From contig NZ_CP101416.1 in the NCBI RefSeq assembly GCF_027942295.1, forward strand, positions 3,768,501-3,832,500: DNA of 64,000 bases. The letters run 5' to 3'. Each line of letters begins with the position of its first letter. The stretch's first letter is position 1. The translations under genes and the position numbers were made by a program. This document shows, in pieces, positions 1 through 64,000 of this stretch. This stretch comes from Pseudanabaena sp. Chao 1811 (GTDB taxonomy: Bacteria; Cyanobacteriota; Cyanobacteriia; Pseudanabaenales; Pseudanabaenaceae). Below the pieces are notes generated by a model. That model saw only the letters and a program-made list of their open reading frames with translations, had not been told where the DNA came from and did no database searches.

Positions 1-2842
1 CAAGGCGATACGTTGCCGCCGCCAGTTCTAGCTGTCCCGTTGACCCATAGCAACGTCCAAGCCTACCCAGCGTAAGACAGCGCTGATAGCTAGGAGTCGC
101 ACCTAAGCCTGCCAAAACCTCCTGAAACACCGCCTCTGCTTTGGCATAGTGTCCTGCATTAAACAACTGTTCACCGCGATTATCCCTCGTCGTAAACCAA
201 GTTGGAGAGCCAATCTCACCGCCCATGTGTTGCATCATTGCTGTCAAGTCTGCCCGATCTTGATTCAGCCCGAAGTAGTCAAGAAACTTGTTAACGTTAT
301 CCACAAAATTGACAGCAAAGTCTTCGCCTGCGGTAATGCTGCCGCGCACCGCATACAGCAAATTCGGTAGTTCCCGTTGGGCTACGGCTCTAGCAAAGAA
401 AGGATTTTCAGCATCCTCGAAATACAAATAACGTGACATTTGATAATAGCGTTGGTGATGGCGGCTGAGGAGTTGCTGTTGTTCGGGTTCAGTCAACCGT
501 GACCACATCACAGGGGCAAGCGTAGGATGAAATTTGAGAAAAGGCGCAGTCACCCCCACATGAATCAAAGATTCAGCCAGTCCCGTTGCCTCTAGCTGTG
601 TTCTGAGTGCATTCCATTCCGTTTCCGCAATTTCCGTAATCGCAAGTAGGTAAGGTTCCATCGCTCCACCCTGAAACACTCCCAACCGCTTAATCCATTC
701 CTGTGCTTGAGGATCGAGCCGACTCACCGACAGATTCAGCGAAGCCAGCAAAGGATTATTTGGAGTATCCGCCACTAACTGCGCTAACTCCCGATGCACC
801 TCTAGCGCCCTTCTTTGCTTCAGTTGCCCCGCCAACAACCCCAACGACAAAGGATGATAGTCCAGCAACTTAAACAACTCCAACAAACCCTCACGGGGCG
901 GCAAATCAAACTGTGGCTCTGGTGGCAACTTGATCAAACTTTGGAAATAGTCCAGCGCATCATCTTTCGATAAACCACCCAAAGGAGGTAAAGCAATATG
1001 CTTCAAACTCCCCTGATTGGGATAATCAGAATGCTGCAAATCCGCCGCCCTCGTCGTCAGCAACACCCGACTATTTCCCGCCTCCGACCATTCTTTTGCG
1101 ATGTCGAGCAGGGCTTGATCCCCCCTACCCCCCTTAGAAAGGGGGGCTTGATCGGAATCTTCTTCTTTGCCCCCCTTTACAAGGGGGGGTAGGGGGGATC
1201 TAATTGTCTCCAAATTATCCAAAATCACCAACACAGACTGTTCCCTCAGCGCCCTAGTCGCCGCCGCCCCATCAATCAAATTCGTATCCAACACCGTCGC
1301 CAACACACTCACCGCATAACCCACAGGATCGACACCCTGAAAATCCGCAAAACTGATAAAACACACCCGCGCAAACATACCCGTCAGCAACAGCCACCGC
1401 CCCACCTCCTCAGCCAGATAGGTTTTCCCCATCCCCCCAAACCCCGAAATCGTAATCCGCCGCGCCCCCCGCACAAACGCCCTCTCGATCGCCCACAACT
1501 CCCGCGACCTACCCCAAAAACCTGCCTCCTGAACCTCACGGAGATTGCCCTCACCCCTAGCCCCTCTCCCAGAGGTAGAGGGGGACAAGAGATCTGAATT
1601 CTCCTCTTCTCCCCTCGCCCCTTGGGAGAGGGGCTGGGGGTGAGGGTTGAATAACGCTCCATCATTCCCCACCTGATACAAAGCAGGTAAAAACCAATCC
1701 TGCACCTTCAAAACCACCCGATCCTTACCCCTTGGGCGATCACCCCGTTCTTTATTGAGATACAGATCCCGCCGCGCATTTTCCAACGCCTCACCCACAC
1801 CCTGACCCCGCAGCAAAAAGCCATAAAACTTACCAAACAACTGCCGCGCCGTCACCGCCAACACCGAATATTGCATCGCCAACACCGACGGCATCCCCGC
1901 CTGAGTCAACCGCGCCGCCACACTCCCCAAAGCATCATCACCACCGACCGCCGCCGACTGACAAGCCGACAAAATAATCGCACTCACCCTTTGCCGATTC
2001 AGCATATCCCCCAAGGTTTCCGCCGTAATCAGCGCCGATTTGCCCTCACCATCCTCAAACAACAAATAGCCCGTATTCGCCGCCGCCTTTGCATCCGCCT
2101 TAGTAGCGGCAACAGGATCGCTCAGCTTCGCCCGTTCATGCAAACTGCCATCAGGATCAAACGCCCCATGTCCATCAAAATGCACAATATCCACCGCAGG
2201 TAAGCGATCGTTCTCTAAGCGATCGATCAACTTATCCAAAGTCGCAGGACGCAAAAATTCTACGGCAACACGCTCACCCACCTCACCGATCGCCTCCAAC
2301 AATGCCAATCCTTCTGCCCTCGGATCGAGAAACCCTGCATCACTAGGACGACTGACCACCATCAACACTCGCAACTGTTCTTTCGGATTTACCCGCGCCG
2401 CACTGCGACCACCACCCACACCCGCAAACTTACGCCGAATCGCAATACGGGGATTTTCATGTAACAAATATGTCCCCCTCGGATCGCGCAACAATTCCCA
2501 AGGCAAAGACAAAATAAGCGGATGACTTGCCCCAATAGTTAAAATCTTGCCCCGTCCATCACTATCCTGAAAATCATTAAACATCCTCGCCGCAGCGCGA
2601 TCTCCAAAAATCGCCTCAAACAAAGCCTCTCCCCACTTAGGCAACTGCGCCTCAATTCTCTCCGCCTTGCGATCATCCACATCCATCATGTAATCTGCCG
2701 CATAGCTCTCCAAATACCACCGCATCTCAGCGCGATCGCCATCATTCACAGGCGCGATAAATTCCAGCGCATCCGTCTCGCGATCGTCGAACTTAATGAC
2801 AAAGCGATCGCTACTCGTAAACCGCACATTTAACTCAATCAT
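1..2842 (-). CDS. CHAT protease - STAND/NB-ARC-like NTPase - TPR protein, 3' end outside window
   Basis: No stop codon is met before the left edge; about 947 residues are visible, starting MIELNVRF. An N-terminal alpha/beta region leads into a CHAT (caspase-like) peptidase with the His motif HFDGHG near residue 220 and the Cys motif SACQS near residue 293. A P-loop NTPase follows: Walker A GFGGMGKT near 469, Walker B-like LVILDNLE near 540, then an LLTTR sensor-like motif. A helical C-terminal part begins a TPR-like repeat just before the edge. The architecture is that of STAND ATPases, which sense a signal and activate a linked effector, here a cysteine protease; target and trigger are unknown. 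It is the last visible gene of a minus-strand operon, 15 nt after a small membrane-type protein. Two in-frame repeat inserts (about residues 399-431 and 547-575) look foreign to the fold. Domain calls are firm; a role in defence or cell death is inferred. Confidence 0.85.
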   Translation of the reverse strand, partial: MIELNVRFTSSDRFVIKFDDRETDALEFIAPVNDGDRAEMRWYLESYAADYMMDVDDRKAERIEAQLPKWGEALFEAIFGDRAAARMFNDFQDSDGRGKILTIGASHPLILSLPWELLRDPRGTYLLHENPRIAIRRKFAGVGGGRSAARVNPKEQLRVLMVVSRPSDAGFLDPRAEGLALLEAIGEVGERVAVEFLRPATLDKLIDRLENDRLPAVDIVHFDGHGAFDPDGSLHERAKLSDPVAATKADAKAAANTGYLLFEDGEGKSALITAETLGDMLNRQRVSAIILSACQSAAVGGDDALGSVAARLTQAGMPSVLAMQYSVLAVTARQLFGKFYGFLLRGQGVGEALENARRDLYLNKERGDRPRGKDRVVLKVQDWFLPALYQVGNDGALFNPHPQPLSQGARGEEENSDLLSPSTSGRGARGEGNLREVQEAGFWGRSRELWAIERAFVRGARRITISGFGGMGKTYLAEEVGRWLLLTGMFARVCFISFADFQGVDPVGYAVSVLATVLDTNLIDGAAATRALREQSVLVILDNLETIRSPLPPLVKGGKEEDSDQAPLSKGGRGDQALLDIAKEWSEAGNSRVLLTTRAADLQHSDYPNQGSLKHIALPPLGGLSKDDALDYFQSLIKLPPEPQFDLPPREGLLELFKLLDYHPLSLGLLAGQLKQRRALEVHRELAQLVADTPNNPLLASLNLSVSRLDPQAQEWIKRLGVFQGGAMEPYLLAITEIAETEWNALRTQLEATGLAESLIHVGVTAPFLKFHPTLAPVMWSRLTEPEQQQLLSRHHQRYYQMSRYLYFEDAENPFFARAVAQRELPNLLYAVRGSITAGEDFAVNFVDNVNKFLDYFGLNQDRADLTAMMQHMGGEIGSPTWFTTRDNRGEQLFNAGHYAKAEAVFQEVLAGLGATPSYQRCLTLGRLGRCYGSTGQLELAAATYRL
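1117..1200. repeat. 84-bp palindromic repeat inserted in frame in the CHAT-NTPase gene
   Basis: The outer arms start GATCCCCCCTACCCCCC and are answered at 1181-1200. A nested inner pair has arms AAAGGGGGGC and GCCCCCCTTT. The length is 28 codons, so the host reading frame is kept. It encodes a Gly/Pro/Lys-rich peptide (PPLVKGG ... APLSKGG) placed directly after the Walker B strand. It differs from the other repeat at 1548-1646. Confidence 0.75.
1548..1646. repeat. 99-bp palindromic repeat (CCCTCACCCCTAGCCCCTCTCCC family) inserted in frame
   Basis: The outer arms CCCTCACCCCTAGCCCCTC and GAGGGGCTGGGGGTGAGGG bracket an inner imperfect hairpin. The length is 33 codons, so the CHAT gene stays in frame. 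The encoded peptide (PHPQPLSQG ... SGRGARGEG) lies in the linker between the CHAT and NTPase domains. A related copy sits between genes at 44970-45064, so this is a dispersed family and not a protein-specific sequence. Confidence 0.8.
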
Positions 2843-2857
2843 CAATACACCTCATCG

Positions 2858-3274
2858 TTAAGGGCGATCGCCATATTCATCACAAAATGCCTTCACGCCA
2901 ATATGCAGCACAATTACAACTACTGCTACCAAAACCGATTGTAATAAATTACCAGTTAGTCCCAATCCTGTTAAAACCACCTTAAATTTATCCATCGCCT
3001 CCTTATTATCCAAGTCACCCCACTTCTTCCATTGCTTATACAGCACCCCATCTTCCTCACAGAGATCCGCCTTTGCCGCTTTCCAAAACTTTTGCAAAAA
3101 ACTCTTCGCTGGTTCCTTAGTGGCTGTAGCGATCGCCTGATTTTGTTTGACCAATTGCGCCTCTTTGTCACCAGATTTTAGAGACGCATCACCAGACAGC
3201 GATCGCAACTCCAATAACTGAGCATCAATTTCCGCCGCTAATGCAGCAATCTCTTGATCAGAAAACATCGTCAT
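2858..3274 (-). CDS. small protein with C-terminal membrane segment, between Uma2 and CHAT genes
   Basis: I do not recognise a family. The 138-aa product has an acidic, Ala/Leu/Gln-rich helical N-terminus (residues 1-45), a charged middle with several Trp and Lys residues (FLQKFWKAAKADL, KQWKKWGDL), and a hydrophobic stretch LLQSVLVAVVVIVLHIGV at about 110-128 that could span or insert into a membrane. A GGAGG ribosome site overlaps the end of the upstream Uma2 gene and lies about 9 nt before the ATG, so translation is probably coupled. The next gene, the CHAT-NTPase, starts 15 nt downstream. This fixed place in front of a protease gene makes it a possible partner, membrane anchor or cleavage substrate. 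That is inference only. Confidence 0.75.
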   Translation of the reverse strand: MTMFSDQEIAALAAEIDAQLLELRSLSGDASLKSGDKEAQLVKQNQAIATATKEPAKSFLQKFWKAAKADLCEEDGVLYKQWKKWGDLDNKEAMDKFKVVLTGLGLTGNLLQSVLVAVVVIVLHIGVKAFCDEYGDRP

Positions 3275-3279
3275 TTGTT

Positions 3280-3858
3280 TTAGCCTCCTTGTAAAATTTG
3301 AGCAGCAGTTAACTTGAAATCAGCAAATACTGGAGAAACAATCTCGCGATCGCCTTCATATACCTGCTCCTCATAAAAACCATCCACCCATTCCAACACC
3401 GTCACCCGTCCCAGAATCGGATCAACGATCCAATATTCAGCAATACCCCTCGCTGCATACTCAGAACGCTTGTAGCGATAATCACGACTACTCTGATTGG
3501 GACTTACCACCTCAACCACTAATAACGGAGATGGCATTTCCGATAGAACCGTAGATCTGGTCGCTCCCTCCATAGCGATCGCCAAGTCCTCAGAAAATAC
3601 TACTAAGTCTGGAACACGCACCCGTGAGCCAGTAGTTACAATTTCCGTTTTCATCGACAAGCGATAGGCTGGGATACCCTGCTGCACAAAGCAAACCAAA
3701 ATAAACATCGCAATACGCCGATTAAGCTCGCTCTCAGCCGTCATTAAAATCAACTCTCCATCTTCAAACTCATACAAGGCATCAGTCCCATCGTCATAAC
3801 TCAAGAACTCTGTAAGAGTCATCGTCTGAGAAGCTGCTTTATCTAATGTGATTGCCAT
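3280..3858 (-). CDS. Uma2 family endonuclease (PD-(D/E)XK fold)
   Basis: The 192-aa size is typical of Uma2 (DUF820) proteins, which are abundant in cyanobacteria. The diagnostic elements are present: RVPDLVVFS near residue 85, then LLVVEVVSP and later KRSEYAARGIAEYWIVDP. Together these give the Asp, Glu and Lys/Tyr pattern of a restriction-like nuclease core. Cellular roles of Uma2 proteins are poorly known; nuclease activity is assigned from the fold. The gene lies 9 nt downstream of the SNF2 helicase stop and 5 nt upstream of the small membrane-type protein, inside a four-gene operon. That co-location is what makes this copy notable, since Uma2 genes are usually scattered singly, like the second copy at 45165. 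Confidence 0.9.
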   Translation of the reverse strand: MAITLDKAASQTMTLTEFLSYDDGTDALYEFEDGELILMTAESELNRRIAMFILVCFVQQGIPAYRLSMKTEIVTTGSRVRVPDLVVFSEDLAIAMEGATRSTVLSEMPSPLLVVEVVSPNQSSRDYRYKRSEYAARGIAEYWIVDPILGRVTVLEWVDGFYEEQVYEGDREIVSPVFADFKLTAAQILQGG

Positions 3859-3867
3859 AAGCGCCTT

Positions 3868-6800
3868 CTAGATCTCATTAATCAATTGTAACAACGCATC
3901 GGTGGAAACCTTGCCACTCATATCTGTACCTTCCAACAGGCTATCGGCAAGATCGCGCTTGTGATGGTGTAGATCGACGATTTTCTCCTCGATCGTTCCC
4001 TTTGCCACAAGACGATAAATTGTGACAGGGCGCTTTTGTCCGATGCGATGGGCGCGATCGCTTGCTTGATCTTCCACCGCAGGATTCCACCAAGGGTCCA
4101 TATGGATCACATAATCGGCAGCCGTGAGATTTAGCCCTGTACCACCAGCCTTGAGACTGATCAGGAACACATCACCTTCACCTGCTTGGAAAGCTTCTAC
4201 CCGTTTTTTGCGATCTTTGGCGGGAGTACTACCATCGAGGTATTGATAACTAATTTTTTGAGAATCGAGATAGTCACGGATGATATGCAGATGATCGACA
4301 AATTGGCTAAATACTAGTGCCTTATGTTTGTTATCTAGCAACTCACTGACGACTTCACCGAAAAGCTGAAGTTTAGAACTGGGTAAGGGAATATCGGGGC
4401 GTACTAGTTTGGTATTGCAGCAAGCGCGACGCAATTTCATGATTTCCGCGAGCACCTGTAAATGCTTTTGTCCTGCGTTGGCTGGGGTGTCGGCAAGTTT
4501 AGCGATCGCCTCACGACGGAGCGCTTCATAAAAGGCAAGTTCCTCTTTGCTGAGTTCCACTTGTAATGTAACTTCAGTGCGCGATGGTAACTCTTGCAAT
4601 ACTTGGTTCTTCGTGCGACGAAGAATGAAGGGCTGAATTAGCTTTTTCAATTGATTACGCGCTTCTCGATCCTGCGATCGCTCGATGGGGTTGGCATAGT
4701 TGGTATTGAAATTATCAAGGGAGCCAAGTAGTCCGGGGTTAATAAAGCGGAACAGATTCCATAACTCGCCGAGGTGATTTTCGATGGGTGTACCTGTGGT
4801 GATTAACTTGAAGCCACTTTGCAAATTCATCGCCGCTTGCGATCGCTTAGTTGCCGTATTTTTAATTGCCTGTGCTTCATCGAGAACAACGGTTTGCCAC
4901 TCTACTTTTGCTAGCATTTCACCGACTTCCTCTTGCTGCATCAAGCCATAGCTACAGATCACCATGTCAAAGGGTTGGAGATTGTCAAGCACCTTTTGGC
5001 GATCGCCTGTACCAAATACAATCACATTCAGAGTTGGCGCAAATTTGGCAGCTTCAGAAATCCAGTTCATGCAAACCGAAGTAGGCGCAACAATCAGGGT
5101 GGCTCCCTGAGGGGCGCGGGTGAGGATTAGCGCTAAAGATTGCAGGGTCTTACCTAAGCCCATATCATCAGCTAAGCAAGCACCCACACCCCAATGGGCT
5201 AATCTCGCTAACCATTGAAAACCTTCGATCTGATAATCGCGGAGATCGGCTTGCAAGGTTGATGGTAGCTGCGGCTCAAAGTTCCGCATTTCTTTGATTC
5301 TTTTAATATGGGCTTTCCAATGCTTATCGACTTTCAGATCATCAATTTCATCAACAAAATCTTCAAGGGCTAAAGCTGCTAAAGGATGGAATCTCGTGCC
5401 TTTACCATGCTTCTCCGATAGGCGACGGAACTCATCTAAGCGTTTGCGGAACTGTTGGGTTAAGGCGATAAACTGACCATCACCAATGGGAATGAAGCGG
5501 CTAGGCGTTTTGTCCAGCAATTCCAATAGGCGCTGCATATCAATCACTTGGTCATCACCGAGGCGTAACTCCCCTTCGGCAGCAAACCAATCACGGCTTT
5601 GATTGATCGACATACGGAAATCGCCAAAACCAGCACGATGACTGATTCGCATCTTTTCGCCTTCTGGCCATTCCAAAACAATGCGATCGCCTAAGGCTTG
5701 CAATTCTAGTAGGAGTTCCAAGCAAAACTCAGGATCATCAATGACCCATTCACTTTCCTCTTCTTCAAAATTGCTGAGGGTGGGACAAGCAGCGATCGCT
5801 TCATTGGCAAGTTTTTTCTCTTCTTTTAAATTCCTTGTCGCTTGCAAACGTTTACCATCGATTTCGGCAAGTACGGTTGCACCACCAGTCCCCGGACGAT
5901 AATAAGAGCCAGCATTAGCAAAGGGACGCGCAAGGATGGCAATTTTTAGACCATCCCCTGAGGGCAAAATATGCACATGGGGCTTGCTGTCCGATGGCAC
6001 TTCCTCCGCATCACTCACGCCACCGCCGATATCAGAATGTACCGTCACAATTGAAGAGATCGAATGAATCGCTTCGAGAACTTTATCTTTCGCGGCAACA
6101 GGAATTTCAAGACGATTTTTGCGCCCAATAATTTCGGTGATCCGCCGATGGGATTCATTCACCTGTGTAACTTTGAGGCGAGTAGGGCTTTCTTTGGTGA
6201 CAACAAAACTCTGACCATCCTTTAACTCTGGCGAAAACTCTAAAAATAGGCGATCGCCTTTTCCCGCCTTGACCAATAGTTCTGGTTCACCCTTGACGAT
6301 ATCTACACGAGTTGTGGGCGAGTCTTCCCAAAACACAAGCGGATGTCCAATTAAAGCGCAGATTGTCTCTTCATCAAATTCATATTGCGACTGTCCATAA
6401 TAGCCATAGGAGGAATAGGCTTGGATATGGGAACAGGCAATAATATCCTGTGGTGTTAGATAGGGAAACTCATGGCTATTTTCTTTGAGGCGTTTGAGAG
6501 CAATATTCCGTCCCGTGCTCCAGACTCCTTTAGCATTAATCTTCTGTTCCTTCGGCTGTACGGTATAGCCCCCCTTCACAAAGCTAATTAGCCATACTAG
6601 ACGCTGGGGTGAATTATTGGCTGCCTTGCTTGTCTCCTGTGGCGATTTGGTGAGATTGAGCAACGCATTAAGGCTCAGTTCCCAAGTTTCCCTTGGACGG
6701 ATGAGGTTGACAATTGTAGGGATTTGAGTCTCTTGGCGTAACTTTTGAGCGTGTTTTTGATGGATGGAATTAGGGGACAGTTCTCCTAAAAGTTCAGCAG

Positions 6801-8085
6801 TTTCCATTGAGAGCCAATGGTAGCCAGCGGTTACTGATTGTTTGAGTAATGGTTGTAGAACCCTTGATAAATCCACTCGCGCTTTTTCAGGGTTGACCCA
6901 ATAGAGACAAAGCGCACTAAAAAACACTTCTAAGCAATGGCTTTGGGTATGATCATGGAGATATTCATTACTGAGTAGATCCTTTTGAGGAATATCCCCC
7001 AATTGAAACTTCAAAACCCTTTGCAGTCTGCTATAGGTGATTTGCAACCAATGGTGAGTTTGCTTCACCATCAGTGCGGCATAACCTTCAGCTTCACGCA
7101 TACTCTCGGCTGTTCCCTCCTGAATCAGCGCTAGGATAAAAAACAATCCCGGTTCACCACTGAAATAGATTTGACGTTTACCTGTAGCTTTTCGGATCGA
7201 TTTGAGGGATAGGCGAAATTGTGTAATTGCTAAAGCGCGATCGCCTTTCAGAAAATGTAGCCAAGAGAGTAAGGCATTACCTGCCTCTTTGTAGTCACTG
7301 GACAGGCGATCATAGGCAGCTTGAGCAGTTTTTAAATCCGCACGCAATAGGCTTTGTTCGATTAATACCAATAGCAAGGGATCAGTGCAGCGATCGCTAT
7401 TTTCTTGAAAACTTCTTTGCAATAGGGCTAAAGCTTGATCGGTATTTTTTAACTTAAGCATTCCATTGCTAAGAATGGTGCTTAAGCCGACCTCATAAAA
7501 TGTTGAATCTAGGGTTTGAAACCAGTCTGGATCAAAAGGATTATTACAGATTTGAAATAGAATTGCATCTAAGGTGATTTTCTGTTGAGAATAGCCAAAT
7601 CGGTAGAAATCATCAAATTGCTTAGCAACAAAATCCACATCCTGCCGATAAATCCCAATCCTGACTTCGCGAACAAACTGTGATTCACTCCTGAAAGTAC
7701 GTGAACCTATCTTGCCGTAGGATGGTACTGGTATTTTTGCTTCGATGACTTCGACAATTTCTTCAAACTTTCCTTTCTGAATGGCATCGCGGACAGCAAT
7801 ATCAACCAACAACGAATTACATTGCACACCTTGAGAACGATCTTGATTGAGTAGATTTAACTTTAAGAGGCGATCAATATATGTTTTTAAAGCAATGGGC
7901 GATAGAGGCTTATCCTTATCCTTAACTCCAAAATAGATCAGGCAGTCTAGAATGACAGTACGATTCAGTGGTTCATAGGCGATCGCACAAGTGCGGATGA
8001 TCTGTTGCTCTAACGCTGACAATTTATGATAGAGAGATGTTAAGGTCTCGTAGAGTTTGGCAGAATCAACTTGGAAATCAGGCAT
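3868..8085 (-). CDS. SNF2-family DEAD/DEAH-type helicase with long helical N-terminal region
   Basis: The product is 1405 aa. The C-terminal ~470 residues form a complete SNF2 ATPase: Walker A ADDMGLGKT near 975, DEAQ box VVLDEAQAIKN near 1068, and motif VI DRAHRIGQKRP near 1347 followed by IYRLVAKGTIEEKI. The N-terminal ~900 residues start with a winged-helix-like segment, continue as helical repeat-like sequence, and then a beta-rich region; I see no SWIM zinc motif. SNF2 proteins translocate on double-stranded DNA and remodel bound proteins; in bacteria they include HepA/RapA and helicases of several defence systems. It is the first gene of the operon with Uma2, the small protein and CHAT-NTPase, with gaps of 9, 5 and 15 nt. 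HIP1 sites occur within it, so it is not a very recent arrival. Confidence 0.92.
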   Translation of the reverse strand: MPDFQVDSAKLYETLTSLYHKLSALEQQIIRTCAIAYEPLNRTVILDCLIYFGVKDKDKPLSPIALKTYIDRLLKLNLLNQDRSQGVQCNSLLVDIAVRDAIQKGKFEEIVEVIEAKIPVPSYGKIGSRTFRSESQFVREVRIGIYRQDVDFVAKQFDDFYRFGYSQQKITLDAILFQICNNPFDPDWFQTLDSTFYEVGLSTILSNGMLKLKNTDQALALLQRSFQENSDRCTDPLLLVLIEQSLLRADLKTAQAAYDRLSSDYKEAGNALLSWLHFLKGDRALAITQFRLSLKSIRKATGKRQIYFSGEPGLFFILALIQEGTAESMREAEGYAALMVKQTHHWLQITYSRLQRVLKFQLGDIPQKDLLSNEYLHDHTQSHCLEVFFSALCLYWVNPEKARVDLSRVLQPLLKQSVTAGYHWLSMETAELLGELSPNSIHQKHAQKLRQETQIPTIVNLIRPRETWELSLNALLNLTKSPQETSKAANNSPQRLVWLISFVKGGYTVQPKEQKINAKGVWSTGRNIALKRLKENSHEFPYLTPQDIIACSHIQAYSSYGYYGQSQYEFDEETICALIGHPLVFWEDSPTTRVDIVKGEPELLVKAGKGDRLFLEFSPELKDGQSFVVTKESPTRLKVTQVNESHRRITEIIGRKNRLEIPVAAKDKVLEAIHSISSIVTVHSDIGGGVSDAEEVPSDSKPHVHILPSGDGLKIAILARPFANAGSYYRPGTGGATVLAEIDGKRLQATRNLKEEKKLANEAIAACPTLSNFEEEESEWVIDDPEFCLELLLELQALGDRIVLEWPEGEKMRISHRAGFGDFRMSINQSRDWFAAEGELRLGDDQVIDMQRLLELLDKTPSRFIPIGDGQFIALTQQFRKRLDEFRRLSEKHGKGTRFHPLAALALEDFVDEIDDLKVDKHWKAHIKRIKEMRNFEPQLPSTLQADLRDYQIEGFQWLARLAHWGVGACLADDMGLGKTLQSLALILTRAPQGATLIVAPTSVCMNWISEAAKFAPTLNVIVFGTGDRQKVLDNLQPFDMVICSYGLMQQEEVGEMLAKVEWQTVVLDEAQAIKNTATKRSQAAMNLQSGFKLITTGTPIENHLGELWNLFRFINPGLLGSLDNFNTNYANPIERSQDREARNQLKKLIQPFILRRTKNQVLQELPSRTEVTLQVELSKEELAFYEALRREAIAKLADTPANAGQKHLQVLAEIMKLRRACCNTKLVRPDIPLPSSKLQLFGEVVSELLDNKHKALVFSQFVDHLHIIRDYLDSQKISYQYLDGSTPAKDRKKRVEAFQAGEGDVFLISLKAGGTGLNLTAADYVIHMDPWWNPAVEDQASDRAHRIGQKRPVTIYRLVAKGTIEEKIVDLHHHKRDLADSLLEGTDMSGKVSTDALLQLINEI

Positions 8086-8416
8086 ATCTAAAAGTTTGTA
8101 TTGTGATTAGAGAAAGTTGCGATCATTAATTCTTGGAGATAGATGGAGATAGATACTTAGGATATCCTGTGGTTATTTTTAGTTCATAGTGACTCAATTA
8201 GTTATGGTGCTTTTTATATTACGAAATATTAACAGCAACAAATATCTAGATTTCATCATAGTTCAAGATAGTTCAAGGTTTGGCAAGCTGATTTAAGTAT
8301 TTTCCTGTAAGAGCGCACAGTCAAATAAGAAACTGATGTTTGGTGGCGTGGCGAAAACAAAAAATCTGGTTCTTGATTAAATCTAGGTTCTAGAGATTAT
8401 TGAAGCTTGAAGTGTT

Positions 8417-8488
8417 TTTGGAAGCACTACTTCGTCAAGGTTTCAAAAATTTCTCTGGTTTTTAATTCAGCGTAACGCGCTGTAGTGT
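8417..8488. repeat. degenerate B-family hairpin element
   Basis: The right part, TTTCAAAAATTTCTCTGG followed by TTTTTAATTCAGCG and CGCGCTGTA, matches the right half of the better preserved copies at 38000-38083 and 53636-53713. The left arm is eroded and no longer pairs well. Confidence 0.5.
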
Positions 8489-8503
8489 CTATTTAATGCG
8501 TAC

Positions 8504-8521
8504 AATACTAGATCTAGTATT
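8504..8521. promoter_or_regulatory. 18-bp perfect palindrome upstream of the class V aminotransferase
   Basis: AATACTAGATCTAGTATT is a perfect dyad ending 27 nt before the ATG at 8549. The position suits an operator or a 5'-leader structure. No regulator is identified. Confidence 0.4.
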
Positions 8522-8548
8522 TAACCAAGCATTACAAGATTTCGACTC

Positions 8549-9703
8549 ATGGAAGATAAGTTGATGTTAATGATTCCAGGTCCAACACCTGTGCCTGAAC
8601 AGGCACTGTTGGCTCTGGCAAAAGCTCCGATCGGACACCGTAGCGGCGATTTTAGCAAGATCATGGCAGATGTGACTGCCAAGCTCAAATGGCTACACCA
8701 AACAACTAATGATGTATTAATCCTCACCGCTAGCGGAACTGGTGCGATGGAAGCAGGCATCATTAACTTTTTAAGCAAAGGCGATCGCGTCCTTGTTGGT
8801 GATAATGGCAAGTTTGGCGAACGCTGGGTCGAAGTCTGTCAAGCCTATGGCGTAAATGCTGAAGTTATCAAAGCTGAGTGGGGTAAGCCGCTAAATCCTG
8901 AAGATTTCCGTGTCAAGCTAGAGGCTGATACCAATAAAGAAATCAAAGCCGTAATCATTACCCATAGTGAAACCTCGACAGGTGTACTTAATGATCTTGC
9001 TACCATCAATCGCCATGTCAAAGCCCATGAAAAGGCTTTAATTATTGTCGATGCGGTAACTAGCTTAGGTGCGATTAATATTCCTATCGACGAACTCGGT
9101 TTAGATGTAGTCGGCTCTGGTTCGCAAAAGGGTTATATGATTCCCCCTGGATTAGGATTTGTGGCTGTTAGTCCCAAGGCATGGGAGGCTTATAAAACTG
9201 CCAACCTACCTAAGTTCTATCTAGATTTGGGCAAGGCGCGTAAGGATGCTGCGAAAAACTCTACCCCGTTCACGACTTCAGTGAATATGGTCATGGCTTT
9301 GCAGGCTTCCTTAGAAATTATGCAAAGGGAAGGTTTGGAAAATATCTTTGCCCGTCATTTGCGCCATCGTGATGCGACTCGTGCAGCAGTCAAGGCTCTA
9401 AATCTAGGGCTATTAGCTCCCGATGATGCTGCTAGTCATTCGATTACAGCGGTAGTTCCTCCCGAAGGATTAGAAGCAGAAAAGATTCGCGCCACGATCA
9501 AGAAGAAGTTTGATATTGTCATGGCTGGTGGTCAAGATCACCTCAATGGCAAGATCTTCCGCATTGGACATTTAGGCTTTGTCGGCGATCGCGATATTCT
9601 CACTGCAATTGCGGCTCTCGAAGCATCGATTTCGGCGCTTGGTTACACTAATTTCACCTCTGGTGCTGGTGTAAAGGCTGCGATCGAAGTTCTGAATCAA
9701 TAG
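8549..9703 (+). CDS. class V aminotransferase (alanine-glyoxylate / serine-pyruvate type)
   Basis: This 384-aa PLP enzyme has the class V fold: N-terminal IPGPTPVPEQ and GHRSGDF, then TASGTGAMEA, the Asp strand IIVDAVTSLGA, and the PLP-lysine context GSGSQKGYMIPPGLGFVAVS. Close relatives in cyanobacteria are annotated as alanine--glyoxylate aminotransferase, or by an old name, soluble hydrogenase 42-kDa subunit. The likely reaction is glyoxylate transamination in photorespiratory metabolism. The gene is monocistronic, preceded by a palindrome and followed by a strong hairpin. The ATG lacks a clear Shine-Dalgarno site, which is common in cyanobacteria. The exact amino donor cannot be read from sequence. 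Confidence 0.88.
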   Translation: MEDKLMLMIPGPTPVPEQALLALAKAPIGHRSGDFSKIMADVTAKLKWLHQTTNDVLILTASGTGAMEAGIINFLSKGDRVLVGDNGKFGERWVEVCQAYGVNAEVIKAEWGKPLNPEDFRVKLEADTNKEIKAVIITHSETSTGVLNDLATINRHVKAHEKALIIVDAVTSLGAINIPIDELGLDVVGSGSQKGYMIPPGLGFVAVSPKAWEAYKTANLPKFYLDLGKARKDAAKNSTPFTTSVNMVMALQASLEIMQREGLENIFARHLRHRDATRAAVKALNLGLLAPDDAASHSITAVVPPEGLEAEKIRATIKKKFDIVMAGGQDHLNGKIFRIGHLGFVGDRDILTAIAALEASISALGYTNFTSGAGVKAAIEVLNQ

Positions 9704-9796
9704 TCACGATAAATTGCCTTTCTAGAAAGGCTTTTCTAAAGAGGAATAGACAGCAATTAGCGGTTATTCTTCTTTATGGTTTGTTATTAAATCTGT

Positions 9797-9849
9797 TATT
9801 CCTAAAAGAGGATGGTGACGTGATATGCCACCATCCTCTTTTAGGAATA
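9797..9849. terminator. 21-bp perfect stem-loop after the aminotransferase gene
   Basis: The arms TATTCCTAAAAGAGGATGGTG (9797-9817) and its exact complement (9829-9849) flank an 11-nt loop. It lies 94 nt after the stop codon of the aminotransferase gene and before the histidine kinase gene. Confidence 0.75.
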
Positions 9850-9979
9850 TTTACTATTTGGGTAAAATACATAGATAATTCATGTAATTTAAATGTTAAT
9901 CAACTTATAATATCGTTATTGGCGCTCCTGTGTCGGCAAACATCTATCAATTGTTCTACCGTATTGTTTAGCAGGTTAT

Positions 9980-12778
9980 ATGATTTCCAGAGCGTCTTAC
10001 AGAATACGAGCTTATGCGATCGCCATACTATTAGTACCGATCGCGACCCTATTGACTTATTTCTATAGTCACTTTTTCTTGCAATACCCGCAGGGTTCTC
10101 CAATTATTGCTTTCTTTTGCATAGCGGTAGCCCTAAGTACTTGGTATGGTGGTAGATATGCGGGATTGACCACAACTTTCTTATCTACGATAGCAATTGA
10201 CTTTTATTTCCTCCTTCCTCTTTATACTTGGGAGATATCTACTGCAAATGTATGGCAGTTAGTGGGTTATACGGGTGTAATGATTGCTTTCAATTGGCTA
10301 ATACTAAAACTCGTTAGCTCCCAAAATCAAATTAAAAAATTTAGTCAACAACAAATCGCACAGAATCAAGAACTACAGCGATTGAATCAGGAACTAGAAA
10401 CTAAGGTAGAGCAGAGGACATTAGCATTACAGGAAAGTGAATCCAGATATCGCGCGATTGTTGAAGATCAGACCGAACTAATCCTCCGCTATTGCCCTGA
10501 CGGTAAGATTGTATTTGTCAATGACGTATATTGTCGTTACTTCGGAGTGAAACGGGAGGAAGTTATTAACAAAAGCTTTGCTCCCGTTGTGTTTCCAGAT
10601 GATTTGGAATACGTTAATCAACAAATACAATCGATCACGGCTGCAAATCCAATTGCGACGATTACCAATCGGGTGGTCGCCAATGGTGAGATTCGATGGA
10701 CACAGTGGAATAACCATCTATTAGTTGATGAGAATGGAAATGCGTTAGAACTGCAAGCCGTTGGTCGGGATATCACAGCTTGGAAACAAGCAGAAGAGGC
10801 TCTCCAAGTTAGCGAAGAACGTTTAAAGCTTGCTTTAGAAAGCACTGGCGATGGGTTGTGGGATTGGGAAATTGCTACTGGTGAAGTGTATGTAAACCAA
10901 AACTGGCTAGCAATGTTGGGCTATACAGAGAATGAATTGTCTATTAATGTGAGCATTTGGGACAAGTTAATTCACCCCGATGACAAGCCCTGGGTATTCG
11001 ATTTGCTCGACGCGCATCTTCAAAATAGTGATAATCCCTATGCCTTCGAGTATCGTGTTCAAACCAAGTCAGGGGAATGGAAATGGATTGCCAACTTTGG
11101 CAAGGTTGTAGCTCGTGATAAGGATGGTAAACCATTGCGAATTGTGGGGACTCATAAAGATATTAGCGATCGCAAAAAAGCTGAGGAACAGTTACGGTTA
11201 AGCTCTGACAGGCTCAGCCTTGCTAATGCCGAGCTATCCAGAGCCGCTCGACTAAAAGATGAATTCCTTGCGGGTATGAGCCATGAACTCCGCACACCCC
11301 TAAACGCTATTCTAGGAATGTCAGAAGTCTTAATCGAAGAGCTTCATGGCAGGCTTAATAATCGACAGCAACAATCTGTCAACCTGATTGATAGTAGCGG
11401 CAAGCATCTATTAAACCTAATCAACGATATTCTTGACCTGTCAAAAATCGAAGCGGGTAAAATGGAACTAGAAATAAGTTCCGTTGAAATTCAGCAGCTA
11501 TGCAAAGATAGTCTGAGTTTCGTCAAAGAAATGGCATATAAGAAAAATATCGCGATAAGCTGCGATATTGCTCAAAATATTGACCATATCGGACTAGATG
11601 AGCGTCGAATTCGGCAGGTGTTGATTAACTTACTAAATAACGCCGTTAAATTTACGCCCGAAGGCGGTAAGGTAAAACTATCTGTAAACTGTCCTGAACC
11701 TGAAAAAATAGAATTTGCCATCTCTGATAATGGGATTGGCATCGCCGCCGATCAAATGGATAAACTATTTCATCCCTTTGTGCAGATTGATAGTAAACTC
11801 TCTCGTCGTTATTCTGGCACGGGATTAGGACTATCCCTAGTAAGACGAATTGTGGAACTACATGGTGGCAGCGTTATCCTAGAAAGTGAACTCGATCAAG
11901 GCAGTTGCTTTACTGTAACTCTTCCTTGTCAAACTAATTTCTCGTCTCAGTTTAATGCGATCGCATCATCGGGAGATGATCATCCATCATCGATCCAACA
12001 GGCACTCATTATCGAAGACAATGAAATTGCCGCCAATCAACTTTCCCGCTATTTGGAAGAAATAGGCGCTAAGACATTAGTACATCCTTGGGGGCATGGA
12101 GTGATTAATGTCGTACTCGCAATGAAACCCGACTTGATTATTCTTGATATTTTACTGCCAGATTTACCAGGGTGGGAGGTATTGATTGAGCTAAAACGCA
12201 ATCCACTTACCAAAAATATTCCAGTAGTGATTGTTTCTATCATTGACGAGCGACCTAAAGGCTTTGCGCTCGGAGCCGCCAATTATCTAGTTAAACCAAT
12301 TAACCGTATACAACTACAACAATCCATAAATAGCATTATAGAAATTCCCGAAAAAGCCCCAGCAACTGCACTGGTGATTCCTACCCATCAAAATATCAAA
12401 GCTCCATTGATCGTACTTGCTGAAGATAACGAGGCTAACATTACAACCATGCTCAGCTATTTAGAGGCTTACGGACTAAGAATGGCGATCGGTCGTAATG
12501 GATTAGAAGCAGTGCACTTAATCAAGCAATGCCAACCAGACTTAGTACTAATGGATATTCAAATGCCTGAAATGGATGGGTTAGAAGCCATTCGCCAAAT
12601 TCGCGCCGACAGTAGTTTTGCAAATCTTCCCATTATTGCTTTGACAGCCTTGGCAATGCCCGATGATCGAGAGCGTTGCCTCAACGCAGGAGCTAATGAA
12701 TATCTAACTAAACCTGTGAGATTAAAACAAGTCAGACAACTGATTCAACAATATCTACCGCATTGGCAGTTACCGTAA
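9980..12778 (+). CDS. membrane hybrid sensor histidine kinase (PAS-PAS-HisKA-HATPase-REC-REC)
   Basis: The 932-aa product starts with hydrophobic helices (about residues 10-95) like the KdpD/DUF4118 four-helix sensor region, then a coiled coil (110-145). Two PAS/PAC domains follow (about 150-270 and 275-400). The HisKA box is GMSHELRTPLNA, with the phospho-His near 433. The ATPase shows an N box (NLLNNAVKF), DNGIGI and GTGLGL. Two receiver domains end the protein: the first has LIILDILLPDLPG (Asp near 721), the second LVLMDIQMPEMDG (Asp near 857), so both look active. It is a phosphorelay kinase of unknown input; PAS domains may bind a small ligand or cofactor. No response regulator gene is adjacent, so its output partner is encoded elsewhere. 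Confidence 0.93.
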   Translation: MISRASYRIRAYAIAILLVPIATLLTYFYSHFFLQYPQGSPIIAFFCIAVALSTWYGGRYAGLTTTFLSTIAIDFYFLLPLYTWEISTANVWQLVGYTGVMIAFNWLILKLVSSQNQIKKFSQQQIAQNQELQRLNQELETKVEQRTLALQESESRYRAIVEDQTELILRYCPDGKIVFVNDVYCRYFGVKREEVINKSFAPVVFPDDLEYVNQQIQSITAANPIATITNRVVANGEIRWTQWNNHLLVDENGNALELQAVGRDITAWKQAEEALQVSEERLKLALESTGDGLWDWEIATGEVYVNQNWLAMLGYTENELSINVSIWDKLIHPDDKPWVFDLLDAHLQNSDNPYAFEYRVQTKSGEWKWIANFGKVVARDKDGKPLRIVGTHKDISDRKKAEEQLRLSSDRLSLANAELSRAARLKDEFLAGMSHELRTPLNAILGMSEVLIEELHGRLNNRQQQSVNLIDSSGKHLLNLINDILDLSKIEAGKMELEISSVEIQQLCKDSLSFVKEMAYKKNIAISCDIAQNIDHIGLDERRIRQVLINLLNNAVKFTPEGGKVKLSVNCPEPEKIEFAISDNGIGIAADQMDKLFHPFVQIDSKLSRRYSGTGLGLSLVRRIVELHGGSVILESELDQGSCFTVTLPCQTNFSSQFNAIASSGDDHPSSIQQALIIEDNEIAANQLSRYLEEIGAKTLVHPWGHGVINVVLAMKPDLIILDILLPDLPGWEVLIELKRNPLTKNIPVVIVSIIDERPKGFALGAANYLVKPINRIQLQQSINSIIEIPEKAPATALVIPTHQNIKAPLIVLAEDNEANITTMLSYLEAYGLRMAIGRNGLEAVHLIKQCQPDLVLMDIQMPEMDGLEAIRQIRADSSFANLPIIALTALAMPDDRERCLNAGANEYLTKPVRLKQVRQLIQQYLPHWQLP

Positions 12779-12807
12779 GTTATTAGCTGGCTTACTTAGG
12801 ACATAAA

Positions 12808-12856
12808 ACCCAAAACACAAGTAGCGGCGCGAAGCGCCGCTACTTGTGTTTTGGGT
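12808..12856. terminator. 23-bp perfect hairpin between convergent genes
   Basis: The arms begin ACCCAAAACACAAGTAGCGG, the stem tip is GGCGC-GAA-GCGCC, and the arms are exact complements (12808-12830 and 12834-12856). It separates the histidine kinase from the minus-strand lipoprotein gene and can terminate both. The flanking AGGACATAAAACCC also occurs beside elements at 36.2, 36.3 and 53.8 kb. Confidence 0.8.
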
Positions 12857-12859
12857 AAA

Positions 12860-13771
12860 TTATGGACTAATTGAAGTATATGTATTTGGACATCGATATC
12901 CTTCATCCTGTTTTTGAACTTGAGATGGAGGATTTCGGGTGGCAAGATTGCTTTCACACATCAATAGTTTCGTGACCTTCTGATTTTGGTTATCGCTAGC
13001 GATCGCATAGACAATGCCCGTATAAGCTTTAAGTCCCTCCTTAACAGGAATCGCAGTATTTTGGACTAGTAATCCTGAAGCTGTATCCAATACCGTAGCT
13101 TGGTAATTATAGAATTCCGAGTTAAGTTTTAATCCTGATGATAATAGATTGATATCCGTTGAGAATTGTCCCTTCTCTTGAAATATTTGCTGCTGCGATC
13201 GCATGATGGCGCGAATATAGGACTTACTCTCAGCTTCGTGAATCAATGCTGATGAAGCAGCTAAATCTGGCGATCGCAGGATTTTGATATTACGGTCAAT
13301 GGTTGTGTTTTCCGAAACTTTAGTCAACAGTTGGGGTTGAGCATCTAAAGTGGTGGGACGAGGCTGATCGGGAACAGCATTGGCAATTTTTAGCTGTCCA
13401 TCGTTACCAATTTCATAGATCGTTTGCGTAGTGAGATCCCCAAAAGTCAGATCAAGTTCTGGTGGATACTTATTAGGATTGGCTTTATATTTACCAGCGA
13501 TCGCCGTTTTACCCTCTGGCAAATCATTACTCAAAATATAGATATCGCCATCAATACCATTTTTTGTATCAAAAATTGCTGTTCCTGCCTTAGCTCCATC
13601 TTGATTTTTAAATTCCCAAGTTCCTGCTAGCTTTTGACTGTTTGCATCTTTAGGACGATCGCCTGTATTGCAACCAACTAATAAGCCAATTGTGAGATAG
13701 GGGATTGCGATCGCTTGGCAGACTCTCACAAAAACAGGTTTGATATTTGATCGGGAATTTGGCTGTCGCAT
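12860..13771 (-). CDS. lipoprotein with C-terminal pilin-like (type IV pilin G/H) domain
   Basis: The 303-aa product has a signal peptide with lipobox GLLVGC, giving Cys34 as the likely lipidation site. Residues ~45-140 form a beta-rich region (GTWEFKNQDG, TAIFDTKN, PPELDLTFGD). The C-terminal half (ESKSYIRAIMRSQQQIFQEKGQFS onward) resembles the globular domain of cyanobacterial type IV pilin-like G/H proteins but lacks the pilin N-terminal helix. The domain therefore seems to have been moved onto a lipid anchor. The function is unknown; a periplasmic or outer-membrane location is likely. The gene lies 7 nt downstream of the membrane protein gene at 13779, so the two may be co-transcribed. 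Family assignment is by resemblance and moderately sure. Confidence 0.7.
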   Translation of the reverse strand: MRQPNSRSNIKPVFVRVCQAIAIPYLTIGLLVGCNTGDRPKDANSQKLAGTWEFKNQDGAKAGTAIFDTKNGIDGDIYILSNDLPEGKTAIAGKYKANPNKYPPELDLTFGDLTTQTIYEIGNDGQLKIANAVPDQPRPTTLDAQPQLLTKVSENTTIDRNIKILRSPDLAASSALIHEAESKSYIRAIMRSQQQIFQEKGQFSTDINLLSSGLKLNSEFYNYQATVLDTASGLLVQNTAIPVKEGLKAYTGIVYAIASDNQNQKVTKLLMCESNLATRNPPSQVQKQDEGYRCPNTYTSISP

Positions 13772-13778
13772 ATAAGCC

Positions 13779-14228
13779 CTAATAAATATATTTAATAATC
13801 ACAATCAAAATCGAAGCGATCGCAGAAAAGGAGAGAATCAATTCAAACTTTTGAAAATGCTTACCCTTAATCGGCTTCAGGTAACTGGATGGAAATAGTG
13901 ACTCATCTTCCTCATCAAACACCTTAGTCTCGTATAGACCTAAAGCTTTTTCGACGCGAACCGAAATACCCATAGTTTTGATATATCCTCTCCGAATATC
14001 GATCAAGATCAGCAAGTTACCAATCCAAAACATCAAGATAATACAAACAAAGAGAAGTGTTTCAGGAAGAGAGAACTTAGCCACCCGTTGGACAATCCAA
14101 CCAATAAATACTGTAAACAGAGTGATGGCAGTACTCACAATGCTAAAAACCCGCGATCGCATTTCCCTTAAGCTTTCTTGAGTTGTACCACGTACTGCTA
14201 ACAAAATTTGCCTTTTATCATCACTCAT
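13779..14228 (-). CDS. small conserved-type membrane protein, unknown function
   Basis: This protein of about 149 aa starts at the ATG (MSDDKRQ); an in-frame TTG two codons earlier is possible. Three hydrophobic helices are visible: about residues 28-48, 57-77 and 130-148. Between the second and third lies a charged segment with an Arg/Lys-rich patch after the membrane (DIRRGYIK) and an acidic stretch (FDEEDESLF). No enzymatic motif is seen and I do not recognise the family. It precedes the pilin-like lipoprotein gene by 7 nt on the same strand, which suggests a shared transcript and possibly a shared envelope role. Confidence 0.75.
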   Translation of the reverse strand: MSDDKRQILLAVRGTTQESLREMRSRVFSIVSTAITLFTVFIGWIVQRVAKFSLPETLLFVCIILMFWIGNLLILIDIRRGYIKTMGISVRVEKALGLYETKVFDEEDESLFPSSYLKPIKGKHFQKFELILSFSAIASILIVIIKYIY

Positions 14229-14295
14229 AGCCAATTTCTAAGTAAAGGTCATAATCCGTCAGAATGGATAGCACTTTGCACCGATCATCCTAACC

Positions 14296-14859
14296 TCACT
14301 CCTGCGTAAACAACCGTAGTTCCGAAGTAGGAGAATTGAGAAATAAATCGGCTCTTTTCAGGACTGATGGCGAGATCGTAATTTGTTTCAGCATCACTAG
14401 TCCTTCCGCCACAAATGATTGGCAGAGTGCGGCATTGTTCCCTTTATTAAAACTAGTCTCGTAGTAAACTTCGCGAATACCTGCCGATACTACCAACTTT
14501 AGACAGGAAATGCAGGGTTCTAAAGTTACATAAATACTTGCGCCATCGGTGGAAATACCATGTTTTGCAGCTTGGGCGATCGCATTAGCTTCAGCATGAA
14601 CCGCCCTTGAGGGGAATTCCTTACTCGCATCACAAGTACTGACATTGGGATAGCAATAGCCTTGGGTGGTGCAATGCACAGAACCTGATGGGGAGCCGTT
14701 GTAGCCTGTAGCCAATACTTGCTTGTCCTTAACAATTACTGCGCCCACAGGAAAGGCTAAGCATGTAGATCGCATGGCAGCAAGTTTAGTGAGCAGCATA
14801 AAATATTCATCCCATGTGGGGCGTTGTTGATATGCAACTTGATCGATCAATTCAGGCAT
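14296..14859 (-). CDS. dCMP/cytidine deaminase family protein (ComEB-like)
   Basis: This 187-aa zinc deaminase has HAEANAI (His88, Glu90) and PCISC (Cys116, Cys119), the catalytic and zinc-binding set. The N-terminal PTWDEYFMLLTKLAAMRSTC and NGSPSG segments are typical of deoxycytidylate deaminases of the ComEB group, which convert dCMP to dUMP for thymidylate synthesis. It lies after the membrane protein gene's promoter region and downstream of the desaturase gene, separated from it by a strong hairpin, so it is probably transcribed alone. Substrate choice (dCMP or another cytosine nucleotide) is inferred from the family. Confidence 0.9.
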   Translation of the reverse strand: MPELIDQVAYQQRPTWDEYFMLLTKLAAMRSTCLAFPVGAVIVKDKQVLATGYNGSPSGSVHCTTQGYCYPNVSTCDASKEFPSRAVHAEANAIAQAAKHGISTDGASIYVTLEPCISCLKLVVSAGIREVYYETSFNKGNNAALCQSFVAEGLVMLKQITISPSVLKRADLFLNSPTSELRLFTQE

Positions 14860-14937
14860 GGGTAAATATAATGATTCCGACTTCGCGAATCTATCATGCG
14901 TTGAATAAATTCCTGTGTCAATTGCTTGTCATAAACT

Positions 14938-14990
14938 AAACCCAGATTATTGGTTCTCCCGCTACGCGGGAGAACCAATAATCTGGGTTT
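14938..14990. terminator. 25-bp perfect hairpin 3' of the desaturase gene
   Basis: The arms 14938-14962 and 14966-14990 are exact complements with a 3-nt TAC loop; the stem tip is TCTCCCGC/GCGGGAGA. On the minus strand it lies 18 nt after the desaturase stop, where a terminator is expected. Confidence 0.8.
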
Positions 14991-15008
14991 TAAATCTTTG
15001 GTATTTGA

Positions 15009-16127
15009 TTAGAAAGAAGTTCCCATGCGGCGTAACCAATGGAAGTGGGAGAGGCAACCCGCCCAGAAGGAACGGTGATAGTTATATCTCACCCCAAATT
15101 CTTGGCAGGTTTGCTCAACTATTTTGGAGATCTCAGGGTAATTGATATGGCAAATATTGGGGAAGAGATGATGCTCGACTTGAAAATTTAAACCACCGAG
15201 CAACCAAGTTAGAAAGGGATTGTTCCGTGAAAAATTTACTGTAGTTTCGATTTGGTGAATTGCCCAATCTTTCTCAATTAAACAGGTCTCTGCATCAGGA
15301 ATAGGGAAATCTGCTTCTTCGACCACATGGGCTAATTGGAAGACAACACTTAGGACAAGACCTAGGGTAAATGCGACGAGACTATAGCTAGCTAAAACCA
15401 GCCAAAACGAATGAAATAGTGAGGGAATCACGAAAGCAATCGTCAGAAATACTAACTTGCCCGCAAAGAAGGTGACTAAATTGCTATTTTTGGGGCGAGG
15501 ATAGTTGCGATCGCTAATTTTGCCAGTAATCAAGTTATTAAAATCATCGAAAAAATGCCACTTGATTGCCAGAAAACCATATAACAGCCATAGGTAATAA
15601 TGCTGCCAACGGTGAAATGGAAGTTTTTGATGGGATGGAGAAAGCCTTCCAAACATTCCCACTTCTAAATCCATGTCATAGCCTGCAATATTGGTATAGG
15701 TATGATGTAAAACATCATGTTTCCAATGCCAAATATAAGAGCTACCACCGATGAGATCGAGGCTCATCGACATGAGTTTATTTACCCATAGGGAATTGGA
15801 ATAGGCGTGATGAGCGCCATCATGCTGAATGCTAAACCCAATACCTGCGGTGATCACACCCATCAAGATACATAGCGGAACAACCTGCCACCATGTCTGG
15901 GCTAAAAAAATTAAGGCTGCATAGGTTCCAAAAAAGCCAATTAACAGGGTCGCGGTCTTGGCATACATTTGGGGACAATCACGCTCTTTGAGATTACTGT
16001 TTTGAAAAAGTTCGTCAACCCGTCGTCTTAGTTCTACCTGAAATCCACTATTCTTGGCAAATTTCAATTTTTTCGCTGATTCTTTTTCGAGAACCGTAGA
16101 CTGCGAGGATTCATCTCGATCTTGCAT
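15009..16127 (-). CDS. desD: acyl-lipid desaturase, DesD (delta-6)-like
   Basis: The 372-aa membrane di-iron desaturase has all three histidine boxes: HDGAHH (102-107), HDVLHH (137-142) and QVEHH (316-320). A Gln in the third box is the mark of front-end desaturases. The C-terminus (LFPNICHINYPEIS ... CQEFGVRY) closely resembles Synechocystis DesD, which introduces the delta-6 double bond into membrane-lipid acyl chains using ferredoxin. Hydrophobic helices lie at about 58-98, 185-200 and 225-265. It has no fused cytochrome b5, as in other cyanobacterial enzymes. It appears monocistronic with a 3' hairpin and a long upstream region. Regiospecificity is inferred by similarity. Confidence 0.85.
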   Translation of the reverse strand: MQDRDESSQSTVLEKESAKKLKFAKNSGFQVELRRRVDELFQNSNLKERDCPQMYAKTATLLIGFFGTYAALIFLAQTWWQVVPLCILMGVITAGIGFSIQHDGAHHAYSNSLWVNKLMSMSLDLIGGSSYIWHWKHDVLHHTYTNIAGYDMDLEVGMFGRLSPSHQKLPFHRWQHYYLWLLYGFLAIKWHFFDDFNNLITGKISDRNYPRPKNSNLVTFFAGKLVFLTIAFVIPSLFHSFWLVLASYSLVAFTLGLVLSVVFQLAHVVEEADFPIPDAETCLIEKDWAIHQIETTVNFSRNNPFLTWLLGGLNFQVEHHLFPNICHINYPEISKIVEQTCQEFGVRYNYHRSFWAGCLSHFHWLRRMGTSF

Positions 16128-16716
16128 CTTTTACCATGTCTAACTAAATGTCGTACTTATAATTCTTTCACTTATACGGTAGTGCCAAAGATGGCAGCAT
16201 TTTAGTGAATACGGACGGTATACCACCCATATTTCCTAAGCCACTACCCACATTCAAACTCAAATTCGTAATGCTTGTAGCAAAAAGTCAGTTTTTATTT
16301 GGCGCAAAGACCTGTAGTAGCGATCGCAATATGTTTCTGATGTTACATGATTCATTGGGAAATTCCTGAATCGATTTGTAAAATGCTACCAATGGAAGCA
16401 GATTTTTGACATTAAGTTCTGCTTTTTTCTATTTTTTATGTCATAAATTGCAATTTTTGCGTATACTCTGATGATAAGCGTACGTTATTCATGTATCGAT
16501 CTCAAGTGTTGTGCTTTGGACTGCACTTTACAAAAATCTAGAGCTTAGGAGTTACATTGCTTTCTGGCACACCTCCTAAGCCTTAAAAAATCCTGCCATC
16601 TTTGGTAGTCCTAGATTTACATGATAGTGGTAGGCGGCGCGAAGCGTAGTCCACCCTTACCAGTTTAGTACTACCCCAAAAATCATAAATAAAGCGATAA
16701 ATCTGGAGAAAATAAT
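16128..16716. other. 589-bp divergent intergenic region with a widely spaced inverted repeat
   Basis: It separates the desaturase and the UmuD-like gene and must carry both promoters. A 13-bp inverted repeat, CCAAAGATGGCAG at 16185-16197 and its complement at 16593-16605, brackets about 400 bp. A partial GGCGGCGCGAAGCG hairpin motif lies at 16633-16646. I could not identify a LexA box or an RNA gene. Confidence 0.5.
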
Positions 16717-17292
16717 ATGCCAAGAGGAGGAAAACGCGCAGGTGCAGGTCGCCCTCAAGGGACTGGAAAATACGGTGAAGCTACTAAAGCTGTACGACTA
16801 CCCATCAGAATAGCTGACGAAATTTTAGCGGCTTTGGCTGGGGGAAGCCAAGAAATCGAATTAGGAACTATGGTTCAATCCATCTTCAAGCCCGAAAGAA
16901 AGACTAAGGTGAGCTTGCCTCTATATCTCAACCCAGTTGCAGCAGGGCTTCCTACTCTAACCGAAGACTATGTGGATGATAATATTGATCTCAATCGTCA
17001 TCTGGTGAAGCATCCTGAAACCACATATCTGGTGCGTGTGGTTGGAGAATCAATGATTGATGCAGGGATTCATCCCAATGATATGTTGATTGTCGATCGC
17101 TCGATTGAAGTTACCAATGGTCAAGTTGTGATCGCCGTGGTGAATGGAGAATTAACGGTAAAAAGAATTCGTAAGGATAGAGATAAACTATGGCTTATGC
17201 CTGAGAATGAAGCTTTTAAACCTATTGAGATTGATGAACATACCGATCTCCATATTTGGGGCGTAGTTACCAATGTAATTCATGCACTTTAG
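16717..17292 (+). CDS. UmuD/LexA-type self-cleaving S24 peptidase
   Basis: The 191-aa product has a C-terminal domain very like UmuD: a cleavage site Ala76-Gly77 (PVAAGLPT), YVDDNIDLNRHLVKHPETTY, catalytic Ser112 in VGESMID, and catalytic Lys149 in ELTVKRI. UmuD proteins cleave themselves when RecA filaments form, then join UmuC in DNA polymerase V; LexA-like relatives instead release operators. The N-terminal ~60 residues are unusual: RGGKRAGAGRP, then a KAVRLPIRIADEI segment that could be a small DNA-binding (ribbon-helix-helix-like) region. No umuC lies next to it; the next gene is an aldo/keto reductase. It may therefore be a cleavable regulator and not a polymerase subunit. Confidence 0.82.
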   Translation: MPRGGKRAGAGRPQGTGKYGEATKAVRLPIRIADEILAALAGGSQEIELGTMVQSIFKPERKTKVSLPLYLNPVAAGLPTLTEDYVDDNIDLNRHLVKHPETTYLVRVVGESMIDAGIHPNDMLIVDRSIEVTNGQVVIAVVNGELTVKRIRKDRDKLWLMPENEAFKPIEIDEHTDLHIWGVVTNVIHAL

Positions 17293-17293
17293 A

Positions 17294-17378
17294 ATTACAG
17301 CGCTTTGCGCTGACTTGAAATCCAGAGAAATATTTGAAAGCGCGACTAAGTCGCACTTTCAAATATTTCTCTAGACTC
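17294..17378. repeat. B-family hairpin element after the UmuD-like gene
   Basis: It begins ATTACAGCGCTTTGCGC right after the stop codon. The core stem has 23-nt arms (17324-17346 and 17350-17372), a TAA loop and one mismatch. The arm segment TTTGAAAG/CTTTCAAA is shared with the copies at 38.0, 47.3 and 53.6 kb, while the tip (CGCGAC/GTCGCA) differs. It probably acts as the terminator of the UmuD-like gene. Confidence 0.75.
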
Positions 17379-17487
17379 CTTTAAGCCGTTGCTGGAAACT
17401 CCAAGCTATACTTCAATTTATGAATTTAAAATAATGATTTCCCATCATTTTTGCGTCATCCCTATAAAATTAAGGGACATGCAGGGA

Positions 17488-17549
17488 AATAAGGAACCGA
17501 TTTTTTGTGGTGCGGCTTCGCCGCGCCACAAAAAACTTGGTTCCTTATT
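17488..17549. repeat. long imperfect hairpin upstream of the aldo/keto reductase gene
   Basis: The outer arms AATAAGGAACC (17488-17498) and GGTTCCTTATT (17539-17549) enclose inner arms TTTTTTGTGG and CCACAAAAAA with a GCGGCTTCGCCGC tip. It ends 37 nt before the start codon, so it may be a leader structure of the downstream gene or a second terminator of the upstream one. Confidence 0.6.
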
Positions 17550-17586
17550 AAATTGCAGAATCCTAATCACATTTAGTGAATGAATT

Positions 17587-18714
17587 ATGCGCTATCGTCG
17601 TTTTGGCAAAACTGAGATGCTTTTGTCCGTATTCTCCTTAGGAGCAATGCGCTATTTAGAATCTGCGGCGAATGCAGAAAAAACGATTTGGCACGCCTTA
17701 GAAGTTGGCATTAACCATATTGAGACAGCGCAGGGCTATGGCAAGAGTGAGGAATTCATTGGTCAGGCAATGCGAAATGGGCTTAGCAAGCAACGCGATC
17801 GCTTTTATCTGACGACCAAAATTGGTCCTACCAAAGATGCAGACTCTATGCGTCGGCAAATCGAACAGTCCCTCAAAAAGATGAATGTGGACTATATCGA
17901 TAACTTCGATATTCATGGGATTAATCTATACGAACATCTCGATCTGGTGAAAGATCCCAATGGATGTATGAAAGCGGTTAGGGAAGCGATCGAGCAAAAG
18001 ATGATTGGACATGTAGGCTTTTCTACCCACGGTTCACTTGAAGTAATTTTAGACACGATTCGTACTGACTTATTTGAGTCCGTTAACTTACATTATTACT
18101 ACTTCAATCAGCGTAATGCCCCTGCGGTACAACTCGCCCATGAAAAGGATATGGGGGTATTTATCATTTCGCCATCGGATAAAGGCGGGATGCTCTATAA
18201 CCCTTCCGAAGAACTATCAGGTGTTTGCTATCCATATACAGCCTTATACATGTGCGATCGCTTTTTGCTGTGTGATCCGCGTGTACATACCCTCAGCCTT
18301 GGTGCAGCCAACCCTAGCGAAGTAGATTCCCATCAGGACGCATGGGATAACGATGCCCCGATGTCTGAATTAGAAGCCGCAGTTCTCGATTGCATGAATC
18401 GCCGCTACACACTCTTAGAAAACGATCGCTGTTCACAATGTTATCAATGCCTACCCTGTCCCGAAGGCATTAATATTCCTGAAGTCCTCAGACTCAGAAA
18501 TTTAGCGATCGGCTTTGATATGGTGGAGTTTGGGAAATATCGCTATAAAATGTTTGAGAATGCAGGACATTGGTTTCCGGGGAATAAAGCCATTCGCTGT
18601 ACTGACTGTGGCGACTGCTTACCAAGATGTCCTGAAAATCTTGAAATCCCTAGACTTTTGCGGGATACCCACGATCGCTTACATGGTGAGGAAGGTCGGC
18701 GACTATGGGAATAG
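17587..18714 (+). CDS. aldo/keto reductase with two C-terminal 4Fe-4S-type cysteine motifs
   Basis: The 375-aa product has an AKR TIM barrel (MRYRRFGKTEMLLS, SLGAMRY, Asp/Tyr/Lys/His region HIETAQGYGKSEEFIG, VDYIDNFDIHG). It is followed by a cysteine-rich tail with two clusters: CSQCYQCLPCP near 282-292 and CTDCGDCLPRCP near 338-349. This arrangement is common in bacterial and archaeal ferredoxin-fused AKR proteins, where the clusters probably pass electrons to or from the barrel; substrates are mostly unknown. It is monocistronic; its stop codon is already part of a strong terminator stem. No neighbour hints at a pathway. Confidence 0.88.
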   Translation: MRYRRFGKTEMLLSVFSLGAMRYLESAANAEKTIWHALEVGINHIETAQGYGKSEEFIGQAMRNGLSKQRDRFYLTTKIGPTKDADSMRRQIEQSLKKMNVDYIDNFDIHGINLYEHLDLVKDPNGCMKAVREAIEQKMIGHVGFSTHGSLEVILDTIRTDLFESVNLHYYYFNQRNAPAVQLAHEKDMGVFIISPSDKGGMLYNPSEELSGVCYPYTALYMCDRFLLCDPRVHTLSLGAANPSEVDSHQDAWDNDAPMSELEAAVLDCMNRRYTLLENDRCSQCYQCLPCPEGINIPEVLRLRNLAIGFDMVEFGKYRYKMFENAGHWFPGNKAIRCTDCGDCLPRCPENLEIPRLLRDTHDRLHGEEGRRLWE

Positions 18715-18756
18715 GTTTGTGGAAGCTCACCCCTTCGGGGTGAGCTTCCACAAACC
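18714..18756. terminator. 20-bp perfect hairpin with TTC loop overlapping a stop codon
   Basis: The arms GGTTTGTGGAAGCTCACCCC (18714-18733) and its exact complement (18737-18756) close a TTC loop. The last base of the aldo/keto reductase stop codon is the first base of the stem. Confidence 0.85.
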
Positions 18757-18848
18757 ATTTAGGACTACCGTTTTTTGGTAGGATGAGGAACGCAAAACAC
18801 TGCTGCTGCTCCTGCTGCTTTGTGATCAATAAAACCTGAAATAAATCT

Positions 18849-19340
18849 ATGGCTTCCAGTTATTCCTTTGACATCGTTAGCGATTTTGATCATCAAGAAC
18901 TTGTCAATGCGATCGATCAAACTCGCCGTGAAATTGTTAGTCGCTATGACTTAAAAAGTACAAATACAGAAGTTGAACTTGAAAAAGAACTCATAACCAT
19001 CAAAACTAATAGTGAAATGACACTTACCTCGGTTGTTGATGTGTTGCAATCTAAAGCAATCAAGCGTAACCTATCTCTAAAAATCTTTGACTATGGCGAA
19101 ATCGAATCCGCTAGCGGTAATCGTGTCACCCAAAAGATTAAACTCAAGCGGGGTATTGAGCAAGATCAAGCTAAAAAACTTTCTAAAACCATCCGCGATA
19201 ATTTCCCTAAAGCTCAAGCCTCTATTCAAGGTGATGCTTTGCGAGTTACTTCCAAATCAAAAGATGAACTTCAAGAAATTATCCAACTCGTAAAAGGCGA
19301 AGACTTCCCCCTCGCTCTCCAATTCACAAACTACCGTTAA
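18849..19340 (+). CDS. yajQ: YajQ family cyclic-di-GMP-binding protein
   Basis: The 163-aa length matches the YajQ/DUF520 family exactly. The start [27 protein letters not shown] and the middle YDLKSTN are the family signature. The fold is two ferredoxin-like domains that bind nucleotides; YajQ proteins in other bacteria bind cyclic di-GMP and act with transcription factors, and they have also been linked to RNA binding. It is cytosolic and monocistronic. The 3' end runs into a bidirectional hairpin shared with the convergent DUF4079 gene. Confidence 0.93.
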
Positions 19341-19373
19341 CAAAAAAGCGGCGCGAAGCGCCGCTTTTTTGTT
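19339..19373. terminator. bidirectional hairpin terminator, yajQ / DUF4079 gene
   Basis: The arms AACAAAAAAGCGGCGC (19339-19354) and GCGCCGCTTTTTTGTT (19358-19373) close a GAA loop, with T runs on both strands. It overlaps the stop codons of both convergent genes. Confidence 0.9.
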
Positions 19374-19854
19374 ATGAAGCTTTAGACATTTGTTCGAGAA
19401 TTCTCTGGACAATTTCAAAGCCTGTCAGGGTTTGCCATACAAAAATGCCAACTAATACAGTATTAACTGCAATATGAGTACTCCTCGCCCATTCCTTGCC
19501 CTGTTGCAGTATAGGTGCTAACGCCGCCGATAATGCAGCTAAGAATGTGAGTCCTAAACCAGCAATCAAATGCGCTCCTACAAACAGCTTGCCATTGTTG
19601 TTGTAAGTTACAGCCATACCACCGATCGCACCTGCCACCATTAACAATAAAAACACCGAACCCAGATTGTGATGGAGGAGGTTATATTTCTTGGAGATCA
19701 GCGCTTTTTTCTCTTCGCCCTCAGTGCTACGAATTCTGCGGTATTGCCACCCAACGTAACCTGCATACAATGCCAAAATGAGGGTCAGGGTCATGAGAAT
19801 GGGGTGAGCAAAGGTCACCACCGTTTGAAGTGGTTCGGGAATTGCAATAATCAT
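19372..19854 (-). CDS. DUF4079 family membrane protein
   Basis: The 160-aa protein has four hydrophobic helices (about residues 12-34, 58-82, 90-113 and 128-148). Conserved-looking histidines occur near helix ends (FAHPILM, HHNLGSV, GAHLIAG, STHIAVN), a layout reminiscent of cytochrome b561-type heme proteins. DUF4079 proteins are widespread in cyanobacteria and plastid lineages and have no established function. It is transcribed towards yajQ and shares its terminator. Family call is by overall pattern; a heme- or redox-related role is inference. Confidence 0.85.
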   Translation of the reverse strand: MIIAIPEPLQTVVTFAHPILMTLTLILALYAGYVGWQYRRIRSTEGEEKKALISKKYNLLHHNLGSVFLLLMVAGAIGGMAVTYNNNGKLFVGAHLIAGLGLTFLAALSAALAPILQQGKEWARSTHIAVNTVLVGIFVWQTLTGFEIVQRILEQMSKAS

Positions 19855-20001
19855 AAACTCGGCGGGGTATCTATTGGAGTGAGCAGTGTAAAGACTTTGT
19901 CGTAAATCTTATCTAATCGTTAATAATTTTAATACATGCTTGAATCATAAAGCTGTGCTTTGCTGGGCAAACCTAAAAATCAGTGCATTCTATGGGTGTA
20001 C

Positions 20002-20105
20002 TAAGTAGCTGAGCATAATTAAAAACCAGAGCCAAAAACTGTGGCGCACGCGCAGCGTGCGCCACAGTTTTTGGGGTTTTATATTTAATTGCGTCCAGCT
20101 ACTTA
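20002..20105. mobile_element. A-family MITE-like element, 104 bp
   Basis: The termini TAAGTAGCTGAGCATAATT and AATTGCGTCCAGCTACTTA are imperfect inverted repeats. The interior is a long stem with tip GTGGCGCACGC-GCA-GCGTGCGCCAC. A second copy at 22081-22184 shares the ends and the central hairpin. Terminal TA dinucleotides would fit a TA target site, but this is not proven. The right end supplies the stop codon of the MEKHLA gene. Confidence 0.8.
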
Positions 20106-20626
20106 ATCCATTGTGGGGCGATCGCTTCCCAATCTCGAAAAGTTGCAGCTTGTCCCCAGAGTTTCCCCTCTTGATCGACCACATTCCAGATAATTGCTTG
20201 ATTAATATAAAAGCGATCGCCATTACTCGCAATCCGAATACCGCGATAGTTGTTGATATAGCCCTGAGATTTTACCTGTACTAGGATTTTTTCCCTTTCG
20301 TCACGTTTTAGAGGTTCAGCCGTATAGCGTGATGGTGTAGATATGAAAGTTTGCCAATCCATTTTCCAGAGATCGAGAGCCTTTTGATTTCCATAGTTCA
20401 GAATTGGATCGGCTTGAGTACCGTGAGAAACCACCACAAAATCGGCATTAAACAGTAAATTGGCGACTTCTAAGGATGACTGATCGTTGGAGATTAGGAT
20501 TAATGGGGTTCCAGTCCAATGCTGAAAGCTATAGCAGAGAAGCTGAATATGTTGCACTAGTTCAGGTTGGAACCAAGGCTGAGATTTATCTAAATTCACA
20601 ATTTGTCTAAAAGCAATCTGCATCAA
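20099..20626 (-). CDS. MEKHLA domain-containing protein (PAS-like)
   Basis: The 175-aa product contains the MEKHLA signature: FVVVSHGTQADPILNYGN, PSRYTAEPLKRDEREKIL, and GIRIASNGDRFYINQAIIWNVVDQEGKLWGQAATF. MEKHLA domains are PAS-related; they occur as C-terminal regions of plant HD-ZIP III proteins and as stand-alone proteins in cyanobacteria. They are presumed sensory, but the ligand is unknown. The N-terminal 50 residues are helical. The last codon and the TAG stop lie in the end of an A-family repeat element, so the original C-terminus may have been altered slightly. It appears monocistronic. Confidence 0.88.
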   Translation of the reverse strand: MMQIAFRQIVNLDKSQPWFQPELVQHIQLLCYSFQHWTGTPLILISNDQSSLEVANLLFNADFVVVSHGTQADPILNYGNQKALDLWKMDWQTFISTPSRYTAEPLKRDEREKILVQVKSQGYINNYRGIRIASNGDRFYINQAIIWNVVDQEGKLWGQAATFRDWEAIAPQWIK

Positions 20627-20675
20627 GCTTACGACAAATTACACTTACAGCAAATTACAACTTGTAATACAACTC

Positions 20676-20711
20676 ATAAATAGCTAGGCATAATTAAAAA
20701 ATAGAACCAAA
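20676..20711. repeat. solo arm of an A-family element
   Basis: ATAAATAGCTAGGCATAATT and the next 16 bases match the reverse complement of the right arm of the copy at 22081-22184, with one visible difference. The other arm and the central hairpin are missing, so this is a remnant. Confidence 0.65.
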
Positions 20712-20786
20712 GCCAAGAATCACCCATCATTCCCAAAATTTGCAATAAAGTGTGTAAATAGATTGCTATTTCCTAATCTAAAAACT

Positions 20787-22025
20787 ATGAATGCTGAGTA
20801 TTTGCGGTGGCGATCGCAATTTGTGCGAAAGAGATTACAGATTGTCACTGCGATCGCGGCAGTTTGCATTTTGAGCTTTATGGCATTTGCCTTAACGGGG
20901 AATAAAGGGGATATTCCTCTCAAAACTGACATTAGCCTTACTTTAGATTTGAGTATTGAGACTGTGTTAATCGCAGTTTTCTTCCTATTGCGATCGCGCT
21001 TTGCCAATACCTATGTCTATCCGATCTTCTTCATTGTCCCGACCCTGATTATATTGACGATGCAGATTAATGCGTCATCAGCAGGAATTATTGCGCCCTT
21101 TTTCATACCTTGGGTATTGGTATTTGTTGCCCAAGCCACTCTTGTACCTGTGTGCTGGCATTTACATTTAGCTATACAGCTATTTACCTTTGTTAACTAC
21201 TTTTTGATTAGTAACTACTTTGGCTATAGCGTGAGCGATATTTTTGGACTGAGCAATCGCCTCACTTTAGGGAAATTGATACTACCCATTTCTCTAATCT
21301 TCATGTTTATTGGCTGGATTTGTATCATGGGAGATATATCAGTTTATTTGTACGAACGTCTACAACAGAGTGAATTCTTCGCCAAGAAGGAATTAGAAGA
21401 ACAGAAAGAACGCTCGGAACGCTTACTGCTCAATGTTCTACCGCAGTCGATCGCCGATCGTTTAAAATTAGAATCTGATCTGATTGCTGACAACTTCCAA
21501 GAAGTAAGCGTTTTATTTGCCGATATCGTCGGGTTTACAGTACTTTCGAGCCAAATACCTCCTGAAGAAGTCGTTGGTTTTCTCAATCAAATCTTTTCCC
21601 GCTTTGATCGTCTCGCCGAAAAGTATGGATTAGAAAAAATCAAAACCATTGGCGATGCCTACATGGCAGTGGCAGGATTACCTTTTGCTCAGGATAATCA
21701 TGCTCAAGCAGCAATCGAAATGGCGATCGCCATGCAAAAGGAATTAAATCTTTTCAATCAAGAATGTCACCAAAATCTCAAAATTCGCATTGGTATCAGT
21801 TCGGGACCAGTTGTAGCTGGTGTAATTGGCATCAAAAAATTTACTTACGACCTTTGGGGTGATACCGTCAATACCGCAAGCCGTATGGAATCTCACGGGA
21901 TTGCAGGCTGCATTCAAGTTTCAGAAAGTACCTATCAATATTTACGCGATCGCTATCATTTTGAAGTCCGCGATCGAGTTGTTATCAAAGGAAAAGGGGA
22001 AATGACTACCTACGTTTTAAAATGA
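20787..22025 (+). CDS. membrane class III adenylate cyclase (Lys/Asp substrate pair)
   Basis: The product is about 412 aa from the ATG (MNAEYLRW); an in-frame TTG 24 nt upstream is less likely. Six hydrophobic helices fill residues ~20-190, followed by a coiled coil (LYERLQQSEFFAKKELEEQKERSE) and the cyclase domain. Metal-binding Asp residues are in LFADIVGFT and IGDAYM. The base-specifying residues look like Lys in LEKIKTIGD (near 287) and Asp in TYDLWGD (near 354), the pair of adenylate and not guanylate cyclases. It makes cAMP at the inner membrane in response to an unknown signal. It is monocistronic, followed by an A-family element. Confidence 0.88.
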   Translation: MNAEYLRWRSQFVRKRLQIVTAIAAVCILSFMAFALTGNKGDIPLKTDISLTLDLSIETVLIAVFFLLRSRFANTYVYPIFFIVPTLIILTMQINASSAGIIAPFFIPWVLVFVAQATLVPVCWHLHLAIQLFTFVNYFLISNYFGYSVSDIFGLSNRLTLGKLILPISLIFMFIGWICIMGDISVYLYERLQQSEFFAKKELEEQKERSERLLLNVLPQSIADRLKLESDLIADNFQEVSVLFADIVGFTVLSSQIPPEEVVGFLNQIFSRFDRLAEKYGLEKIKTIGDAYMAVAGLPFAQDNHAQAAIEMAIAMQKELNLFNQECHQNLKIRIGISSGPVVAGVIGIKKFTYDLWGDTVNTASRMESHGIAGCIQVSESTYQYLRDRYHFEVRDRVVIKGKGEMTTYVLK

Positions 22026-22080
22026 TGGCAAATGACAAAAATCACCAAGCGATTCGTCTCATTTTTCGCTTTCAATGAGA

Positions 22081-22184
22081 TAAGTAGCTAGGCGCAATTA
22101 AATATAAAACCCCAAAAGCTGTGGCGCACGCGCAGCGTGCGCCACAGCTTTTGGTTCTATTTTTTAATTATGCCTAGCTACTTA
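22081..22184. mobile_element. A-family MITE-like element, 104 bp, second copy
   Basis: The termini TAAGTAGCTAGGCGCAATT and AATTATGCCTAGCTACTTA are inverted repeats. The central hairpin GTGGCGCACGC-GCA-GCGTGCGCCAC is identical to the copy at 20002-20105. It lies just downstream of the cyclase gene and may terminate it. Confidence 0.8.
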
Positions 22185-22279
22185 TTACATTTGGTTTGCC
22201 AATGAGTCCGAAAATATGGCAAATTAGAGGATCAGATCAGAATTGTAAACTACCATAGCGATAAACGAAGTTAAACTTA

Positions 22280-23263
22280 ATGACATTAAAAGTTGGAATT
22301 TTAGGATTTGGTGGATTAGGTCAGGCGGCAGCAAAGTTGCTCAGCGCTAAGCAGGAAATGCAACTAGTCGTAGCAGCAGACAAAGAAGGCTTTGCCTATG
22401 ACCCACAGGGGCTAGATGCTAACAAGGCGATCGCCACTTACCAAAACCAAGGCTCACTGGGCTATCTCGAAGGATTAGGTACTCTTACCCAAGACAGTAT
22501 TGATAAAGCGATCGCTACGGCAAAAGATGTTGATGGTTATTTCCTCGCATTGCCCAACCTACCCAATACCTTCATGGCAAGCGTTGCCAAGCAATTCATC
22601 GCTTCAGGTTGGAAAGGTGTGCTAGTCGATGCCATCAAGCGTACCAGTGCCGTTGAACAAATGATTGCCCTTGCCCCAGAACTGGAAGCCGCAGGGATTA
22701 CTTATATGTCTGGTTGTGGTGCAACCCCCGGTTTATTGACTGCTGCTGCTGCGATCGCGGCTCAAAGTTTTGCAGAAGTCCACAAGGTTGAAATCACCTT
22801 CGGAGTCGGTATTGCCAACTGGAACGCCTACCGCGCCACCATCCGCGAAGATATTGCCCATATGTCTGGCTATACCGTTGATATTGCCCAAGCCATGACT
22901 GACGAGGAAGTAGAAGCACTGCTCGAAAAGACCAATGGCTTAATCTCGCTGGAAAATATGGAACATGCCGATGACATCATGCTAGAGCGTGTCGGTATTT
23001 GCGATCGCGATCGCGTCACCGTGGGCGGCGTAGTTGACACCCGCAATCCTAAGAAGCCCCTCAGTACAAACATGAAACTGACAGGTCGTACCTTTGAGGG
23101 CAAAATCTCCACTCACACCTTCACCCTCGGCGATGAAACCAGCATGGCAGCAAATGTATGCGGCCCTGCCTTTGGCTATCTCAAGGCTGGAAAACAATTT
23201 CACCAACGTGGTATTTACGGTCTGATGACTGCTGCTGAAGTGATGCCTGCCTTCGTTCGTTAA
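22280..23263 (+). CDS. saccharopine dehydrogenase-like oxidoreductase
   Basis: The 327-aa product begins with an NAD(P)-binding Rossmann motif [10 protein letters not shown] (Gly8-Gly13). Typical lengths and the segments [27 protein letters not shown] and [17 protein letters not shown] match a family conserved across cyanobacteria under this name. The true substrate is not known; similarity to saccharopine dehydrogenase is confined to the fold, so a lysine-pathway role should not be assumed. It is monocistronic, with a terminator hairpin directly after the stop codon shared with the convergent serpin gene. Confidence 0.85.
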
Positions 23264-23266
23264 AAC

Positions 23267-23301
23267 AAAAGAGAAGCCATGCAAAGCATGGCTTCTCTTT
23301 T
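23267..23301. terminator. bidirectional 16-bp hairpin between convergent genes
   Basis: The arms AAAAGAGAAGCCATGC (23267-23282) and its complement (23286-23301) close an AAA loop, with A and T runs outside. It ends in the stop codon of the minus-strand serpin gene. Confidence 0.88.
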
Positions 23302-24619
23302 ACGATGGATTTTGAATTATGCCCATAAATAGAATTGTGCCAGTTTGCCGATCGCTAATTGCGAAGAAAAATGGGCGATCAACAATCATTTGAAATGGAG
23401 GTTCTTCACTAGGTCTGGCTGAAGTTACGCGCATCTCAACGGAAGTAACTGCTGCCGCTTCGGTACCTTCTTCATTGACATCAACAAAGGTTTTATGCTT
23501 GACATCACTGATGTAAGCCTTCGTAGTTGCGAGATTGCGAAAATCAGCTTTGTTGGGATTAAAAGCGATCGCCATACCTAAATTCTGCAAAGTTTCTTTG
23601 AGACTAGTCTCATATTCCACTTTAAAGCGGGGTAATTGAATAGATCCAGTTTTGCGGATGAATTTGGTTGACCATTCTTGCCAATTCTTAGCGTTGAGTT
23701 GCTGCTGGAATTCTCCTAAATTAGATTTTGGTTTGGGTAGGAAAATCTCCATACTGAAACGTCCAGAGCCATAGGGAAGACTAATTGCTTGAAAGGTTGG
23801 TGCATCGTAGTAGCGATATTCTCCCGATCTCGACATGGCAGGATGTTGGATTTTTGTACCATCGATGAGCGTAAAGGGTTGCGGTTTGGTAAGGGCTTGA
23901 TCAAAGGGAGCTTCCCATTTACCTTTAAAGTACACAGCATTAATTAAAAATAGTAAACTATCAGAATTAATGCGATCGACAATTTTCTCGATTTTGGCTT
24001 TGGTTTGCTGCTTCACCCAAGCATTAATCGTATTCACAGAATTAGAATCGCTGAAGTCAAGATTAGTAATTTCTGCTTGATAGAACTCCTTCACTTTATT
24101 TAAGAAATTTTGTTCTAAAGCAATATCCTTCCGCGCCCAGAGTGAATTGGCAATATTTAACTCAACGTTTTTATCACCATTCGCTAACAGTTGCTGAATG
24201 TTTCGATTAAAGACATTCACATCATTGATTTCAATGCCTTGTAAATCTAAGGCTTTAGCGATCGCCTGTTGAGTTTCGCCACTCGCACCGTTATAGGTCA
24301 TCGATAGGGCGATCGCTACACTCGATGGTGATATGAAAATATTTTTATTAGGATTTTGTTTAGCAATCTGCTCAAATAGATTAAATCCAAAGCTAGTACT
24401 TGCCTTAACTAATCGTTCATCCAGTTTTACCTTGAGATTATTGGTGCGATTGTTAGTAAGATTACGGCTGATTGGTTTGGGAGCTATAGCGGTATTTGTA
24501 GGGGATGGACTTACTGTGCTAATTAGTGAAATTTGAGGATTAGGAGTATCTGCGATTGTACATCCCATCAAAACTATAGCTAATAGACTAATTATCGTAG
24601 CGCGATTGTAAGCTTGCAT
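23300..24619 (-). CDS. serpin family protease inhibitor, predicted lipoprotein
   Basis: This 439-aa serpin has an N-terminal signal peptide and lipobox IVLMGC (Cys near 20), then a Pro/Thr/Asn-rich linker to about residue 65. The serpin core is complete: NIFISPSSVAIALSMTYNGASGET, FLINAVYFKGKWE, and the C-terminal FAISDRQTGTILFMGII. The reactive-loop hinge EEGTEAAAVTS (about 383-393) has the small residues needed for loop insertion, so it should be inhibitory. The scissile bond probably lies in the stretch VEMRVTSAR. It would trap a serine or cysteine protease on the periplasmic side; the target is unknown. It is divergent from recF. Confidence 0.92.
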   Translation of the reverse strand: MQAYNRATIISLLAIVLMGCTIADTPNPQISLISTVSPSPTNTAIAPKPISRNLTNNRTNNLKVKLDERLVKASTSFGFNLFEQIAKQNPNKNIFISPSSVAIALSMTYNGASGETQQAIAKALDLQGIEINDVNVFNRNIQQLLANGDKNVELNIANSLWARKDIALEQNFLNKVKEFYQAEITNLDFSDSNSVNTINAWVKQQTKAKIEKIVDRINSDSLLFLINAVYFKGKWEAPFDQALTKPQPFTLIDGTKIQHPAMSRSGEYRYYDAPTFQAISLPYGSGRFSMEIFLPKPKSNLGEFQQQLNAKNWQEWSTKFIRKTGSIQLPRFKVEYETSLKETLQNLGMAIAFNPNKADFRNLATTKAYISDVKHKTFVDVNEEGTEAAAVTSVEMRVTSARPSEEPPFQMIVDRPFFFAISDRQTGTILFMGIIQNPS

Positions 24620-24779
24620 AATGCTAATTTCTAAACCTCTAGATTGCTACATTTTTAGCTTAGGACATGATTTGCGATCGCCTATCGCCGTTACATTTTC
24701 TGTAACTTAAAAAATTCGTGCTGCAATTCCAAAGAAAAGCTTTATCCTAGAGAGTCTGCCAATAGCATCACCTGCGTGC

Positions 24780-25910
24780 ATGTATCTCAAATCTCTCCAC
24801 ATCAAGCAGTTTCGCAATTATATCGATCAAGAAGTTATCTTCACTGCGCCTAAAACAGTCATAGTCGGTAACAATGCCCAAGGGAAATCGAACTTGCTCG
24901 AAGCCGTTTTGCTATTAGCAACCTTGCGATCGCACCGTGTGAGTAAAGATCGAGACTTAGTACGCAATGGGGAAGCGATTGCCGAAATTATGGCACTCTG
25001 TCAGCGATCGCGATCGCCCGAAAGCTATCCTGTGGAATTGGGAATGCGAATGCGATCTAGTGGTAAGCGCACCTTAACTGTAAATGGAGTAAATCAGGCA
25101 AGGCATTTGGACTTTTTAGGTAATCTCAATGCCGTTATGTTTTCTAGTCTAGATCTTGACTTAGTGCGCGGAAGTCCTGAAAGTCGGCGCAATTGGCTGG
25201 ATACTGTGCTAATTCAATTAGAACCAATCTATATCAATCTCTTACAGCAATATAATCAAGTTTTACGACAACGGAATGCTTTGTTGAAGTCCATTAAGCA
25301 GGGACAAACTAACTATGAGCCGCAACAAATGGCACTATGGGATGCTCAGTTAGTAACTGCGGGGACAAGACTGATTAGAAGGCGATCGCGTTTACTAGAA
25401 AGATTAACGCCGATCGCTAGACATTGGCATCAAGCCATTAGCGGTGGTAGTGAATATTTAGAAATCACCTATGTTCCCAAGTTTTCCTTCGCCCCAACGG
25501 ATACAGTTGAAAATATTCATCAAGCTTTTTTTGAGGCACTTTTACAAAAAGCAATTGTTGAACAACATCAAGGTGCTAGCTTAGTTGGTCCCCATCGTGA
25601 TGAAGTTGTATTGACGATTAATAATACTCCTGCCCGTGAATATGGGTCTCAGGGGCAACAACGCACTTTAGTACTTGCTTTAAAACTGGCGGAGTTAGAG
25701 TTGCTCGAATCAGTAATTGGAGAGCCACCACTATTATTATTAGATGACGTACTAGCTGAACTTGATCTACAAAGACAAGATCATCTATTAAATGCAATTG
25801 GCGATCGCGTCCAAACAATAATTACCACAACTCATTTAGGATCGTTTGATGCTCAATGGCTAAACTCCGCCCGAATTTTTCAAGTAGAAAGCGGTAAAAT
25901 TTCATCTTAA
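24780..25910 (+). CDS. recF: DNA replication and repair protein RecF
   Basis: The 376-aa product has the RecF/ABC ATPase set: Walker A VGNNAQGKSN (30-38), a signature-like GSQGQQRTLVLALKLAE, and Walker B LLLLDDVLAELD. The N-terminus MYLKSLHIKQFRNY is typical. RecF binds gapped DNA with RecR and helps RecO load RecA at replication gaps. Here it is not beside dnaA, dnaN or gyrB, which is usual for cyanobacteria. The ATG follows a short divergent region shared with the serpin gene. The 3' end is closed by a bidirectional terminator. Confidence 0.95.
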   Translation: MYLKSLHIKQFRNYIDQEVIFTAPKTVIVGNNAQGKSNLLEAVLLLATLRSHRVSKDRDLVRNGEAIAEIMALCQRSRSPESYPVELGMRMRSSGKRTLTVNGVNQARHLDFLGNLNAVMFSSLDLDLVRGSPESRRNWLDTVLIQLEPIYINLLQQYNQVLRQRNALLKSIKQGQTNYEPQQMALWDAQLVTAGTRLIRRRSRLLERLTPIARHWHQAISGGSEYLEITYVPKFSFAPTDTVENIHQAFFEALLQKAIVEQHQGASLVGPHRDEVVLTINNTPAREYGSQGQQRTLVLALKLAELELLESVIGEPPLLLLDDVLAELDLQRQDHLLNAIGDRVQTIITTTHLGSFDAQWLNSARIFQVESGKISS

Positions 25911-25913
25911 AAA

Positions 25914-25950
25914 ATAAAAAACAAGCTCGGATTGTAAGCTTGTTTTTTAT
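25914..25950. terminator. bidirectional terminator, recF / cyAbrB
   Basis: The arms ATAAAAAACAAGCT (25914-25927) and AGCTTGTTTTTTAT (25937-25950) give a T run on each strand between the convergent genes. Confidence 0.9.
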
Positions 25951-25952
25951 CG

Positions 25953-26333
25953 TTATTCTTCGTCATCAGCACCTACTTGACGTAGGTGAATATGTTTACG
26001 ACCAAGACGAATTTCTAACTCATCACCAGCTTTTAAACCCATCAGTTGTGTATAAGCTGAGCCAATTAATAGGTTGCCATTTTTCTGTACACTTACGCGG
26101 TAACTAGCACTACGTCCACCTTTGCCACTACCTTTAGCTTCAAGCTCAACTCCATCTGCTTCCATCAAAGCATTATAAAATTTCATCAAGTTAACACGAG
26201 CTTGATTATTTTTAGTGATGGTTGCGTATCCGCAGGCTTTAGCTTTTTCTTCTTTTGACAGATGCTCTAGTTCTTTGACTTTTTGTAGTAATGCTTCGCC
26301 AGAGAGTTGGACAGGTTGCTTAACTTTTGCCAT
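25953..26333 (-). CDS. cyAbrB-type transcriptional regulator (cyAbrB2-like)
   Basis: The 126-aa product has an N-terminal helical region (ALLQKVKELEHLSKEEKAKACGY) and a C-terminal AbrB-like swapped-hairpin domain (YRVSVQKNGNLLIGSAYTQLMGLKAGDELEIRLGRKHIHL). cyAbrB proteins are a cyanobacterial DNA-binding family that tune carbon and nitrogen genes and nucleoid state. The NGNLLIGSAYT form and the ending RQVGADDEE resemble the AbrB2 group as I remember it; the other copy at 59930 resembles AbrB1. That split is tentative. It has its own 251-bp upstream region and converges on recF. Confidence 0.88.
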   Translation of the reverse strand: MAKVKQPVQLSGEALLQKVKELEHLSKEEKAKACGYATITKNNQARVNLMKFYNALMEADGVELEAKGSGKGGRSASYRVSVQKNGNLLIGSAYTQLMGLKAGDELEIRLGRKHIHLRQVGADDEE

Positions 26334-26584
26334 TGGTTTCTAACAGTTTTGTATCTAATAATTGTATTTCAGTATCTAAGATAAATGTACTATTCGTCAA
26401 ATTTTTTAGATAAACTTGCAACCTATTTATTTTTACTTTATCCGCAACTATCATCTATTTCTGATTACCTATAGTGATCGCTGATAAAGTATTATTCCTA
26501 ATCAACCTATTTTTATCGATTTAAGCTTTTGGATGATAACTTAGTTATAGGATATTTATTAAAATAGAAATATTTTTAACAATT

Positions 26585-29500
26585 TTATCCCACTAATTGG
26601 ACGGTTGAGCCTTCATCATTTTTAGAGACCTCAATGAGTGTATTAAACGCTTCCTTCATTTGGGGCATATGAGTGATTACAAGAATACATTCAAAATCGG
26701 GCGCGATCGCATTAATGGCACTGACAAGGCGATCGCATCCTAATTGGTCTTGACTACCAAATCCTTCATCAATAATTAGGGTTTGGAGCGTACTGCCTTT
26801 GCGCTGGGCTAGTATACGGGAAAGGGCGAGGCGCACCGCAAAATTAATCCGAAAGGATTCTCCTCCCGAATAGGTTTCGTAGGGTCTTGTACCTCTCGTA
26901 TCAGCTATTTCAATATCCAGAGTTTCGATGATGCGATCGCTTTTTTTGCCAGATTTTTGGGTAATAAAACGGACATTTAATTGGCGATCGCTGAGTTGCG
27001 CGAGAATTTGATTTGCTTCTACTTCAATTTGGGGTAAAACATTTTCGAGCATCAGTGCTTGAATGCCATTTTTACCAAAGGCTTGATGTAATTCGGTATG
27101 AATGCGTTGACGATGACGGGCTAGTTCGATTTGAGCGAGGGTTTCCTGTTCCCGTTGACGACTTTGCTCTAGTTGTTGTTGGGCTTGCTGAAGGCTACCG
27201 ATTTGGGCAAGGAGTATATCCATTTGTGATCGCCAGTTTTGCAGATTTTGGCGCAAAGCATTTATTTCCTGAGCATGATCGCCTTGCAAAGCTTGAACTT
27301 GAGACTGTAATTGTGTAATTTGCGCCGTGATAGTTTGCAATTCCTGCTGATAGGTGTTTTGGGTTTGTTGCAAATGGTTCACCTGTTGCTGGATTTCGGG
27401 ATATTCCTGTTCGGCGCGGGTGAGTTCTTGATAGCGCAGAAGTGATGGCGTAAGTTCTTGTTTTTGAGCGCGAAGTTGTTGATGGTGGTCAGGCTCGTAG
27501 GCTAGCTGTGTGAGGGCGCGATCGCATTGTTCGAGTTCATGCTGGACTTCTAGATCGATCAAATTTTTCGTTAAGCGTTCCTGTAGTTGATTAATTTTGG
27601 TTTGCAGATCAGGGATTTTCTGTGAGAGATTATCCGCTTGTCGTTGGGCATTTTTTAATTCCGATTGTTTAACCTCTGCCCAGCGCCATCGTTCCACATC
27701 ACCACGGGCGAGGGCATGATTTTTTTCATCATAGGCGAATTTATGAATATTTTTATCAATGAGTTCCATTTCCTCCCACGCTTCACGCATATAGTTTTGA
27801 TTTTGCAAACAGTCATTTAATGCCGCAATTTCTAGATCAATCTGCCCTAGCCTCTGCTTTGCCTCGGCGATCGCCTTGAGCCTTTCCTGCAAAGTTCCCT
27901 TACGCTGAATCAAATCATTAAGCGGTGCAAGCTCCTTTTTTAAAACACGATATTCTTCTCGCAACACTTCAATTTCACAATTAGAGGCTGCCTGTTGTTC
28001 TTTCACCACCCAAATATCTGCTTGCAGGTCGCGAGATTCCTGTTTGTGTTTTTTCTGCACTAATTGCCAGTGGTCTGCATCGAGGGGGCGATCGCACAAT
28101 GGACAAGGCGCATTTGGTACAGTTAGCTGACGCATTTTCGATTCTAATTTATGAAAAGCCGCTTCACTATCTGCCAATCTTGTTTTTAATCTTTCCAAAA
28201 AATCCCGCCGTTCTAACCCTTTTTCATGGACACGCTGTTGATAAACTTGTTTTTTTTGTAATGCTTCAATCTGGCGATCTAGCTCTTGAGCATTGATCAG
28301 CAATTGATCGTGGTTCTTCACTTGCAAATACAACTGTTCCCTTTTGGCAATTAGTTCTTCGAGTTTTGCCGAAAGTTTAGTTTGCTCTCGTTCCAATTGA
28401 TGCTTCAACACCTGATGACGATGAATTAGGGGGGTAGATTGAGCATGGAGGCGATCAAATTCCTGTAAGACTGCCCTTGCCTTGTGTAATTCGGCGATCG
28501 CGCCTTCAATTTCGGAGCCTCGATTGAGAATAACCGTTAACTCAGTTTCCTGCTGAACCAATGCCTCTAACTGCGCTTGATAATGGCGTAATTGCCCCTT
28601 GAGTTCACTTTGCAAGCTCGCAAGTTTATGACTAAATTCTCCTCGCCGATCGCTAAGTTGTTGATATTTTTGCAACTTGCGTTCTAGTTCAGATTCTTGC
28701 ATAGATAGCAATTGATAGCGTTCGTAATCTTGCAAAATTTGCGATCGCTGAGCGAGGCTAGCCTCTAACTGCTGCAATTGCTTTTGGAGGTTCGTTAGCT
28801 GTCGTGAACCTTGAGCAAGATTTCCTGTAATTGAATTATGTTGTTGCTGTTGCCAAGTCAACTGCTGCGATACATGTTGATATTGCTTTTGCAAATCTTC
28901 CACAACTTGCAATCGGGCGCGATCGCGACTTTCCCACACTTGCAAATCTGTTAATTGCGATCGCAAAGTTTCTAACTGCGGCGCAATCTCCGCTCCTGAT
29001 TGAATCTGCTCCCGTAAATGTAACAATAAATTCTCTAAAACCGCCGATTCTGCCTTGCTAGTCCTTGCAATATCCTTCGCCCGTTCCGCCAACTCGTCAT
29101 ACTGCGACAAAGCCAACATATCCGCAAGAATCTGTTTGCGATCGCTCGGACGCTTCAGCATAAATTCGTCAGCACGACCTTGACGTAAATACGCCGAATT
29201 AACAAAGGTTTCATAATCCATCTTTAGGTGCGAAATGATAGTCTGCTGGGTTGATCGCACCTTGCGCTCAGTGAGGGATTTAAATTTTCCTTCACTCTGC
29301 ACCTGAAATTCTAGAGAGGTTGAACTATTGCGCGATCGCGTTCTGATCACCCGATAGACTTCGCCACCTGCGATAAACGTGAAATCTACTTGAGTTTCTT
29401 TAGAACCAACATGAATGACATCATCTTCACTCGCTGCCCGACTTATTCCCCACAATGCCCAAGAAATTGCTTCTAATAATGAGGATTTCCCCGCTCCATT

Positions 29501-29596
29501 TGCACCACAAATACAAGCAACATGCAGCCCACTAAAATCTAAGGCTAATTGTTGATAGCTCAAGAAATTTTTTAATCTTAATTTCTGAGGGATCAT
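26585..29596 (-). CDS. sbcC: nuclease SbcCD subunit C (SMC-like ATPase)
   Basis: The 1003-aa product has the SbcC/Rad50 plan: N-terminal Walker A CGANGAGKSS (31-39), a Q-loop region ending in AYLRQGRADEF, a long coiled coil broken by a zinc hook CPLC near residue 498, a second coiled coil, and a C-terminal signature YSGGESFRINFAVRLALSRIL with Walker B LQTLIIDEGFGSQD. With SbcD it forms a nuclease that cuts DNA hairpins and palindromes. This is relevant here because the window is full of long perfect palindromes. sbcD is not adjacent. It appears monocistronic. Confidence 0.95.
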   Translation of the reverse strand: MIPQKLRLKNFLSYQQLALDFSGLHVACICGANGAGKSSLLEAISWALWGISRAASEDDVIHVGSKETQVDFTFIAGGEVYRVIRTRSRNSSTSLEFQVQSEGKFKSLTERKVRSTQQTIISHLKMDYETFVNSAYLRQGRADEFMLKRPSDRKQILADMLALSQYDELAERAKDIARTSKAESAVLENLLLHLREQIQSGAEIAPQLETLRSQLTDLQVWESRDRARLQVVEDLQKQYQHVSQQLTWQQQQHNSITGNLAQGSRQLTNLQKQLQQLEASLAQRSQILQDYERYQLLSMQESELERKLQKYQQLSDRRGEFSHKLASLQSELKGQLRHYQAQLEALVQQETELTVILNRGSEIEGAIAELHKARAVLQEFDRLHAQSTPLIHRHQVLKHQLEREQTKLSAKLEELIAKREQLYLQVKNHDQLLINAQELDRQIEALQKKQVYQQRVHEKGLERRDFLERLKTRLADSEAAFHKLESKMRQLTVPNAPCPLCDRPLDADHWQLVQKKHKQESRDLQADIWVVKEQQAASNCEIEVLREEYRVLKKELAPLNDLIQRKGTLQERLKAIAEAKQRLGQIDLEIAALNDCLQNQNYMREAWEEMELIDKNIHKFAYDEKNHALARGDVERWRWAEVKQSELKNAQRQADNLSQKIPDLQTKINQLQERLTKNLIDLEVQHELEQCDRALTQLAYEPDHHQQLRAQKQELTPSLLRYQELTRAEQEYPEIQQQVNHLQQTQNTYQQELQTITAQITQLQSQVQALQGDHAQEINALRQNLQNWRSQMDILLAQIGSLQQAQQQLEQSRQREQETLAQIELARHRQRIHTELHQAFGKNGIQALMLENVLPQIEVEANQILAQLSDRQLNVRFITQKSGKKSDRIIETLDIEIADTRGTRPYETYSGGESFRINFAVRLALSRILAQRKGSTLQTLIIDEGFGSQDQLGCDRLVSAINAIAPDFECILVITHMPQMKEAFNTLIEVSKNDEGSTVQLVG

Positions 29597-29736
29597 TTGG
29601 GTATGTCAGAATCTATATTATGCAGTTATACTATTTATTATTTAATTATCATAATAATGTATTGTCTAACAAAAGTTCATCCTCTAAGACTCAGCAGTAG
29701 CAATTCATAAATTGTCCCTGCTAAATTTTAGAGATT

Positions 29737-30147
29737 GTGATCGCTACACAGGATAAATACCTAGAAGCTGAGAGCATTATGGAAATATGGGAAGAAATTA
29801 GTCACCAAAGAGTCAAGTACATTGTCGATAGCTATCAGTTAGATGGCGATGATAATGAAGATTTTTATGACTATTTAGAAGATCTCTTGCAAGCCTATGC
29901 ACCACCACAAATTGAGTTAGCACTTGTAGAAGTCCTGATTGAAGGTTGGCGAAATTTTCCCCTTATACGTGGTGTTCAATTTCTAGAGCGATCGCATGAG
30001 CTTTTAAAATCTTGGGAAAATAAAACAATTAACCCAAAGGTTTCTGCTACTCATTTTCGTCTGATTACGGGGCTCGATCCCACCCCTATCTTTGGTATGA
30101 GTATCCCTCAGACAACTAGAAGTATATTCCCTTCTATCAGTAAGTGA
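29737..30147 (+). CDS. hypothetical protein, acidic, unknown function
   Basis: The product has 136 residues from the GTG (VIATQDKYL); an ATG 14 codons later (MEIWEEI) is an alternative start. It is acidic and mainly helical in the first 105 residues (YQLDGDDNEDFYDYLEDLLQ, ALVEVLIEGWRNFP, GVQFLERSHELLKSW). It ends in the distinctive stretch THFRLITGLDPTPIFG. There are no membrane segments, cysteines or catalytic motif. I do not recognise the family. It is divergent from sbcC with 140 bp between them and is followed by a 451-bp gap. Confidence 0.7.
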   Translation: MIATQDKYLEAESIMEIWEEISHQRVKYIVDSYQLDGDDNEDFYDYLEDLLQAYAPPQIELALVEVLIEGWRNFPLIRGVQFLERSHELLKSWENKTINPKVSATHFRLITGLDPTPIFGMSIPQTTRSIFPSISK

Positions 30148-30598
30148 TTTTCGATTTATTTCTTTCAATCAGCAGCATAAAATCGTCATCACTAGACTAT
30201 AGCGATTTTCGTTCTTTCTATAGCAAAACAAAAAATTAAAACCTTTGCTAGGACTGATTTTCGATTTTCAAATCGTTTTGCAAACAAGTATGTACTCATT
30301 GAGAAAATGCGCTATTTTTAGAAATTGAATTCTATACGAAGTATGAATTCAATTTATAGGCTGCAATTTATTGATGACATGAGCGATCGCTAGCGATTAC
30401 TATGGTTATAGTTCTTGATTATTAACTTATGCAAAGTTATGCCAACAGTAAATTGTTTACCTTCCTTGTCTCTCATAAAATTAGTCAATAGTCTGTGAAT
30501 TGTTGAACAAGACGGCTACTCATTGGTTTACTAATTTACTAGGGGGATTCGCCTTTTTATCAGCTAACTAGAATGTATAGAAGGCGAAGCTGTTTTAT
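30148..30598. other. 451-bp intergenic region upstream of the large histidine kinase
   Basis: It contains one long A+T-rich hairpin at 30322-30355 (AAATTGAATT ... AATTCAATTT, GAA loop, one bulge), which probably terminates the gene at 29737. The remainder is A+T-rich and presumably holds the kinase promoter. No other structure was recognised. Confidence 0.5.
30322..30355. terminator. long A+T-rich hairpin with GAA loop
   Basis: Arms of about 15 nt (30322-30337 and 30341-30355) pair with one bulged C and one G-T pair around a GAA loop. It lies 175 nt after the hypothetical gene, so its terminator role is uncertain. Confidence 0.5.
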
Positions 30599-33500
30599 AT
30601 GAATCTTTCTTCATTATTTCCACTAATTTCCAGATTAACCAACAGTATGTTTAAAGGTGAATTGACCTTTAAAAACTTCTTAGTCTTCTTATTGTTTGCC
30701 ACCTTGGGGTATTTGGGCAACTATCTAAGGCTGCCCCTATTCTTTGGAGTCGATCTTCTATTTGGTAGCATTTTCGTTTTAATTGCAACTTATCTCTATG
30801 GGATAAGAATGGGGGCTATAGTTTCTGCGATCGCCAGCGTTCACACATATTTTCTGTGGGGACAGCCCTATGCCGCAATTTTGCTATTTTTGGAAACCCT
30901 TTGGGTAGGTCTCGGACTCAATCATCAAAACAAAAACAAGCGTCCTTACAACATGGTTTTGCTGGTATTGTCCTATTGGCTATGTTTAGGCGCTCCGCTA
31001 TGTTTTCTCTCCTATTACTTTTTTCTTAAGTTTGGGCTCAGCTCCGTTATCTTAGTAGTCCTGAAGCAAGTAATTAACGGTGCATTTAATGCGCTCATTG
31101 CCAATTTGTGTCTTTACTATTTACCCATACGTCAGTGGTTTCAGTATCATCCAAGAGATCAGAAGCATCCCCGCATTCAGCAAATATTGTTTCATTTGCT
31201 TTTAGCATTTGTATTTTTCCCTCTTCTCATAACAGCAACTTTGAATGGCTACCAAGCCCTGCACTATATTGATAATGAAATTTATACCCAACTGCAAGTT
31301 AGTACTACCTCTCTAGCATCGGACTTAAAGGTTTGGCATCAAAGTAATTTGCGAACCTTAGAAGAGCTAGCTACATTAGCAGGAGAGGAAAAAAATTGGG
31401 AACAGTTACAATCTTCTACTCTTGCCTTAGGCAAAGTCACTCCATCTTTACTGAGTATTTATATCACGGATGCCCAAAGTAACGTTATATCAACGTTTCC
31501 TATAATTTCTAATACAGAAAGAGCCAATCTTAGTACATATATAGCTAGTGAAAATCTTTTTCAAGAGGCTCGTTCCACCCTAAGCCCTGTTTTTAGCAAA
31601 ATTCATAAAAGCGAGAATATCTTAGAGGCTATTCATGCTGATGTAGCTGTCCCAGTCCTAAAAAATAATGTCTTCAATGGTGTCGTTATTGGCGCATTAG
31701 ACATTAATCAGGCTAATGATATTTTGACAAAAAATGCACTAGTCAGGCATATTGACGCATTTCTAATTGATCGCAATAAAGTAATTATTGCTAGTTCTTC
31801 GCCGAGTCTTACAGTAGGGAGTATTTTTAATATAGATCAAGGGGGTGAAACCTTTGCTTTTAAAGCCAATCAGGTGCAATGGTTTCCGCAGATGAAAGGT
31901 GCGGCGATCATGACTCGATGGCGCAAATCCTACTATATTCAACAAAATGCTATTGATCCGCAAAATCCTTGGACTTTAGTTGTCCGTTTATCGCCTGTTA
32001 GCTACATAGATCTCCTCGAAAATCTATATACCTATATTTTGGCAATTGTGCTGACGATTGTTTTATTAGCAACCTCTGTTGCCAATTCTCTCAGTCAGCG
32101 TTTAGTCAAACCAATCTCGAAATTGATGCGGCTTACCACCGATCTACAACAAAATCTCTCTGGTGATTCAGATTTTATCTGGAATTCCAACAGTTTTGCG
32201 GAAATCGATACGCTAGGTTATAACTTTCAGGTTATGGCGATCGCCTTACGTGACAAGTTCCGCGAAATCCAACAAGTCAATCTCGGTCTCGAAAAAAGAG
32301 TTCAAGAACGTAGTGAAGAACTCCTCAAAAGCGAGCTTAGACTCAAACAAATTACTGATGTCATCCCCAGTGCGGTGTATCAGTTTCACCGTGATATCAA
32401 TGGCAATTACTCTGCTCCATTTATGAGCAGAGGGGTTTACGATATATATGAAATTACGGCAGAAGAAGCATATCAAGATATTTATAAAGTCCTTAATCTT
32501 ACTCTTCCTGAAGACCAAGCAGAATTTGTCAAATCAGTTAACGATTCAGCAGAAACCTTGACATTCTGGACACAGAAATATCGTATTAAAACCCCAAGTG
32601 GTAAAGTTAAGTGGATATTTGGTCAGGCACAACCATTATTGCAAGAGGATGGCAGTATTATCTGGCATGGGATTATTACTGATATTAATGATGTCAAACA
32701 GATAGAATTAGCTTTAAAAAATAGTGAAGAAAGATGGCAATTAGCGATTCAAGCTGCTGATGACGGAATTTGGGATTGGGATCTAGAAACAGGGGTAATA
32801 TTCCGCTCAGCACGTTGGCGCACAATCTTAGGGCTAGATGCAAATGCTGACAATGAGCAAATAATAGATTGGATAGATCTAATTCATCCTGATGATCGTG
32901 ATATGGTCTTAAAAGCCCATACCAGTTATCTCAACCGTGAAGTTCCGCGCTATATCATGGAACATCGCATGAGACATCAAGACGGAAGTTATCGATGGAT
33001 CTTAACGAAGGCTGTAGCTCTGTGGGATGAGAATGGAAAACCCCTACGTTTAGTTGGCGCAAACAGCGATATTACTGAGCGCAAACTAGCAAGTACTGCT
33101 TTAGAAAAGCGAGAAAGCTATCTGGCGATGCTGGTAGATATCCAGCACCATCTCATTGCCGAGAGTGTCAGTATTCAGGAATATACCAATATTTTAGAAA
33201 TATTAGGTAAGGTTTCTGACTTCTCAAGCATCAAACTCTTTACCTGCGAAGAAGATCCTAGCGATACTTTTAATATTGATCTGAGTGATGCTCTTGGTAC
33301 TACTTTACATGTTGGTTTATATGCTGCTTGGTATCGTCAGGAATCACGGCATCCCACATTTTCGGAGCAAGCAAAATTTATTCAAACTCTGAATACCTCT
33401 CAATGGCTACGCCGACTTTCACAAGGGGAGCTTATTAATGAGTCCTTGTCTACAATCTCCGAATCTGATCGATCAATTTTGACATCTAAAGGAATTTGCT

Positions 33501-35299
33501 CAATTTTAATGATGCCAGTGATTGTGAATAATAACTTTTGGGGATTTCTAAGCTTTCATGATTATCAGAGCGAGCGCCTGCGTGATTATGCTGAGGTTAG
33601 CCTATTAACAATTGCGGCATCTTCCCTAGCACTGCATTTAGAGCGCCAACAGGCAAAAATGGAAATGTTGCAGGCCATGGAATCAGCGCAGGCAGCAAAC
33701 CGAGCTAAGAGTGAGTTTCTGGCTACGATGAGCCATGAAATTCGGACACCGATGAATGCCGTTATTGGAATGGCGAGCTTGCTATTAGATACCGATCTTA
33801 GTTCAGAACAACGGGAATTTGCAGAGATTATCAGATCAAGCGGCGATAACTTGCTCACAATCATTAGCGATATTCTGGACTTCTCTAAGATTGAATCAGG
33901 TCGATTTAGTTTAGATATTCATCCTTTTAATTTGCGGCATTGTATCGAAGAATCCCTTGAATTATTATCAACTTACGCCTTATCGAAGGAACTAGAATTA
34001 GTCTATTGTATGTCTGATGGAGTGCCAGAATGGATTTTAGGAGATATCACGCGCCTACGCCAAATCTTAGTTAATCTGCTAAGTAATGCAATTAAATTTA
34101 CCCATCAAGGATCTGTCAGTGTCAGAGTATCAATACAGCAAGTTGATGGTTCTAGCAATAGTTCTAATTTAGAAACATCGTACCAGTTGCTATTTACTAT
34201 TCAAGATACTGGTATTGGTATTCCCCGCGATCGCTATGATCGTCTATTCAAACCTTTTAGCCAAGTGGACTCTTCTACCACACGTCAATATGGGGGCACA
34301 GGACTAGGACTAGCTATTTCCAAACATTTGACAAATATTATGGGTGGTGAGATATCCTGCGAGAGTGAAGTTGGGGTCGGGTCTACGTTCTCCTTTACGA
34401 TCTCTACATCTACCGCACAGCCTGAGTCACCAAATTCTCCGTGGGAGCCAAGTTTGGCAGGACAGCGCTTATTAATTCTTGAGGACAATGAGATTAGCAG
34501 AGAGGAGTTAATTAGATTTGCGCAAGTATTGCAAATGGAAGTAATTACAGCAAGCTCTACTCAGCAAATAATCGGTTGGTTGCAGGAGGGTCAGCAGTTT
34601 GATTTAGCAATTTTTGATGCTTGTCTTTCAGGGGCAGAAGCATCTGGTAAAATTCACGATCTGGGCGATCAAAGTGATCAATCCGACATTATCAAATTCA
34701 TCCGTACGCAATCAAACTTGCTACCGATAATTTTATTGACCAATCATCACAATGGTAGTGCTTGGAGAGATAGTGACACAATAGTTTCTCTCAACAAACC
34801 AATCAAGCGATCGCTACTATATAGTTCTCTACTAAAACTCAATAGTAGACGCGCCCAATTAGAAGTAATAGCAAAACCCAAAGATAGTACCATCTTTGAT
34901 GCAAATTTTGCTAATAAATTTCCTTTGAAGATTTTGCTAGCTGAAGATAATATCGTCAATCAAAAGGTGGCAACTCATTTTCTCAATCGCTTAGGCTATC
35001 GAGTTGATGTTGTTGCTAGCGGTATTGAAGTATTAGAGTCTATATATCGTCAACCCTATGATGTGATTCTCATGGATGTCCATATGCCAGAGATGGATGG
35101 GCTAACTGCAACTAGACGCATTATTGCTGAGTCATCTACTCAAACACCTTGGATCATTGCACTTACAGCCAATGTGGGAATGGGCGATCGCGATATATGC
35201 CTAGAGGCAGGGATGCAGGATTACATAAGTAAACCCATCCAAGTACCAGATTTAATTCAAGCTTTGGAGAGAGCATTCCAAAGTAAGAACAGTTCCTAA
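30599..35299 (+). CDS. large membrane hybrid sensor histidine kinase (Cache-HAMP-PAS-PAS-GAF-HK-REC-REC)
   Basis: The 1566-aa product starts with about six hydrophobic helices (20-190), then another helix (~198-218), a periplasmic Cache-like sensor (220-480) and a helix (~478-500). HAMP follows, with a coiled coil (500-580), two PAS/PAC domains (about 585-710 and 715-840) and a GAF-like region (850-1010). HisKA has [12 protein letters not shown] with His near 1045; the ATPase shows [15 protein letters not shown] and GTGLGL. The first receiver has an Asp in [10 protein letters not shown] (near 1339) but lacks the usual D-x-x-M-P context, so it may be atypical. The second ([11 protein letters not shown], near 1492) is canonical. 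It senses an external signal at the membrane and feeds a phosphorelay whose partner is not nearby. Confidence 0.92.
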
Positions 35300-35335
35300 A
35301 TTTAACCAAAGGCAGCGCTTTGCGCCACCCTTGAT

Positions 35336-36046
35336 TTACTGACTATCCGCAGAAGCATCATTTGAGGTTTCAGTATTAGAGGCAGTTTCTTTTTGGGAGC
35401 GTTTTTTGCGCTCAGCTTCTACCATATCGGCAATCATTTGACGTGCTTGTTCAATTTTATCGAGGTTAGAGCGATATAAATCGATATCCTTGAGTAAGCG
35501 ATCGCTACCAAATTTCAAGATGTCACCGACTAACTTGAGGGTTTCTTCACGTTTTGTATTATCGGCGATTGTTTCAGGATCAACGATTTCGAGCAAAGCA
35601 TATAGTCCAACACCGAGCAAGCGACTATATTTAAAATTTTCTTTGTTAGCGATCGTATGGAGTTGACCCGATAGAGGCTCAAGATGGATTCCAGATTCGA
35701 GGTTAGTCAACAGAGTTTTAACTTCATTGGGTGATCTCGTAGCAAGATCGCTGAGGGTCGTTGCGTCTTGACGCACACGATCAGAATCAAACTGAAGCGC
35801 TGAACATAATGCATGAAATACGGCAAAGCGATCGGTCTCAGGTTTATAACCAACGGTAAAACGATCAAAAGTGGTTACTAAACCTAAGGCAAAAATTGAG
35901 TCATAAACAAATGTTTGATTGACTTTCAGCAAATGTACTTCCACCAAAAGCTCGTCTATAACCCGTCGATAGACTGAATTGACTGGCTTTGGGAAAGCTA
36001 AATAAAAATCTTTTTTGGTATCAGAAACAGTACGAACGGTATTCAC
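35336..36046 (-). CDS. thf1: photosystem II biogenesis protein Psb29/Thf1
   Basis: The product is about 236 aa. The N-terminus VNTVRTVSDTKKDFYLAFPKPVNSVYRRVIDELLVE and GLVTTFDRFTVGY are the family signature. Thf1/Psb29 supports photosystem II assembly and repair and stabilises FtsH proteases in thylakoids of cyanobacteria and plants. The C-terminal third is a coiled coil with a charged tail (ERKKRSQKE). No ATG is available; the GTG before NTVRTVSD fits known N-termini, with two upstream in-frame TTG codons as alternatives. It is a firm cyanobacterial marker. It converges on the large kinase with 36 nt between stop codons. Confidence 0.94.
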   Translation of the reverse strand: MNTVRTVSDTKKDFYLAFPKPVNSVYRRVIDELLVEVHLLKVNQTFVYDSIFALGLVTTFDRFTVGYKPETDRFAVFHALCSALQFDSDRVRQDATTLSDLATRSPNEVKTLLTNLESGIHLEPLSGQLHTIANKENFKYSRLLGVGLYALLEIVDPETIADNTKREETLKLVGDILKFGSDRLLKDIDLYRSNLDKIEQARQMIADMVEAERKKRSQKETASNTETSNDASADSQ

Positions 36047-36134
36047 AGTCAACAAAACCTGACGACAAGATAGTGCAAATTATCATCGCACAGATAGCCA
36101 TAGCATCAGTCTATCGCTGTAGATAAATTTTGAT

Positions 36135-36226
36135 CTATAGCATCAAAACCTAAATAAGTGAAAGCACGAAGTGCCGCCTTCATTTATTTGGGTTTTATGT
36201 TCTAAGCAAAACTTACATTGCTATAG
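36135..36226. mobile_element. D-family MITE-like element, 92 bp
   Basis: The ends CTATAGCA and TGCTATAG bracket an imperfect stem: AAACCTAAATAAGTGAAAGC with a matching CTTCATTTATTTGGGTTT. The flank GGGTTTTATGTTCTAAGCAA is nearly identical to that of the copy at 53769-53888. Confidence 0.65.
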
Positions 36227-36303
36227 GTTTGATTTAAGCAGCGCTTTGTGCCACCGAAATCAATGTTTGTGTTTGGGCGGGAAAACGCTATATTGTGCAT
36301 ATT

Positions 36304-36418
36304 TATAGCTGCCGCCAGTTATGTTAGGACAAACTCAAAACCCAAAAGAGAGTTGTGGTGCTTTGCACCACAACTCTCTTTTGGGTTTTACATCCTGAGA
36401 CACTTAGCGGCAGCTATA
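36304..36418. mobile_element. D-family MITE-like element, 115 bp
   Basis: The ends TATAGCTGCCGC (36304-36315) and GCGGCAGCTATA (36407-36418) are exact inverted repeats. The interior is a long hairpin with arms AAAACCCAAAAGAGAGTTGT and their complement around a GGTGC-TTT-GCACC tip. Confidence 0.75.
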
Positions 36419-36455
36419 TAACTTGTCAAGCCGTTACTTTTAGGTAAATCCAGTC

Positions 36456-37946
36456 ATGAACTTAGCTCGGCTAATTTCTGAAATCGCTGCTAAATATACT
36501 GATAAACCTGCAATCATCTTTGAAGGCACAACTTGGACTTACCAAGATTTCGATCGCCAAGTACAGCATTACGCCTTGATGCTCACACACCTCGGTATCA
36601 AAAAAGGCGATCGCGTAGCGGTGCAACTACCAAAATGTATCGAGGTTTTATTTTGGCACTTTGCCATTCTCTCTATCGGCGCGATCGCCTTACCCCTCAA
36701 TCCCGACTATCGCCCCGAAGAAATAGTTTATTTTTTGACAGATTCGAGCAGTTCCCTATTTATAACGACTCGCCATCTCTACAGCAAAGTCCAATCCGCA
36801 GTTCAACATTTATCGGATTTACAAATTCTATTTAATGGGGAGACAACAGCACCACAAGCAGCAGAATTTACACCTGAATATGCCACTTGTGGCGATGATA
36901 TCGCGATGATTTGTTACACCTCTGGCACGACAGGACGTTCTAAGGGTGCAGCAATTTCTCATCGCAATCTGATTGCCAATACACAAGCCCTACAACAAGC
37001 ATGGGCATGGAGCGATCGCGATGTCTTGCTCCATGTTCTGCCATTATTTCATGTACATGGTTTAAATGTGGCGACTCTAGGTTGTCTTCATGCAGGGGCA
37101 ACGATGATCATGTTTGAGAAATTCGAGCCGCGCCGCGTATGGGAAACCTTAGCCGCAGAGCATTGCACTATATTCATGGGTGTTCCCACTATCTATCAAC
37201 GACTAATTAATGAATGGGAAAAATTAGAACCAAAGCCAGATTTAGCGCAAATGCGCGTATTTATCTCTGGTTCTGCACCCCTGAGCGATCAACAATTCTA
37301 TCAATTTGAAAAGCTCACTGGATTTCGCATTCTCGAACGCTATGGCATGACCGAAACAGGTATGAATGCCTCTAACCTAATTACACCAGAACATCGTAAA
37401 GCTAAGAGTGTTGGCTTCCCATTATCAGGGGTGAAAATTCGCATCGTTAATGCCAATGGTCATGATGTGGATGTATCTCAAGTTGGCGAAGTTTGGATTC
37501 GTGGCGCAAATGTATTTCAAGGATATTGGCAAATGCCCGAAAAGACTGCCGAAGCCTTTGTGGATGGATGGTTTCGCACAGGTGATCTTGGTTTTCAAGA
37601 TGCTAATGATAATAATCGGCTCTATTTAGTCGGTCGCGCCAAAGAGTTGATTATTACGGGTGGATTTAATGTTTATCCCAAAGAAGTCGAGAATGTTTTG
37701 GAAAGTCACGATTCGGTTAAGGAATCAGCCGTAATTGGACTCCCTGATCAAGATTTTGGCGAAAAAGTTGTAGCAGCGATCGCTCTCAAAGATGGGATAA
37801 ATACCACCCCTGAAGTATTAATCGAACATTGCAAAGGTCGTCTTGCCTCTTACAAATGCCCAAAGCAAATCTTTTTTGTCACCGAACTTCCCCGTAATGC
37901 TATGGGCAAAATCCAGAAAAATATCTTAGCTCAACAGGTTCAATAA
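36456..37946 (+). CDS. acyl-CoA synthetase (AMP-forming), malonyl-CoA ligase (MatB)-like
   Basis: This 496-aa ANL-superfamily enzyme has the AMP motif CYTSGTTGRSKGAAISH (near 153-168), a linker VLPLFHVHGLNVA, ERYGMTETGMNAS, FRTGDLGF, GGFNVYPKEVE and the C-terminal Lys motif PRNAMGKIQK. HVHGLNVA and RYGMTETGMN resemble malonyl-CoA synthetases, which activate malonate, more than long-chain fatty-acid ligases. The cyanobacterial substrate is not established, so a broader fatty or dicarboxylic acid range is possible. It is cytosolic and monocistronic. The last four codons and the stop lie inside a 28-bp terminator stem. Confidence 0.87.
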   Translation: MNLARLISEIAAKYTDKPAIIFEGTTWTYQDFDRQVQHYALMLTHLGIKKGDRVAVQLPKCIEVLFWHFAILSIGAIALPLNPDYRPEEIVYFLTDSSSSLFITTRHLYSKVQSAVQHLSDLQILFNGETTAPQAAEFTPEYATCGDDIAMICYTSGTTGRSKGAAISHRNLIANTQALQQAWAWSDRDVLLHVLPLFHVHGLNVATLGCLHAGATMIMFEKFEPRRVWETLAAEHCTIFMGVPTIYQRLINEWEKLEPKPDLAQMRVFISGSAPLSDQQFYQFEKLTGFRILERYGMTETGMNASNLITPEHRKAKSVGFPLSGVKIRIVNANGHDVDVSQVGEVWIRGANVFQGYWQMPEKTAEAFVDGWFRTGDLGFQDANDNNRLYLVGRAKELIITGGFNVYPKEVENVLESHDSVKESAVIGLPDQDFGEKVVAAIALKDGINTTPEVLIEHCKGRLASYKCPKQIFFVTELPRNAMGKIQKNILAQQVQ

Positions 37947-37989
37947 AAGGAGCCGCGCTAAGCGTGGCTCCTTTTATTGAACCTGTTGA
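37931..37989. terminator. 28-bp hairpin overlapping the end of the acyl-CoA synthetase gene
   Basis: The arms 37931-37958 and 37962-37989 pair with a single G-T pair around a TAA loop; the inner arms are AAAAGGAGCC and GGCTCCTTTT. The stop codon (37944-37946) and four preceding codons lie in the left arm. Confidence 0.85.
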
Positions 37990-37999
37990 GGCTTTGAGT

Positions 38000-38083
38000 A
38001 TTACAGAAATATTTTTGAAAGCGGTGCGAAGCGCCGCTTTCAAAAATATTTCTGGTTTTTAATTAAGCGCAAAGCGCTGTAAT
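38000..38083. repeat. B-family hairpin element after the acyl-CoA synthetase gene
   Basis: The ends ATTACAG and CTGTAAT enclose arms AGAAATATTTTTGAAAGC and GCTTTCAAAAATATTTCT with tip GGTGC-GAA-GCGCC. The right flank AATTAAGCGCAAAGCGCTGT is shared with the other copies. It ends one base before the stop codon of the convergent lytic transglycosylase gene and may terminate both genes. Confidence 0.8.
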
Positions 38084-38084
38084 G

Positions 38085-40241
38085 TTATTTAGCCGAAGCA
38101 TTGAGGTTACTAGACTGTTGTAAACTCGCAACTTGTTGCTGTACCGAGGGAGAATACAAGCGTAAATAGTTCCAATAATTACCTAAAACCTTCGATACAT
38201 AATCTCTAGTTTCTTCATAGGGAATACTATTTACAAATTCGTCTGGATCACCAACTCCACGCGCTTCTACCCATCTACCCACAGCTCCAGGTCCCGCATT
38301 ATAACTAGCAACAGCTAGCATCGAGTTATCACCGTAGCGACTATGTGTATAGTCCAGATACCAAGTTCCAAACCTGATGTTATCGGAAGGATTATCGAGA
38401 TTGTAGTTACTTACACCCTTCTTGCTAGCAATCCATGACCCTGTATCAGGCATAATCTGCATCAAGCCGATCGCTCCAGAACGGGAACGAATTTGCGCCT
38501 CAAATCTTGACTCTTGACGCATCAGACCAATAACTAATGCAGGAGAAAGCTTCCGCTCTCTCGCCCAGTTAGCGATGATATCCCAGTAATGGAATGGATA
38601 GAGGGACTGCATATAGGCAGGATGCTGTTTGATTTTGGCGATTTCCGCTTTTTGAGCAGCAGAAACATCGATTAAATCCAAGCTTTCGATGGTTTTAATA
38701 CCAATGAGATTATCTTGAACAGCAACACGCAATACACCATCGGTGAAAATTTCACTAGGTTCCAAATTGCGCTTTGCAGCTAGTTCTGTTTGCCAATGCG
38801 ATCGCGCATCCCGATCTAATCCAAGCACATATAACTCTTGAAGCTTTGCAGAACCAGCAGGTAATGGAACTCTAGCACTAGGAATAGCGATCTCTGGTGC
38901 AGTATAACGGGCAGTAGTAAACGTTCCTACTTGCCAACCCAGCGAACCTGCCGCTCTCCATGCATAGTAGGATTCTGGATGTTGACGAATTGCAAATTCA
39001 AAAAATTTCTTGGCTCTAGATTTGTCACCAATTTGATTAGCCCATTTACCAGCCCAGAAACTTGCTTCCGCTGATGCGTTACCATCAGGACTATTGGCAA
39101 TCAGTGCGTCAACGGTGGCGATCGCATTATTTAATTGTCCGCCTCGCGCCTGACCTTGGGCAATGCGCCAGCGCAGTTGACTAGCGGCATCACTATTACC
39201 ATAGCGCTCTAGCAACAGTTTGCGGGTATCACTTGCAGATTTAGGACTATCAAGTTTATCCTGCAAGACGGCTGCCTTGATTAGCAGAGCTTCGCCTGCG
39301 GTGTCAGGATAGTTGGCAACAATGCGATCGGTCGCCGCGATCGCCGCATTAGGACTATCAATTTGGGTAATCCGAATTAGTGCTCGTGGGGCTTGAGGAC
39401 TGTTGGGAAATTGCTGAACTACACGATTGTAAGCAACGATCGCCGCATCAATTTGTTTACCACGATGTAGGCTACGGGCATATTGATAGGCGGTGAGTGG
39501 GTTGACGGTAGCACGGGTATAGGCATTAGCCGCCTTACCAAATTCAAAATTTTTGTAATAGGCATCAGCGATCGCCCACCATTGATCACTAGTAAGTGCA
39601 GGTGAGCTAGCCACTAGACGATCTAATATCGGTAAAATATCCTTAGCATCACTAAAATAGGTGGCTAAATGTGTCATTAGATCAACTCGGTTCGGAGCTT
39701 GAGCTAAAAGACGGAGAGCAACTTCTCGAGATCGGGGATGAGCAGGAAATTTATCTAAAAGCTGTTGTTTTTGTCCTAAGGCAAACATCGCTTCGGCGGC
39801 AGCAGGACTAGTTGGGAAGTTAGTCAAAAGGCTTTGCCAAGTTTTGGTTGCTGATTGCAGATCTCTCAATTGCGTTTGCGCCTGTGCGCGTTTCAGCAAA
39901 ACATAATCAGCTAAGACGGGATATTCTGATTCTAGTTTGTCAAGGGCAGCGATCGCTTCACGGAATTTACGATTGTTCAGATGGATATCTGCAATCACCA
40001 ACCTTGCACGCACACGATCAATATTTGCTGAAGTCTGTTGAGCTTGGGTTTCTAATTTGGCAAGTCTTTGCTCGACTGGCGAGTAGGTAAGAGGATCAAA
40101 GGACTTGTTGTCTCGGTTATTCGCTAAGCTTGCATTGAGAGCAAGATCGGACTCAGAGGAAGCTGTAATTAGTGGAGCGCTAGCTCCTACTAATGTGGCA
40201 CTGAGCATTAGTACAATTGACCAACGCATTAAATTTTTCAT
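38085..40241 (-). CDS. soluble lytic murein transglycosylase (Slt70-like) with TPR region
   Basis: The 718-aa product has a signal-like N-terminus (RWSIVLMLSATLVGASAPLI) and a long alpha-helical superhelix of TPR-like repeats (about 50-470) as in Slt70. The C-terminal lysozyme-like domain has catalytic Glu near 576 in MRQESRFEAQIRS, then SGAIGLMQIMPDTG and AVASYNAGPGAVGRW. These enzymes cleave the glycan strand of peptidoglycan and form anhydromuramyl ends in the periplasm. It is monocistronic between a B-family repeat and its own upstream region. Assignment is firm; its particular cell-wall role is not known. Confidence 0.93.
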   Translation of the reverse strand: MKNLMRWSIVLMLSATLVGASAPLITASSESDLALNASLANNRDNKSFDPLTYSPVEQRLAKLETQAQQTSANIDRVRARLVIADIHLNNRKFREAIAALDKLESEYPVLADYVLLKRAQAQTQLRDLQSATKTWQSLLTNFPTSPAAAEAMFALGQKQQLLDKFPAHPRSREVALRLLAQAPNRVDLMTHLATYFSDAKDILPILDRLVASSPALTSDQWWAIADAYYKNFEFGKAANAYTRATVNPLTAYQYARSLHRGKQIDAAIVAYNRVVQQFPNSPQAPRALIRITQIDSPNAAIAATDRIVANYPDTAGEALLIKAAVLQDKLDSPKSASDTRKLLLERYGNSDAASQLRWRIAQGQARGGQLNNAIATVDALIANSPDGNASAEASFWAGKWANQIGDKSRAKKFFEFAIRQHPESYYAWRAAGSLGWQVGTFTTARYTAPEIAIPSARVPLPAGSAKLQELYVLGLDRDARSHWQTELAAKRNLEPSEIFTDGVLRVAVQDNLIGIKTIESLDLIDVSAAQKAEIAKIKQHPAYMQSLYPFHYWDIIANWARERKLSPALVIGLMRQESRFEAQIRSRSGAIGLMQIMPDTGSWIASKKGVSNYNLDNPSDNIRFGTWYLDYTHSRYGDNSMLAVASYNAGPGAVGRWVEARGVGDPDEFVNSIPYEETRDYVSKVLGNYWNYLRLYSPSVQQQVASLQQSSNLNASAK

Positions 40242-40294
40242 CCCGATACGTTCTTAATGTCGAGCATATTAACATTTTTTAATTATTATGACCT

Positions 40295-40329
40295 AACAAA
40301 AAGGGGGGCGCTAAGCCCCCCCTTTTGTT
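40295..40329. terminator. hairpin terminator after the repetitive lipoprotein gene
   Basis: The arms AACAAAAAGGGGGGC (40295-40309) and GCCCCCCCTTTTGTT (40315-40329) pair with one mismatch. On the minus strand it follows the stop of the lipoprotein gene by about 12 nt and ends in a T-rich run. Confidence 0.8.
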
Positions 40330-40341
40330 GTGTAGAGATAA

Positions 40342-40908
40342 TTAAGACTTAATTTTGTCTTTATGTTGAGGGCAGGCGATCGCCACACTAGAACCAACGA
40401 CAAAGCCAGTATATTCCTTCAACTTGGTAAGTTTATCAGCAGGGAGAGAGCTACCTTGCTTATCAAATTCCTTTTCTAGAGCATCAATCAAAGTCGCAAA
40501 AGGAACACCCTGATCTAAAGCTTTGCAAGTCTCTGTTTCCACTAGACCCACATACTTGATCCCCCCAGTAGCTTCATACATTTCTTTGTATTCAGCATTT
40601 TCTTTAATAAAGGCATCGACATCTTTTGTCTTGGTAGAAGAAGGCGCATCTGATTTAGAAGTGTCTGATTTAGGTGCATCAGAGGTTTTAGGCGATTCAG
40701 AAGCTTTAGGTGACTCAGAAGCTTTAGGTGACTCGGAAGCCTTTGGTGACTCAGATGCCTTTGGTGAAGCAGATGCTGTAGCAGAAGGACTAGCTGAAGC
40801 TGAAGCTGACGGAGAAGAACTGGTAGTTGCACTAGGCTGCTGGCATGATGCGACTGCCAATGCAACGGAGACAGGCAGTAACAAGTGCTTAGCGAAGTGT
40901 TTAATCAT
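40342..40908 (-). CDS. lipoprotein with Ser/Pro/Ala repeat linker, unknown function
   Basis: This 188-aa protein has a signal peptide and lipobox AVASC (Cys near 22). Residues ~28-90 are low-complexity Ser/Ala/Pro, including four exact PKASES hexapeptides and related PKTSDAPKSD units. Residues ~95-188 form a small folded domain with two cysteines (ETCKALDQG and IACPQHKD) that may form a disulfide. The layout is a globular domain held away from the membrane on a flexible stalk. The domain slightly resembles small mycobacterial DUF732-type domains (cysteine, then L-x-x-G); I would not assign it. The repeat DNA is a potential length-variable tract. Confidence 0.8.
   Translation of the reverse strand: MIKHFAKHLLLPVSVALAVASCQQPSATTSSSPSASASASPSATASASPKASESPKASESPKASESPKASESPKTSDAPKSDTSKSDAPSSTKTKDVDAFIKENAEYKEMYEATGGIKYVGLVETETCKALDQGVPFATLIDALEKEFDKQGSSLPADKLTKLKEYTGFVVGSSVAIACPQHKDKIKS
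40691..40762. repeat. 18-bp tandem repeat, four units, inside the lipoprotein gene
   Basis: Four consecutive 18-bp units of the form GGTGACTCAGAAGCTTTA differ at only a few positions and encode repeated PKASES hexapeptides on the minus strand. Units preserve frame, so copy-number change would only alter stalk length. Confidence 0.85.
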
Positions 40909-41273
40909 ACTTTAATATTTAGATTTTAGAAGTGATTTCATACCAAATGATACTACTCTAACCATAGTGTCCATATAGTACTTTTTGCTGCAACAAAATA
41001 AATAAAAAACAAATATATAGCAATCCCAAATCATTTTTAGATTTTTGGATTTTTGGAAGCGCACCCCTGCGGGATGCGCTTCCAAAAACTATTTAGGATT
41101 GCTATATAAGGGAGCCAGATTATTTGTAGATTTTTGGGGTTTATAGAAAACTTCTCTGAAGGAGAGCTTTTTTATAAATTATTTGTGATTGCTATATGAT
41201 TTCTAAAAAATTATAGGGGATCGCACCAAAATTAAAAGTTAGGCTTATGATTTAGGGTGAATTTTGGCTTTAC
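40909..41273. other. 365-bp divergent intergenic region with tandem D-type elements
   Basis: It lies between the lipoprotein and HD-family genes and holds their promoters. It contains a clear element (41014-41108) and a second, weaker unit ending in GATTGCTATATG at about 41202. That unit has an internal AAAACTTCTCTGAAGGAGAGCTTTT hairpin. Confidence 0.55.
41014..41108. mobile_element. D-family MITE-like element, 95 bp
   Basis: The ends TATATAGCAATCC (41014-41026) and GGATTGCTATATA (41096-41108) are exact inverted repeats. The interior hairpin has arms TTTTTGGAAGCGCACCCC and GGGATGCGCTTCCAAAAA around a TGC loop. A tandem, decayed second unit follows to about 41202. Confidence 0.75.
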
Positions 41274-42164
41274 ATGGGCATACAAAGATTTATGTTTAAT
41301 GCAACTGAGCTTCTGATTAGTAATTTTGTAGAACAACTAAAGCAAGGATATCGCCGTACCTATGGTGGCTACCTGCATGATTACGAAGATATCATCGGTT
41401 GGGCTGGCAACATGGCTCTTGAAAATATCGCTAATAGTGATGCGCTTTATCACAATGTTGAACACACAATCTTAGTAACGCTAGTTGGTCAAGAGATTTT
41501 ACGAGGCAAACATATTCGTGAAGGTCGAGTTTCACCTGAAGATTGGCTACATTTTATTATTTCCCTCGTTTGCCATGACATCGGCTATGTCAAAGGGGTT
41601 TGTCTCCAAGATGGGAATGGCAAGTTTGCTACTGGCATCGGTGATAGCATGGTGGAACTACCCTCAGGGGCATCTGATGCGGGTTTAACGCCCTATCATG
41701 TCGATCGCGCTAAATTATTTGTGAATCAACGCTTTGCCAACCATTCCCTAATCAAGGCTGAGAAAATCTGCCGCAATATTGAACTAACGCGGTTTCCTGT
41801 GCCGAAAACTGGCGATCATCAAGATACGACTAACTTCGCAGGGCTAGTGCGATCGGCAGATTTAATCGGACAGCTCAGTGATCCTCGCTACCTGAAAAAA
41901 ATTGGGGCATTATTTTATGAGTTTGAAGAAACTGGTGTCAATGAAGCATTAGGTTATGCTCACCCCGGAGATTTACGCCGCAACTATCCCAAATTCTATT
42001 GGACAAGCGTATATCCCTATGTCAAGGATGCACTGTACTATTTGTCGCTCACTCAGCAAGGACAGGAAATTGTTGCTCATCTTTATTCCAATGTGTTTGT
42101 AGTTGAGCATGAAAAACCAGAATATCAGCAGACACTTACTACTATGCCAATTACAAATCCATAA
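41274..42164 (+). CDS. HD-domain-like metal-dependent phosphohydrolase
   Basis: The 296-aa product has HD-superfamily metal ligands: YHNVEHT near 62-68, the HD pair in CHDIGYVKG near 100-108, and RSADLIGQLSDPRYL as the distal Asp region. Such proteins form a cyanobacterial family usually annotated as metal-dependent phosphohydrolase or Npun_R2479 family HD protein. HD enzymes hydrolyse phosphomonoesters or phosphodiesters such as nucleotides, but this substrate is unknown. There is no membrane segment. The next gene, an FAD monooxygenase, starts 73 nt later on the same strand and may be co-transcribed. Confidence 0.85.
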   Translation: MGIQRFMFNATELLISNFVEQLKQGYRRTYGGYLHDYEDIIGWAGNMALENIANSDALYHNVEHTILVTLVGQEILRGKHIREGRVSPEDWLHFIISLVCHDIGYVKGVCLQDGNGKFATGIGDSMVELPSGASDAGLTPYHVDRAKLFVNQRFANHSLIKAEKICRNIELTRFPVPKTGDHQDTTNFAGLVRSADLIGQLSDPRYLKKIGALFYEFEETGVNEALGYAHPGDLRRNYPKFYWTSVYPYVKDALYYLSLTQQGQEIVAHLYSNVFVVEHEKPEYQQTLTTMPITNP

Positions 42165-42237
42165 AACATCTAGAGCATTTCCATACTAAAAAAAGCAACC
42201 TAAATTGAAAGTTGTGACGACTGTCAAGAATATCTCC

Positions 42238-43692
42238 ATGAGTCAAGAACAAGAATATGATGTTGTGATTGTTGGTGCTGGTCCAGTGGGATTAGCAACA
42301 GCGATCGCTTTATATAAACGTGGTACTGATAATATTTTAGTCATTGATCAAACCCGCAAATTTCGTCGTGTTGGTCAAGTAATTGACCTCTTGCCAAATG
42401 GTTTAAAGTCAATTAAATATATCAGTCCTGATGCTTATCAACAAGTTAAAGAAACTGCTTTTCAATCTCTAAATTCTCCGCTCAGAAACAATGCTCCTAG
42501 TAATAGCAATGAGAGCGAAGTTAAAGAAATAAAATCACCTCCAAAAAGACAATGGCATCATAAAAACCTTCAAGGAGAAATAACAAGATCAGTTGATTTG
42601 GATTTCGATAGTTGGTTTAATCGCTACGGAGAAGGAAGAATTTCTATATCTTGGTACGATTTACAAACGACATTGAGAAATGTATTGCCAGTAGAAATTA
42701 TCCAAGCAAATCATCGTTGCATTAATATTGAGCAAAATTCAGCAGGAGTATATTTAGACTGTATCTCAGATGCCACAATTACTAATAATCCTTTTGCCCA
42801 TTGGGAAATGGATACAGCTAATTCTAATGATTTGGATGTTTCAGACAAGAGGCAAGAGGATTGCCATAAAAGGTTTCGTGCCAAGTTAGTTATTGCGGCT
42901 GATGGCATTAACTCAACAGTTCGGCAGATTATTTATGCAGAAACAGACTTACAAGAATTTGCAAAACCTAAATATTCTGGCTTTGTTGCGATTGGCTGTT
43001 CGCAAATTGAAGCAGTCCCCAATGCAATTAGAGAAGAATTAGAGTCTAAATATTTTCAAGGCGATCGCGTTATTACTTTGTCCAATGACGCTATTACTTC
43101 TACTGATTTTGACTTTCACGGTTTAGATCAATTACGGATTATTTTATTTTGCAAGCCAGACCAGAGCATCGGTTACTTGCTTCATACACCCTTGGGATTA
43201 GAAGCATTTCAAAATAAGCAACCATCTGAAATTATTAATCTAGGCATTGAATGCTTGAAAAATGCTGGATTTCCTCCTGTTTTTGCGGATTTACTCAATT
43301 TATCAAATCCAGAAAAATTAATTCATCGTCCCTACTATATTCATCCAGCAAATACGCCATCTGCTCGTCAACCATTCTGGAGTTGTGGTCGTGTGGTTTT
43401 AGTCGGAGATGCAGCCCATGGAATGCCCCCATTTATGGCTCAGGGTGCTAATCAGGGTCTAGAAGACGCAGCGCTGATTTCGAGTTTAATTACTCAGCTG
43501 ATTCAAGATCACTGTTTAGACGACGAACAAGCGATCGCTAAAGCATTTCATAAATATGAGGAAGTGCGTGTTCCTTTTATGATGAAAATCCAAGAAGCCA
43601 CGATGAAAAATAATCACTGGTCACAGCAACAATGGGATCAATACAGTGAGATGGTCTATAGTCGTAGCTATAGCAGTAACTATTTGCAGTAA
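42238..43692 (+). CDS. FAD-dependent monooxygenase (group A, PHBH fold)
   Basis: The product is about 485 aa from the ATG in MSQEQEYDVVIVGAG; an in-frame TTG 33 nt upstream would add an unsupported extension. The FAD motifs are GAGPVGLATAIAL near the start, VIAADGINSTVRQ in the middle, and GDAAHGMPPFMAQGANQGLEDA near residue 400. This is the class of single-component NAD(P)H-dependent hydroxylases that includes kynurenine 3-monooxygenase, UbiH and PHBH. The substrate cannot be read. The segment around residues 80-120 is Asn/Ser/Lys-rich and less conserved-looking. It follows the HD gene and is closed by two hairpins. Confidence 0.87.
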   Translation: MSQEQEYDVVIVGAGPVGLATAIALYKRGTDNILVIDQTRKFRRVGQVIDLLPNGLKSIKYISPDAYQQVKETAFQSLNSPLRNNAPSNSNESEVKEIKSPPKRQWHHKNLQGEITRSVDLDFDSWFNRYGEGRISISWYDLQTTLRNVLPVEIIQANHRCINIEQNSAGVYLDCISDATITNNPFAHWEMDTANSNDLDVSDKRQEDCHKRFRAKLVIAADGINSTVRQIIYAETDLQEFAKPKYSGFVAIGCSQIEAVPNAIREELESKYFQGDRVITLSNDAITSTDFDFHGLDQLRIILFCKPDQSIGYLLHTPLGLEAFQNKQPSEIINLGIECLKNAGFPPVFADLLNLSNPEKLIHRPYYIHPANTPSARQPFWSCGRVVLVGDAAHGMPPFMAQGANQGLEDAALISSLITQLIQDHCLDDEQAIAKAFHKYEEVRVPFMMKIQEATMKNNHWSQQQWDQYSEMVYSRSYSSNYLQ

Positions 43693-43724
43693 GATATAAG
43701 CTTATACTTGTTTGCTGCTATCAA

Positions 43725-43783
43725 CTTTTAAAAGGGCAATCGACCTTTTAAAAAGACAAAAACCTAGACTCAGACTAGGTTTT
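43725..43783 (+). terminator. two successive hairpins after the FAD monooxygenase gene
   Basis: The first stem is CTTTTAAAAGG/CCTTTTAAAAG (43725-43755). The second is AAAACCTAG/CTAGGTTTT (43759-43783) and ends in a T run, the form of a Rho-independent terminator. Confidence 0.8.
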
Positions 43784-43845
43784 ACAGTTTGTATAGGGCT
43801 AAACTAGATTCGGTAATTTATAAATTTTTTTAGCCAGAAGAAAGC

Positions 43846-44946
43846 GTGATTGATACTCGTCTCGATCTTTACCCTGCCTCTACAGTTCCTAATGGTTGGC
43901 CCGGACTGATATGTCGCTATGCGGATTATTTGCCAGTTACAGACCAAACGCCGATCGTAACTTTGCATGAAGGCAATACCCCCCTCATTCCTGCGATCGC
44001 TCTTAGTGAAAGACTGGGACGCAATATCAAAGTCCTGCTCAAATACGACGGACTCAACCCCACTGGCAGTTTTAAAGATCGCGGTATGACCATGGCGATC
44101 TCCAAAGCGAAAGAGGCTGGTTCACAGGCGGTAATTTGCGCGAGTACAGGTAACACCTCAGCAGCAGCAGCAGCCTATGCAAAACGTGGTGGACTCAAAG
44201 CTTTTGTATTGATTCCTGATGGCAAAATTGCGCTCGGTAAGTTAAGCCAAGCTTTAATCTATGGAGCAGAGGTAATTGCGATCGATGGCAACTTTGACCA
44301 AGCTCTGGAAATTGTGCGGGAAATGTCCGAGAAATTCCCGATCACCTTGGTTAATTCCGTCAATCCTTACCGTTTAGAAGGTCAAAAGACTGCCGCCTTT
44401 GAACTGGTTGAAGCGATCGGCGATGCTCCTGACTGGCTATGTATTCCTATGGGTAATGCAGGTAATATCACTGCTTATTGGATGGGCTTTAATCAATATT
44501 ATGCGTCAGGCAAATCTAAAAAATTACCGCGTATGATGGGCTTCCAAGCCGCAGGATCTGCACCTTTGGTGACGGGCCAAATCTTCGAGAAGCCTGAAAC
44601 GATCGCTACAGCGATCAGAATTGGTAATCCTGCTAACTGGCAGAAAGCCCTTAAAGTCCGAGAAGAAAGTGGTGGTGAATTTAATAGCGTCACCGATGTT
44701 GAAATTTTGGCGGCTTACAAGTTCTTAGCAGGCGAAGAAGGCGTTTTCTGTGAACCCGCTAGTGCAGCATCGGTAGCAGGTTTACTGAAAGTCAGCGATC
44801 AAATCCCTTCAGGTGCAACTATTGTCTGTGTCTTAACAGGTAATGGTATTAAAGATCCTGACACCGCGATCGCGGCGGCTGATGCCAAATTACATAAAGG
44901 CATTGCCCCAGATATTACTAGCGTTGCCAAGGTCATGGGCTTTTAG
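43846..44946 (+). CDS. thrC: threonine synthase
   Basis: The 366-aa PLP enzyme of fold type II has the lysine motif [11 protein letters not shown] (Lys77) and glycine-rich loop [11 protein letters not shown]. It converts O-phosphohomoserine to threonine, the last step of the pathway. The start is GTG ([10 protein letters not shown]) preceded by a purine-rich AGAAGAAAG stretch. The length matches the short ThrC class common in cyanobacteria. It is monocistronic; the composite repeat begins 3 nt after the stop codon. No neighbouring threonine gene is present. Confidence 0.94.
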
Positions 44947-44948
44947 AG

Positions 44949-45100
44949 GGCGTTAATATACTTGACGCACCCCCTCATCCCCCAGCCCCTTCTCCCGCAG
45001 GAGAAGGGGAGTAAGATATTTTTCTTGTTCCCCTCTCCTGCGGGAGAGGGGCTAGGGGTGAGGGCAAAGAGTTCTTTGGTGCGTCAAGTATATTAACGCC
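44949..45100. mobile_element. composite palindromic element: 23-bp TIRs enclosing a REP-type repeat
   Basis: The 23-bp exact inverted repeats, beginning GGCGTTAATATACTTGACGC (44949-44971) and mirrored at 45078-45100, enclose the CCCTCACCCCTAGCCCCTCTCC-type repeat (44970-45064). That repeat is the same family found in frame at 1548-1646. It may be one repeat inserted into another palindrome or a complete element with defined ends. Confidence 0.8.
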
Positions 45101-45164
45101 AAAAATAGGCGATCGCACTATGAACTTAATTTCATCATTCGTGAGATAACTAATCAAGCAAACT

Positions 45165-45767
45165 ATGGCTCTTGGCAATGAAACTATTCCTCGGATCACT
45201 CTGGAGTCAAGCATCCTTAAACGTTGGACAGCTAACGATTATCGCCGCATGAGTGAATTAGGAATTTTGGATTGCAATGAGCGCACTGAACTGATTGACG
45301 GACAAATTACTTTAATGGCAGCCAAAGGAACGCCCCACGTTACTTCGCTACATTTGCTTGCCAATTTTTTCCGCGATCGCCTTGGCAATTTTGCCTTAGT
45401 TCGTACCCAAGATCCCATTCATTTAGATGATTTCTCGGAACCCGAACCAGATTTAGTGATCGCCCAAGGAACAGTTTTTGACTATACCGATCAACATCCA
45501 TATCCTGAGCAAATCTATCTCGTAGTAGAAGTTGCTGACTCCACATTAAAGCAGGATTGTGAAACCAAAGATAAACTCTATGCTAAAGCAGGTATTGCTG
45601 ACTATTGGGTATTAGCTCCTCAAAAACGTCAACTGCATATTTTTCGCAAACCAATAGCAACAGGTTACATCGAACATCTCATCCTTTCCGAGCCTAGCCA
45701 AGTTTCGCCTTTAGCATTTCCTGATTGTGCGATCGCCCTAACTTCAATACTGCCTCCCATCTCATGA
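45165..45767 (+). CDS. Uma2 family endonuclease (second copy)
   Basis: The 200-aa product has the Uma2 core: TELIDGQITLMA near 46, EPEPDLVIA near 93, YLVVEVADSTLKQDCETKDKLYAKAGIADYWVL near 120-150. This is the PD-(D/E)XK-like nuclease pattern. It is monocistronic and belongs to a different Uma2 subtype from the copy in the SNF2-CHAT operon; the two share only the core motifs. Uma2 genes multiply in cyanobacterial genomes and are thought to be mobile or selfish in part. Function in vivo is unknown. Confidence 0.9.
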   Translation: MALGNETIPRITLESSILKRWTANDYRRMSELGILDCNERTELIDGQITLMAAKGTPHVTSLHLLANFFRDRLGNFALVRTQDPIHLDDFSEPEPDLVIAQGTVFDYTDQHPYPEQIYLVVEVADSTLKQDCETKDKLYAKAGIADYWVLAPQKRQLHIFRKPIATGYIEHLILSEPSQVSPLAFPDCAIALTSILPPIS

Positions 45768-45909
45768 GTCTCAGCTCGCTAAAGCCCCGATTTTTGATAT
45801 TTGAGACTGTAAACGTCTCTCAAATTCAAGGCGATCTAAGCGATCGCCATTTTCCAGAATCGTTAATGTTGGCGGAGAATTGGCTATAACCATCGCGATT
45901 ACAAAACGA
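45768..45909. other. intergenic region with a terminator-like hairpin
   Basis: Between convergent genes, ATTTGAGAC and GTCTCTCAAAT (about 45799-45827) form an imperfect hairpin that may terminate the Uma2 gene. Confidence 0.5.
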
Positions 45910-47208
45910 TTACAAATCCTTTAGACGTAGGCTAACTGAGTCACCGTGAGACGGTAAGCCTTCGGCTTCCGTGAGCAAAGCGATCGCCCCAGATACTTCC
46001 TTTAGAGCTTCAGGGCTGTACTGGATCAAACTGGAATGCTTGAGGAAAGTTTCGACCCCAAGGGCTGAAGAATAACGCGCACCACCACAGGTCGGCAAAG
46101 TATGATTTGGTCCTGCTAAATAGTCCCCCACAGCTTCAGGAGTAGAATGTCCGATGAAAATTGCCCCCGCATGACGGATTTGATCAATCAATTGCCAAGG
46201 TTCTTCGACTTCTAGTTCTAGATGTTCTGGCGCAAACTGGTTAGATAGCTCCGCAGCAGTCTTCAGGCTATCAACAACCACAATTAAGCCATAATGGGCG
46301 ATCGCCTTTTCGGTCATCATCCGCCGAGGATGATTTTCGAGCATCCGATTTACTTCTTCCGAGACGCGATTAGCGAGGCGCGAATCATTGGTGAGCAGGA
46401 TTGATGCTGCCATTTGATCATGCTCTGCTTGGGCAAGCATATCGGCGGCAACATAGGTAGGATTTGCGCTGGCATCAGCAATGATTAATACTTCTGAAGG
46501 TCCCGCGATCGAGTCAATACCAACACGACCGAATACTTGTTTTTTGGCGAGAGTGACATAGATATTGCCTGGTCCTGTGATCACATCAACCTTGGGAATC
46601 GTTTCAGTGCCATAGGCTAAGGCGGCGATCGCCTGTGCGCCACCGACACGATAAATTTCTTCCACCCCAGCTACCTGTGCTGCTACAAGAATTGCAGGAT
46701 TAATTGTGCGCTCCTGACCGGGAGGCGTAACCATCACAATCTTTTTAACCCCTGCCACCCTTGCAGGTACAGCATTCATCAAAACGGTACTTGGATAAGC
46801 TGCTTTCCCCCCTGGAATATAAATACCCGCAGCATCTACTGGTGTATAGCGTTTGCCTAAGACTACATCCTTGTCACCAAAATGCACCCAACTTTTAGGC
46901 ACACGCATTTTGTGGAATTCTTCGATGCGCTGATGCGCCATCTCGATCGCTTTCAGCAGACCACCTTTGACCTGTTGATAAGCAGCATCAAGTTCCGATC
47001 CACTTACGCGCAGTTCTGCGGCTGTAAAGTCTTGACCGTCAAATTCAGAGGTATAGTGCAGCAGGGCTGTATCGCCTTTGCGTCTTACCGTTTGGATGAT
47101 TTCGGTGACGGTGGCTTCCTTGTGGATCATCTGATCGTCATAAATGCGATCGCAAATCCGCTTGATTTCTGATTCTGCTTCAGTTCTCTGGGTGACAATT
47201 CGTAGCAT
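45910..47208 (-). CDS. hisD: histidinol dehydrogenase
   Basis: The 432-aa product matches the HisD family in length and motifs: YIPGGKAAYPSTVLMNAVPA, GGAQAIAALAYGTETIPKVD, GPGNIYVTLAKKQVFG, GPSEVLIIAD, LAQAEHDQMAASIL (zinc-ligand region) and NHTLPTCGGARYSS. It performs the last two NAD-dependent oxidations from histidinol to histidine. It stands alone here, as is normal for dispersed his genes in cyanobacteria. The ATG follows LRIVTQRTE without a visible Shine-Dalgarno site. Confidence 0.96.
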   Translation of the reverse strand: MLRIVTQRTEAESEIKRICDRIYDDQMIHKEATVTEIIQTVRRKGDTALLHYTSEFDGQDFTAAELRVSGSELDAAYQQVKGGLLKAIEMAHQRIEEFHKMRVPKSWVHFGDKDVVLGKRYTPVDAAGIYIPGGKAAYPSTVLMNAVPARVAGVKKIVMVTPPGQERTINPAILVAAQVAGVEEIYRVGGAQAIAALAYGTETIPKVDVITGPGNIYVTLAKKQVFGRVGIDSIAGPSEVLIIADASANPTYVAADMLAQAEHDQMAASILLTNDSRLANRVSEEVNRMLENHPRRMMTEKAIAHYGLIVVVDSLKTAAELSNQFAPEHLELEVEEPWQLIDQIRHAGAIFIGHSTPEAVGDYLAGPNHTLPTCGGARYSSALGVETFLKHSSLIQYSPEALKEVSGAIALLTEAEGLPSHGDSVSLRLKDL

Positions 47209-47303
47209 AGATTGTGACGTAAGAAGCGATGATTAATCCTAGCTTAACCTGTATTCCCGTAAGTTGTGTGACCTAAAATCTAAAAAAGAGAGCTAGGATT
47301 TTT

Positions 47304-47385
47304 ATTACAGCGCTTTATACTCAAATCCAAACTGAGAGATTTTTTGAAAGTGTTACTAAGCAACACTTTCAAAAATCTCTTGGGG
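47304..47385. repeat. B-family hairpin element
   Basis: It begins ATTACAGCGCTTTA. The core arms AGAGATTTTTTGAAAGTGTT and AACACTTTCAAAAATCTCT surround a short loop containing TAA. The shared TTGAAAG/CTTTCAA segment and the different tip place it with the copies at 17.3, 38.0 and 53.6 kb. It lies upstream of the truncated nucleotidyltransferase fragment. Confidence 0.75.
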
Positions 47386-47404
47386 TTCGGTTGAAGGAAA
47401 GAAA

Positions 47405-47626
47405 ATGATCAGTTCCCATGATTTAAAAACTTACATTGCAGGGGCAAAGCAACGCCAACGGCAAAAACAAATCTTGCTAGATGATCGCTATGAGCTTTTG
47501 CAGACTGTTGCTCAAAAGGGAGCAGAAATACTTAAAACTGATTTTGCTGCTCATAAAGTTTGGTTGTTTGGGTCTGGACTATGTCGTGATTTAATTCATA
47601 TGGAAACAATGGTGAGTAATGGTTAA
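47405..47626 (+). pseudogene. truncated MNT-type nucleotidyltransferase fragment
   Basis: The 73 codons resemble the start of small minimal nucleotidyltransferases (MntA/HEPN-MNT type antitoxins): a helical N-terminus, then HKVWLFGSG. The required catalytic Asp pair that should follow about ten residues later is missing; the frame ends in ETMVSNG after a deletion. The last 8 nt overlap the start of cobD. No HEPN partner is present. It is most likely a broken remnant, though translation through it could help express cobD. Confidence 0.65.
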
Positions 47627-48707
47627 TGATCTCAAGCAAGCATCGCGTCCAATTCATGGGGGAAATCGTCAATGGGCGGCGAGTATGGCTGGTATATCAC
47701 CAGAACAAATCTTAGATTTTTCGGCAAGTATTAATCCCCTTGGCACACCTAAATCAGCGATCGCTGCCATCCAATCCCATTTAACCGATCTCAGTCATTA
47801 TCCTGACCCCGAATATACATTACTCAGACAAGCATTAGGAAAGTTTCATCAACTGTCGCCAGAATGGATTTTGGCTGGTAACGGTGTGGCGGAGCTATTA
47901 ACTTGGGTGGGGCGTGATCTTTCGCAACTATCTTCAACGATTCTATTTACACCAGCCTTTACCGACTACTATCGCGCTCTGAAAACCTTTGATTGTCAAG
48001 TAGAAAGGTATCCATTTCTATTGAGAACTCAAGACGTAAGTTTTGATTCTGAACTGCCAGAAATTACGAATTCCCATACCAAAGGAATCTTGATCAATAA
48101 TCCCCATAATCCTACGGGTTACTTATTTTCTAGAGATAGTATCTTGCCCTATTTAGAGAGGTTTGCCTTGGTGGTGATTGATGAAGCTTTTATGGATTTC
48201 CTCACACCAGACCAGCAGCAAAGTTTAATTGATTTAGTTCCATCACATCCAAACTTAGTGATTTTGCGATCGCTGACTAAGTTTTACAGTTTGCCAGCGC
48301 TGAGACTTGGCTATGCGATCGCCCATCCCAAACGTCTGCAACGCTGGCAAGCATGGCGCGATCCTTGGTGTGTAAATAGTCTGGCAGTTGCCGCAGGGAT
48401 TGCTGTTTTAGAAGATGTGGAATTTCAGCAGCAAACATGGGACTGGTTAAAGCGGGCTAAACCGCAACTATTTACAGGCTTATCACAAATAGCAGGATTA
48501 AATCCATTACCAAATGCTGCAAATTATCTATTAGTCCAAACAGAAATATCAGGTTCACTTTTACAAAAGGAGTTATTGCAAAAAGATAAAATTCTCATTC
48601 GCGATTGTTTGAGTTTTCCAGAATTAGGCGATCGCTATTTTCGAGTAGCTGTACGTCTCGAACATGAAAATCAAAAATTAATAAATGGTCTATCACAACT
48701 CAGTTAA
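47619..48707 (+). CDS. cobD: threonine-phosphate decarboxylase (CobD-like)
   Basis: The 362-aa fold type I PLP enzyme has the CobD-type N-terminus HGGNRQWA and DFSASINPLGTP. Other features are NNPHNPTGYLFSRD, the Asp strand VVIDEAFMDF and the PLP-lysine motif SLTKFYSLPALRLGY near 222. CobD decarboxylates L-threonine phosphate to the aminopropanol linker of cobalamin; histidinol-phosphate aminotransferases are close relatives, but the HGGN start favours CobD. Its last ~209 bp are repeated, diverged, at 50496-50704, beyond the restriction-modification genes. The reading frame is intact, but its current 3' end may be an imported allele. There is no terminator directly after the stop. Confidence 0.85.
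   Translation: MVNDLKQASRPIHGGNRQWAASMAGISPEQILDFSASINPLGTPKSAIAAIQSHLTDLSHYPDPEYTLLRQALGKFHQLSPEWILAGNGVAELLTWVGRDLSQLSSTILFTPAFTDYYRALKTFDCQVERYPFLLRTQDVSFDSELPEITNSHTKGILINNPHNPTGYLFSRDSILPYLERFALVVIDEAFMDFLTPDQQQSLIDLVPSHPNLVILRSLTKFYSLPALRLGYAIAHPKRLQRWQAWRDPWCVNSLAVAAGIAVLEDVEFQQQTWDWLKRAKPQLFTGLSQIAGLNPLPNAANYLLVQTEISGSLLQKELLQKDKILIRDCLSFPELGDRYFRVAVRLEHENQKLINGLSQLS
48483..48691 (+). repeat. direct repeat, copy 1 (3' end of intact cobD)
   Basis: It aligns without gaps to 50496-50704 at a constant offset of 2013 bp. I count about 25 differences by eye. Most are synonymous, and the amino-acid changes are clustered at the very end. Confidence 0.9.
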
Positions 48708-48814
48708 CCCATTAAACTGCAATAGTGTATGGGGATATTGCCCAATCACTCACACCATCCAAAATACGAGCATAAAATCACCACAAAAAAGTAAAACATG
48801 ATCGCCAAATGCAT

Positions 48815-49420
48815 CTACTTTCTCCATTCGATATGTCCGTTAATATTAAAATCTTCAAAAGTGTTCAGGATTTTTATGCAAAAATCTTGTAGTTCCTGAT
48901 TGTTTTCTTTTTTAGCAAGTTCGTAGAGACGGATAAACATTTTTTTACCTGTTTCGGTTTGCTTAAGATTTTTCTTGAGGAAGTTATGCTGACTGCACAA
49001 AGTTTGACCGTTTTCAATGGTAGCTAATCCACCCATATCTTTAGGTTTAATATGATCAACGTGTAACTCAACTCCATTCTCTCGGCTTGCTCCACAGATT
49101 ACGCATTTGTAGCCATCTCGCCTTAAAATTTCTTTCTTTTGAGTACTTGTAAAATCTTGTTGCTGCTTATTTTGAGCATATTGAGGATCGTATTTATAAA
49201 TTCCTTTTGATATTTTCTGTAGGAAACCCCTTTGATATAGAGATCTAATTCCTCTGTCAGGATCTCTAAATATTTTTCCAGTACGTTCTAGATATGTTGA
49301 AGTGACCCAATCAACAACATCTTTAGTATGTATCTCAATATCAGGATGCATTTCAAAGTACTCCTTAATAATACTGATTTGAGCTAAACTTTGCTCTTTA
49401 GATTTATCGTTATTAGGCAC
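48815..49420 (-). CDS. HNH restriction endonuclease
   Basis: The product is about 201 aa. The start is GTG (VPNNDKSK), or TTG one codon earlier; AAGGAG lies 8 nt before the GTG. The N-terminal half looks like a winged-helix module (IISIIKEYFEMHPDIEIHTKDVVDWV, RSLYQRGFLQKISKGIYKY). The C-terminal half is an HNH nuclease: CVICGAS, ELHVDHIKPKDMGG, NGQTLCSQHN, with the Cys pair binding structural zinc. It overlaps the end of the methyltransferase gene by 8 nt, the usual arrangement of a type II restriction-modification pair. The specificity is unknown. The DNA is A+T-rich and has no HIP1 site. Confidence 0.88.
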   Translation of the reverse strand: MPNNDKSKEQSLAQISIIKEYFEMHPDIEIHTKDVVDWVTSTYLERTGKIFRDPDRGIRSLYQRGFLQKISKGIYKYDPQYAQNKQQQDFTSTQKKEILRRDGYKCVICGASRENGVELHVDHIKPKDMGGLATIENGQTLCSQHNFLKKNLKQTETGKKMFIRLYELAKKENNQELQDFCIKILNTFEDFNINGHIEWRK

Positions 49421-50420
49421 CAATTAATCTCCTTTTATCTAAAAAATCATCTAAAACAACTTTATGATTTCTTAATGAAGTAATTAAGTTTATAGCAACT
49501 TGTCGAACAACTGGAACTGCAACCGAGTTCCCAAATTGTCTATACATTTGGGTTCGAGAAACAGGGATAACAAAGCTTAAAGGATATCCCATGATCGATT
49601 TACATTCATTTTCACTAAGCAATCTAATTCCAGTTTCTCCATCTTTAACAAAGGTTCCTGTCAATCTCTGGATTTTGTGATAGGTAGAGCATAACGTTTT
49701 AACTTGAATCTTAGAATTCCGATCAATTAATTCTGGTTTTCCATCATCTAGTTTAAATAGATACGAATCTTGTAAGTGTTTAGATATTGAATAACCAATT
49801 ATATTTTCTTCTACATAAGAGCCTATATATTCTTTATGTTTAATAGGCGGAGGAAACATAAAATTAGGCACATCTCTAGAAATATCCTCAGATATACCTA
49901 CTATAAATATTCTTTTCCTAACCTGTGGTACACCATAGTCTTTAGCATCTAAAACACTCCAAAACACATGATATCTAACATCAGGTTGACTAAAAAAAAG
50001 GTATTGTCCATTTATAGATATAGATAGAGTGTCTAATATAATTCTTAGGGTTTTTCCACCATCATGTGTTATTAGTCCTTCAACATTCTCTAAAATAAAA
50101 GCTTTAGGGTTTTTCTCTTTTAATATCTTTACTACGTCATAAAATAAAGTACCTTGTGTGGGATGTTCAAATCCTTCACGTTTGCCAATTGAACTAAACG
50201 GTTGACAGGGAAAACCAGCAGTCAATATATCAATATCTGGAATTGAGGATGGTTCAATCTTTGTAATATCTCCGTAGGGAATATCGCCAAAATTAGCTCT
50301 GTATGTCATCTGTGCATATTTATCCCACTCAGAAGAAAATACACATTCTCCTCCTATACTCTCTAGAGCGATTCTAAATCCGCCAATACCAGCAAATAAA
50401 TCTGCAAAGACAAAACTCAT
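49413..50420 (-). CDS. DNA (cytosine-5-)-methyltransferase
   Basis: The product is about 335 aa, starting at the ATG of MSFVFADLFAGIGGF; an in-frame TTG 66 nt upstream would add non-conserved residues. The C5-methylase motifs are in order: I DLFAGIGGFRIALE, IV GFPCQPFSSIG with catalytic Cys72, VI ENVEGL (111-116), VIII QVRKRIFIVGI, and X RQFGNSVAVPVV. It methylates C5 of cytosine in an unknown target and protects the host from the co-encoded HNH nuclease. Absence of HIP1 sites and lower G+C than the flanks point to recent acquisition. The gene pair lies between two copies of the cobD 3' end. Confidence 0.94.
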   Translation of the reverse strand: MSFVFADLFAGIGGFRIALESIGGECVFSSEWDKYAQMTYRANFGDIPYGDITKIEPSSIPDIDILTAGFPCQPFSSIGKREGFEHPTQGTLFYDVVKILKEKNPKAFILENVEGLITHDGGKTLRIILDTLSISINGQYLFFSQPDVRYHVFWSVLDAKDYGVPQVRKRIFIVGISEDISRDVPNFMFPPPIKHKEYIGSYVEENIIGYSISKHLQDSYLFKLDDGKPELIDRNSKIQVKTLCSTYHKIQRLTGTFVKDGETGIRLLSENECKSIMGYPLSFVIPVSRTQMYRQFGNSVAVPVVRQVAINLITSLRNHKVVLDDFLDKRRLIGA

Positions 50421-50495
50421 TGTTATTTTTAAATCTCTATCACTGTTTACTATACACGCTATTGATTTATCAATGCGATCACCCAATCATGCACC

Positions 50496-50720
50496 TCATA
50501 AATATCAGGATTAAATCCGTTACCAAATACTGCAAATTATCTATTAGTTCAAACAGAAATTGCAGGTTCGCTTTTACAAAAGGAACTATTGCAAAAAGAT
50601 AAAATTCTCATTCGCGATTGCCTAAGTTTTCCAGAATTAGGCGATCGCTATTTTCGAGTGGCTGTGCGTCTAGAACATGAAAACCAGCAATTGCTGAAAG
50701 CTCTAGTTAAAAATGTATAA
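50496..50720 (+). pseudogene. displaced 3' end of cobD (second copy)
   Basis: About 74 codons are open from GLNPLPNTANYLLV to LLKALVKNV and a TAA stop, matching the C-terminus of the intact cobD at 47619. It has no start codon or upstream coding part. A terminator hairpin follows 14 nt after the stop, so this copy looks like the original gene end left behind when the restriction-modification cassette arrived. Confidence 0.88.
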
Positions 50721-50734
50721 CAGCCTAACCAAGC

Positions 50735-50766
50735 AAATAAAGAGGGACATAAGTCCCTCTTTATTT
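50735..50766. terminator. bidirectional hairpin between the cobD remnant and valS
   Basis: The arms AAATAAAGAGGGAC (50735-50748) and GTCCCTCTTTATTT (50753-50766) close an ATAA loop. It lies 16 nt from the valS stop codon and 14 nt from the cobD-remnant stop codon. Confidence 0.85.
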
Positions 50767-50782
50767 AAAAATTACTTGAAAA

Positions 50783-53500
50783 TTACTTGCCTTGTAACTG
50801 GGCTAAACGTGCTTTGAGAATCTCTTGCTGTTTTAGGGATTCTTCCAACTCAGCCCTTGCCGTTGCCACAACTTCAGGAGGTGCTTTTTTGATATAACCT
50901 TCATTGTTTAATCGACCTTGAGTAGAAGCGATCGCCCCTTCAAGTTTCGCTAGAGTGCGTTCCAATTTTGTAACCAATTGACCGATATCAACCACACCAA
51001 CCAGCGAGACAATTACCTGAATCGTACCAACGACACCTGCGATCGCTTGCTCAGTTGCGGATGCATCGACAGTCGCCACAACTGCTAAATCTTCAACCCT
51101 TGCCAAATCGAGAATATAGCTTTGTCCTGCTTCGAGGAGACTGCGTTCGCGATCGCTATCGGATTGTAAAATCGCCTTGACCTTGGCACTAGGCTTAATT
51201 TCAGCCTCAGCACGAAGATTGCGAATTGTGCGAATTGTGCCAATCAATAAATTGAATTGTTCTTCTAATTCTTCGTTGATATAGCTGGTATCAATTTCAG
51301 GATAAGGTTGAATTGCTAGCACAGGGCGATCGCTAGATGGTTCGCTCGTTCCGTAAGTGAGTAATTGCCAAATCTCCTCAGTGACATGAGGCAAGAATGG
51401 ATGTAAAAGGCGCAAAATACCATCAAGGACAAATCTGAGAGTTTGCTGTACGGTTTCGCGAGAAGTGGGATCGGCGGATTCTTGTAAACGGGATTTGACT
51501 AGCTCGATATACCAATCGCAGAAATCGCCCCAGAAGAATTCATAGATGCTTCTCGTTGCTTCGCCTAAGCTATAGGCATCAAGCTGTTCGCGGACTTGCA
51601 ATACAGTTTGAGCATAGCGCGACAAAATCCAGCGATCGGCAAGTTCTAACTTTTCAGTGCTAATCATGGCGGAGCCATGATTAGCACTGAGGTTCATCAT
51701 TACAAATCGCGACGCATTCCAGAGCTTATTCGCGAAGTTTCTGGCAGTCTCTACGGTTGTGGATTCATCGGTTTTGCGATTGTAATCAAGACGAATATCT
51801 TGACCTGCTCCCGTTACTTCCTTAACGAGGGAATAGCGCAACGCATCGGTTCCATACTTATTAATCAGCACTAACGGATCGATGCCATTATTCTTCGATT
51901 TGGACATCTTCTGATTATTCTCATCGCGCACCAGTCCATGAATATAGACCGTATTAAAAGGCATCTTGCCTGTAAAATAGCCTGCCATCATCGTCATCCG
52001 CGCTACCCAGAAGAAGATGATGTCAAAACCTGTAACAAGAACACTAGTAGGATAGAAAGTTTTCAAATCCTGCGTTTCTTCAGGCCAGCCAAGGGTCGAG
52101 AATGGCCATAAACCTGACGAAAACCATGTATCCAACACATCAGGATCGCGTTCTAGCTTAACATCTTCGCCAAATTTAGCTTTTGCCTGTGCATAGGCTT
52201 CTTCTTCCGTTCTCGCTACAAAAATTGAACCATCGGGAGAATACCATGCAGGGATCTGATGTCCCCACCACAACTGACGGGAAATACACCAATCCTTAAG
52301 GCGGATCAACCAATCGCGATATACCTTACCCCAGCGATCGGGAACAAAGGTAGGTGAGTTCTGCTTATCAAATTGCTCTAGGGCAAAGTCTGATAGGGGC
52401 TTAATCTTCACAAACCATTGGATCGATAGCAATGGTTCAACGGGAACTTTGCCACGTTCCGAATAGGGAACGGTGTGATTATAATCTTCAATCTTCTCTA
52501 ATAAGCCCAGTTCATCCAACTTCTTCACAACATTCTTACGCGCCACAAAGCGATCTTGACCTTCAAATTCGCCACCATTGGCATTAATTGAACCATCTTT
52601 ATTGAGAATATTGATTAAGGGCAAGCTATGGCGTTGTCCCATTTCAAAGTCGTTCGGGTCATGGGCTGGTGTCACCTTGACACAGCCGCTACCAAAAGCT
52701 TTATCCACATAGCGATCGCCAATGATCGGAATCTCACGATTCATAATTGGCAACATAATTGTTTTGCCAATCAAATGCTTATAGCGATCGTCTTCAGGAT
52801 TTACGGCTACGGCTGTATCACCTAACATGGTTTCGGGGCGAGTAGTTGCGACTACTAAATAACCCGAACCATCGGCTAAGGGATAACGGAAGTTCCAAAG
52901 ATGACCTTTGACCTCTTTATTGTCAACTTCGAGATCAGAAACCGCAGACTGAGATTCAGGACACCAGTTGACCAGATATTCACCCCGATAAATTAGCCCT
53001 GCTTCATAGAGTTTGACAAAGGCTTCGGTAACGGAATTGGATAAGCCTTCATCCATCGTAAAGCGTTCCCTTGTCCAGTCTGCCGAGACCCCAAGGCGGC
53101 GCAGTTGCGAAACAATCGTTCCCCCTGATTCAGCTTTCCACTTCCAAGCCCTTTCTAGAAACTTTTCGCGCCCAATTTCTTGATTGGTTTTACCTTCAGC
53201 CTTAATTTGTTTATCAAGAATCGTCTGCACGGCGATACTGGCGTGGTCGGTTCCAGGGAGCCAGAGGGTATTCAACCCACGCATACGGTGATAGCGAATC
53301 AAGATATCGATCAATACTTCCTGAAAGGCATGACCCATATGTAGACTACCCGTGACATTGGGCGGTGGAATCATGATGCAGTAGGGCTCTTTATCACTTT
53401 GACTCTCTGCTACAAATACGCCACTTTCCTCCCAATATTTTTGCCACTTGGCTTCAGATTCGAGAGGATTATATTGTTTTGGAAGTTCGTTCGTACTCAT
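50783..53500 (-). CDS. valS: valine--tRNA ligase
   Basis: The 905-aa class I synthetase has the HIGH-type motif [14 protein letters not shown] near 48-61, an editing domain in the middle, and the [12 protein letters not shown] motif near 530. The C-terminal ~70 residues form the coiled-coil arm of ValRS ([23 protein letters not shown]). It charges tRNA-Val and clears misactivated threonine. It is monocistronic with a terminator shared with the cobD remnant. The ATG of [10 protein letters not shown] is supported by the usual ValRS start [14 protein letters not shown] soon after. Confidence 0.97.
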
Positions 53501-53635
53501 AACAGGTTATTTACAGAATTGTGCGGATCGATTGAAGTTTACACTCAGCTTATATCTTATAGTGTTTCCCAGACTAGCGATCTTAATAATAAACTTGAGC
53601 AGATCTCATACAGCAATTACCGATCAAACGAACCA

Positions 53636-53713
53636 CCAGAAAAATTTTGAAAGCGTTGCTTTGCAACGCTTTCAAAATTTTTCTGGGTTTGGGTTTAAGC
53701 GCAAAGCGTTATA
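53636..53713. repeat. B-family hairpin element, perfect 24-bp stem
   Basis: The arms 53636-53659 and 53663-53686 are exact complements with TTT loop and tip GCGTTGC/GCAACGC. The right flank TTTAAGCGCAAAGCGTTATA matches the family terminus; the left terminus is not recognisable. Confidence 0.8.
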
Positions 53714-53768
53714 AGTTATGGCGATCGCAAATTTGTTAGCGTAACTTGGCAATTACCTACACGCAAGA

Positions 53769-53888
53769 TATATAGCAATGAAAGATATAGCTAGAACAAA
53801 TCAAAACCCAAATAAATGGAGGCGACGCAAAGTATCGCCTCCATTTATTTGGGTTTCATGTCCTAAGCAAAACTTTCATTGCTATATA
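53769..53888. mobile_element. D-family MITE-like element, 120 bp
   Basis: TATATAGCAATGAAAG (53769-53784) and its exact complement (53873-53888) form 16-bp terminal inverted repeats. The interior hairpin has arms AAACCCAAATAAATGGAGGC and GCCTCCATTTATTTGGGTTT. The right flank ATGTCCTAAGCAAAACTT is nearly the same as at 36197-36214. Confidence 0.8.
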
Positions 53889-54168
53889 AGAAGTGATACA
53901 AGCACTATAAGTTGAGGATGCTTAGAAAATAAATTCGTATTGCTATAAAATTGGTACTGATATAAAACAGATGTTTGTATAAATTAATGACTCTAAGCTT
54001 GTTAAATAACCTGATATTTAATAGGATTAGCAAGGGGCAATAGCTTTATGCTTAGGACATAAAAGCCTAACATGAGTTAAACTCATACCTCACACATCAG
54101 CTCTAGAAATCTTATACGCTGTTAGCTACACAGTCTATTTGACAGTCATATTTGTAGGAGTAAATGAA

Positions 54169-54726
54169 TTGGAAGTCGATCAGCTATTAGAACTATATAG
54201 ACAAGGACAGCGAAACTTTTCCAATATAGATCTTAGTAATGCTCAATTACGCAGTGTTACCCTAATTGGTATCGATTTACGTGGGTCTACTTTGAATAAA
54301 GCTGATCTGAGTAGCGCTAATTTAATTGATGCTAACTTGACAGGGGCTAACTTAATTGAGACTAACCTCAGAGGAGCATTACTCAGAGGCGGTAATTTCT
54401 CTGATGCCGATTTGAGTTGGGCAAATTTAACTTGGTCAAATTCATCTAATACCAAATTTCTGCGTTCTAATTTGAGTGTCACTAACTTTAGTGGTGCAAA
54501 TTTAATTGAGGCAGACTTTACAGGTGCAATTATGAAAGGTTCCAATTTACGCGGTACTAATTTGCGGGGTGCAATTCTCAAGAACTTACGTACCTGTGCA
54601 GATACAGAGTTTACAGGTGTTAGAAACCTAGACGATCGCACTCGGTTATATCTCTGTACGATCGCTAGTGGTACACACCCATTTACCAAAAATGACAGTA
54701 GACAAACTTTAGGCTGTCCTATTTAA
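54169..54726 (+). CDS. pentapeptide repeat protein
   Basis: The product is about 186 aa. I choose the TTG of LEVDQLLELYRQGQRNF, because AGGAG lies 8 nt upstream and family members begin this way; a TTG 30 nt earlier gives a longer form. Residues ~18-135 are pentapeptide repeats of A(D/N)LXX type (ADLSSANLIDANLTGANLIE), which fold as a right-handed quadrilateral beta helix. The C-terminal ~45 residues (CADTEFTGVRNLDDRTRLYLC) are not repetitive and hold paired cysteines. No signal peptide is visible. Functions of such proteins in cyanobacteria are mostly unknown. Confidence 0.87.
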   Translation: MEVDQLLELYRQGQRNFSNIDLSNAQLRSVTLIGIDLRGSTLNKADLSSANLIDANLTGANLIETNLRGALLRGGNFSDADLSWANLTWSNSSNTKFLRSNLSVTNFSGANLIEADFTGAIMKGSNLRGTNLRGAILKNLRTCADTEFTGVRNLDDRTRLYLCTIASGTHPFTKNDSRQTLGCPI

Positions 54727-54797
54727 AGCTTTTTAGAAAAAGCTTTTCAGAACTAATAGATGCAAATTGATGGGGAGTAAAGTTTGTTTTAGTTGAT

Positions 54798-55412
54798 TTA
54801 GGGGACTTCTGTAACTTGCAGTAAATATGGGAAGGAAGCATTTTCTTCATAGGAGCCAACCCACACTTCATAGGTTCCTTCTAGCCAGTCACCACTAATC
54901 TCTGGATTGCGATCGCTGGTATCATCATTACACCAACTACCCCCAGGACCTCGGACTAGCAAGATCGTATCGCCAGAACTTTTAACTTGCAGCTTGAGAT
55001 AGCGAAATGGCTTGGTTAATGTAATTTTATGGTCAGGTTCTTTATCAATAAAGCCAATACATTCTCCTGTTTCCGTAGATTTGCGCCCTGATTTTTTTTG
55101 AGTTGCAACTTCGCCACCACTAATTCCCCGCAACTCAATTACTTTCGGGGTGAAATTTGGGGCGATCGCGATGTCTTCAAACATGCGGACAAAACTAGCT
55201 TTTTTATTATTTAAAGGCAGTTCATTTGTCTGAGGACGTGAGATTTTTACCTCGACGGGATTTCGAGTTGGTGTGACCTTAGGATCTACAGATTGCTGGA
55301 GAGGAGATTTTTGAGTAGTGGGTGGCTGCGATCGCACAGGTGCATCAACAGCGATCAGGGCGGTGATTATAGCTGCTAGGGTTAATAGCGATCGCGTTGA
55401 GGAATGTCTCAT
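54798..55412 (-). CDS. secreted protein, unknown function
   Basis: The 204-aa product has a signal peptide (RSLLTLAAIITALIAVDAPVRS, cleavage near 28) and a Pro/Thr/Gln-rich linker to about residue 70. The C-terminal beta-rich domain has DTILLVRGPGGSWCNDDTSDRNPEISGDWLEGTYEVWVGSYE. That motif, with Cys-Asn-Asp-Asp and WVGSY, is shared by a group of cyanobacterial exported proteins and resembles pre-peptidase C-terminal-like folds; the function is unknown. It lies downstream of argD on the same strand but is separated by two hairpins, so it is likely a separate unit. Confidence 0.8.
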   Translation of the reverse strand: MRHSSTRSLLTLAAIITALIAVDAPVRSQPPTTQKSPLQQSVDPKVTPTRNPVEVKISRPQTNELPLNNKKASFVRMFEDIAIAPNFTPKVIELRGISGGEVATQKKSGRKSTETGECIGFIDKEPDHKITLTKPFRYLKLQVKSSGDTILLVRGPGGSWCNDDTSDRNPEISGDWLEGTYEVWVGSYEENASFPYLLQVTEVP

Positions 55413-55489
55413 GCCACAAAGTATCCACAGAATATATTTTTGATCTTTTGCAAGGAATTAGATTCTAGCATTCTGGCAAGTCACTAAAA

Positions 55490-55563
55490 AAGAAGGACGC
55501 TAAGCACCCTTCTTTAACTAAGAAACAAGGGACAGCGCTTTGCACTGCCCCCTTGTTTCTTAG
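55490..55563 (-). terminator. two hairpins after argD
   Basis: The distal stem is AAAGAAGG/CCTTCTTT (55490-55516). The proximal stem has arms CTAAGAAACAAGGG (55518-55531) and CCCTTGTTTCTTAG (55550-55563). The proximal arm contains the argD stop codon. Confidence 0.8.
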
Positions 55564-56825
55564 GACACAAAACTAGCGATCGCCTGTTCGACAATAGCTA
55601 AAGCTTGATCGACTTCGGCAGCCGAAACGGTCAAAGGTGGCACAAAGCGCACTACCTTAATCCCCGCAGGCACAAGTAATAAGCCATGCTCAATACCTGC
55701 GGCAACGACATCACGGGCTTGGATATTGCTGGATTCTTGGAGTACTAAACCATCGATCAAGCCCCAACCACGTACCGAGGCAATATGTTGAGGATATTTC
55801 TCGGCGATCGCTTGCAGACCAGTGCGAAGTTGTTGACCACGCTCTCTAGCATTGGTGATTAGGTTGTCCTTTACCATCGTGTCGCAAACGGCGATCGCTA
55901 CGGAACAGGCAAAGGGATTTCCACCAAAGGTACTAGCGTGATCACCTGCTTCAAAGACATCACAGGAAGCTTTGCACATCATTGCGCCGATGGGAATGCC
56001 GCCGCCTAAACCCTTTGCTGAGGTAAAAATATCAGGTTGAATGCCCAGATTTTCGTAGCCCCAGAGCATTCCACTGCGTCCCATGCCCACTTGCACTTCA
56101 TCAATAATTAGTAATGCTTTGGTTTCGTCACATAGTTCACGAACACGGGCAAAATAAGCGCGATCGCCGGGGTTAACACCACCCTCACCTTGTAGCGGTT
56201 CGAGCATAATCGCCGCCAATCTACCCTCGTATTTTTTCACCGCCGCTTCAAGGGCAGCGATATCGTTGTAAGTAATGTAGTCAAACCCTGCGACAAGGGG
56301 CGCAAAGTTCTTGTGATACTTGGGCTGACCTGTTGCAGTCACTGTGGCGAGGGTGCGTCCATGAAAGCTAGCATTGGCGGTCAAAATTACGGGATCATCA
56401 ATGCCAAGTTTGGTATGGGCATATTTACGCGCTAATTTGATCGCCCCTTCGTTGGCTTCCGCACCAGAATTACAGAAAAATGCTTTATCCGCGCAAGAAT
56501 TTTGTACCAGCCATTTAGCCAATTGACCTTGGGGCGCAAAATAAAACAAATTAGAAGCGTGATGCAAAGTTTGGATTTGATCGGTTACAGCCTTGACCAT
56601 CGCAGGATGCGCATGTCCCAACGTACAAGTAGCAATGCCCGCAACAAAATCTAAATATTCCTTACCTGTGCTATCCCATACGCGGCAGCCTTCGCCACGC
56701 TCTAGGGCGATCGGAAAGCGAGCATAGGTACTCATCACATACTGATTAAATTCAGCGATCGCATCAGGTGCAGAGTTAGCATCTACCTGAGATTGAGATT
56801 GTACTTCTAGCGTAGTTGGCGACAT
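55560..56825 (-). CDS. argD: acetylornithine aminotransferase
   Basis: The 421-aa class III PLP aminotransferase has FVAGIATCTLGHAHP, NSGAEANEGAIKLAR, SFHGRTLATVTATGQ, LLIIDEVQVGMGRSG and the lysine motif FTSAKGLGGGIPIGAMM near 268. It transfers an amino group to N-acetylglutamate semialdehyde in arginine synthesis, and may also serve succinyldiaminopimelate. argC is 4.5 kb away in the same window on the other strand, so the pathway genes are near but not in an operon. The N-terminal ~20 residues are a variable extension. Confidence 0.92.
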   Translation of the reverse strand: MSPTTLEVQSQSQVDANSAPDAIAEFNQYVMSTYARFPIALERGEGCRVWDSTGKEYLDFVAGIATCTLGHAHPAMVKAVTDQIQTLHHASNLFYFAPQGQLAKWLVQNSCADKAFFCNSGAEANEGAIKLARKYAHTKLGIDDPVILTANASFHGRTLATVTATGQPKYHKNFAPLVAGFDYITYNDIAALEAAVKKYEGRLAAIMLEPLQGEGGVNPGDRAYFARVRELCDETKALLIIDEVQVGMGRSGMLWGYENLGIQPDIFTSAKGLGGGIPIGAMMCKASCDVFEAGDHASTFGGNPFACSVAIAVCDTMVKDNLITNARERGQQLRTGLQAIAEKYPQHIASVRGWGLIDGLVLQESSNIQARDVVAAGIEHGLLLVPAGIKVVRFVPPLTVSAAEVDQALAIVEQAIASFVS

Positions 56826-56984
56826 GGATAAAAATGTGATAATGCTGTTATTTCATTATCAATGATATGAGAGTTTTCGCGGGTACTTCTGTAGTGGAAT
56901 TAGCGAATCAACCTTTAACTTTTAGATGCAGCTCTGCCCCATCTGAAGGCAACTGATATTGCAATAAGCGCAGCAGGTAAAAAT

Positions 56985-58670
56985 ATGCCATATATTATTC
57001 AAAATCAAGGAACTCCTCAAGAACGAATCTGCGATCTGCGGCAGGGTGTAAATACGATCGGGCGGGGGCTAGACAATAGTATTGTTGTGGAAGATGATGC
57101 CCGCAGCTTATCGCGTCATCATGCTGAGATTCATCTGACAGATAAGGGAATATATGTCACTGATTTAAATAGTAGTAATGGCACTTTTGTTAACCAAACC
57201 AAGATTGTTCAACAAAAACTGAATCATGGTGATACGGTGCAGTTTGGCAGTGTCATCTTTAGCCTCGTAGATGACTTGCAAGCTACGGCTAGTTCGGGGA
57301 CTAGCCAAATTCCTACTAGTTCTAATTCGGGACTATCGATTTTGATGCGAGTTTCCCCAGAAAAATCTCGCTTAAATATGCAGGATCTATTACAACACCA
57401 ACAGTTAGCGCCCAAGGGATCGGTATTACTGATTCAGGGTAATGATGAAACACAGCGGACATCGGCTAAGTTGCGAGTTTTACTAGAGGTCAGTCAAGAA
57501 CTGTCTTCCCCAGAGGCTTATTCAGCTTTACCAGAAAAGATTCTGGAACTATTGCTCAAAATCATGTCAGTGGATCGCGCTGTATTGTTGCTTGTCAATG
57601 AGAAAACAGGTCAACTAGAGCCAAAGGCATATAAATTTAGCGATCCTAATGCCACAGCCGATTTGGATTTTTATAGTCGCAAAATCACAAATTTTGTCTT
57701 GAAACAAGGAGATGCGATTATCAGTGATGATGCGTCTCTCGATCGCCGTTTTGATAGCTCGCAGTCAATCATTCAGCAATCGATTCAAGCTGCCATGTGT
57801 GCGCCTTTGAAACCGAGAGATCATGCGATCGGTGTGCTGTATGTCGATAACCTATCGCGTGGTCATGCCTATCATAAGGAAGATTTAGAATTTTTGAGTA
57901 GTCTTGCCAATCAAGCCGCGATCGCGATCGAAAATGCCAATCTCTATCGGAATATGCAGGCAGAAGTAATTCGCAGAGCTAAGCTAGAGCGATTTTTCCC
58001 CGCTGCCGTTAGCCAAAAAATCGAAGAAGGTTGGGACTTAAATCGGATCGTAGAAACAGAAGTAACCGCTTTGTTTTCCGATATTAGCGGTTTTACAGAA
58101 ATGACTTCGCAAATGCAACCACGCAAAGTTTTGGAATTTCTGAACGAATATTTTAAGGTAATGGTCGAAGATATTGTCTTCCCCTTTGGTGGCACATTAG
58201 AGAAGTATATTGCCGATGCCCTATTAGCAGTTTGGGGTTCCCCCTACCAAAAGGATGATGATGCGATCATGGCAGTAAATGCCGCGATCGCTATGCAATG
58301 GGCAATGCGGCAGCTCAATCAAGAATGGACAGCACAGGGACGCGATCTCCAAATCCAGATTCATATTGGCTTAAATACAGGAATGGTAGCTTCTGGGAAT
58401 ATTGGCTCAGAAAACCTCATTCAATATACAAACATTGGCGATACGATGAATGTAGCAAGTCGTATCTGTACTGCGGCACAGGCAGGAGAAGTCTTTATTT
58501 CCGAAAGTACAATGTCTAAAATTTCCGTTCTAAACTTACCCTTAGAGAAATTAGATCTGATTAAAGTGAAAGGCAAAGACGAGCCATTACAGTTATATCG
58601 AGTCCTCTGGGAAAATGTCGATCTTAGGGAAATGCTGAGTAAAACTAAAACAATCTTTCCAAAGATGTAG
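56985..58670 (+). CDS. FHA-GAF class III nucleotide cyclase (class IIIb-like, Lys/Thr pair)
   Basis: The 561-aa soluble product has an N-terminal FHA domain (TIGRGLDNSIVVEDD, SLSRHHAEIHL, LNSSNGTFVN) for phosphothreonine binding. A GAF domain follows (about 165-325), then a cyclase domain (350-540). Metal Asp residues lie in LFSDISGFTEM and the IADALLAVWG loop. Lys near 405 (EKYIADAL) would contact adenine. The second base-recognising residue appears to be Thr in QYTNIGDTMN (near 481), where IIIa enzymes have Asp. A Thr there marks class IIIb cyclases, several of which respond to bicarbonate. It therefore probably makes cAMP under phosphoprotein and GAF-ligand control, possibly with inorganic-carbon sensing. 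The last point is inference. Confidence 0.88.
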   Translation: MPYIIQNQGTPQERICDLRQGVNTIGRGLDNSIVVEDDARSLSRHHAEIHLTDKGIYVTDLNSSNGTFVNQTKIVQQKLNHGDTVQFGSVIFSLVDDLQATASSGTSQIPTSSNSGLSILMRVSPEKSRLNMQDLLQHQQLAPKGSVLLIQGNDETQRTSAKLRVLLEVSQELSSPEAYSALPEKILELLLKIMSVDRAVLLLVNEKTGQLEPKAYKFSDPNATADLDFYSRKITNFVLKQGDAIISDDASLDRRFDSSQSIIQQSIQAAMCAPLKPRDHAIGVLYVDNLSRGHAYHKEDLEFLSSLANQAAIAIENANLYRNMQAEVIRRAKLERFFPAAVSQKIEEGWDLNRIVETEVTALFSDISGFTEMTSQMQPRKVLEFLNEYFKVMVEDIVFPFGGTLEKYIADALLAVWGSPYQKDDDAIMAVNAAIAMQWAMRQLNQEWTAQGRDLQIQIHIGLNTGMVASGNIGSENLIQYTNIGDTMNVASRICTAAQAGEVFISESTMSKISVLNLPLEKLDLIKVKGKDEPLQLYRVLWENVDLREMLSKTKTIFPKM

Positions 58671-58681
58671 TTGTAGTCATT

Positions 58682-58896
58682 TTTGAGATAGGGGTTGCGT
58701 GGCAACCCCTATCTCAAATCCAAAAGTAAAAGCCTTGCTAAACAAGGCTTTTACTTTTGGATTTTTAAAATTTGCCAGCTAACCCGAACTAATGTTAGTT
58801 AACATGAGTTCGATAACGCCATTTATGCGGCGCGAAGCGCCGCATAAATGGCGGAAAATAGTAAAAATCGCTTAGCGATTTTTACTATTTTCCGCC
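58682..58896. repeat. four tandem perfect hairpins between the cyclase and tatD genes
   Basis: Stem 1: 58682-58698/58702-58718, GTG loop. Stem 2: 58716-58737/58743-58764. Stem 3: 58817-58833/58837-58853, tip GGCGC-GAA-GCGCC. Stem 4: 58850-58871/58875-58896, TTA loop. Arms are 17 to 22 nt and exact. Neighbouring stems 1/2 and 3/4 share bases, so only one of each pair can form fully at a time. They lie between convergent genes. Confidence 0.85.
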
Positions 58897-58912
58897 ATCG
58901 TCAAACTGACGT

Positions 58913-59707
58913 TTAGTTAAGAGCAAACAATGTAAAGGCGTTACTGGTGGTCTGTTCAGCGAGTGTACTTAACTCGACATTGCGTAACTTTGCGACACTC
59001 TCCGCCACATGCAGCACATAGGCAGGTTCATTGCGCTTGCCTCGTTTTGGTACAGGTGCGAGAAATGGACAATCAGTCTCTACTAGTAGGCGATCGCTAG
59101 GCACAATTTTCGCCGACTCATGAAGATCATGGGCGTTTTTAAAAGTAACCACGCCGCTAAAACTGATATACATCCCCAGATCGATAAACCATTGTGTTTC
59201 CTCTGGATTTCCTGCCCAGCAGTGCATCACACCCCGAATTGGTTCTTGGGGAGATTCGCCATTAATTTCTTGTAATACTTCACGGGTAGCAACTGATGCC
59301 TCGCGAGAGTGAATAATTACGGGCAAATTTAGCGATCGCGCTGTGCGTAGTTGCGATTTAAAGGCTTCAATTTGTGCAGATTTACTATCAGACTTAAAAA
59401 AGTCTAACCCCGTCTCACCGATCGCCACCACTCGCCGATCACTAATTGCTAAAGTCTTAATGCGATCGCCAATTTCAGGATTCCAACCCGTAGCATTAAG
59501 GTGCTTATCTAAAGGATGTAGTCCAACCGCAAAACTGACTTCAGGAAATTGATCCGCGATCGCTTGAATTTGTGTAAATTCGTCAGGACTAACACAGGAA
59601 TGCACCAGCTTAGTTACACCATTATTTAGCCAGCGATCGCGCACGGCATTAAGATCTTCCTGAAAATCTTTGAAGTTAATATGTACGTGAGTATCTACAA
59701 GCTGCAT
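58913..59707 (-). CDS. tatD: TatD family metal-dependent hydrolase/DNase
   Basis: The 264-aa TIM-barrel amidohydrolase has DTHVHINF (5-12), [34 protein letters not shown] and the final [22 protein letters not shown]. These are the metal ligands and the C-terminal signature of the family. TatD proteins are magnesium-dependent deoxyribonucleases (3'-5' and AP-site activity) involved in repair. It is monocistronic; the ATG begins MQLVDTHVH. It converges on the cyclase gene through four hairpins. Confidence 0.94.
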
Positions 59708-59929
59708 AGAAAGAAAACCTACGAATCAAAAACACAAAAAATCAGAATAAAGAAAAAACGAGAAAATTAAATACTTTATCCTTAAGCATTATTAATCTTC
59801 TCGCTCAGTTGTACTAATTAAAATTAAATAGTTAATTGATTAAACTTAAAGCCTAAAAACCTTAGATATAAGATCACTTGCAGCGGATAAGCTTAACCAT
59901 AGTCACTATATAGATTTACATGAATGTCT

Positions 59930-60322
59930 TTATTCTTCTCCATCTTCTGGTTGATCGTTAGTCAACTGGATTAGATGAATATGCTTGTATCCAAGCTTAA
60001 TTTCAAATTCATCCCCTTCATTCAACCCCATTGATCTTGTATAAGTAGAACCAATTACAATTTGCCCATTTTTATGGACGCTAACACGAAACGTTGGTTC
60101 ACGACCGCGCCCATCTTTGTTCTGTTCAGGATTAATCGCAAACCCTCTAGCAGCAAGTACTGCCTCATAAAACTCTGTTAAATTAACGCGGTCTACACCA
60201 TCTTTCCCCCGAGTAAAATACCCACATTTTTTAGCTTGTTCACGCTTAGGCAAGTTATTTAGCTCTTTTGCCTTTTGAAGAAGAGCCTTTCCTGTTAAAG
60301 GAGTAGTTACATTGTCTGTCAT
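59930..60322 (-). CDS. cyAbrB-type transcriptional regulator (cyAbrB1-like)
   Basis: The 130-aa product shares the cyAbrB layout with the copy at 25953: GKALLQKAKELNNLPKREQAKKCGY, then VNLTEFYEAVLAARG, and the AbrB-like domain FRVSVHKNGQIVIGSTYTRSMGLNEGDEFEIKLGYKHIHLIQL. The HKNGQIVIG and IKLGYKHIHLIQ forms resemble the AbrB1 group as I remember it. These regulators bind broadly and affect carbon and nitrogen metabolism. It is divergent from a 1.1-kb gene-free region, which suggests a long regulatory upstream. Subgroup assignment is tentative; family is firm. Confidence 0.88.
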   Translation of the reverse strand: MTDNVTTPLTGKALLQKAKELNNLPKREQAKKCGYFTRGKDGVDRVNLTEFYEAVLAARGFAINPEQNKDGRGREPTFRVSVHKNGQIVIGSTYTRSMGLNEGDEFEIKLGYKHIHLIQLTNDQPEDGEE

Positions 60323-61399
60323 AGGATTATCAGAAATTTCAAGGTTTCAAAGTTGAAAAGCTTTCTCTAAATAAACAGGAGAAATTTTCAAGTCTGGGGA
60401 TATTTTAATCCACTTAGAATTACATACTTATTGTCGTACACTTTTAAGCATATTGGACAAAAATATTAGATAAAGTTAGAAAATGTTTTTAAAATCACCA
60501 AATGATTAAAAAAATCTGACTTATGTAAAATTATCCAGCCACAGTAAATACATGGAAACACGAAAAAAATATTTCTAGTATTGAGCTTATTTTCAAGGGG
60601 TGTTATCACAACAAATGATACGCAGGCTAGTGTAAAACGTTTTTTACTCAATGATGTCTAGTTATTTTCTGTCCCCCTAGTAGTAGCTTTGATTTATTTT
60701 ACTAAACTTTATTGACGTTAAATTGCTGTATATACTTGTTCAAAATAAGCAGCAAGACATTACTTTTATTTGTCTATTTTCTTCAACAATCATTGCGATA
60801 TCAAAACTTCACACAAATTAAAGCTATATTTCTTCACCCACATAGGTGATTTATCAATTTTGCAATAAATCGCAACTATTATCAGACTGAGGATGTTTTG
60901 AGAGATTGACTTTGCTTGCAATGCTCTAGACCTGTTGAGCCTCAAGATTCCTTAAATTTGAATAATTGGGTAAGTAGACTCGATTAATTATAAAATTTTA
61001 AAACCTGTAATGCAGGCGGTGCAGGTACTACAGGTTTTAGATTTGGGTTTTAAGTATGCCAATGTACTAATAACTATCCCGACAAAATCTAAAAAGCTTT
61101 GATTGTGCATCAAATGTTTCTGTACGAAGTGCACTTTACATTTACGGTAATGGGATTAGATATGTGAGTCATTTTTCACAACATATCCTAAATCAATAGA
61201 AAAGTCTGTAGAGCTTTTCCAGTCCGTGAGTTGTAAGGTTTATGTTGTCCTCACAGTTGGCAACACAAACCATTACTCTAAATAGCCTAGAAAACCCTAT
61301 AGGGTTTTCTAGGCTGAACTGAGGTTAAATACTTGGCTTATGCTAAGTTATTACCCCAAACTCGAAAAGCATTTTTAATATTTTTGATGGAGTAAATTT
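60323..61399. other. 1.08-kb gene-free region upstream of cyAbrB and argC
   Basis: There is no convincing ORF. It is A+T-rich on the left. It contains a hairpin TAAAACCTGTA/TACAGGTTTTA (60999-61039), then a structured stretch (61238-61316) that I mark as a candidate small RNA. It must also hold the promoters of cyAbrB (minus) and argC (plus). It is the longest non-coding interval in the window. Confidence 0.6.
61170..61316 (+). ncRNA. candidate small RNA, Yfr2/Cyano-1-like
   Basis: A stem GGTTT-A-TGTTG / CAACA-C-AAACC (61238-61272) presents the loop TCCTCACAGTTGG. A 32-nt perfect palindrome (61285-61316, AGCCTAGAAAACCC ...) follows. The loop resembles the conserved CCUCACAGUUGG loop I remember for the cyanobacterial Yfr2 (Cyano-1) family. 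The palindrome lacks a T run, so it is a weak terminator. The 5' end is a guess and only the hairpin positions are firm. Confidence 0.4.
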
Positions 61400-62458
61400 A
61401 TGAGCGCACAGAATCGGATCCCCGTAGGTATTATTGGCGCATCAGGTTATGGGGGTATCCAATTAGTCAGATTGCTGCTAGAGCATCCATTAGTAAATAT
61501 TACTTATATGGGTGGGAGTGGTTCTGTAGGTCAAAATTTTGCAGACCTTTATCCCCATATTTCCCATGCTGTGAATTTACCCATCGAAAATTTGGAACCT
61601 GAAGAGGTGGCCGATCGCGCTCAGGTTGTCTTTTTATCATTACCTAATGGTCTAGCTAGCAAAATCGCGCCAAGATTGTTAGCTAAGGGCTGTAAAGTGC
61701 TTGACCTCTCCGCAGATTATCGTTTTACTGACCTACACATCTATGAATCTTGGTACAAAGAAGCACGTACCGATGCCGAAGTTAATTCTAAAGCGGTTTA
61801 CGGCTTACCCGAAATTTATCGCGATCGCATTGCCACGGCAAATCTAGTTGGTTGTGCAGGTTGCTATCCCACAGCGAGTTTACTAGCGCTGCAACCATTA
61901 CTCAAACAAGGTTTAGTTGATCCTAGTACAATCATCATTGATGCAAAGTCGGGGACATCAGGGGGAGGTCGTCAGCCCAAAACCAATTTATTACTTGCCG
62001 AAGCCGATGGTTCCCTTGGAGCCTACGGTATTGCCAATCATCGCCATACCCCTGAGATCGAACAGGTTTGTAGTGATCTAGCAGGTCAAGAGGTGTTAGT
62101 CCAATTTACACCTCACCTAATTCCGATGATTCGTGGCATTCTTTCGACGGTATATGCAAAGTTACGCGACCCCGGTTTAGTCAAAGATGATGTGCTGACG
62201 ATCTATAAATCTTTTTATCGCAATTCTGAATGGGTACAGGTTTTGCCCAAAAATATTTTTCCACAAACGAAATGGGCATTAGGGACAAATCTCTGTTATC
62301 TCGGTGTGGAAGTTGATCCGCGCACAGGTCGCGTCATTGTAGTTTCAGCGATCGACAATCTTATGAAAGGTCAAGCGGCTCAGGCTGTGCAATGTATGAA
62401 TATTATGATGGGTTGGGAAGAGTCATTAGCTTTACCTAAGCTAACTTTCTATCCATAA
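61400..62458 (+). CDS. argC: N-acetyl-gamma-glutamyl-phosphate reductase
   Basis: The 352-aa product has the NADP-binding [17 protein letters not shown], the catalytic Cys in [11 protein letters not shown] (near 154), [12 protein letters not shown], and HRHTPEIEQ with the catalytic His. It reduces N-acetylglutamyl phosphate in arginine synthesis. AGTAAATTTATG precedes the start without a strong ribosome site. It is followed after 6 nt by a Rho-independent terminator that separates it from thiL. Confidence 0.96.
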
Positions 62459-62464
62459 TTGAAT

Positions 62465-62490
62465 AAGGGGCTTCCGCCCCTTGTTCTTTT
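62465..62490 (+). terminator. Rho-independent terminator in the argC-thiL gap
   Basis: AAGGGGC-TTCC-GCCCCTT followed by GTTCTTTT has the stem and T run of an intrinsic terminator. It ends 8 nt before the thiL ATG, so thiL would depend on read-through or on a promoter inside argC. Confidence 0.8.
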
Positions 62491-62497
62491 AAAAAAT

Positions 62498-63508
62498 ATG
62501 ACTGCAACAATTAAAAGTTTGGGTGAGCAAGGATTGCTGAAAATATTTCGGCAATACTGTAGTGATGTAGTTGGCGATGACGCAGCACCGATGGGGACAA
62601 CCTTGCCAGAGCATCAGATGGTCGTTACTACCGATATGTTAGTGGATGGAGTCCATTTTAGCGATCACACTACGAATCCTGAAGATGTCGGTTGGCGTGC
62701 GGCGGCTGTGAATTTATCAGATTTGGCAGCAATGGGGGCTAAACCTTGGGGATTAGTGATGTCTGTGGGCTTGCCACCTGATACAGAAGTTGCATGGATT
62801 GAAGGCGTATATCGAGGCTTTAGTGAATGTTTGCAAACCTACGGTACAGAATTAGTGGGTGGAGACACGGTGCGATCGCCAATTCGGACTTTATCCGTAA
62901 CAGCGTTTGGACAAGTTCATCAAAGTCAAATCATTCAAAGACATACGGCACAAGTTGGTGATGCGATCGTAATGACGGGGGTACATGGACTCTCAAAGGC
63001 AGGGTTAGAACTTCTATTTAATGCAAACTTAAAAGAGAAATTATTAGCTCCACTCAAAGTTAGGAATCGTATTCTTGCTGGGGAAGGTTTAGTTGAAGCG
63101 ATTTGCCGTTGTCATCAGCGACCAATTCCGCGTTTTGATGCGATCGCCCTTTTACATAAACTGCTCAAACAACATAATCATTTAAAGGATTTCCCGATTT
63201 CAGGCATGGACAGCAGTGATGGTCTTGCCGATGCGATCGCCCAAATTTGTCGATCTAGTAAAGTCGGCGCGAAAATATTTTGGCGATCGCTGCCAATTCA
63301 TCGGGCAGTAAGGACATTAGCAGGTGAGAGTGCCTTAGATTGGGTTTTGTATGGTGGTGAAGATTTTGAACTAATTTTATGTATGCCTTTTAAGTTAGCC
63401 GAGCCATTTGTACATCAATTATCTAATGCGGCAATTATTGGCGAAATTATCGAAGGGAATCAAATTGACGGATTAGAAATGCGATCGGCTTTCCAGCATT
63501 TTTCTTAG
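62498..63508 (+). CDS. thiL: thiamine-phosphate kinase
   Basis: The product is about 336 aa from the ATG of MTATIKSLGEQGLLK; an upstream in-frame TTG would read through the terminator hairpin and is rejected. The ThiL motifs are VVGDDAAPM, TTDMLVDGVHF, AAAVNLSDLAAMGA, ELVGGDTVRSP, and SGMDSSDGLADAIAQI. It phosphorylates thiamine phosphate to the active cofactor thiamine diphosphate. Only a terminator-containing 39-nt gap separates it from argC. Its ribosome site is weak; the start follows AAAAAAT. Confidence 0.93.
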   Translation: MTATIKSLGEQGLLKIFRQYCSDVVGDDAAPMGTTLPEHQMVVTTDMLVDGVHFSDHTTNPEDVGWRAAAVNLSDLAAMGAKPWGLVMSVGLPPDTEVAWIEGVYRGFSECLQTYGTELVGGDTVRSPIRTLSVTAFGQVHQSQIIQRHTAQVGDAIVMTGVHGLSKAGLELLFNANLKEKLLAPLKVRNRILAGEGLVEAICRCHQRPIPRFDAIALLHKLLKQHNHLKDFPISGMDSSDGLADAIAQICRSSKVGAKIFWRSLPIHRAVRTLAGESALDWVLYGGEDFELILCMPFKLAEPFVHQLSNAAIIGEIIEGNQIDGLEMRSAFQHFS

Positions 63509-63599
63509 CGAGACTACACAAAAGTATTTCTAGCATAGTTATAGACTAAACTCAGGTTGTTGTGCCGATCACTAAGCGGCGGCATAACAATTTTGTAAA

Positions 63600-63917
63600 T
63601 CACGTTTTTTCAACTAGTTCGCCTTTCAAATATTTATGAAGAATATCTTGAGCAAAGCTAGATACAGATTTACCAAGTTGATTCGCCAAGCCATAGATTT
63701 TATCAGTATCCTGTATTGACATCTGGACTTCAATCTTTTGTCTAGACATTTGACTAATAGCCATTTCCTGAAAATGTTTCATTTCTTCTTTTTCGTTAGG
63801 AATACTGACCCATTCATCATTTTCGATACTTTCTAGTAAAGCCTGTTCTTCTTGATCTAACTGGAGAGAGATAGTAAGTTCATCAATATTCATATTGTCA
63901 AAGTTCAAGTTAGTCAT
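63600..63917 (-). CDS. CopG/BrnA-type antitoxin-like protein
   Basis: The 105-aa product has an acidic N-terminal half (DELTISLQLDQEEQALLESIENDEWVSIPNE). The C-terminal half (KIEVQMSIQDTDKIYGLANQLGKSVSSFAQDILHKYLKGEL) resembles a ribbon-helix-helix DNA-binding module: a beta strand, then two helices with the I-LHKY-G ending of CopG-family antitoxins. It overlaps by 8 nt the end of a second minus-strand gene at the window edge, with toxin-first order as in BrnT-BrnA pairs. GAGG precedes the ATG. The function as antitoxin is inferred from architecture and gene arrangement. Confidence 0.7.
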   Translation of the reverse strand: MTNLNFDNMNIDELTISLQLDQEEQALLESIENDEWVSIPNEKEEMKHFQEMAISQMSRQKIEVQMSIQDTDKIYGLANQLGKSVSSFAQDILHKYLKGELVEKT

Positions 63918-64000
63918 CCTCTTGATCTCCTAGAAATCTTTTTTTCATTTTTCGACTAGGAAAAATAGTCTTTAAAAAAGTTACAGAGCCATCTTTGATA
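63910..64000 (-). CDS. putative toxin, C-terminal end only (5' part outside window)
   Basis: An open frame enters from the right edge and ends at 63910 after about 29 codons: IKDGSVTFLKTIFPSRKMKK and then RFLGDQEDD. The pattern of a last beta strand followed by PSRKMKKRFL is typical of small RNase-type toxins encoded before CopG-type antitoxins. The stop overlaps the antitoxin start by 8 nt. Too little is visible to name a family. Confidence 0.5.
   Translation of the reverse strand, partial: IKDGSVTFLKTIFPSRKMKKRFLGDQEDD

Follow-up and report, generated by a model that had tools for sequence, protein, structure and literature searches.

Restriction-modification genes between two probable alleles of a cobD gene end in Pseudanabaena sp. 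Chao 1811

A restriction-modification (RM) pair beside cobD in Pseudanabaena sp. Chao 1811 lies between two versions of the cobD 3′ end that, judged from their sequences, are most likely two alleles rather than copies of one target. The pair quite probably came with a donor fragment that entered by one-sided homologous recombination in cobD, the other side being closed illegitimately. Tests support this explanation: the arms are allele-like, their tails are lineage-specific, an empty site exists, array-type repeats bracket the pair, and a second case was found. The window, the whole stretch of DNA analysed, comprises 64,000 nt (GCF_027942295.1, NZ_CP101416.1, 3,768,501–3,832,500), and all coordinates are window-relative.

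Results

The cobD 3′ end occurs twice, and a relative has the empty site

The cobD gene (threonine-phosphate decarboxylase, 47619–48707, plus strand) scored above the cut-off of NCBIfam TIGR01140. Its 3′ end is present at 48483–48692 and again at 50496–50705, in direct orientation, over 210 nt without gaps and with 24 mismatches; the long repeat at a 2013-bp offset reported in the initial annotation was thus confirmed. The BLAST E value of the repeat was 2e-74, well outside chance. Copy 1 (plus strand) is part of the full-length gene and ends in a tail (48681–48707, plus strand) assigned to the G004/G008 type by a 50-base tail comparison. Copy 2 (50496–50720 when followed to its closing stop codon, plus strand) has no start codon and carries an in-frame TAA at 50499–50501. 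A terminator-like hairpin (50735–50766, plus strand), predicted from sequence, occupies the gap between copy 2 and valS, the native right neighbour (50783–53500, minus strand, Pfam).

The empty site predicted earlier, one cobD end followed by terminator and valS, was found in the relative G021, which lacks the insert and has a hairpin in the equivalent place after cobD. In none other of the 26 genomes does valS lie to the right of cobD. A donor with cobD adjoining this module was not present among the 26 genomes, and the spacer 48700–48812, used as a query for one, gave no cobD-linked match; a HIP1-derived repeat family turned up instead.

The insert holds a predicted type II restriction-modification pair

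Two genes are recognisable in the insert, and both lie on the minus strand. One is a predicted HNH nuclease and presumed restriction endonuclease (ORF 48815–49423, start probably GTG at 49420; Pfam HNH, E = 5e-8), whose best PDB sequence match had E = 2e-4. The other encodes a C5 cytosine DNA methyltransferase (ORF 49413–50486, start taken as 50420; Pfam DNA_methylase, E = 6e-91; NCBIfam dcm), matching M.HhaI in the PDB at E = 2e-66. The family matches, a methyltransferase adjoined by a nuclease gene, point to a type II RM system. The remaining ORFs in the insert list were short and spurious, with no third gene of transposase or integrase size among them. The insert has a GC content of 33.3%, versus 42.2% for the window; equally low values occurred in 12 of 1245 overlapping stretches of insert size, 10 of which overlap the insert itself. 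The earlier description of the interval (only these two genes, on the opposite strand, A+T-rich, HIP1-free, with no transposase or integrase visible) agrees with the ORF list, the Pfam and GC data and the HIP1 count given next.

The window holds 132 HIP1 sites, none of them within 48635–50641. This gap of 2013 is the second largest in the window, and three further gaps measure 1.86–1.99 kb. Because comparable gaps occur in the window, the gap is weak evidence by itself, and HIP1 absence was dropped as proof of foreignness. With a threshold of E ≤ 1e-60, the methyltransferase had hits in 62 plasmid records and 10 phage records, a set from which the records nearest the window were possibly omitted; as all were less than 60% identical, a plasmid or phage was rejected as the vehicle.

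The arms differ like functional alleles of two species

The two arms differ in 22 of 70 codons, 14 silently and eight by amino acid replacement. Divergence between copies was dS 0.42 and dN 0.05; comparison of either arm with five species gave dS 0.34–0.72. Neutral simulation of the whole repeat, also run with transition bias, yielded a mean of 16–17 nonsynonymous codons versus the eight observed, and only 0 to 2 of 20000 simulations gave a value as low. The two ends of the repeat hold five of these eight codons, and a version omitting both ends had the same outcome. At 18 of the 24 differing sites, both states occur in other genomes or species.

The tails were compared with those of 15 of 25 relatives. 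The closest lineage to the 50-base tail of copy 1 was G004/G008, with 43 bases identical to G004 (score 33.0) and 35 to copy 2 (score 15.5). The tail of copy 2 was closest to G021 (43/50 identical), and its last 69 columns were 95.7% identical to that genome. Over the full 210 bp, copy 2 was 90.5% identical to G021 versus 89.5% to G004, G021 being clearly nearer only in the last third and the tail. The branch joining copy 2 and G021 had support of 76/84.

The arms thus differ like functional alleles of two species, and the likeliest reading is therefore that copy 1 was imported and that copy 2 is the native end, displaced; the direction itself we infer, from the match of the copy 2 tail and last 69 columns to G021.

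The initial annotation proposed an insertion with long target duplication, as in Helicobacter pylori, in which the pair is inserted, one resident target is copied and the arms diverge later. The anatomy would fit: RM cargo lies between long direct host repeats, a related genome (G021) is single-copy and insert-free, and no recombinase is seen. A tree joining the copies as sisters was also not rejected by the AU test (p = 0.114, from 198 columns of short sequences). Copying of both arms from one resident target is, however, at odds with the allelic differences and the tails. The differences are mostly silent despite copy 2 being startless with an early stop, both states recur in other species, and the tails match different lineages. 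Hence a mobile, recombinase-less RM pair at the cobD end is supported and the target duplication is not; we regard such a duplication as very improbable.

cobD is probably a chimaera

The cobD gene is probably a chimaera with a native 5′ part and a foreign 3′ part, the native end having been pushed rightward. In its 5′ part it clusters with G020 and G021 (support 95/93). Its 3′ part diverges from both alike from about 48243–48334, already left of the repeat, and 48339–48482 is only 85–91% like either close relative. A possible left crossover zone at 48243–48334 is suggested by maximum chi-square breaks of this genome (G000) against G020 (48243, p = 0.012) and G021 (48334, p = 0.023). These values are modest, and the test is unspecific: four of six pairs gave p < 0.05, two of them without G000 (G020–G021 at 48607, p = 0.022; G021–G002 at 48631, p = 0.025).

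On the right, the imported module joins native cobD at 50490–50500. Module homology stops at 50486–50489 in the furthest-reaching relatives, and cobD homology runs from 50496–50500. The joint is without clear microhomology in a comparison made without a donor flank.

A true duplication whose copy 1 was afterwards overwritten by ordinary allelic recombination with foreign cobD would likewise leave copy 1 foreign and copy 2 native, and mosaic signals do occur in several cobD pairs. Against it, sequence of the other type reaches the last codons of copy 1. The tails align poorly (35/50), and therefore a later tract would have found little homologous sequence to its right. The pattern is also repeated in the relative G005 (see below). 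Such overwriting appears very improbable.

The left side bears as well on a single crossover with a circle, either an excised module or a re-circularised fragment. This is a variant of the preferred one-sided entry, counted within its share, and by our estimate an unlikely one. The direct repeats bounding the module could release a circle. There is also a precedent from conjugation: of 60 exceptional clones, 56 yielded a PCR product for partial duplication (14 sequenced), which the passages available ascribe to circles missing part of the homology (PMC3240628). A circle would, however, require native cobD left of the repeat, where 48339–48482 shows only the limited similarity to close relatives given above; this objection is modest.

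A second case lies at an unrelated gene

Orthologous pairs were found at other sites in relatives, as expected from the suggestion that the same pair might recur with different flanks. The HNH orthologs are 75–88% identical over their main segments and adjoin orthologous methyltransferases in Pseudanabaena-type loci. The pair is intact in several relatives; in others the HNH gene is absent or broken.

By its sequence, G005 (locus L206) is a second case, arranged in the same way at a gene unrelated to cobD. There an orthologous pair is flanked by two ends of an ArsA/Get3-type ATPase gene, located at 5298–5519 and 8031–8254, which are 92.4% identical. These arms differ in nine of 56 codons, eight of them silently. 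The right joint includes about 30 bp resembling the first bases of the gene that comes after the ATPase gene in six relatives, and was made at a near-match of about 12 bp. Among the 15 loci where the pair or remnants of it occur, flanking gene-end repeats were present at two and absent at 13, so they were rejected as a rule for RM insertions. The other repeats near the pair at those loci are of hairpin-like or array type or are partial copies of the methyltransferase.

Orphan cobD 3′ pieces occur in four of 26 genomes, one adjoining a PvuII-type RM system. The count of four for cobD was set against a small number of control genes, four in all: one piece for the ATPase and, for hisD, one 29-residue piece at a contig edge (complete hisD list); none of valS or thrC was found among the matches listed, contig-end pieces in G005 and G015 being left uncounted. 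With valS, thrC and hisD, all neighbours in the window, giving 0, 0 and 1 versus 4 for cobD (for valS and thrC among the matches listed), orphan ends were rejected as a general feature. A PvuII-type donor locus adjoining cobD was also rejected: this endonuclease is present in two of 26 genomes, and none lay downstream of intact cobD among the ORFs listed, which were at most five per genome, each given by its first 90 residues, with three contigs stopping within 0.5–1.3 kb.

These data bear on integration by a site-specific route into the 3′ end of cobD, with a replacement gene end carried and the integrase lost or acting from elsewhere. If the arms are alleles, the locus does have an element-supplied gene end and a displaced native end, as such integration would leave, and the orphan cobD pieces would be in keeping with it. 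However, the insert ORFs include none of integrase size, no shared core was noticed at the joints, an orthologous pair in G005 is arranged alike at a gene other than cobD, and imported cobD may begin ahead of the repeat. We consider site-specific integration the least probable of these alternatives.

HIP1-derived repeats bracket the pair

The pair is bracketed, in degenerate form, by a repeat that separates toxin-antitoxin (TA) modules in relatives. The left stretch (48736–48812, plus strand; motif with two mismatches) matched G004, G005, G003 and G019 across 74 bases of the query, with E values of 1.4e-8 to 1.2e-5. The right unit (50477–50499, plus strand), oriented like the left one, has one mismatch to GATCGCCCAATCANNCAC at 50477–50494. 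Exact copies of the motif number zero in this genome, and the array repeat is absent near the pair in 11 of 16 entries. In relatives' arrays the repeat is a tandem, oriented 27-bp HIP1-derived unit between TA modules; for 22 of 22 shared protein families the strand is constant with respect to the repeats, while the order of the families varies.

Several relatives have arrays bordered by a gene that we take to be a GMC-type oxidoreductase. No array adjoins this gene in the present genome; presumably IS-like ORFs lie there.

A tentative suggestion is that the pair belongs, as a cassette, to a system that is genus-wide and possibly free of recombinases, in which TA and RM modules between oriented 27-bp HIP1-derived repeats would be reshuffled with their polarity kept and would spread by hitch-hiking on the 3′ ends of adjoining housekeeping genes.

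Discussion

In the one-sided entry that we favour, a fragment from another Pseudanabaena lineage would have carried a cobD 3′ part followed by the repeat-bounded RM module. One fragment end would have paired homologously within cobD, rebuilding the gene with a foreign 3′ end. The other would have been closed illegitimately, with hardly any or no homology, onto native cobD some 210 bp short of the end of the gene, leaving the native end as a fragment ahead of valS. Uptake may have been as naked DNA; a gene with a Competence domain (PF03772), presumably comEC-type, is present in the genome. The second side may have been closed by linear end-joining, or by circularisation and then a single crossover.

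Should one arm be a donor allele and the other a recipient allele, one-sided recombination with a related strain's DNA would be enough, and a special insertion reaction unnecessary. The arm test, comparing silent with replacement changes and the lineage of each arm, could then be applied to published cases. The repeat-separated TA arrays suggest how such modules could be kept and reordered.

Prophage e14 in icd, which has an integrase and an att core, brings its own 3′ gene end and pushes the resident one aside. On the allelic reading, the element-supplied 3′ end is shared with the present locus; integrase and att core are not seen here. Chromosomal integron cassette arrays share with the relatives' arrays TA modules between oriented repeats, with order permuted and polarity kept; they differ in that the relatives' separator is a tandem 27-bp HIP1-derived unit.

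In the sources available, HIP1 (GCGATCGC) is a known cyanobacterial element (PMC4390886, PMC6604393). It forms the core of the array repeat, but here stands inside an extended, oriented, tandem unit adjoining TA and RM genes. In open-access titles, abstract openings and passages, no statement was found of a HIP1-type repeat adjoining TA genes, of cyanobacterial cassette shuffling or of an allelic reading of RM repeats.

Insertion of RM genes between long repeats is already known; the new parts are the allelic reading and the repeat-bounded module. Insertion with a long target duplication was reported by Nobusato et al. (2000, Gene 259:99), as cited in passages of PMC1643837, PMC3031569, PMC4978471 and PMC3154945, and recombinase-less RM entry between long direct repeats has been put forward for Helicobacter, in the text available, as possibly a new way for genes to move. 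The present locus shares with that type, as there outlined, RM genes between long direct host repeats and a single-copy related genome. It differs in that its arms are read as imported and native alleles and that a genus-specific repeat lies on both sides of its module.

Homology-facilitated illegitimate recombination, reported in the passages available for Streptococcus pneumoniae, Acinetobacter baylyi and Pseudomonas stutzeri (PMC3240628), has one homologous side and another joined at little or no identity, as would the event proposed here. A homologous and an illegitimate side would explain a foreign insertion with a rebuilt gene. As described there, it is a laboratory outcome that generally deletes resident DNA, whereas here the event would be natural, with the native gene end retained.

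Divergence between the two cobD ends

The 3′ end of cobD was found to be repeated directly and without gaps, as the initial annotation had described; the copies, at 48483-48692 and 50496-50705, span 210 nt and differ by 24 mismatches. Copy 1 forms the end of a complete cobD gene (47619-48707, TIGR01140 above cut-off), while the frame of copy 2 is interrupted by TAA at 50499-50501 and ends at a further stop codon, 50718-50720; a terminator-like hairpin comes next, and then valS. Two minus-strand genes, for an HNH nuclease and a C5 methyltransferase, occupy the interval between the arms. The interval was also A+T-rich and devoid of HIP1, a short cyanobacterial sequence, as annotated, yet HIP1 gaps of that length were not unusual within the window.

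The repeat had been read as a target duplication produced by insertion of the restriction-modification (RM) pair. Comparison of the arms showed that 22 of 70 codons differed, 14 silently and 8 nonsynonymously (dS 0.42, dN 0.05, Nei-Gojobori); dS for either arm against five other species was 0.34-0.72. Random substitutions simulated on copy 1 gave a mean of 16-17 nonsynonymous codons, with 8 or fewer in 0 of 20000 simulations without bias and 2 of 20000 with a transition bias of 3. Within the central 60 codons, 3 were nonsynonymous against 11-12 simulated (0 of 20000 as low), the other 5 of the 8 being in the outer codons. Both states were present in other genomes at 18 of the 24 differing sites, and three states were private to each copy.

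The 50-base tails were compared in the 15 of 25 relatives where the anchor motif was found. The tail of copy 1 scored highest with relative G004 (43 identical), then G008 (43), and that of copy 2 with G021 (43 identical); the two tails shared 35 bases. Over the last 69 aligned columns, copy 2 reached 95.7% identity with G021, and none of the nine other rows compared, copy 1 included, exceeded 88.4%. Over the full 210 bases, G021 was only slightly nearer to copy 2 (90.5%) than was G004 (89.5%), and copy 1 was about equally close to G020 (91.4%) and G004 (91.0%). The branch joining copy 2 and G021 had support of only 76/84, and a tree with both copies as one group was not rejected (AU p = 0.114, 198 columns). 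Nevertheless, the arms differ like alleles, mostly silently and mostly at sites whose two states both occur in other genomes, and their tails match different lineages. They are thus probably not copies of one target. The tail and end-column matches suggest that copy 2 is the native end, the one that goes with valS, and that copy 1 is foreign in origin.

An empty site and a possible start of imported DNA

The genome set comprised 26 genomes from the genus (the window's own, G000, and relatives G001-G025), the matching-locus records being mostly Pseudanabaena. Disregarding the insert, valS stood to the right of cobD only in G000 and G021. The G021 locus consisted of a single cobD end, a terminator and valS, with neither an insert nor a second cobD end, and so provided the empty site that had been predicted. 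An orthologous pair was present in G021 at a different site. The remaining genomes had different sequence downstream of cobD, with three contigs ending within 1.3 kb.

The 5′ part of cobD grouped with G020 and G021 (support 95/93). Divergence of G000 approximately doubled from ~48243 against G020 (permutation p = 0.012) and from 48334 against G021 (p = 0.023); across 48279-48482, G020 and G021 were 92-95% alike, while G000 was 85-92% identical to either. This modest test, of six genome pairs, also placed breaks where G000 was not involved (G020-G021 at 48607, p = 0.022; G021-G002 at 48631, p = 0.025), and gave none for G000-G002 and G020-G002 (p = 0.18). The pattern suggests that imported DNA starts ~150-240 bp to the left of the repeat. 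If so, the resident cobD would have been partly replaced, with nothing duplicated.

Orphan cobD ends

A query of the last 74 residues of cobD, able to reveal the 3′ part only, returned 26 full genes and four orphan pieces, in G000 (copy 2), G013, G024 and G008. The full-length query found the G000, G013 and G024 orphans again, with no 5′-part orphan among the matches listed. The first base of the G008 orphan coincides with the start of a HIP1 site. Beside this orphan is a PvuII-type restriction system (L191, 420-2641) comprising R (PF09225, E = 3e-61), an N4/N6 methyltransferase and a gene for a controller-like HTH protein. The G013 site has an internal cobD piece as well, and its two pieces (L189, ~2200-2410), cut at HIP1-like sites, are flanked by a NACHT-domain gene on one side and an OMP-decarboxylase-type gene on the other. 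HIP1 may act as short homology for illegitimate joints. No defence gene was named alongside the G024 orphan. In a small control sample, valS and the gene we take to be thrC gave no orphan ends among the matches listed; presumed hisD gave one contig-edge piece, and the ArsA/Get3-type ATPase gene described below gave one, the right arm in G005.

A second repeat-flanked pair

Fifteen loci holding the pair or remnants of it (the window and L204-L217) were each self-compared for gene-end repeats. Such repeats surrounded the pair in two, the window and L206, a MAG contig of G005. An ArsA/Get3-type ATPase gene (NF050088) ends there at 5476, and its end (5298-5519) is repeated at 8031-8254 (92.4%), the right arm, followed by ndhO (Pfam NdhO). 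The arms enclose the methyltransferase, an HNH frame that is interrupted, and two small ORFs without family matches. They differ in 9 of 56 codons, 8 silently, and relatives resemble one arm about as closely as the other. The ~30 bp immediately left of the right arm resemble the start of the gene following this ATPase in six relatives (G011, G022, G004, G019, G018 and G016), and meet the ATPase at a ~12-bp near-match. Such a joint would be expected if the pair lay, in donor DNA, between the ATPase gene and the gene next to it, and this DNA was joined through homology on the left and micro-homology on the right.

An orthologous methyltransferase lies directly 3′ of the same ATPase gene in G017 (L208, 7756-9843), as does a C5 methyltransferase of a different family in G010 (C7:65762-67502); no second ATPase end was among the matches listed for either. 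It is possible that this gene is an insertion hot spot, followed by methyltransferases of two families. In four genomes (L209, L211, L212 and L214, partial in the last), an orthologous pair occupies one common site, presumably bounded by pyrB-like and trmJ-like genes, with no flanking gene-end repeats; L205 has the pair in the same neighbourhood but in a different gap. In G022 (L204), a partial second methyltransferase 5′ end (6309-6517) lies ~1.2 kb from the full pair (7726-9414), with an array repeat at the edge.

Bordering repeats and cassette-like arrays

Homology of the window pair to relatives stops near 48800 and, at the furthest, at 50486-50489. The segment 48736-48812 matches intergenic repeats of G004 (best, E = 1.4e-8), G005, G003 and G019. 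Allowing up to 3 mismatches, GATCGCCCAATCANNCAC had 6 matches in the window against 0.41 expected, and the two best border the pair in the same orientation, at 48736 (2 mismatches) and 50477 (1 mismatch). The near-identical motif GATCGCCNAATCANNCAC had 0 exact copies in the window's own genome and some in 21 of the 26 genomes; its reversed control had no copies. Repeats with up to 2 mismatches occurred at 1.56/kb near the pair or its remains and 0.17/kb far away (10 versus 43 matches), although G006 contributed five of the ten, the one in G014 apparently falls within a coding region, and no repeat was found for 11 of 16 entries. Taking the repeat as the plus strand, the pair was on the minus strand in G000, G006 and G022.

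In relatives, the repeat forms a tandem unit of ~27 bp between small genes (consensus of 135 copies). Arrays were seen in L265 (4521-10533), L266, L255, L256, L257, L258, L259, L261, L267, L268 and L269. Of ten ORFs scanned in L265, seven matched toxin or antitoxin families, one matched DUF5615 and two had no match. Across 11 array stretches, 135 repeats shared a strand, with a single repeat on the opposite one. Among ORFs of 55-350 residues in array spans, leaving out those holding at least 2 repeats, strand relative to the repeats was kept in 22 of 22 protein families common to at least two genomes, with some families on each strand; owing to toxin-antitoxin linkage in modules and possible array kinship, the independent units are fewer than 22. 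Order varied: families 8/9 precede 5/6 in G019 and follow them in G024 and G002, and families 7/0 precede 1/2 in G003 and follow them in G022. Judged on sequence, these toxin-antitoxin arrays between oriented tandem 27-bp HIP1-derived repeats look like a cassette system, and provide a lead to a system of repeat-separated modules in the genus. The place bordering arrays in several relatives, beside what we take to be a GMC-type oxidoreductase gene, had no array in G000 (C1:4190000-4208000, L272); presumably IS-like ORFs lie where it would stand.

Mechanism and comparison with known systems

The tests showed allele-like arms, tails of two lineages, an empty site, a repeat-bracketed module and, in a second case, a joint at a near-match. 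Copy 1 would then be the foreign arm, on donor DNA that may have entered by natural transformation, a gene with a Competence domain being present. The second side could have been closed by illegitimate joining or by a single crossover with a circle, either of which fits. In a laboratory study of one-sided recombination (PMC3240628), illegitimate closure with deletion is one product; partial duplications, which that study attributes to a single crossover with a circular molecule, are the commoner one. A foreign stretch to the left of the repeat would favour illegitimate closure with deletion.

RM insertions between long direct repeats were reportedly described in Helicobacter pylori by Nobusato et al. 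in 2000. The window shares the anatomy of such insertions, as cited in later papers (PMC1643837, PMC3031569, PMC4978471, PMC3154945). Among the titles, abstract openings and passages that keyword searches brought up, none treated RM repeat arms as donor and recipient alleles, an idea that may stand in the original papers. The annotated interpretation holds for an RM insertion between long repeats at a site empty elsewhere, but probably not for arms copied from one target. Such copying is one defining feature of the H. pylori type and, on the tests here, is missing from the window; the insertion would represent a variant of the known RM insertion with a testable mechanism.
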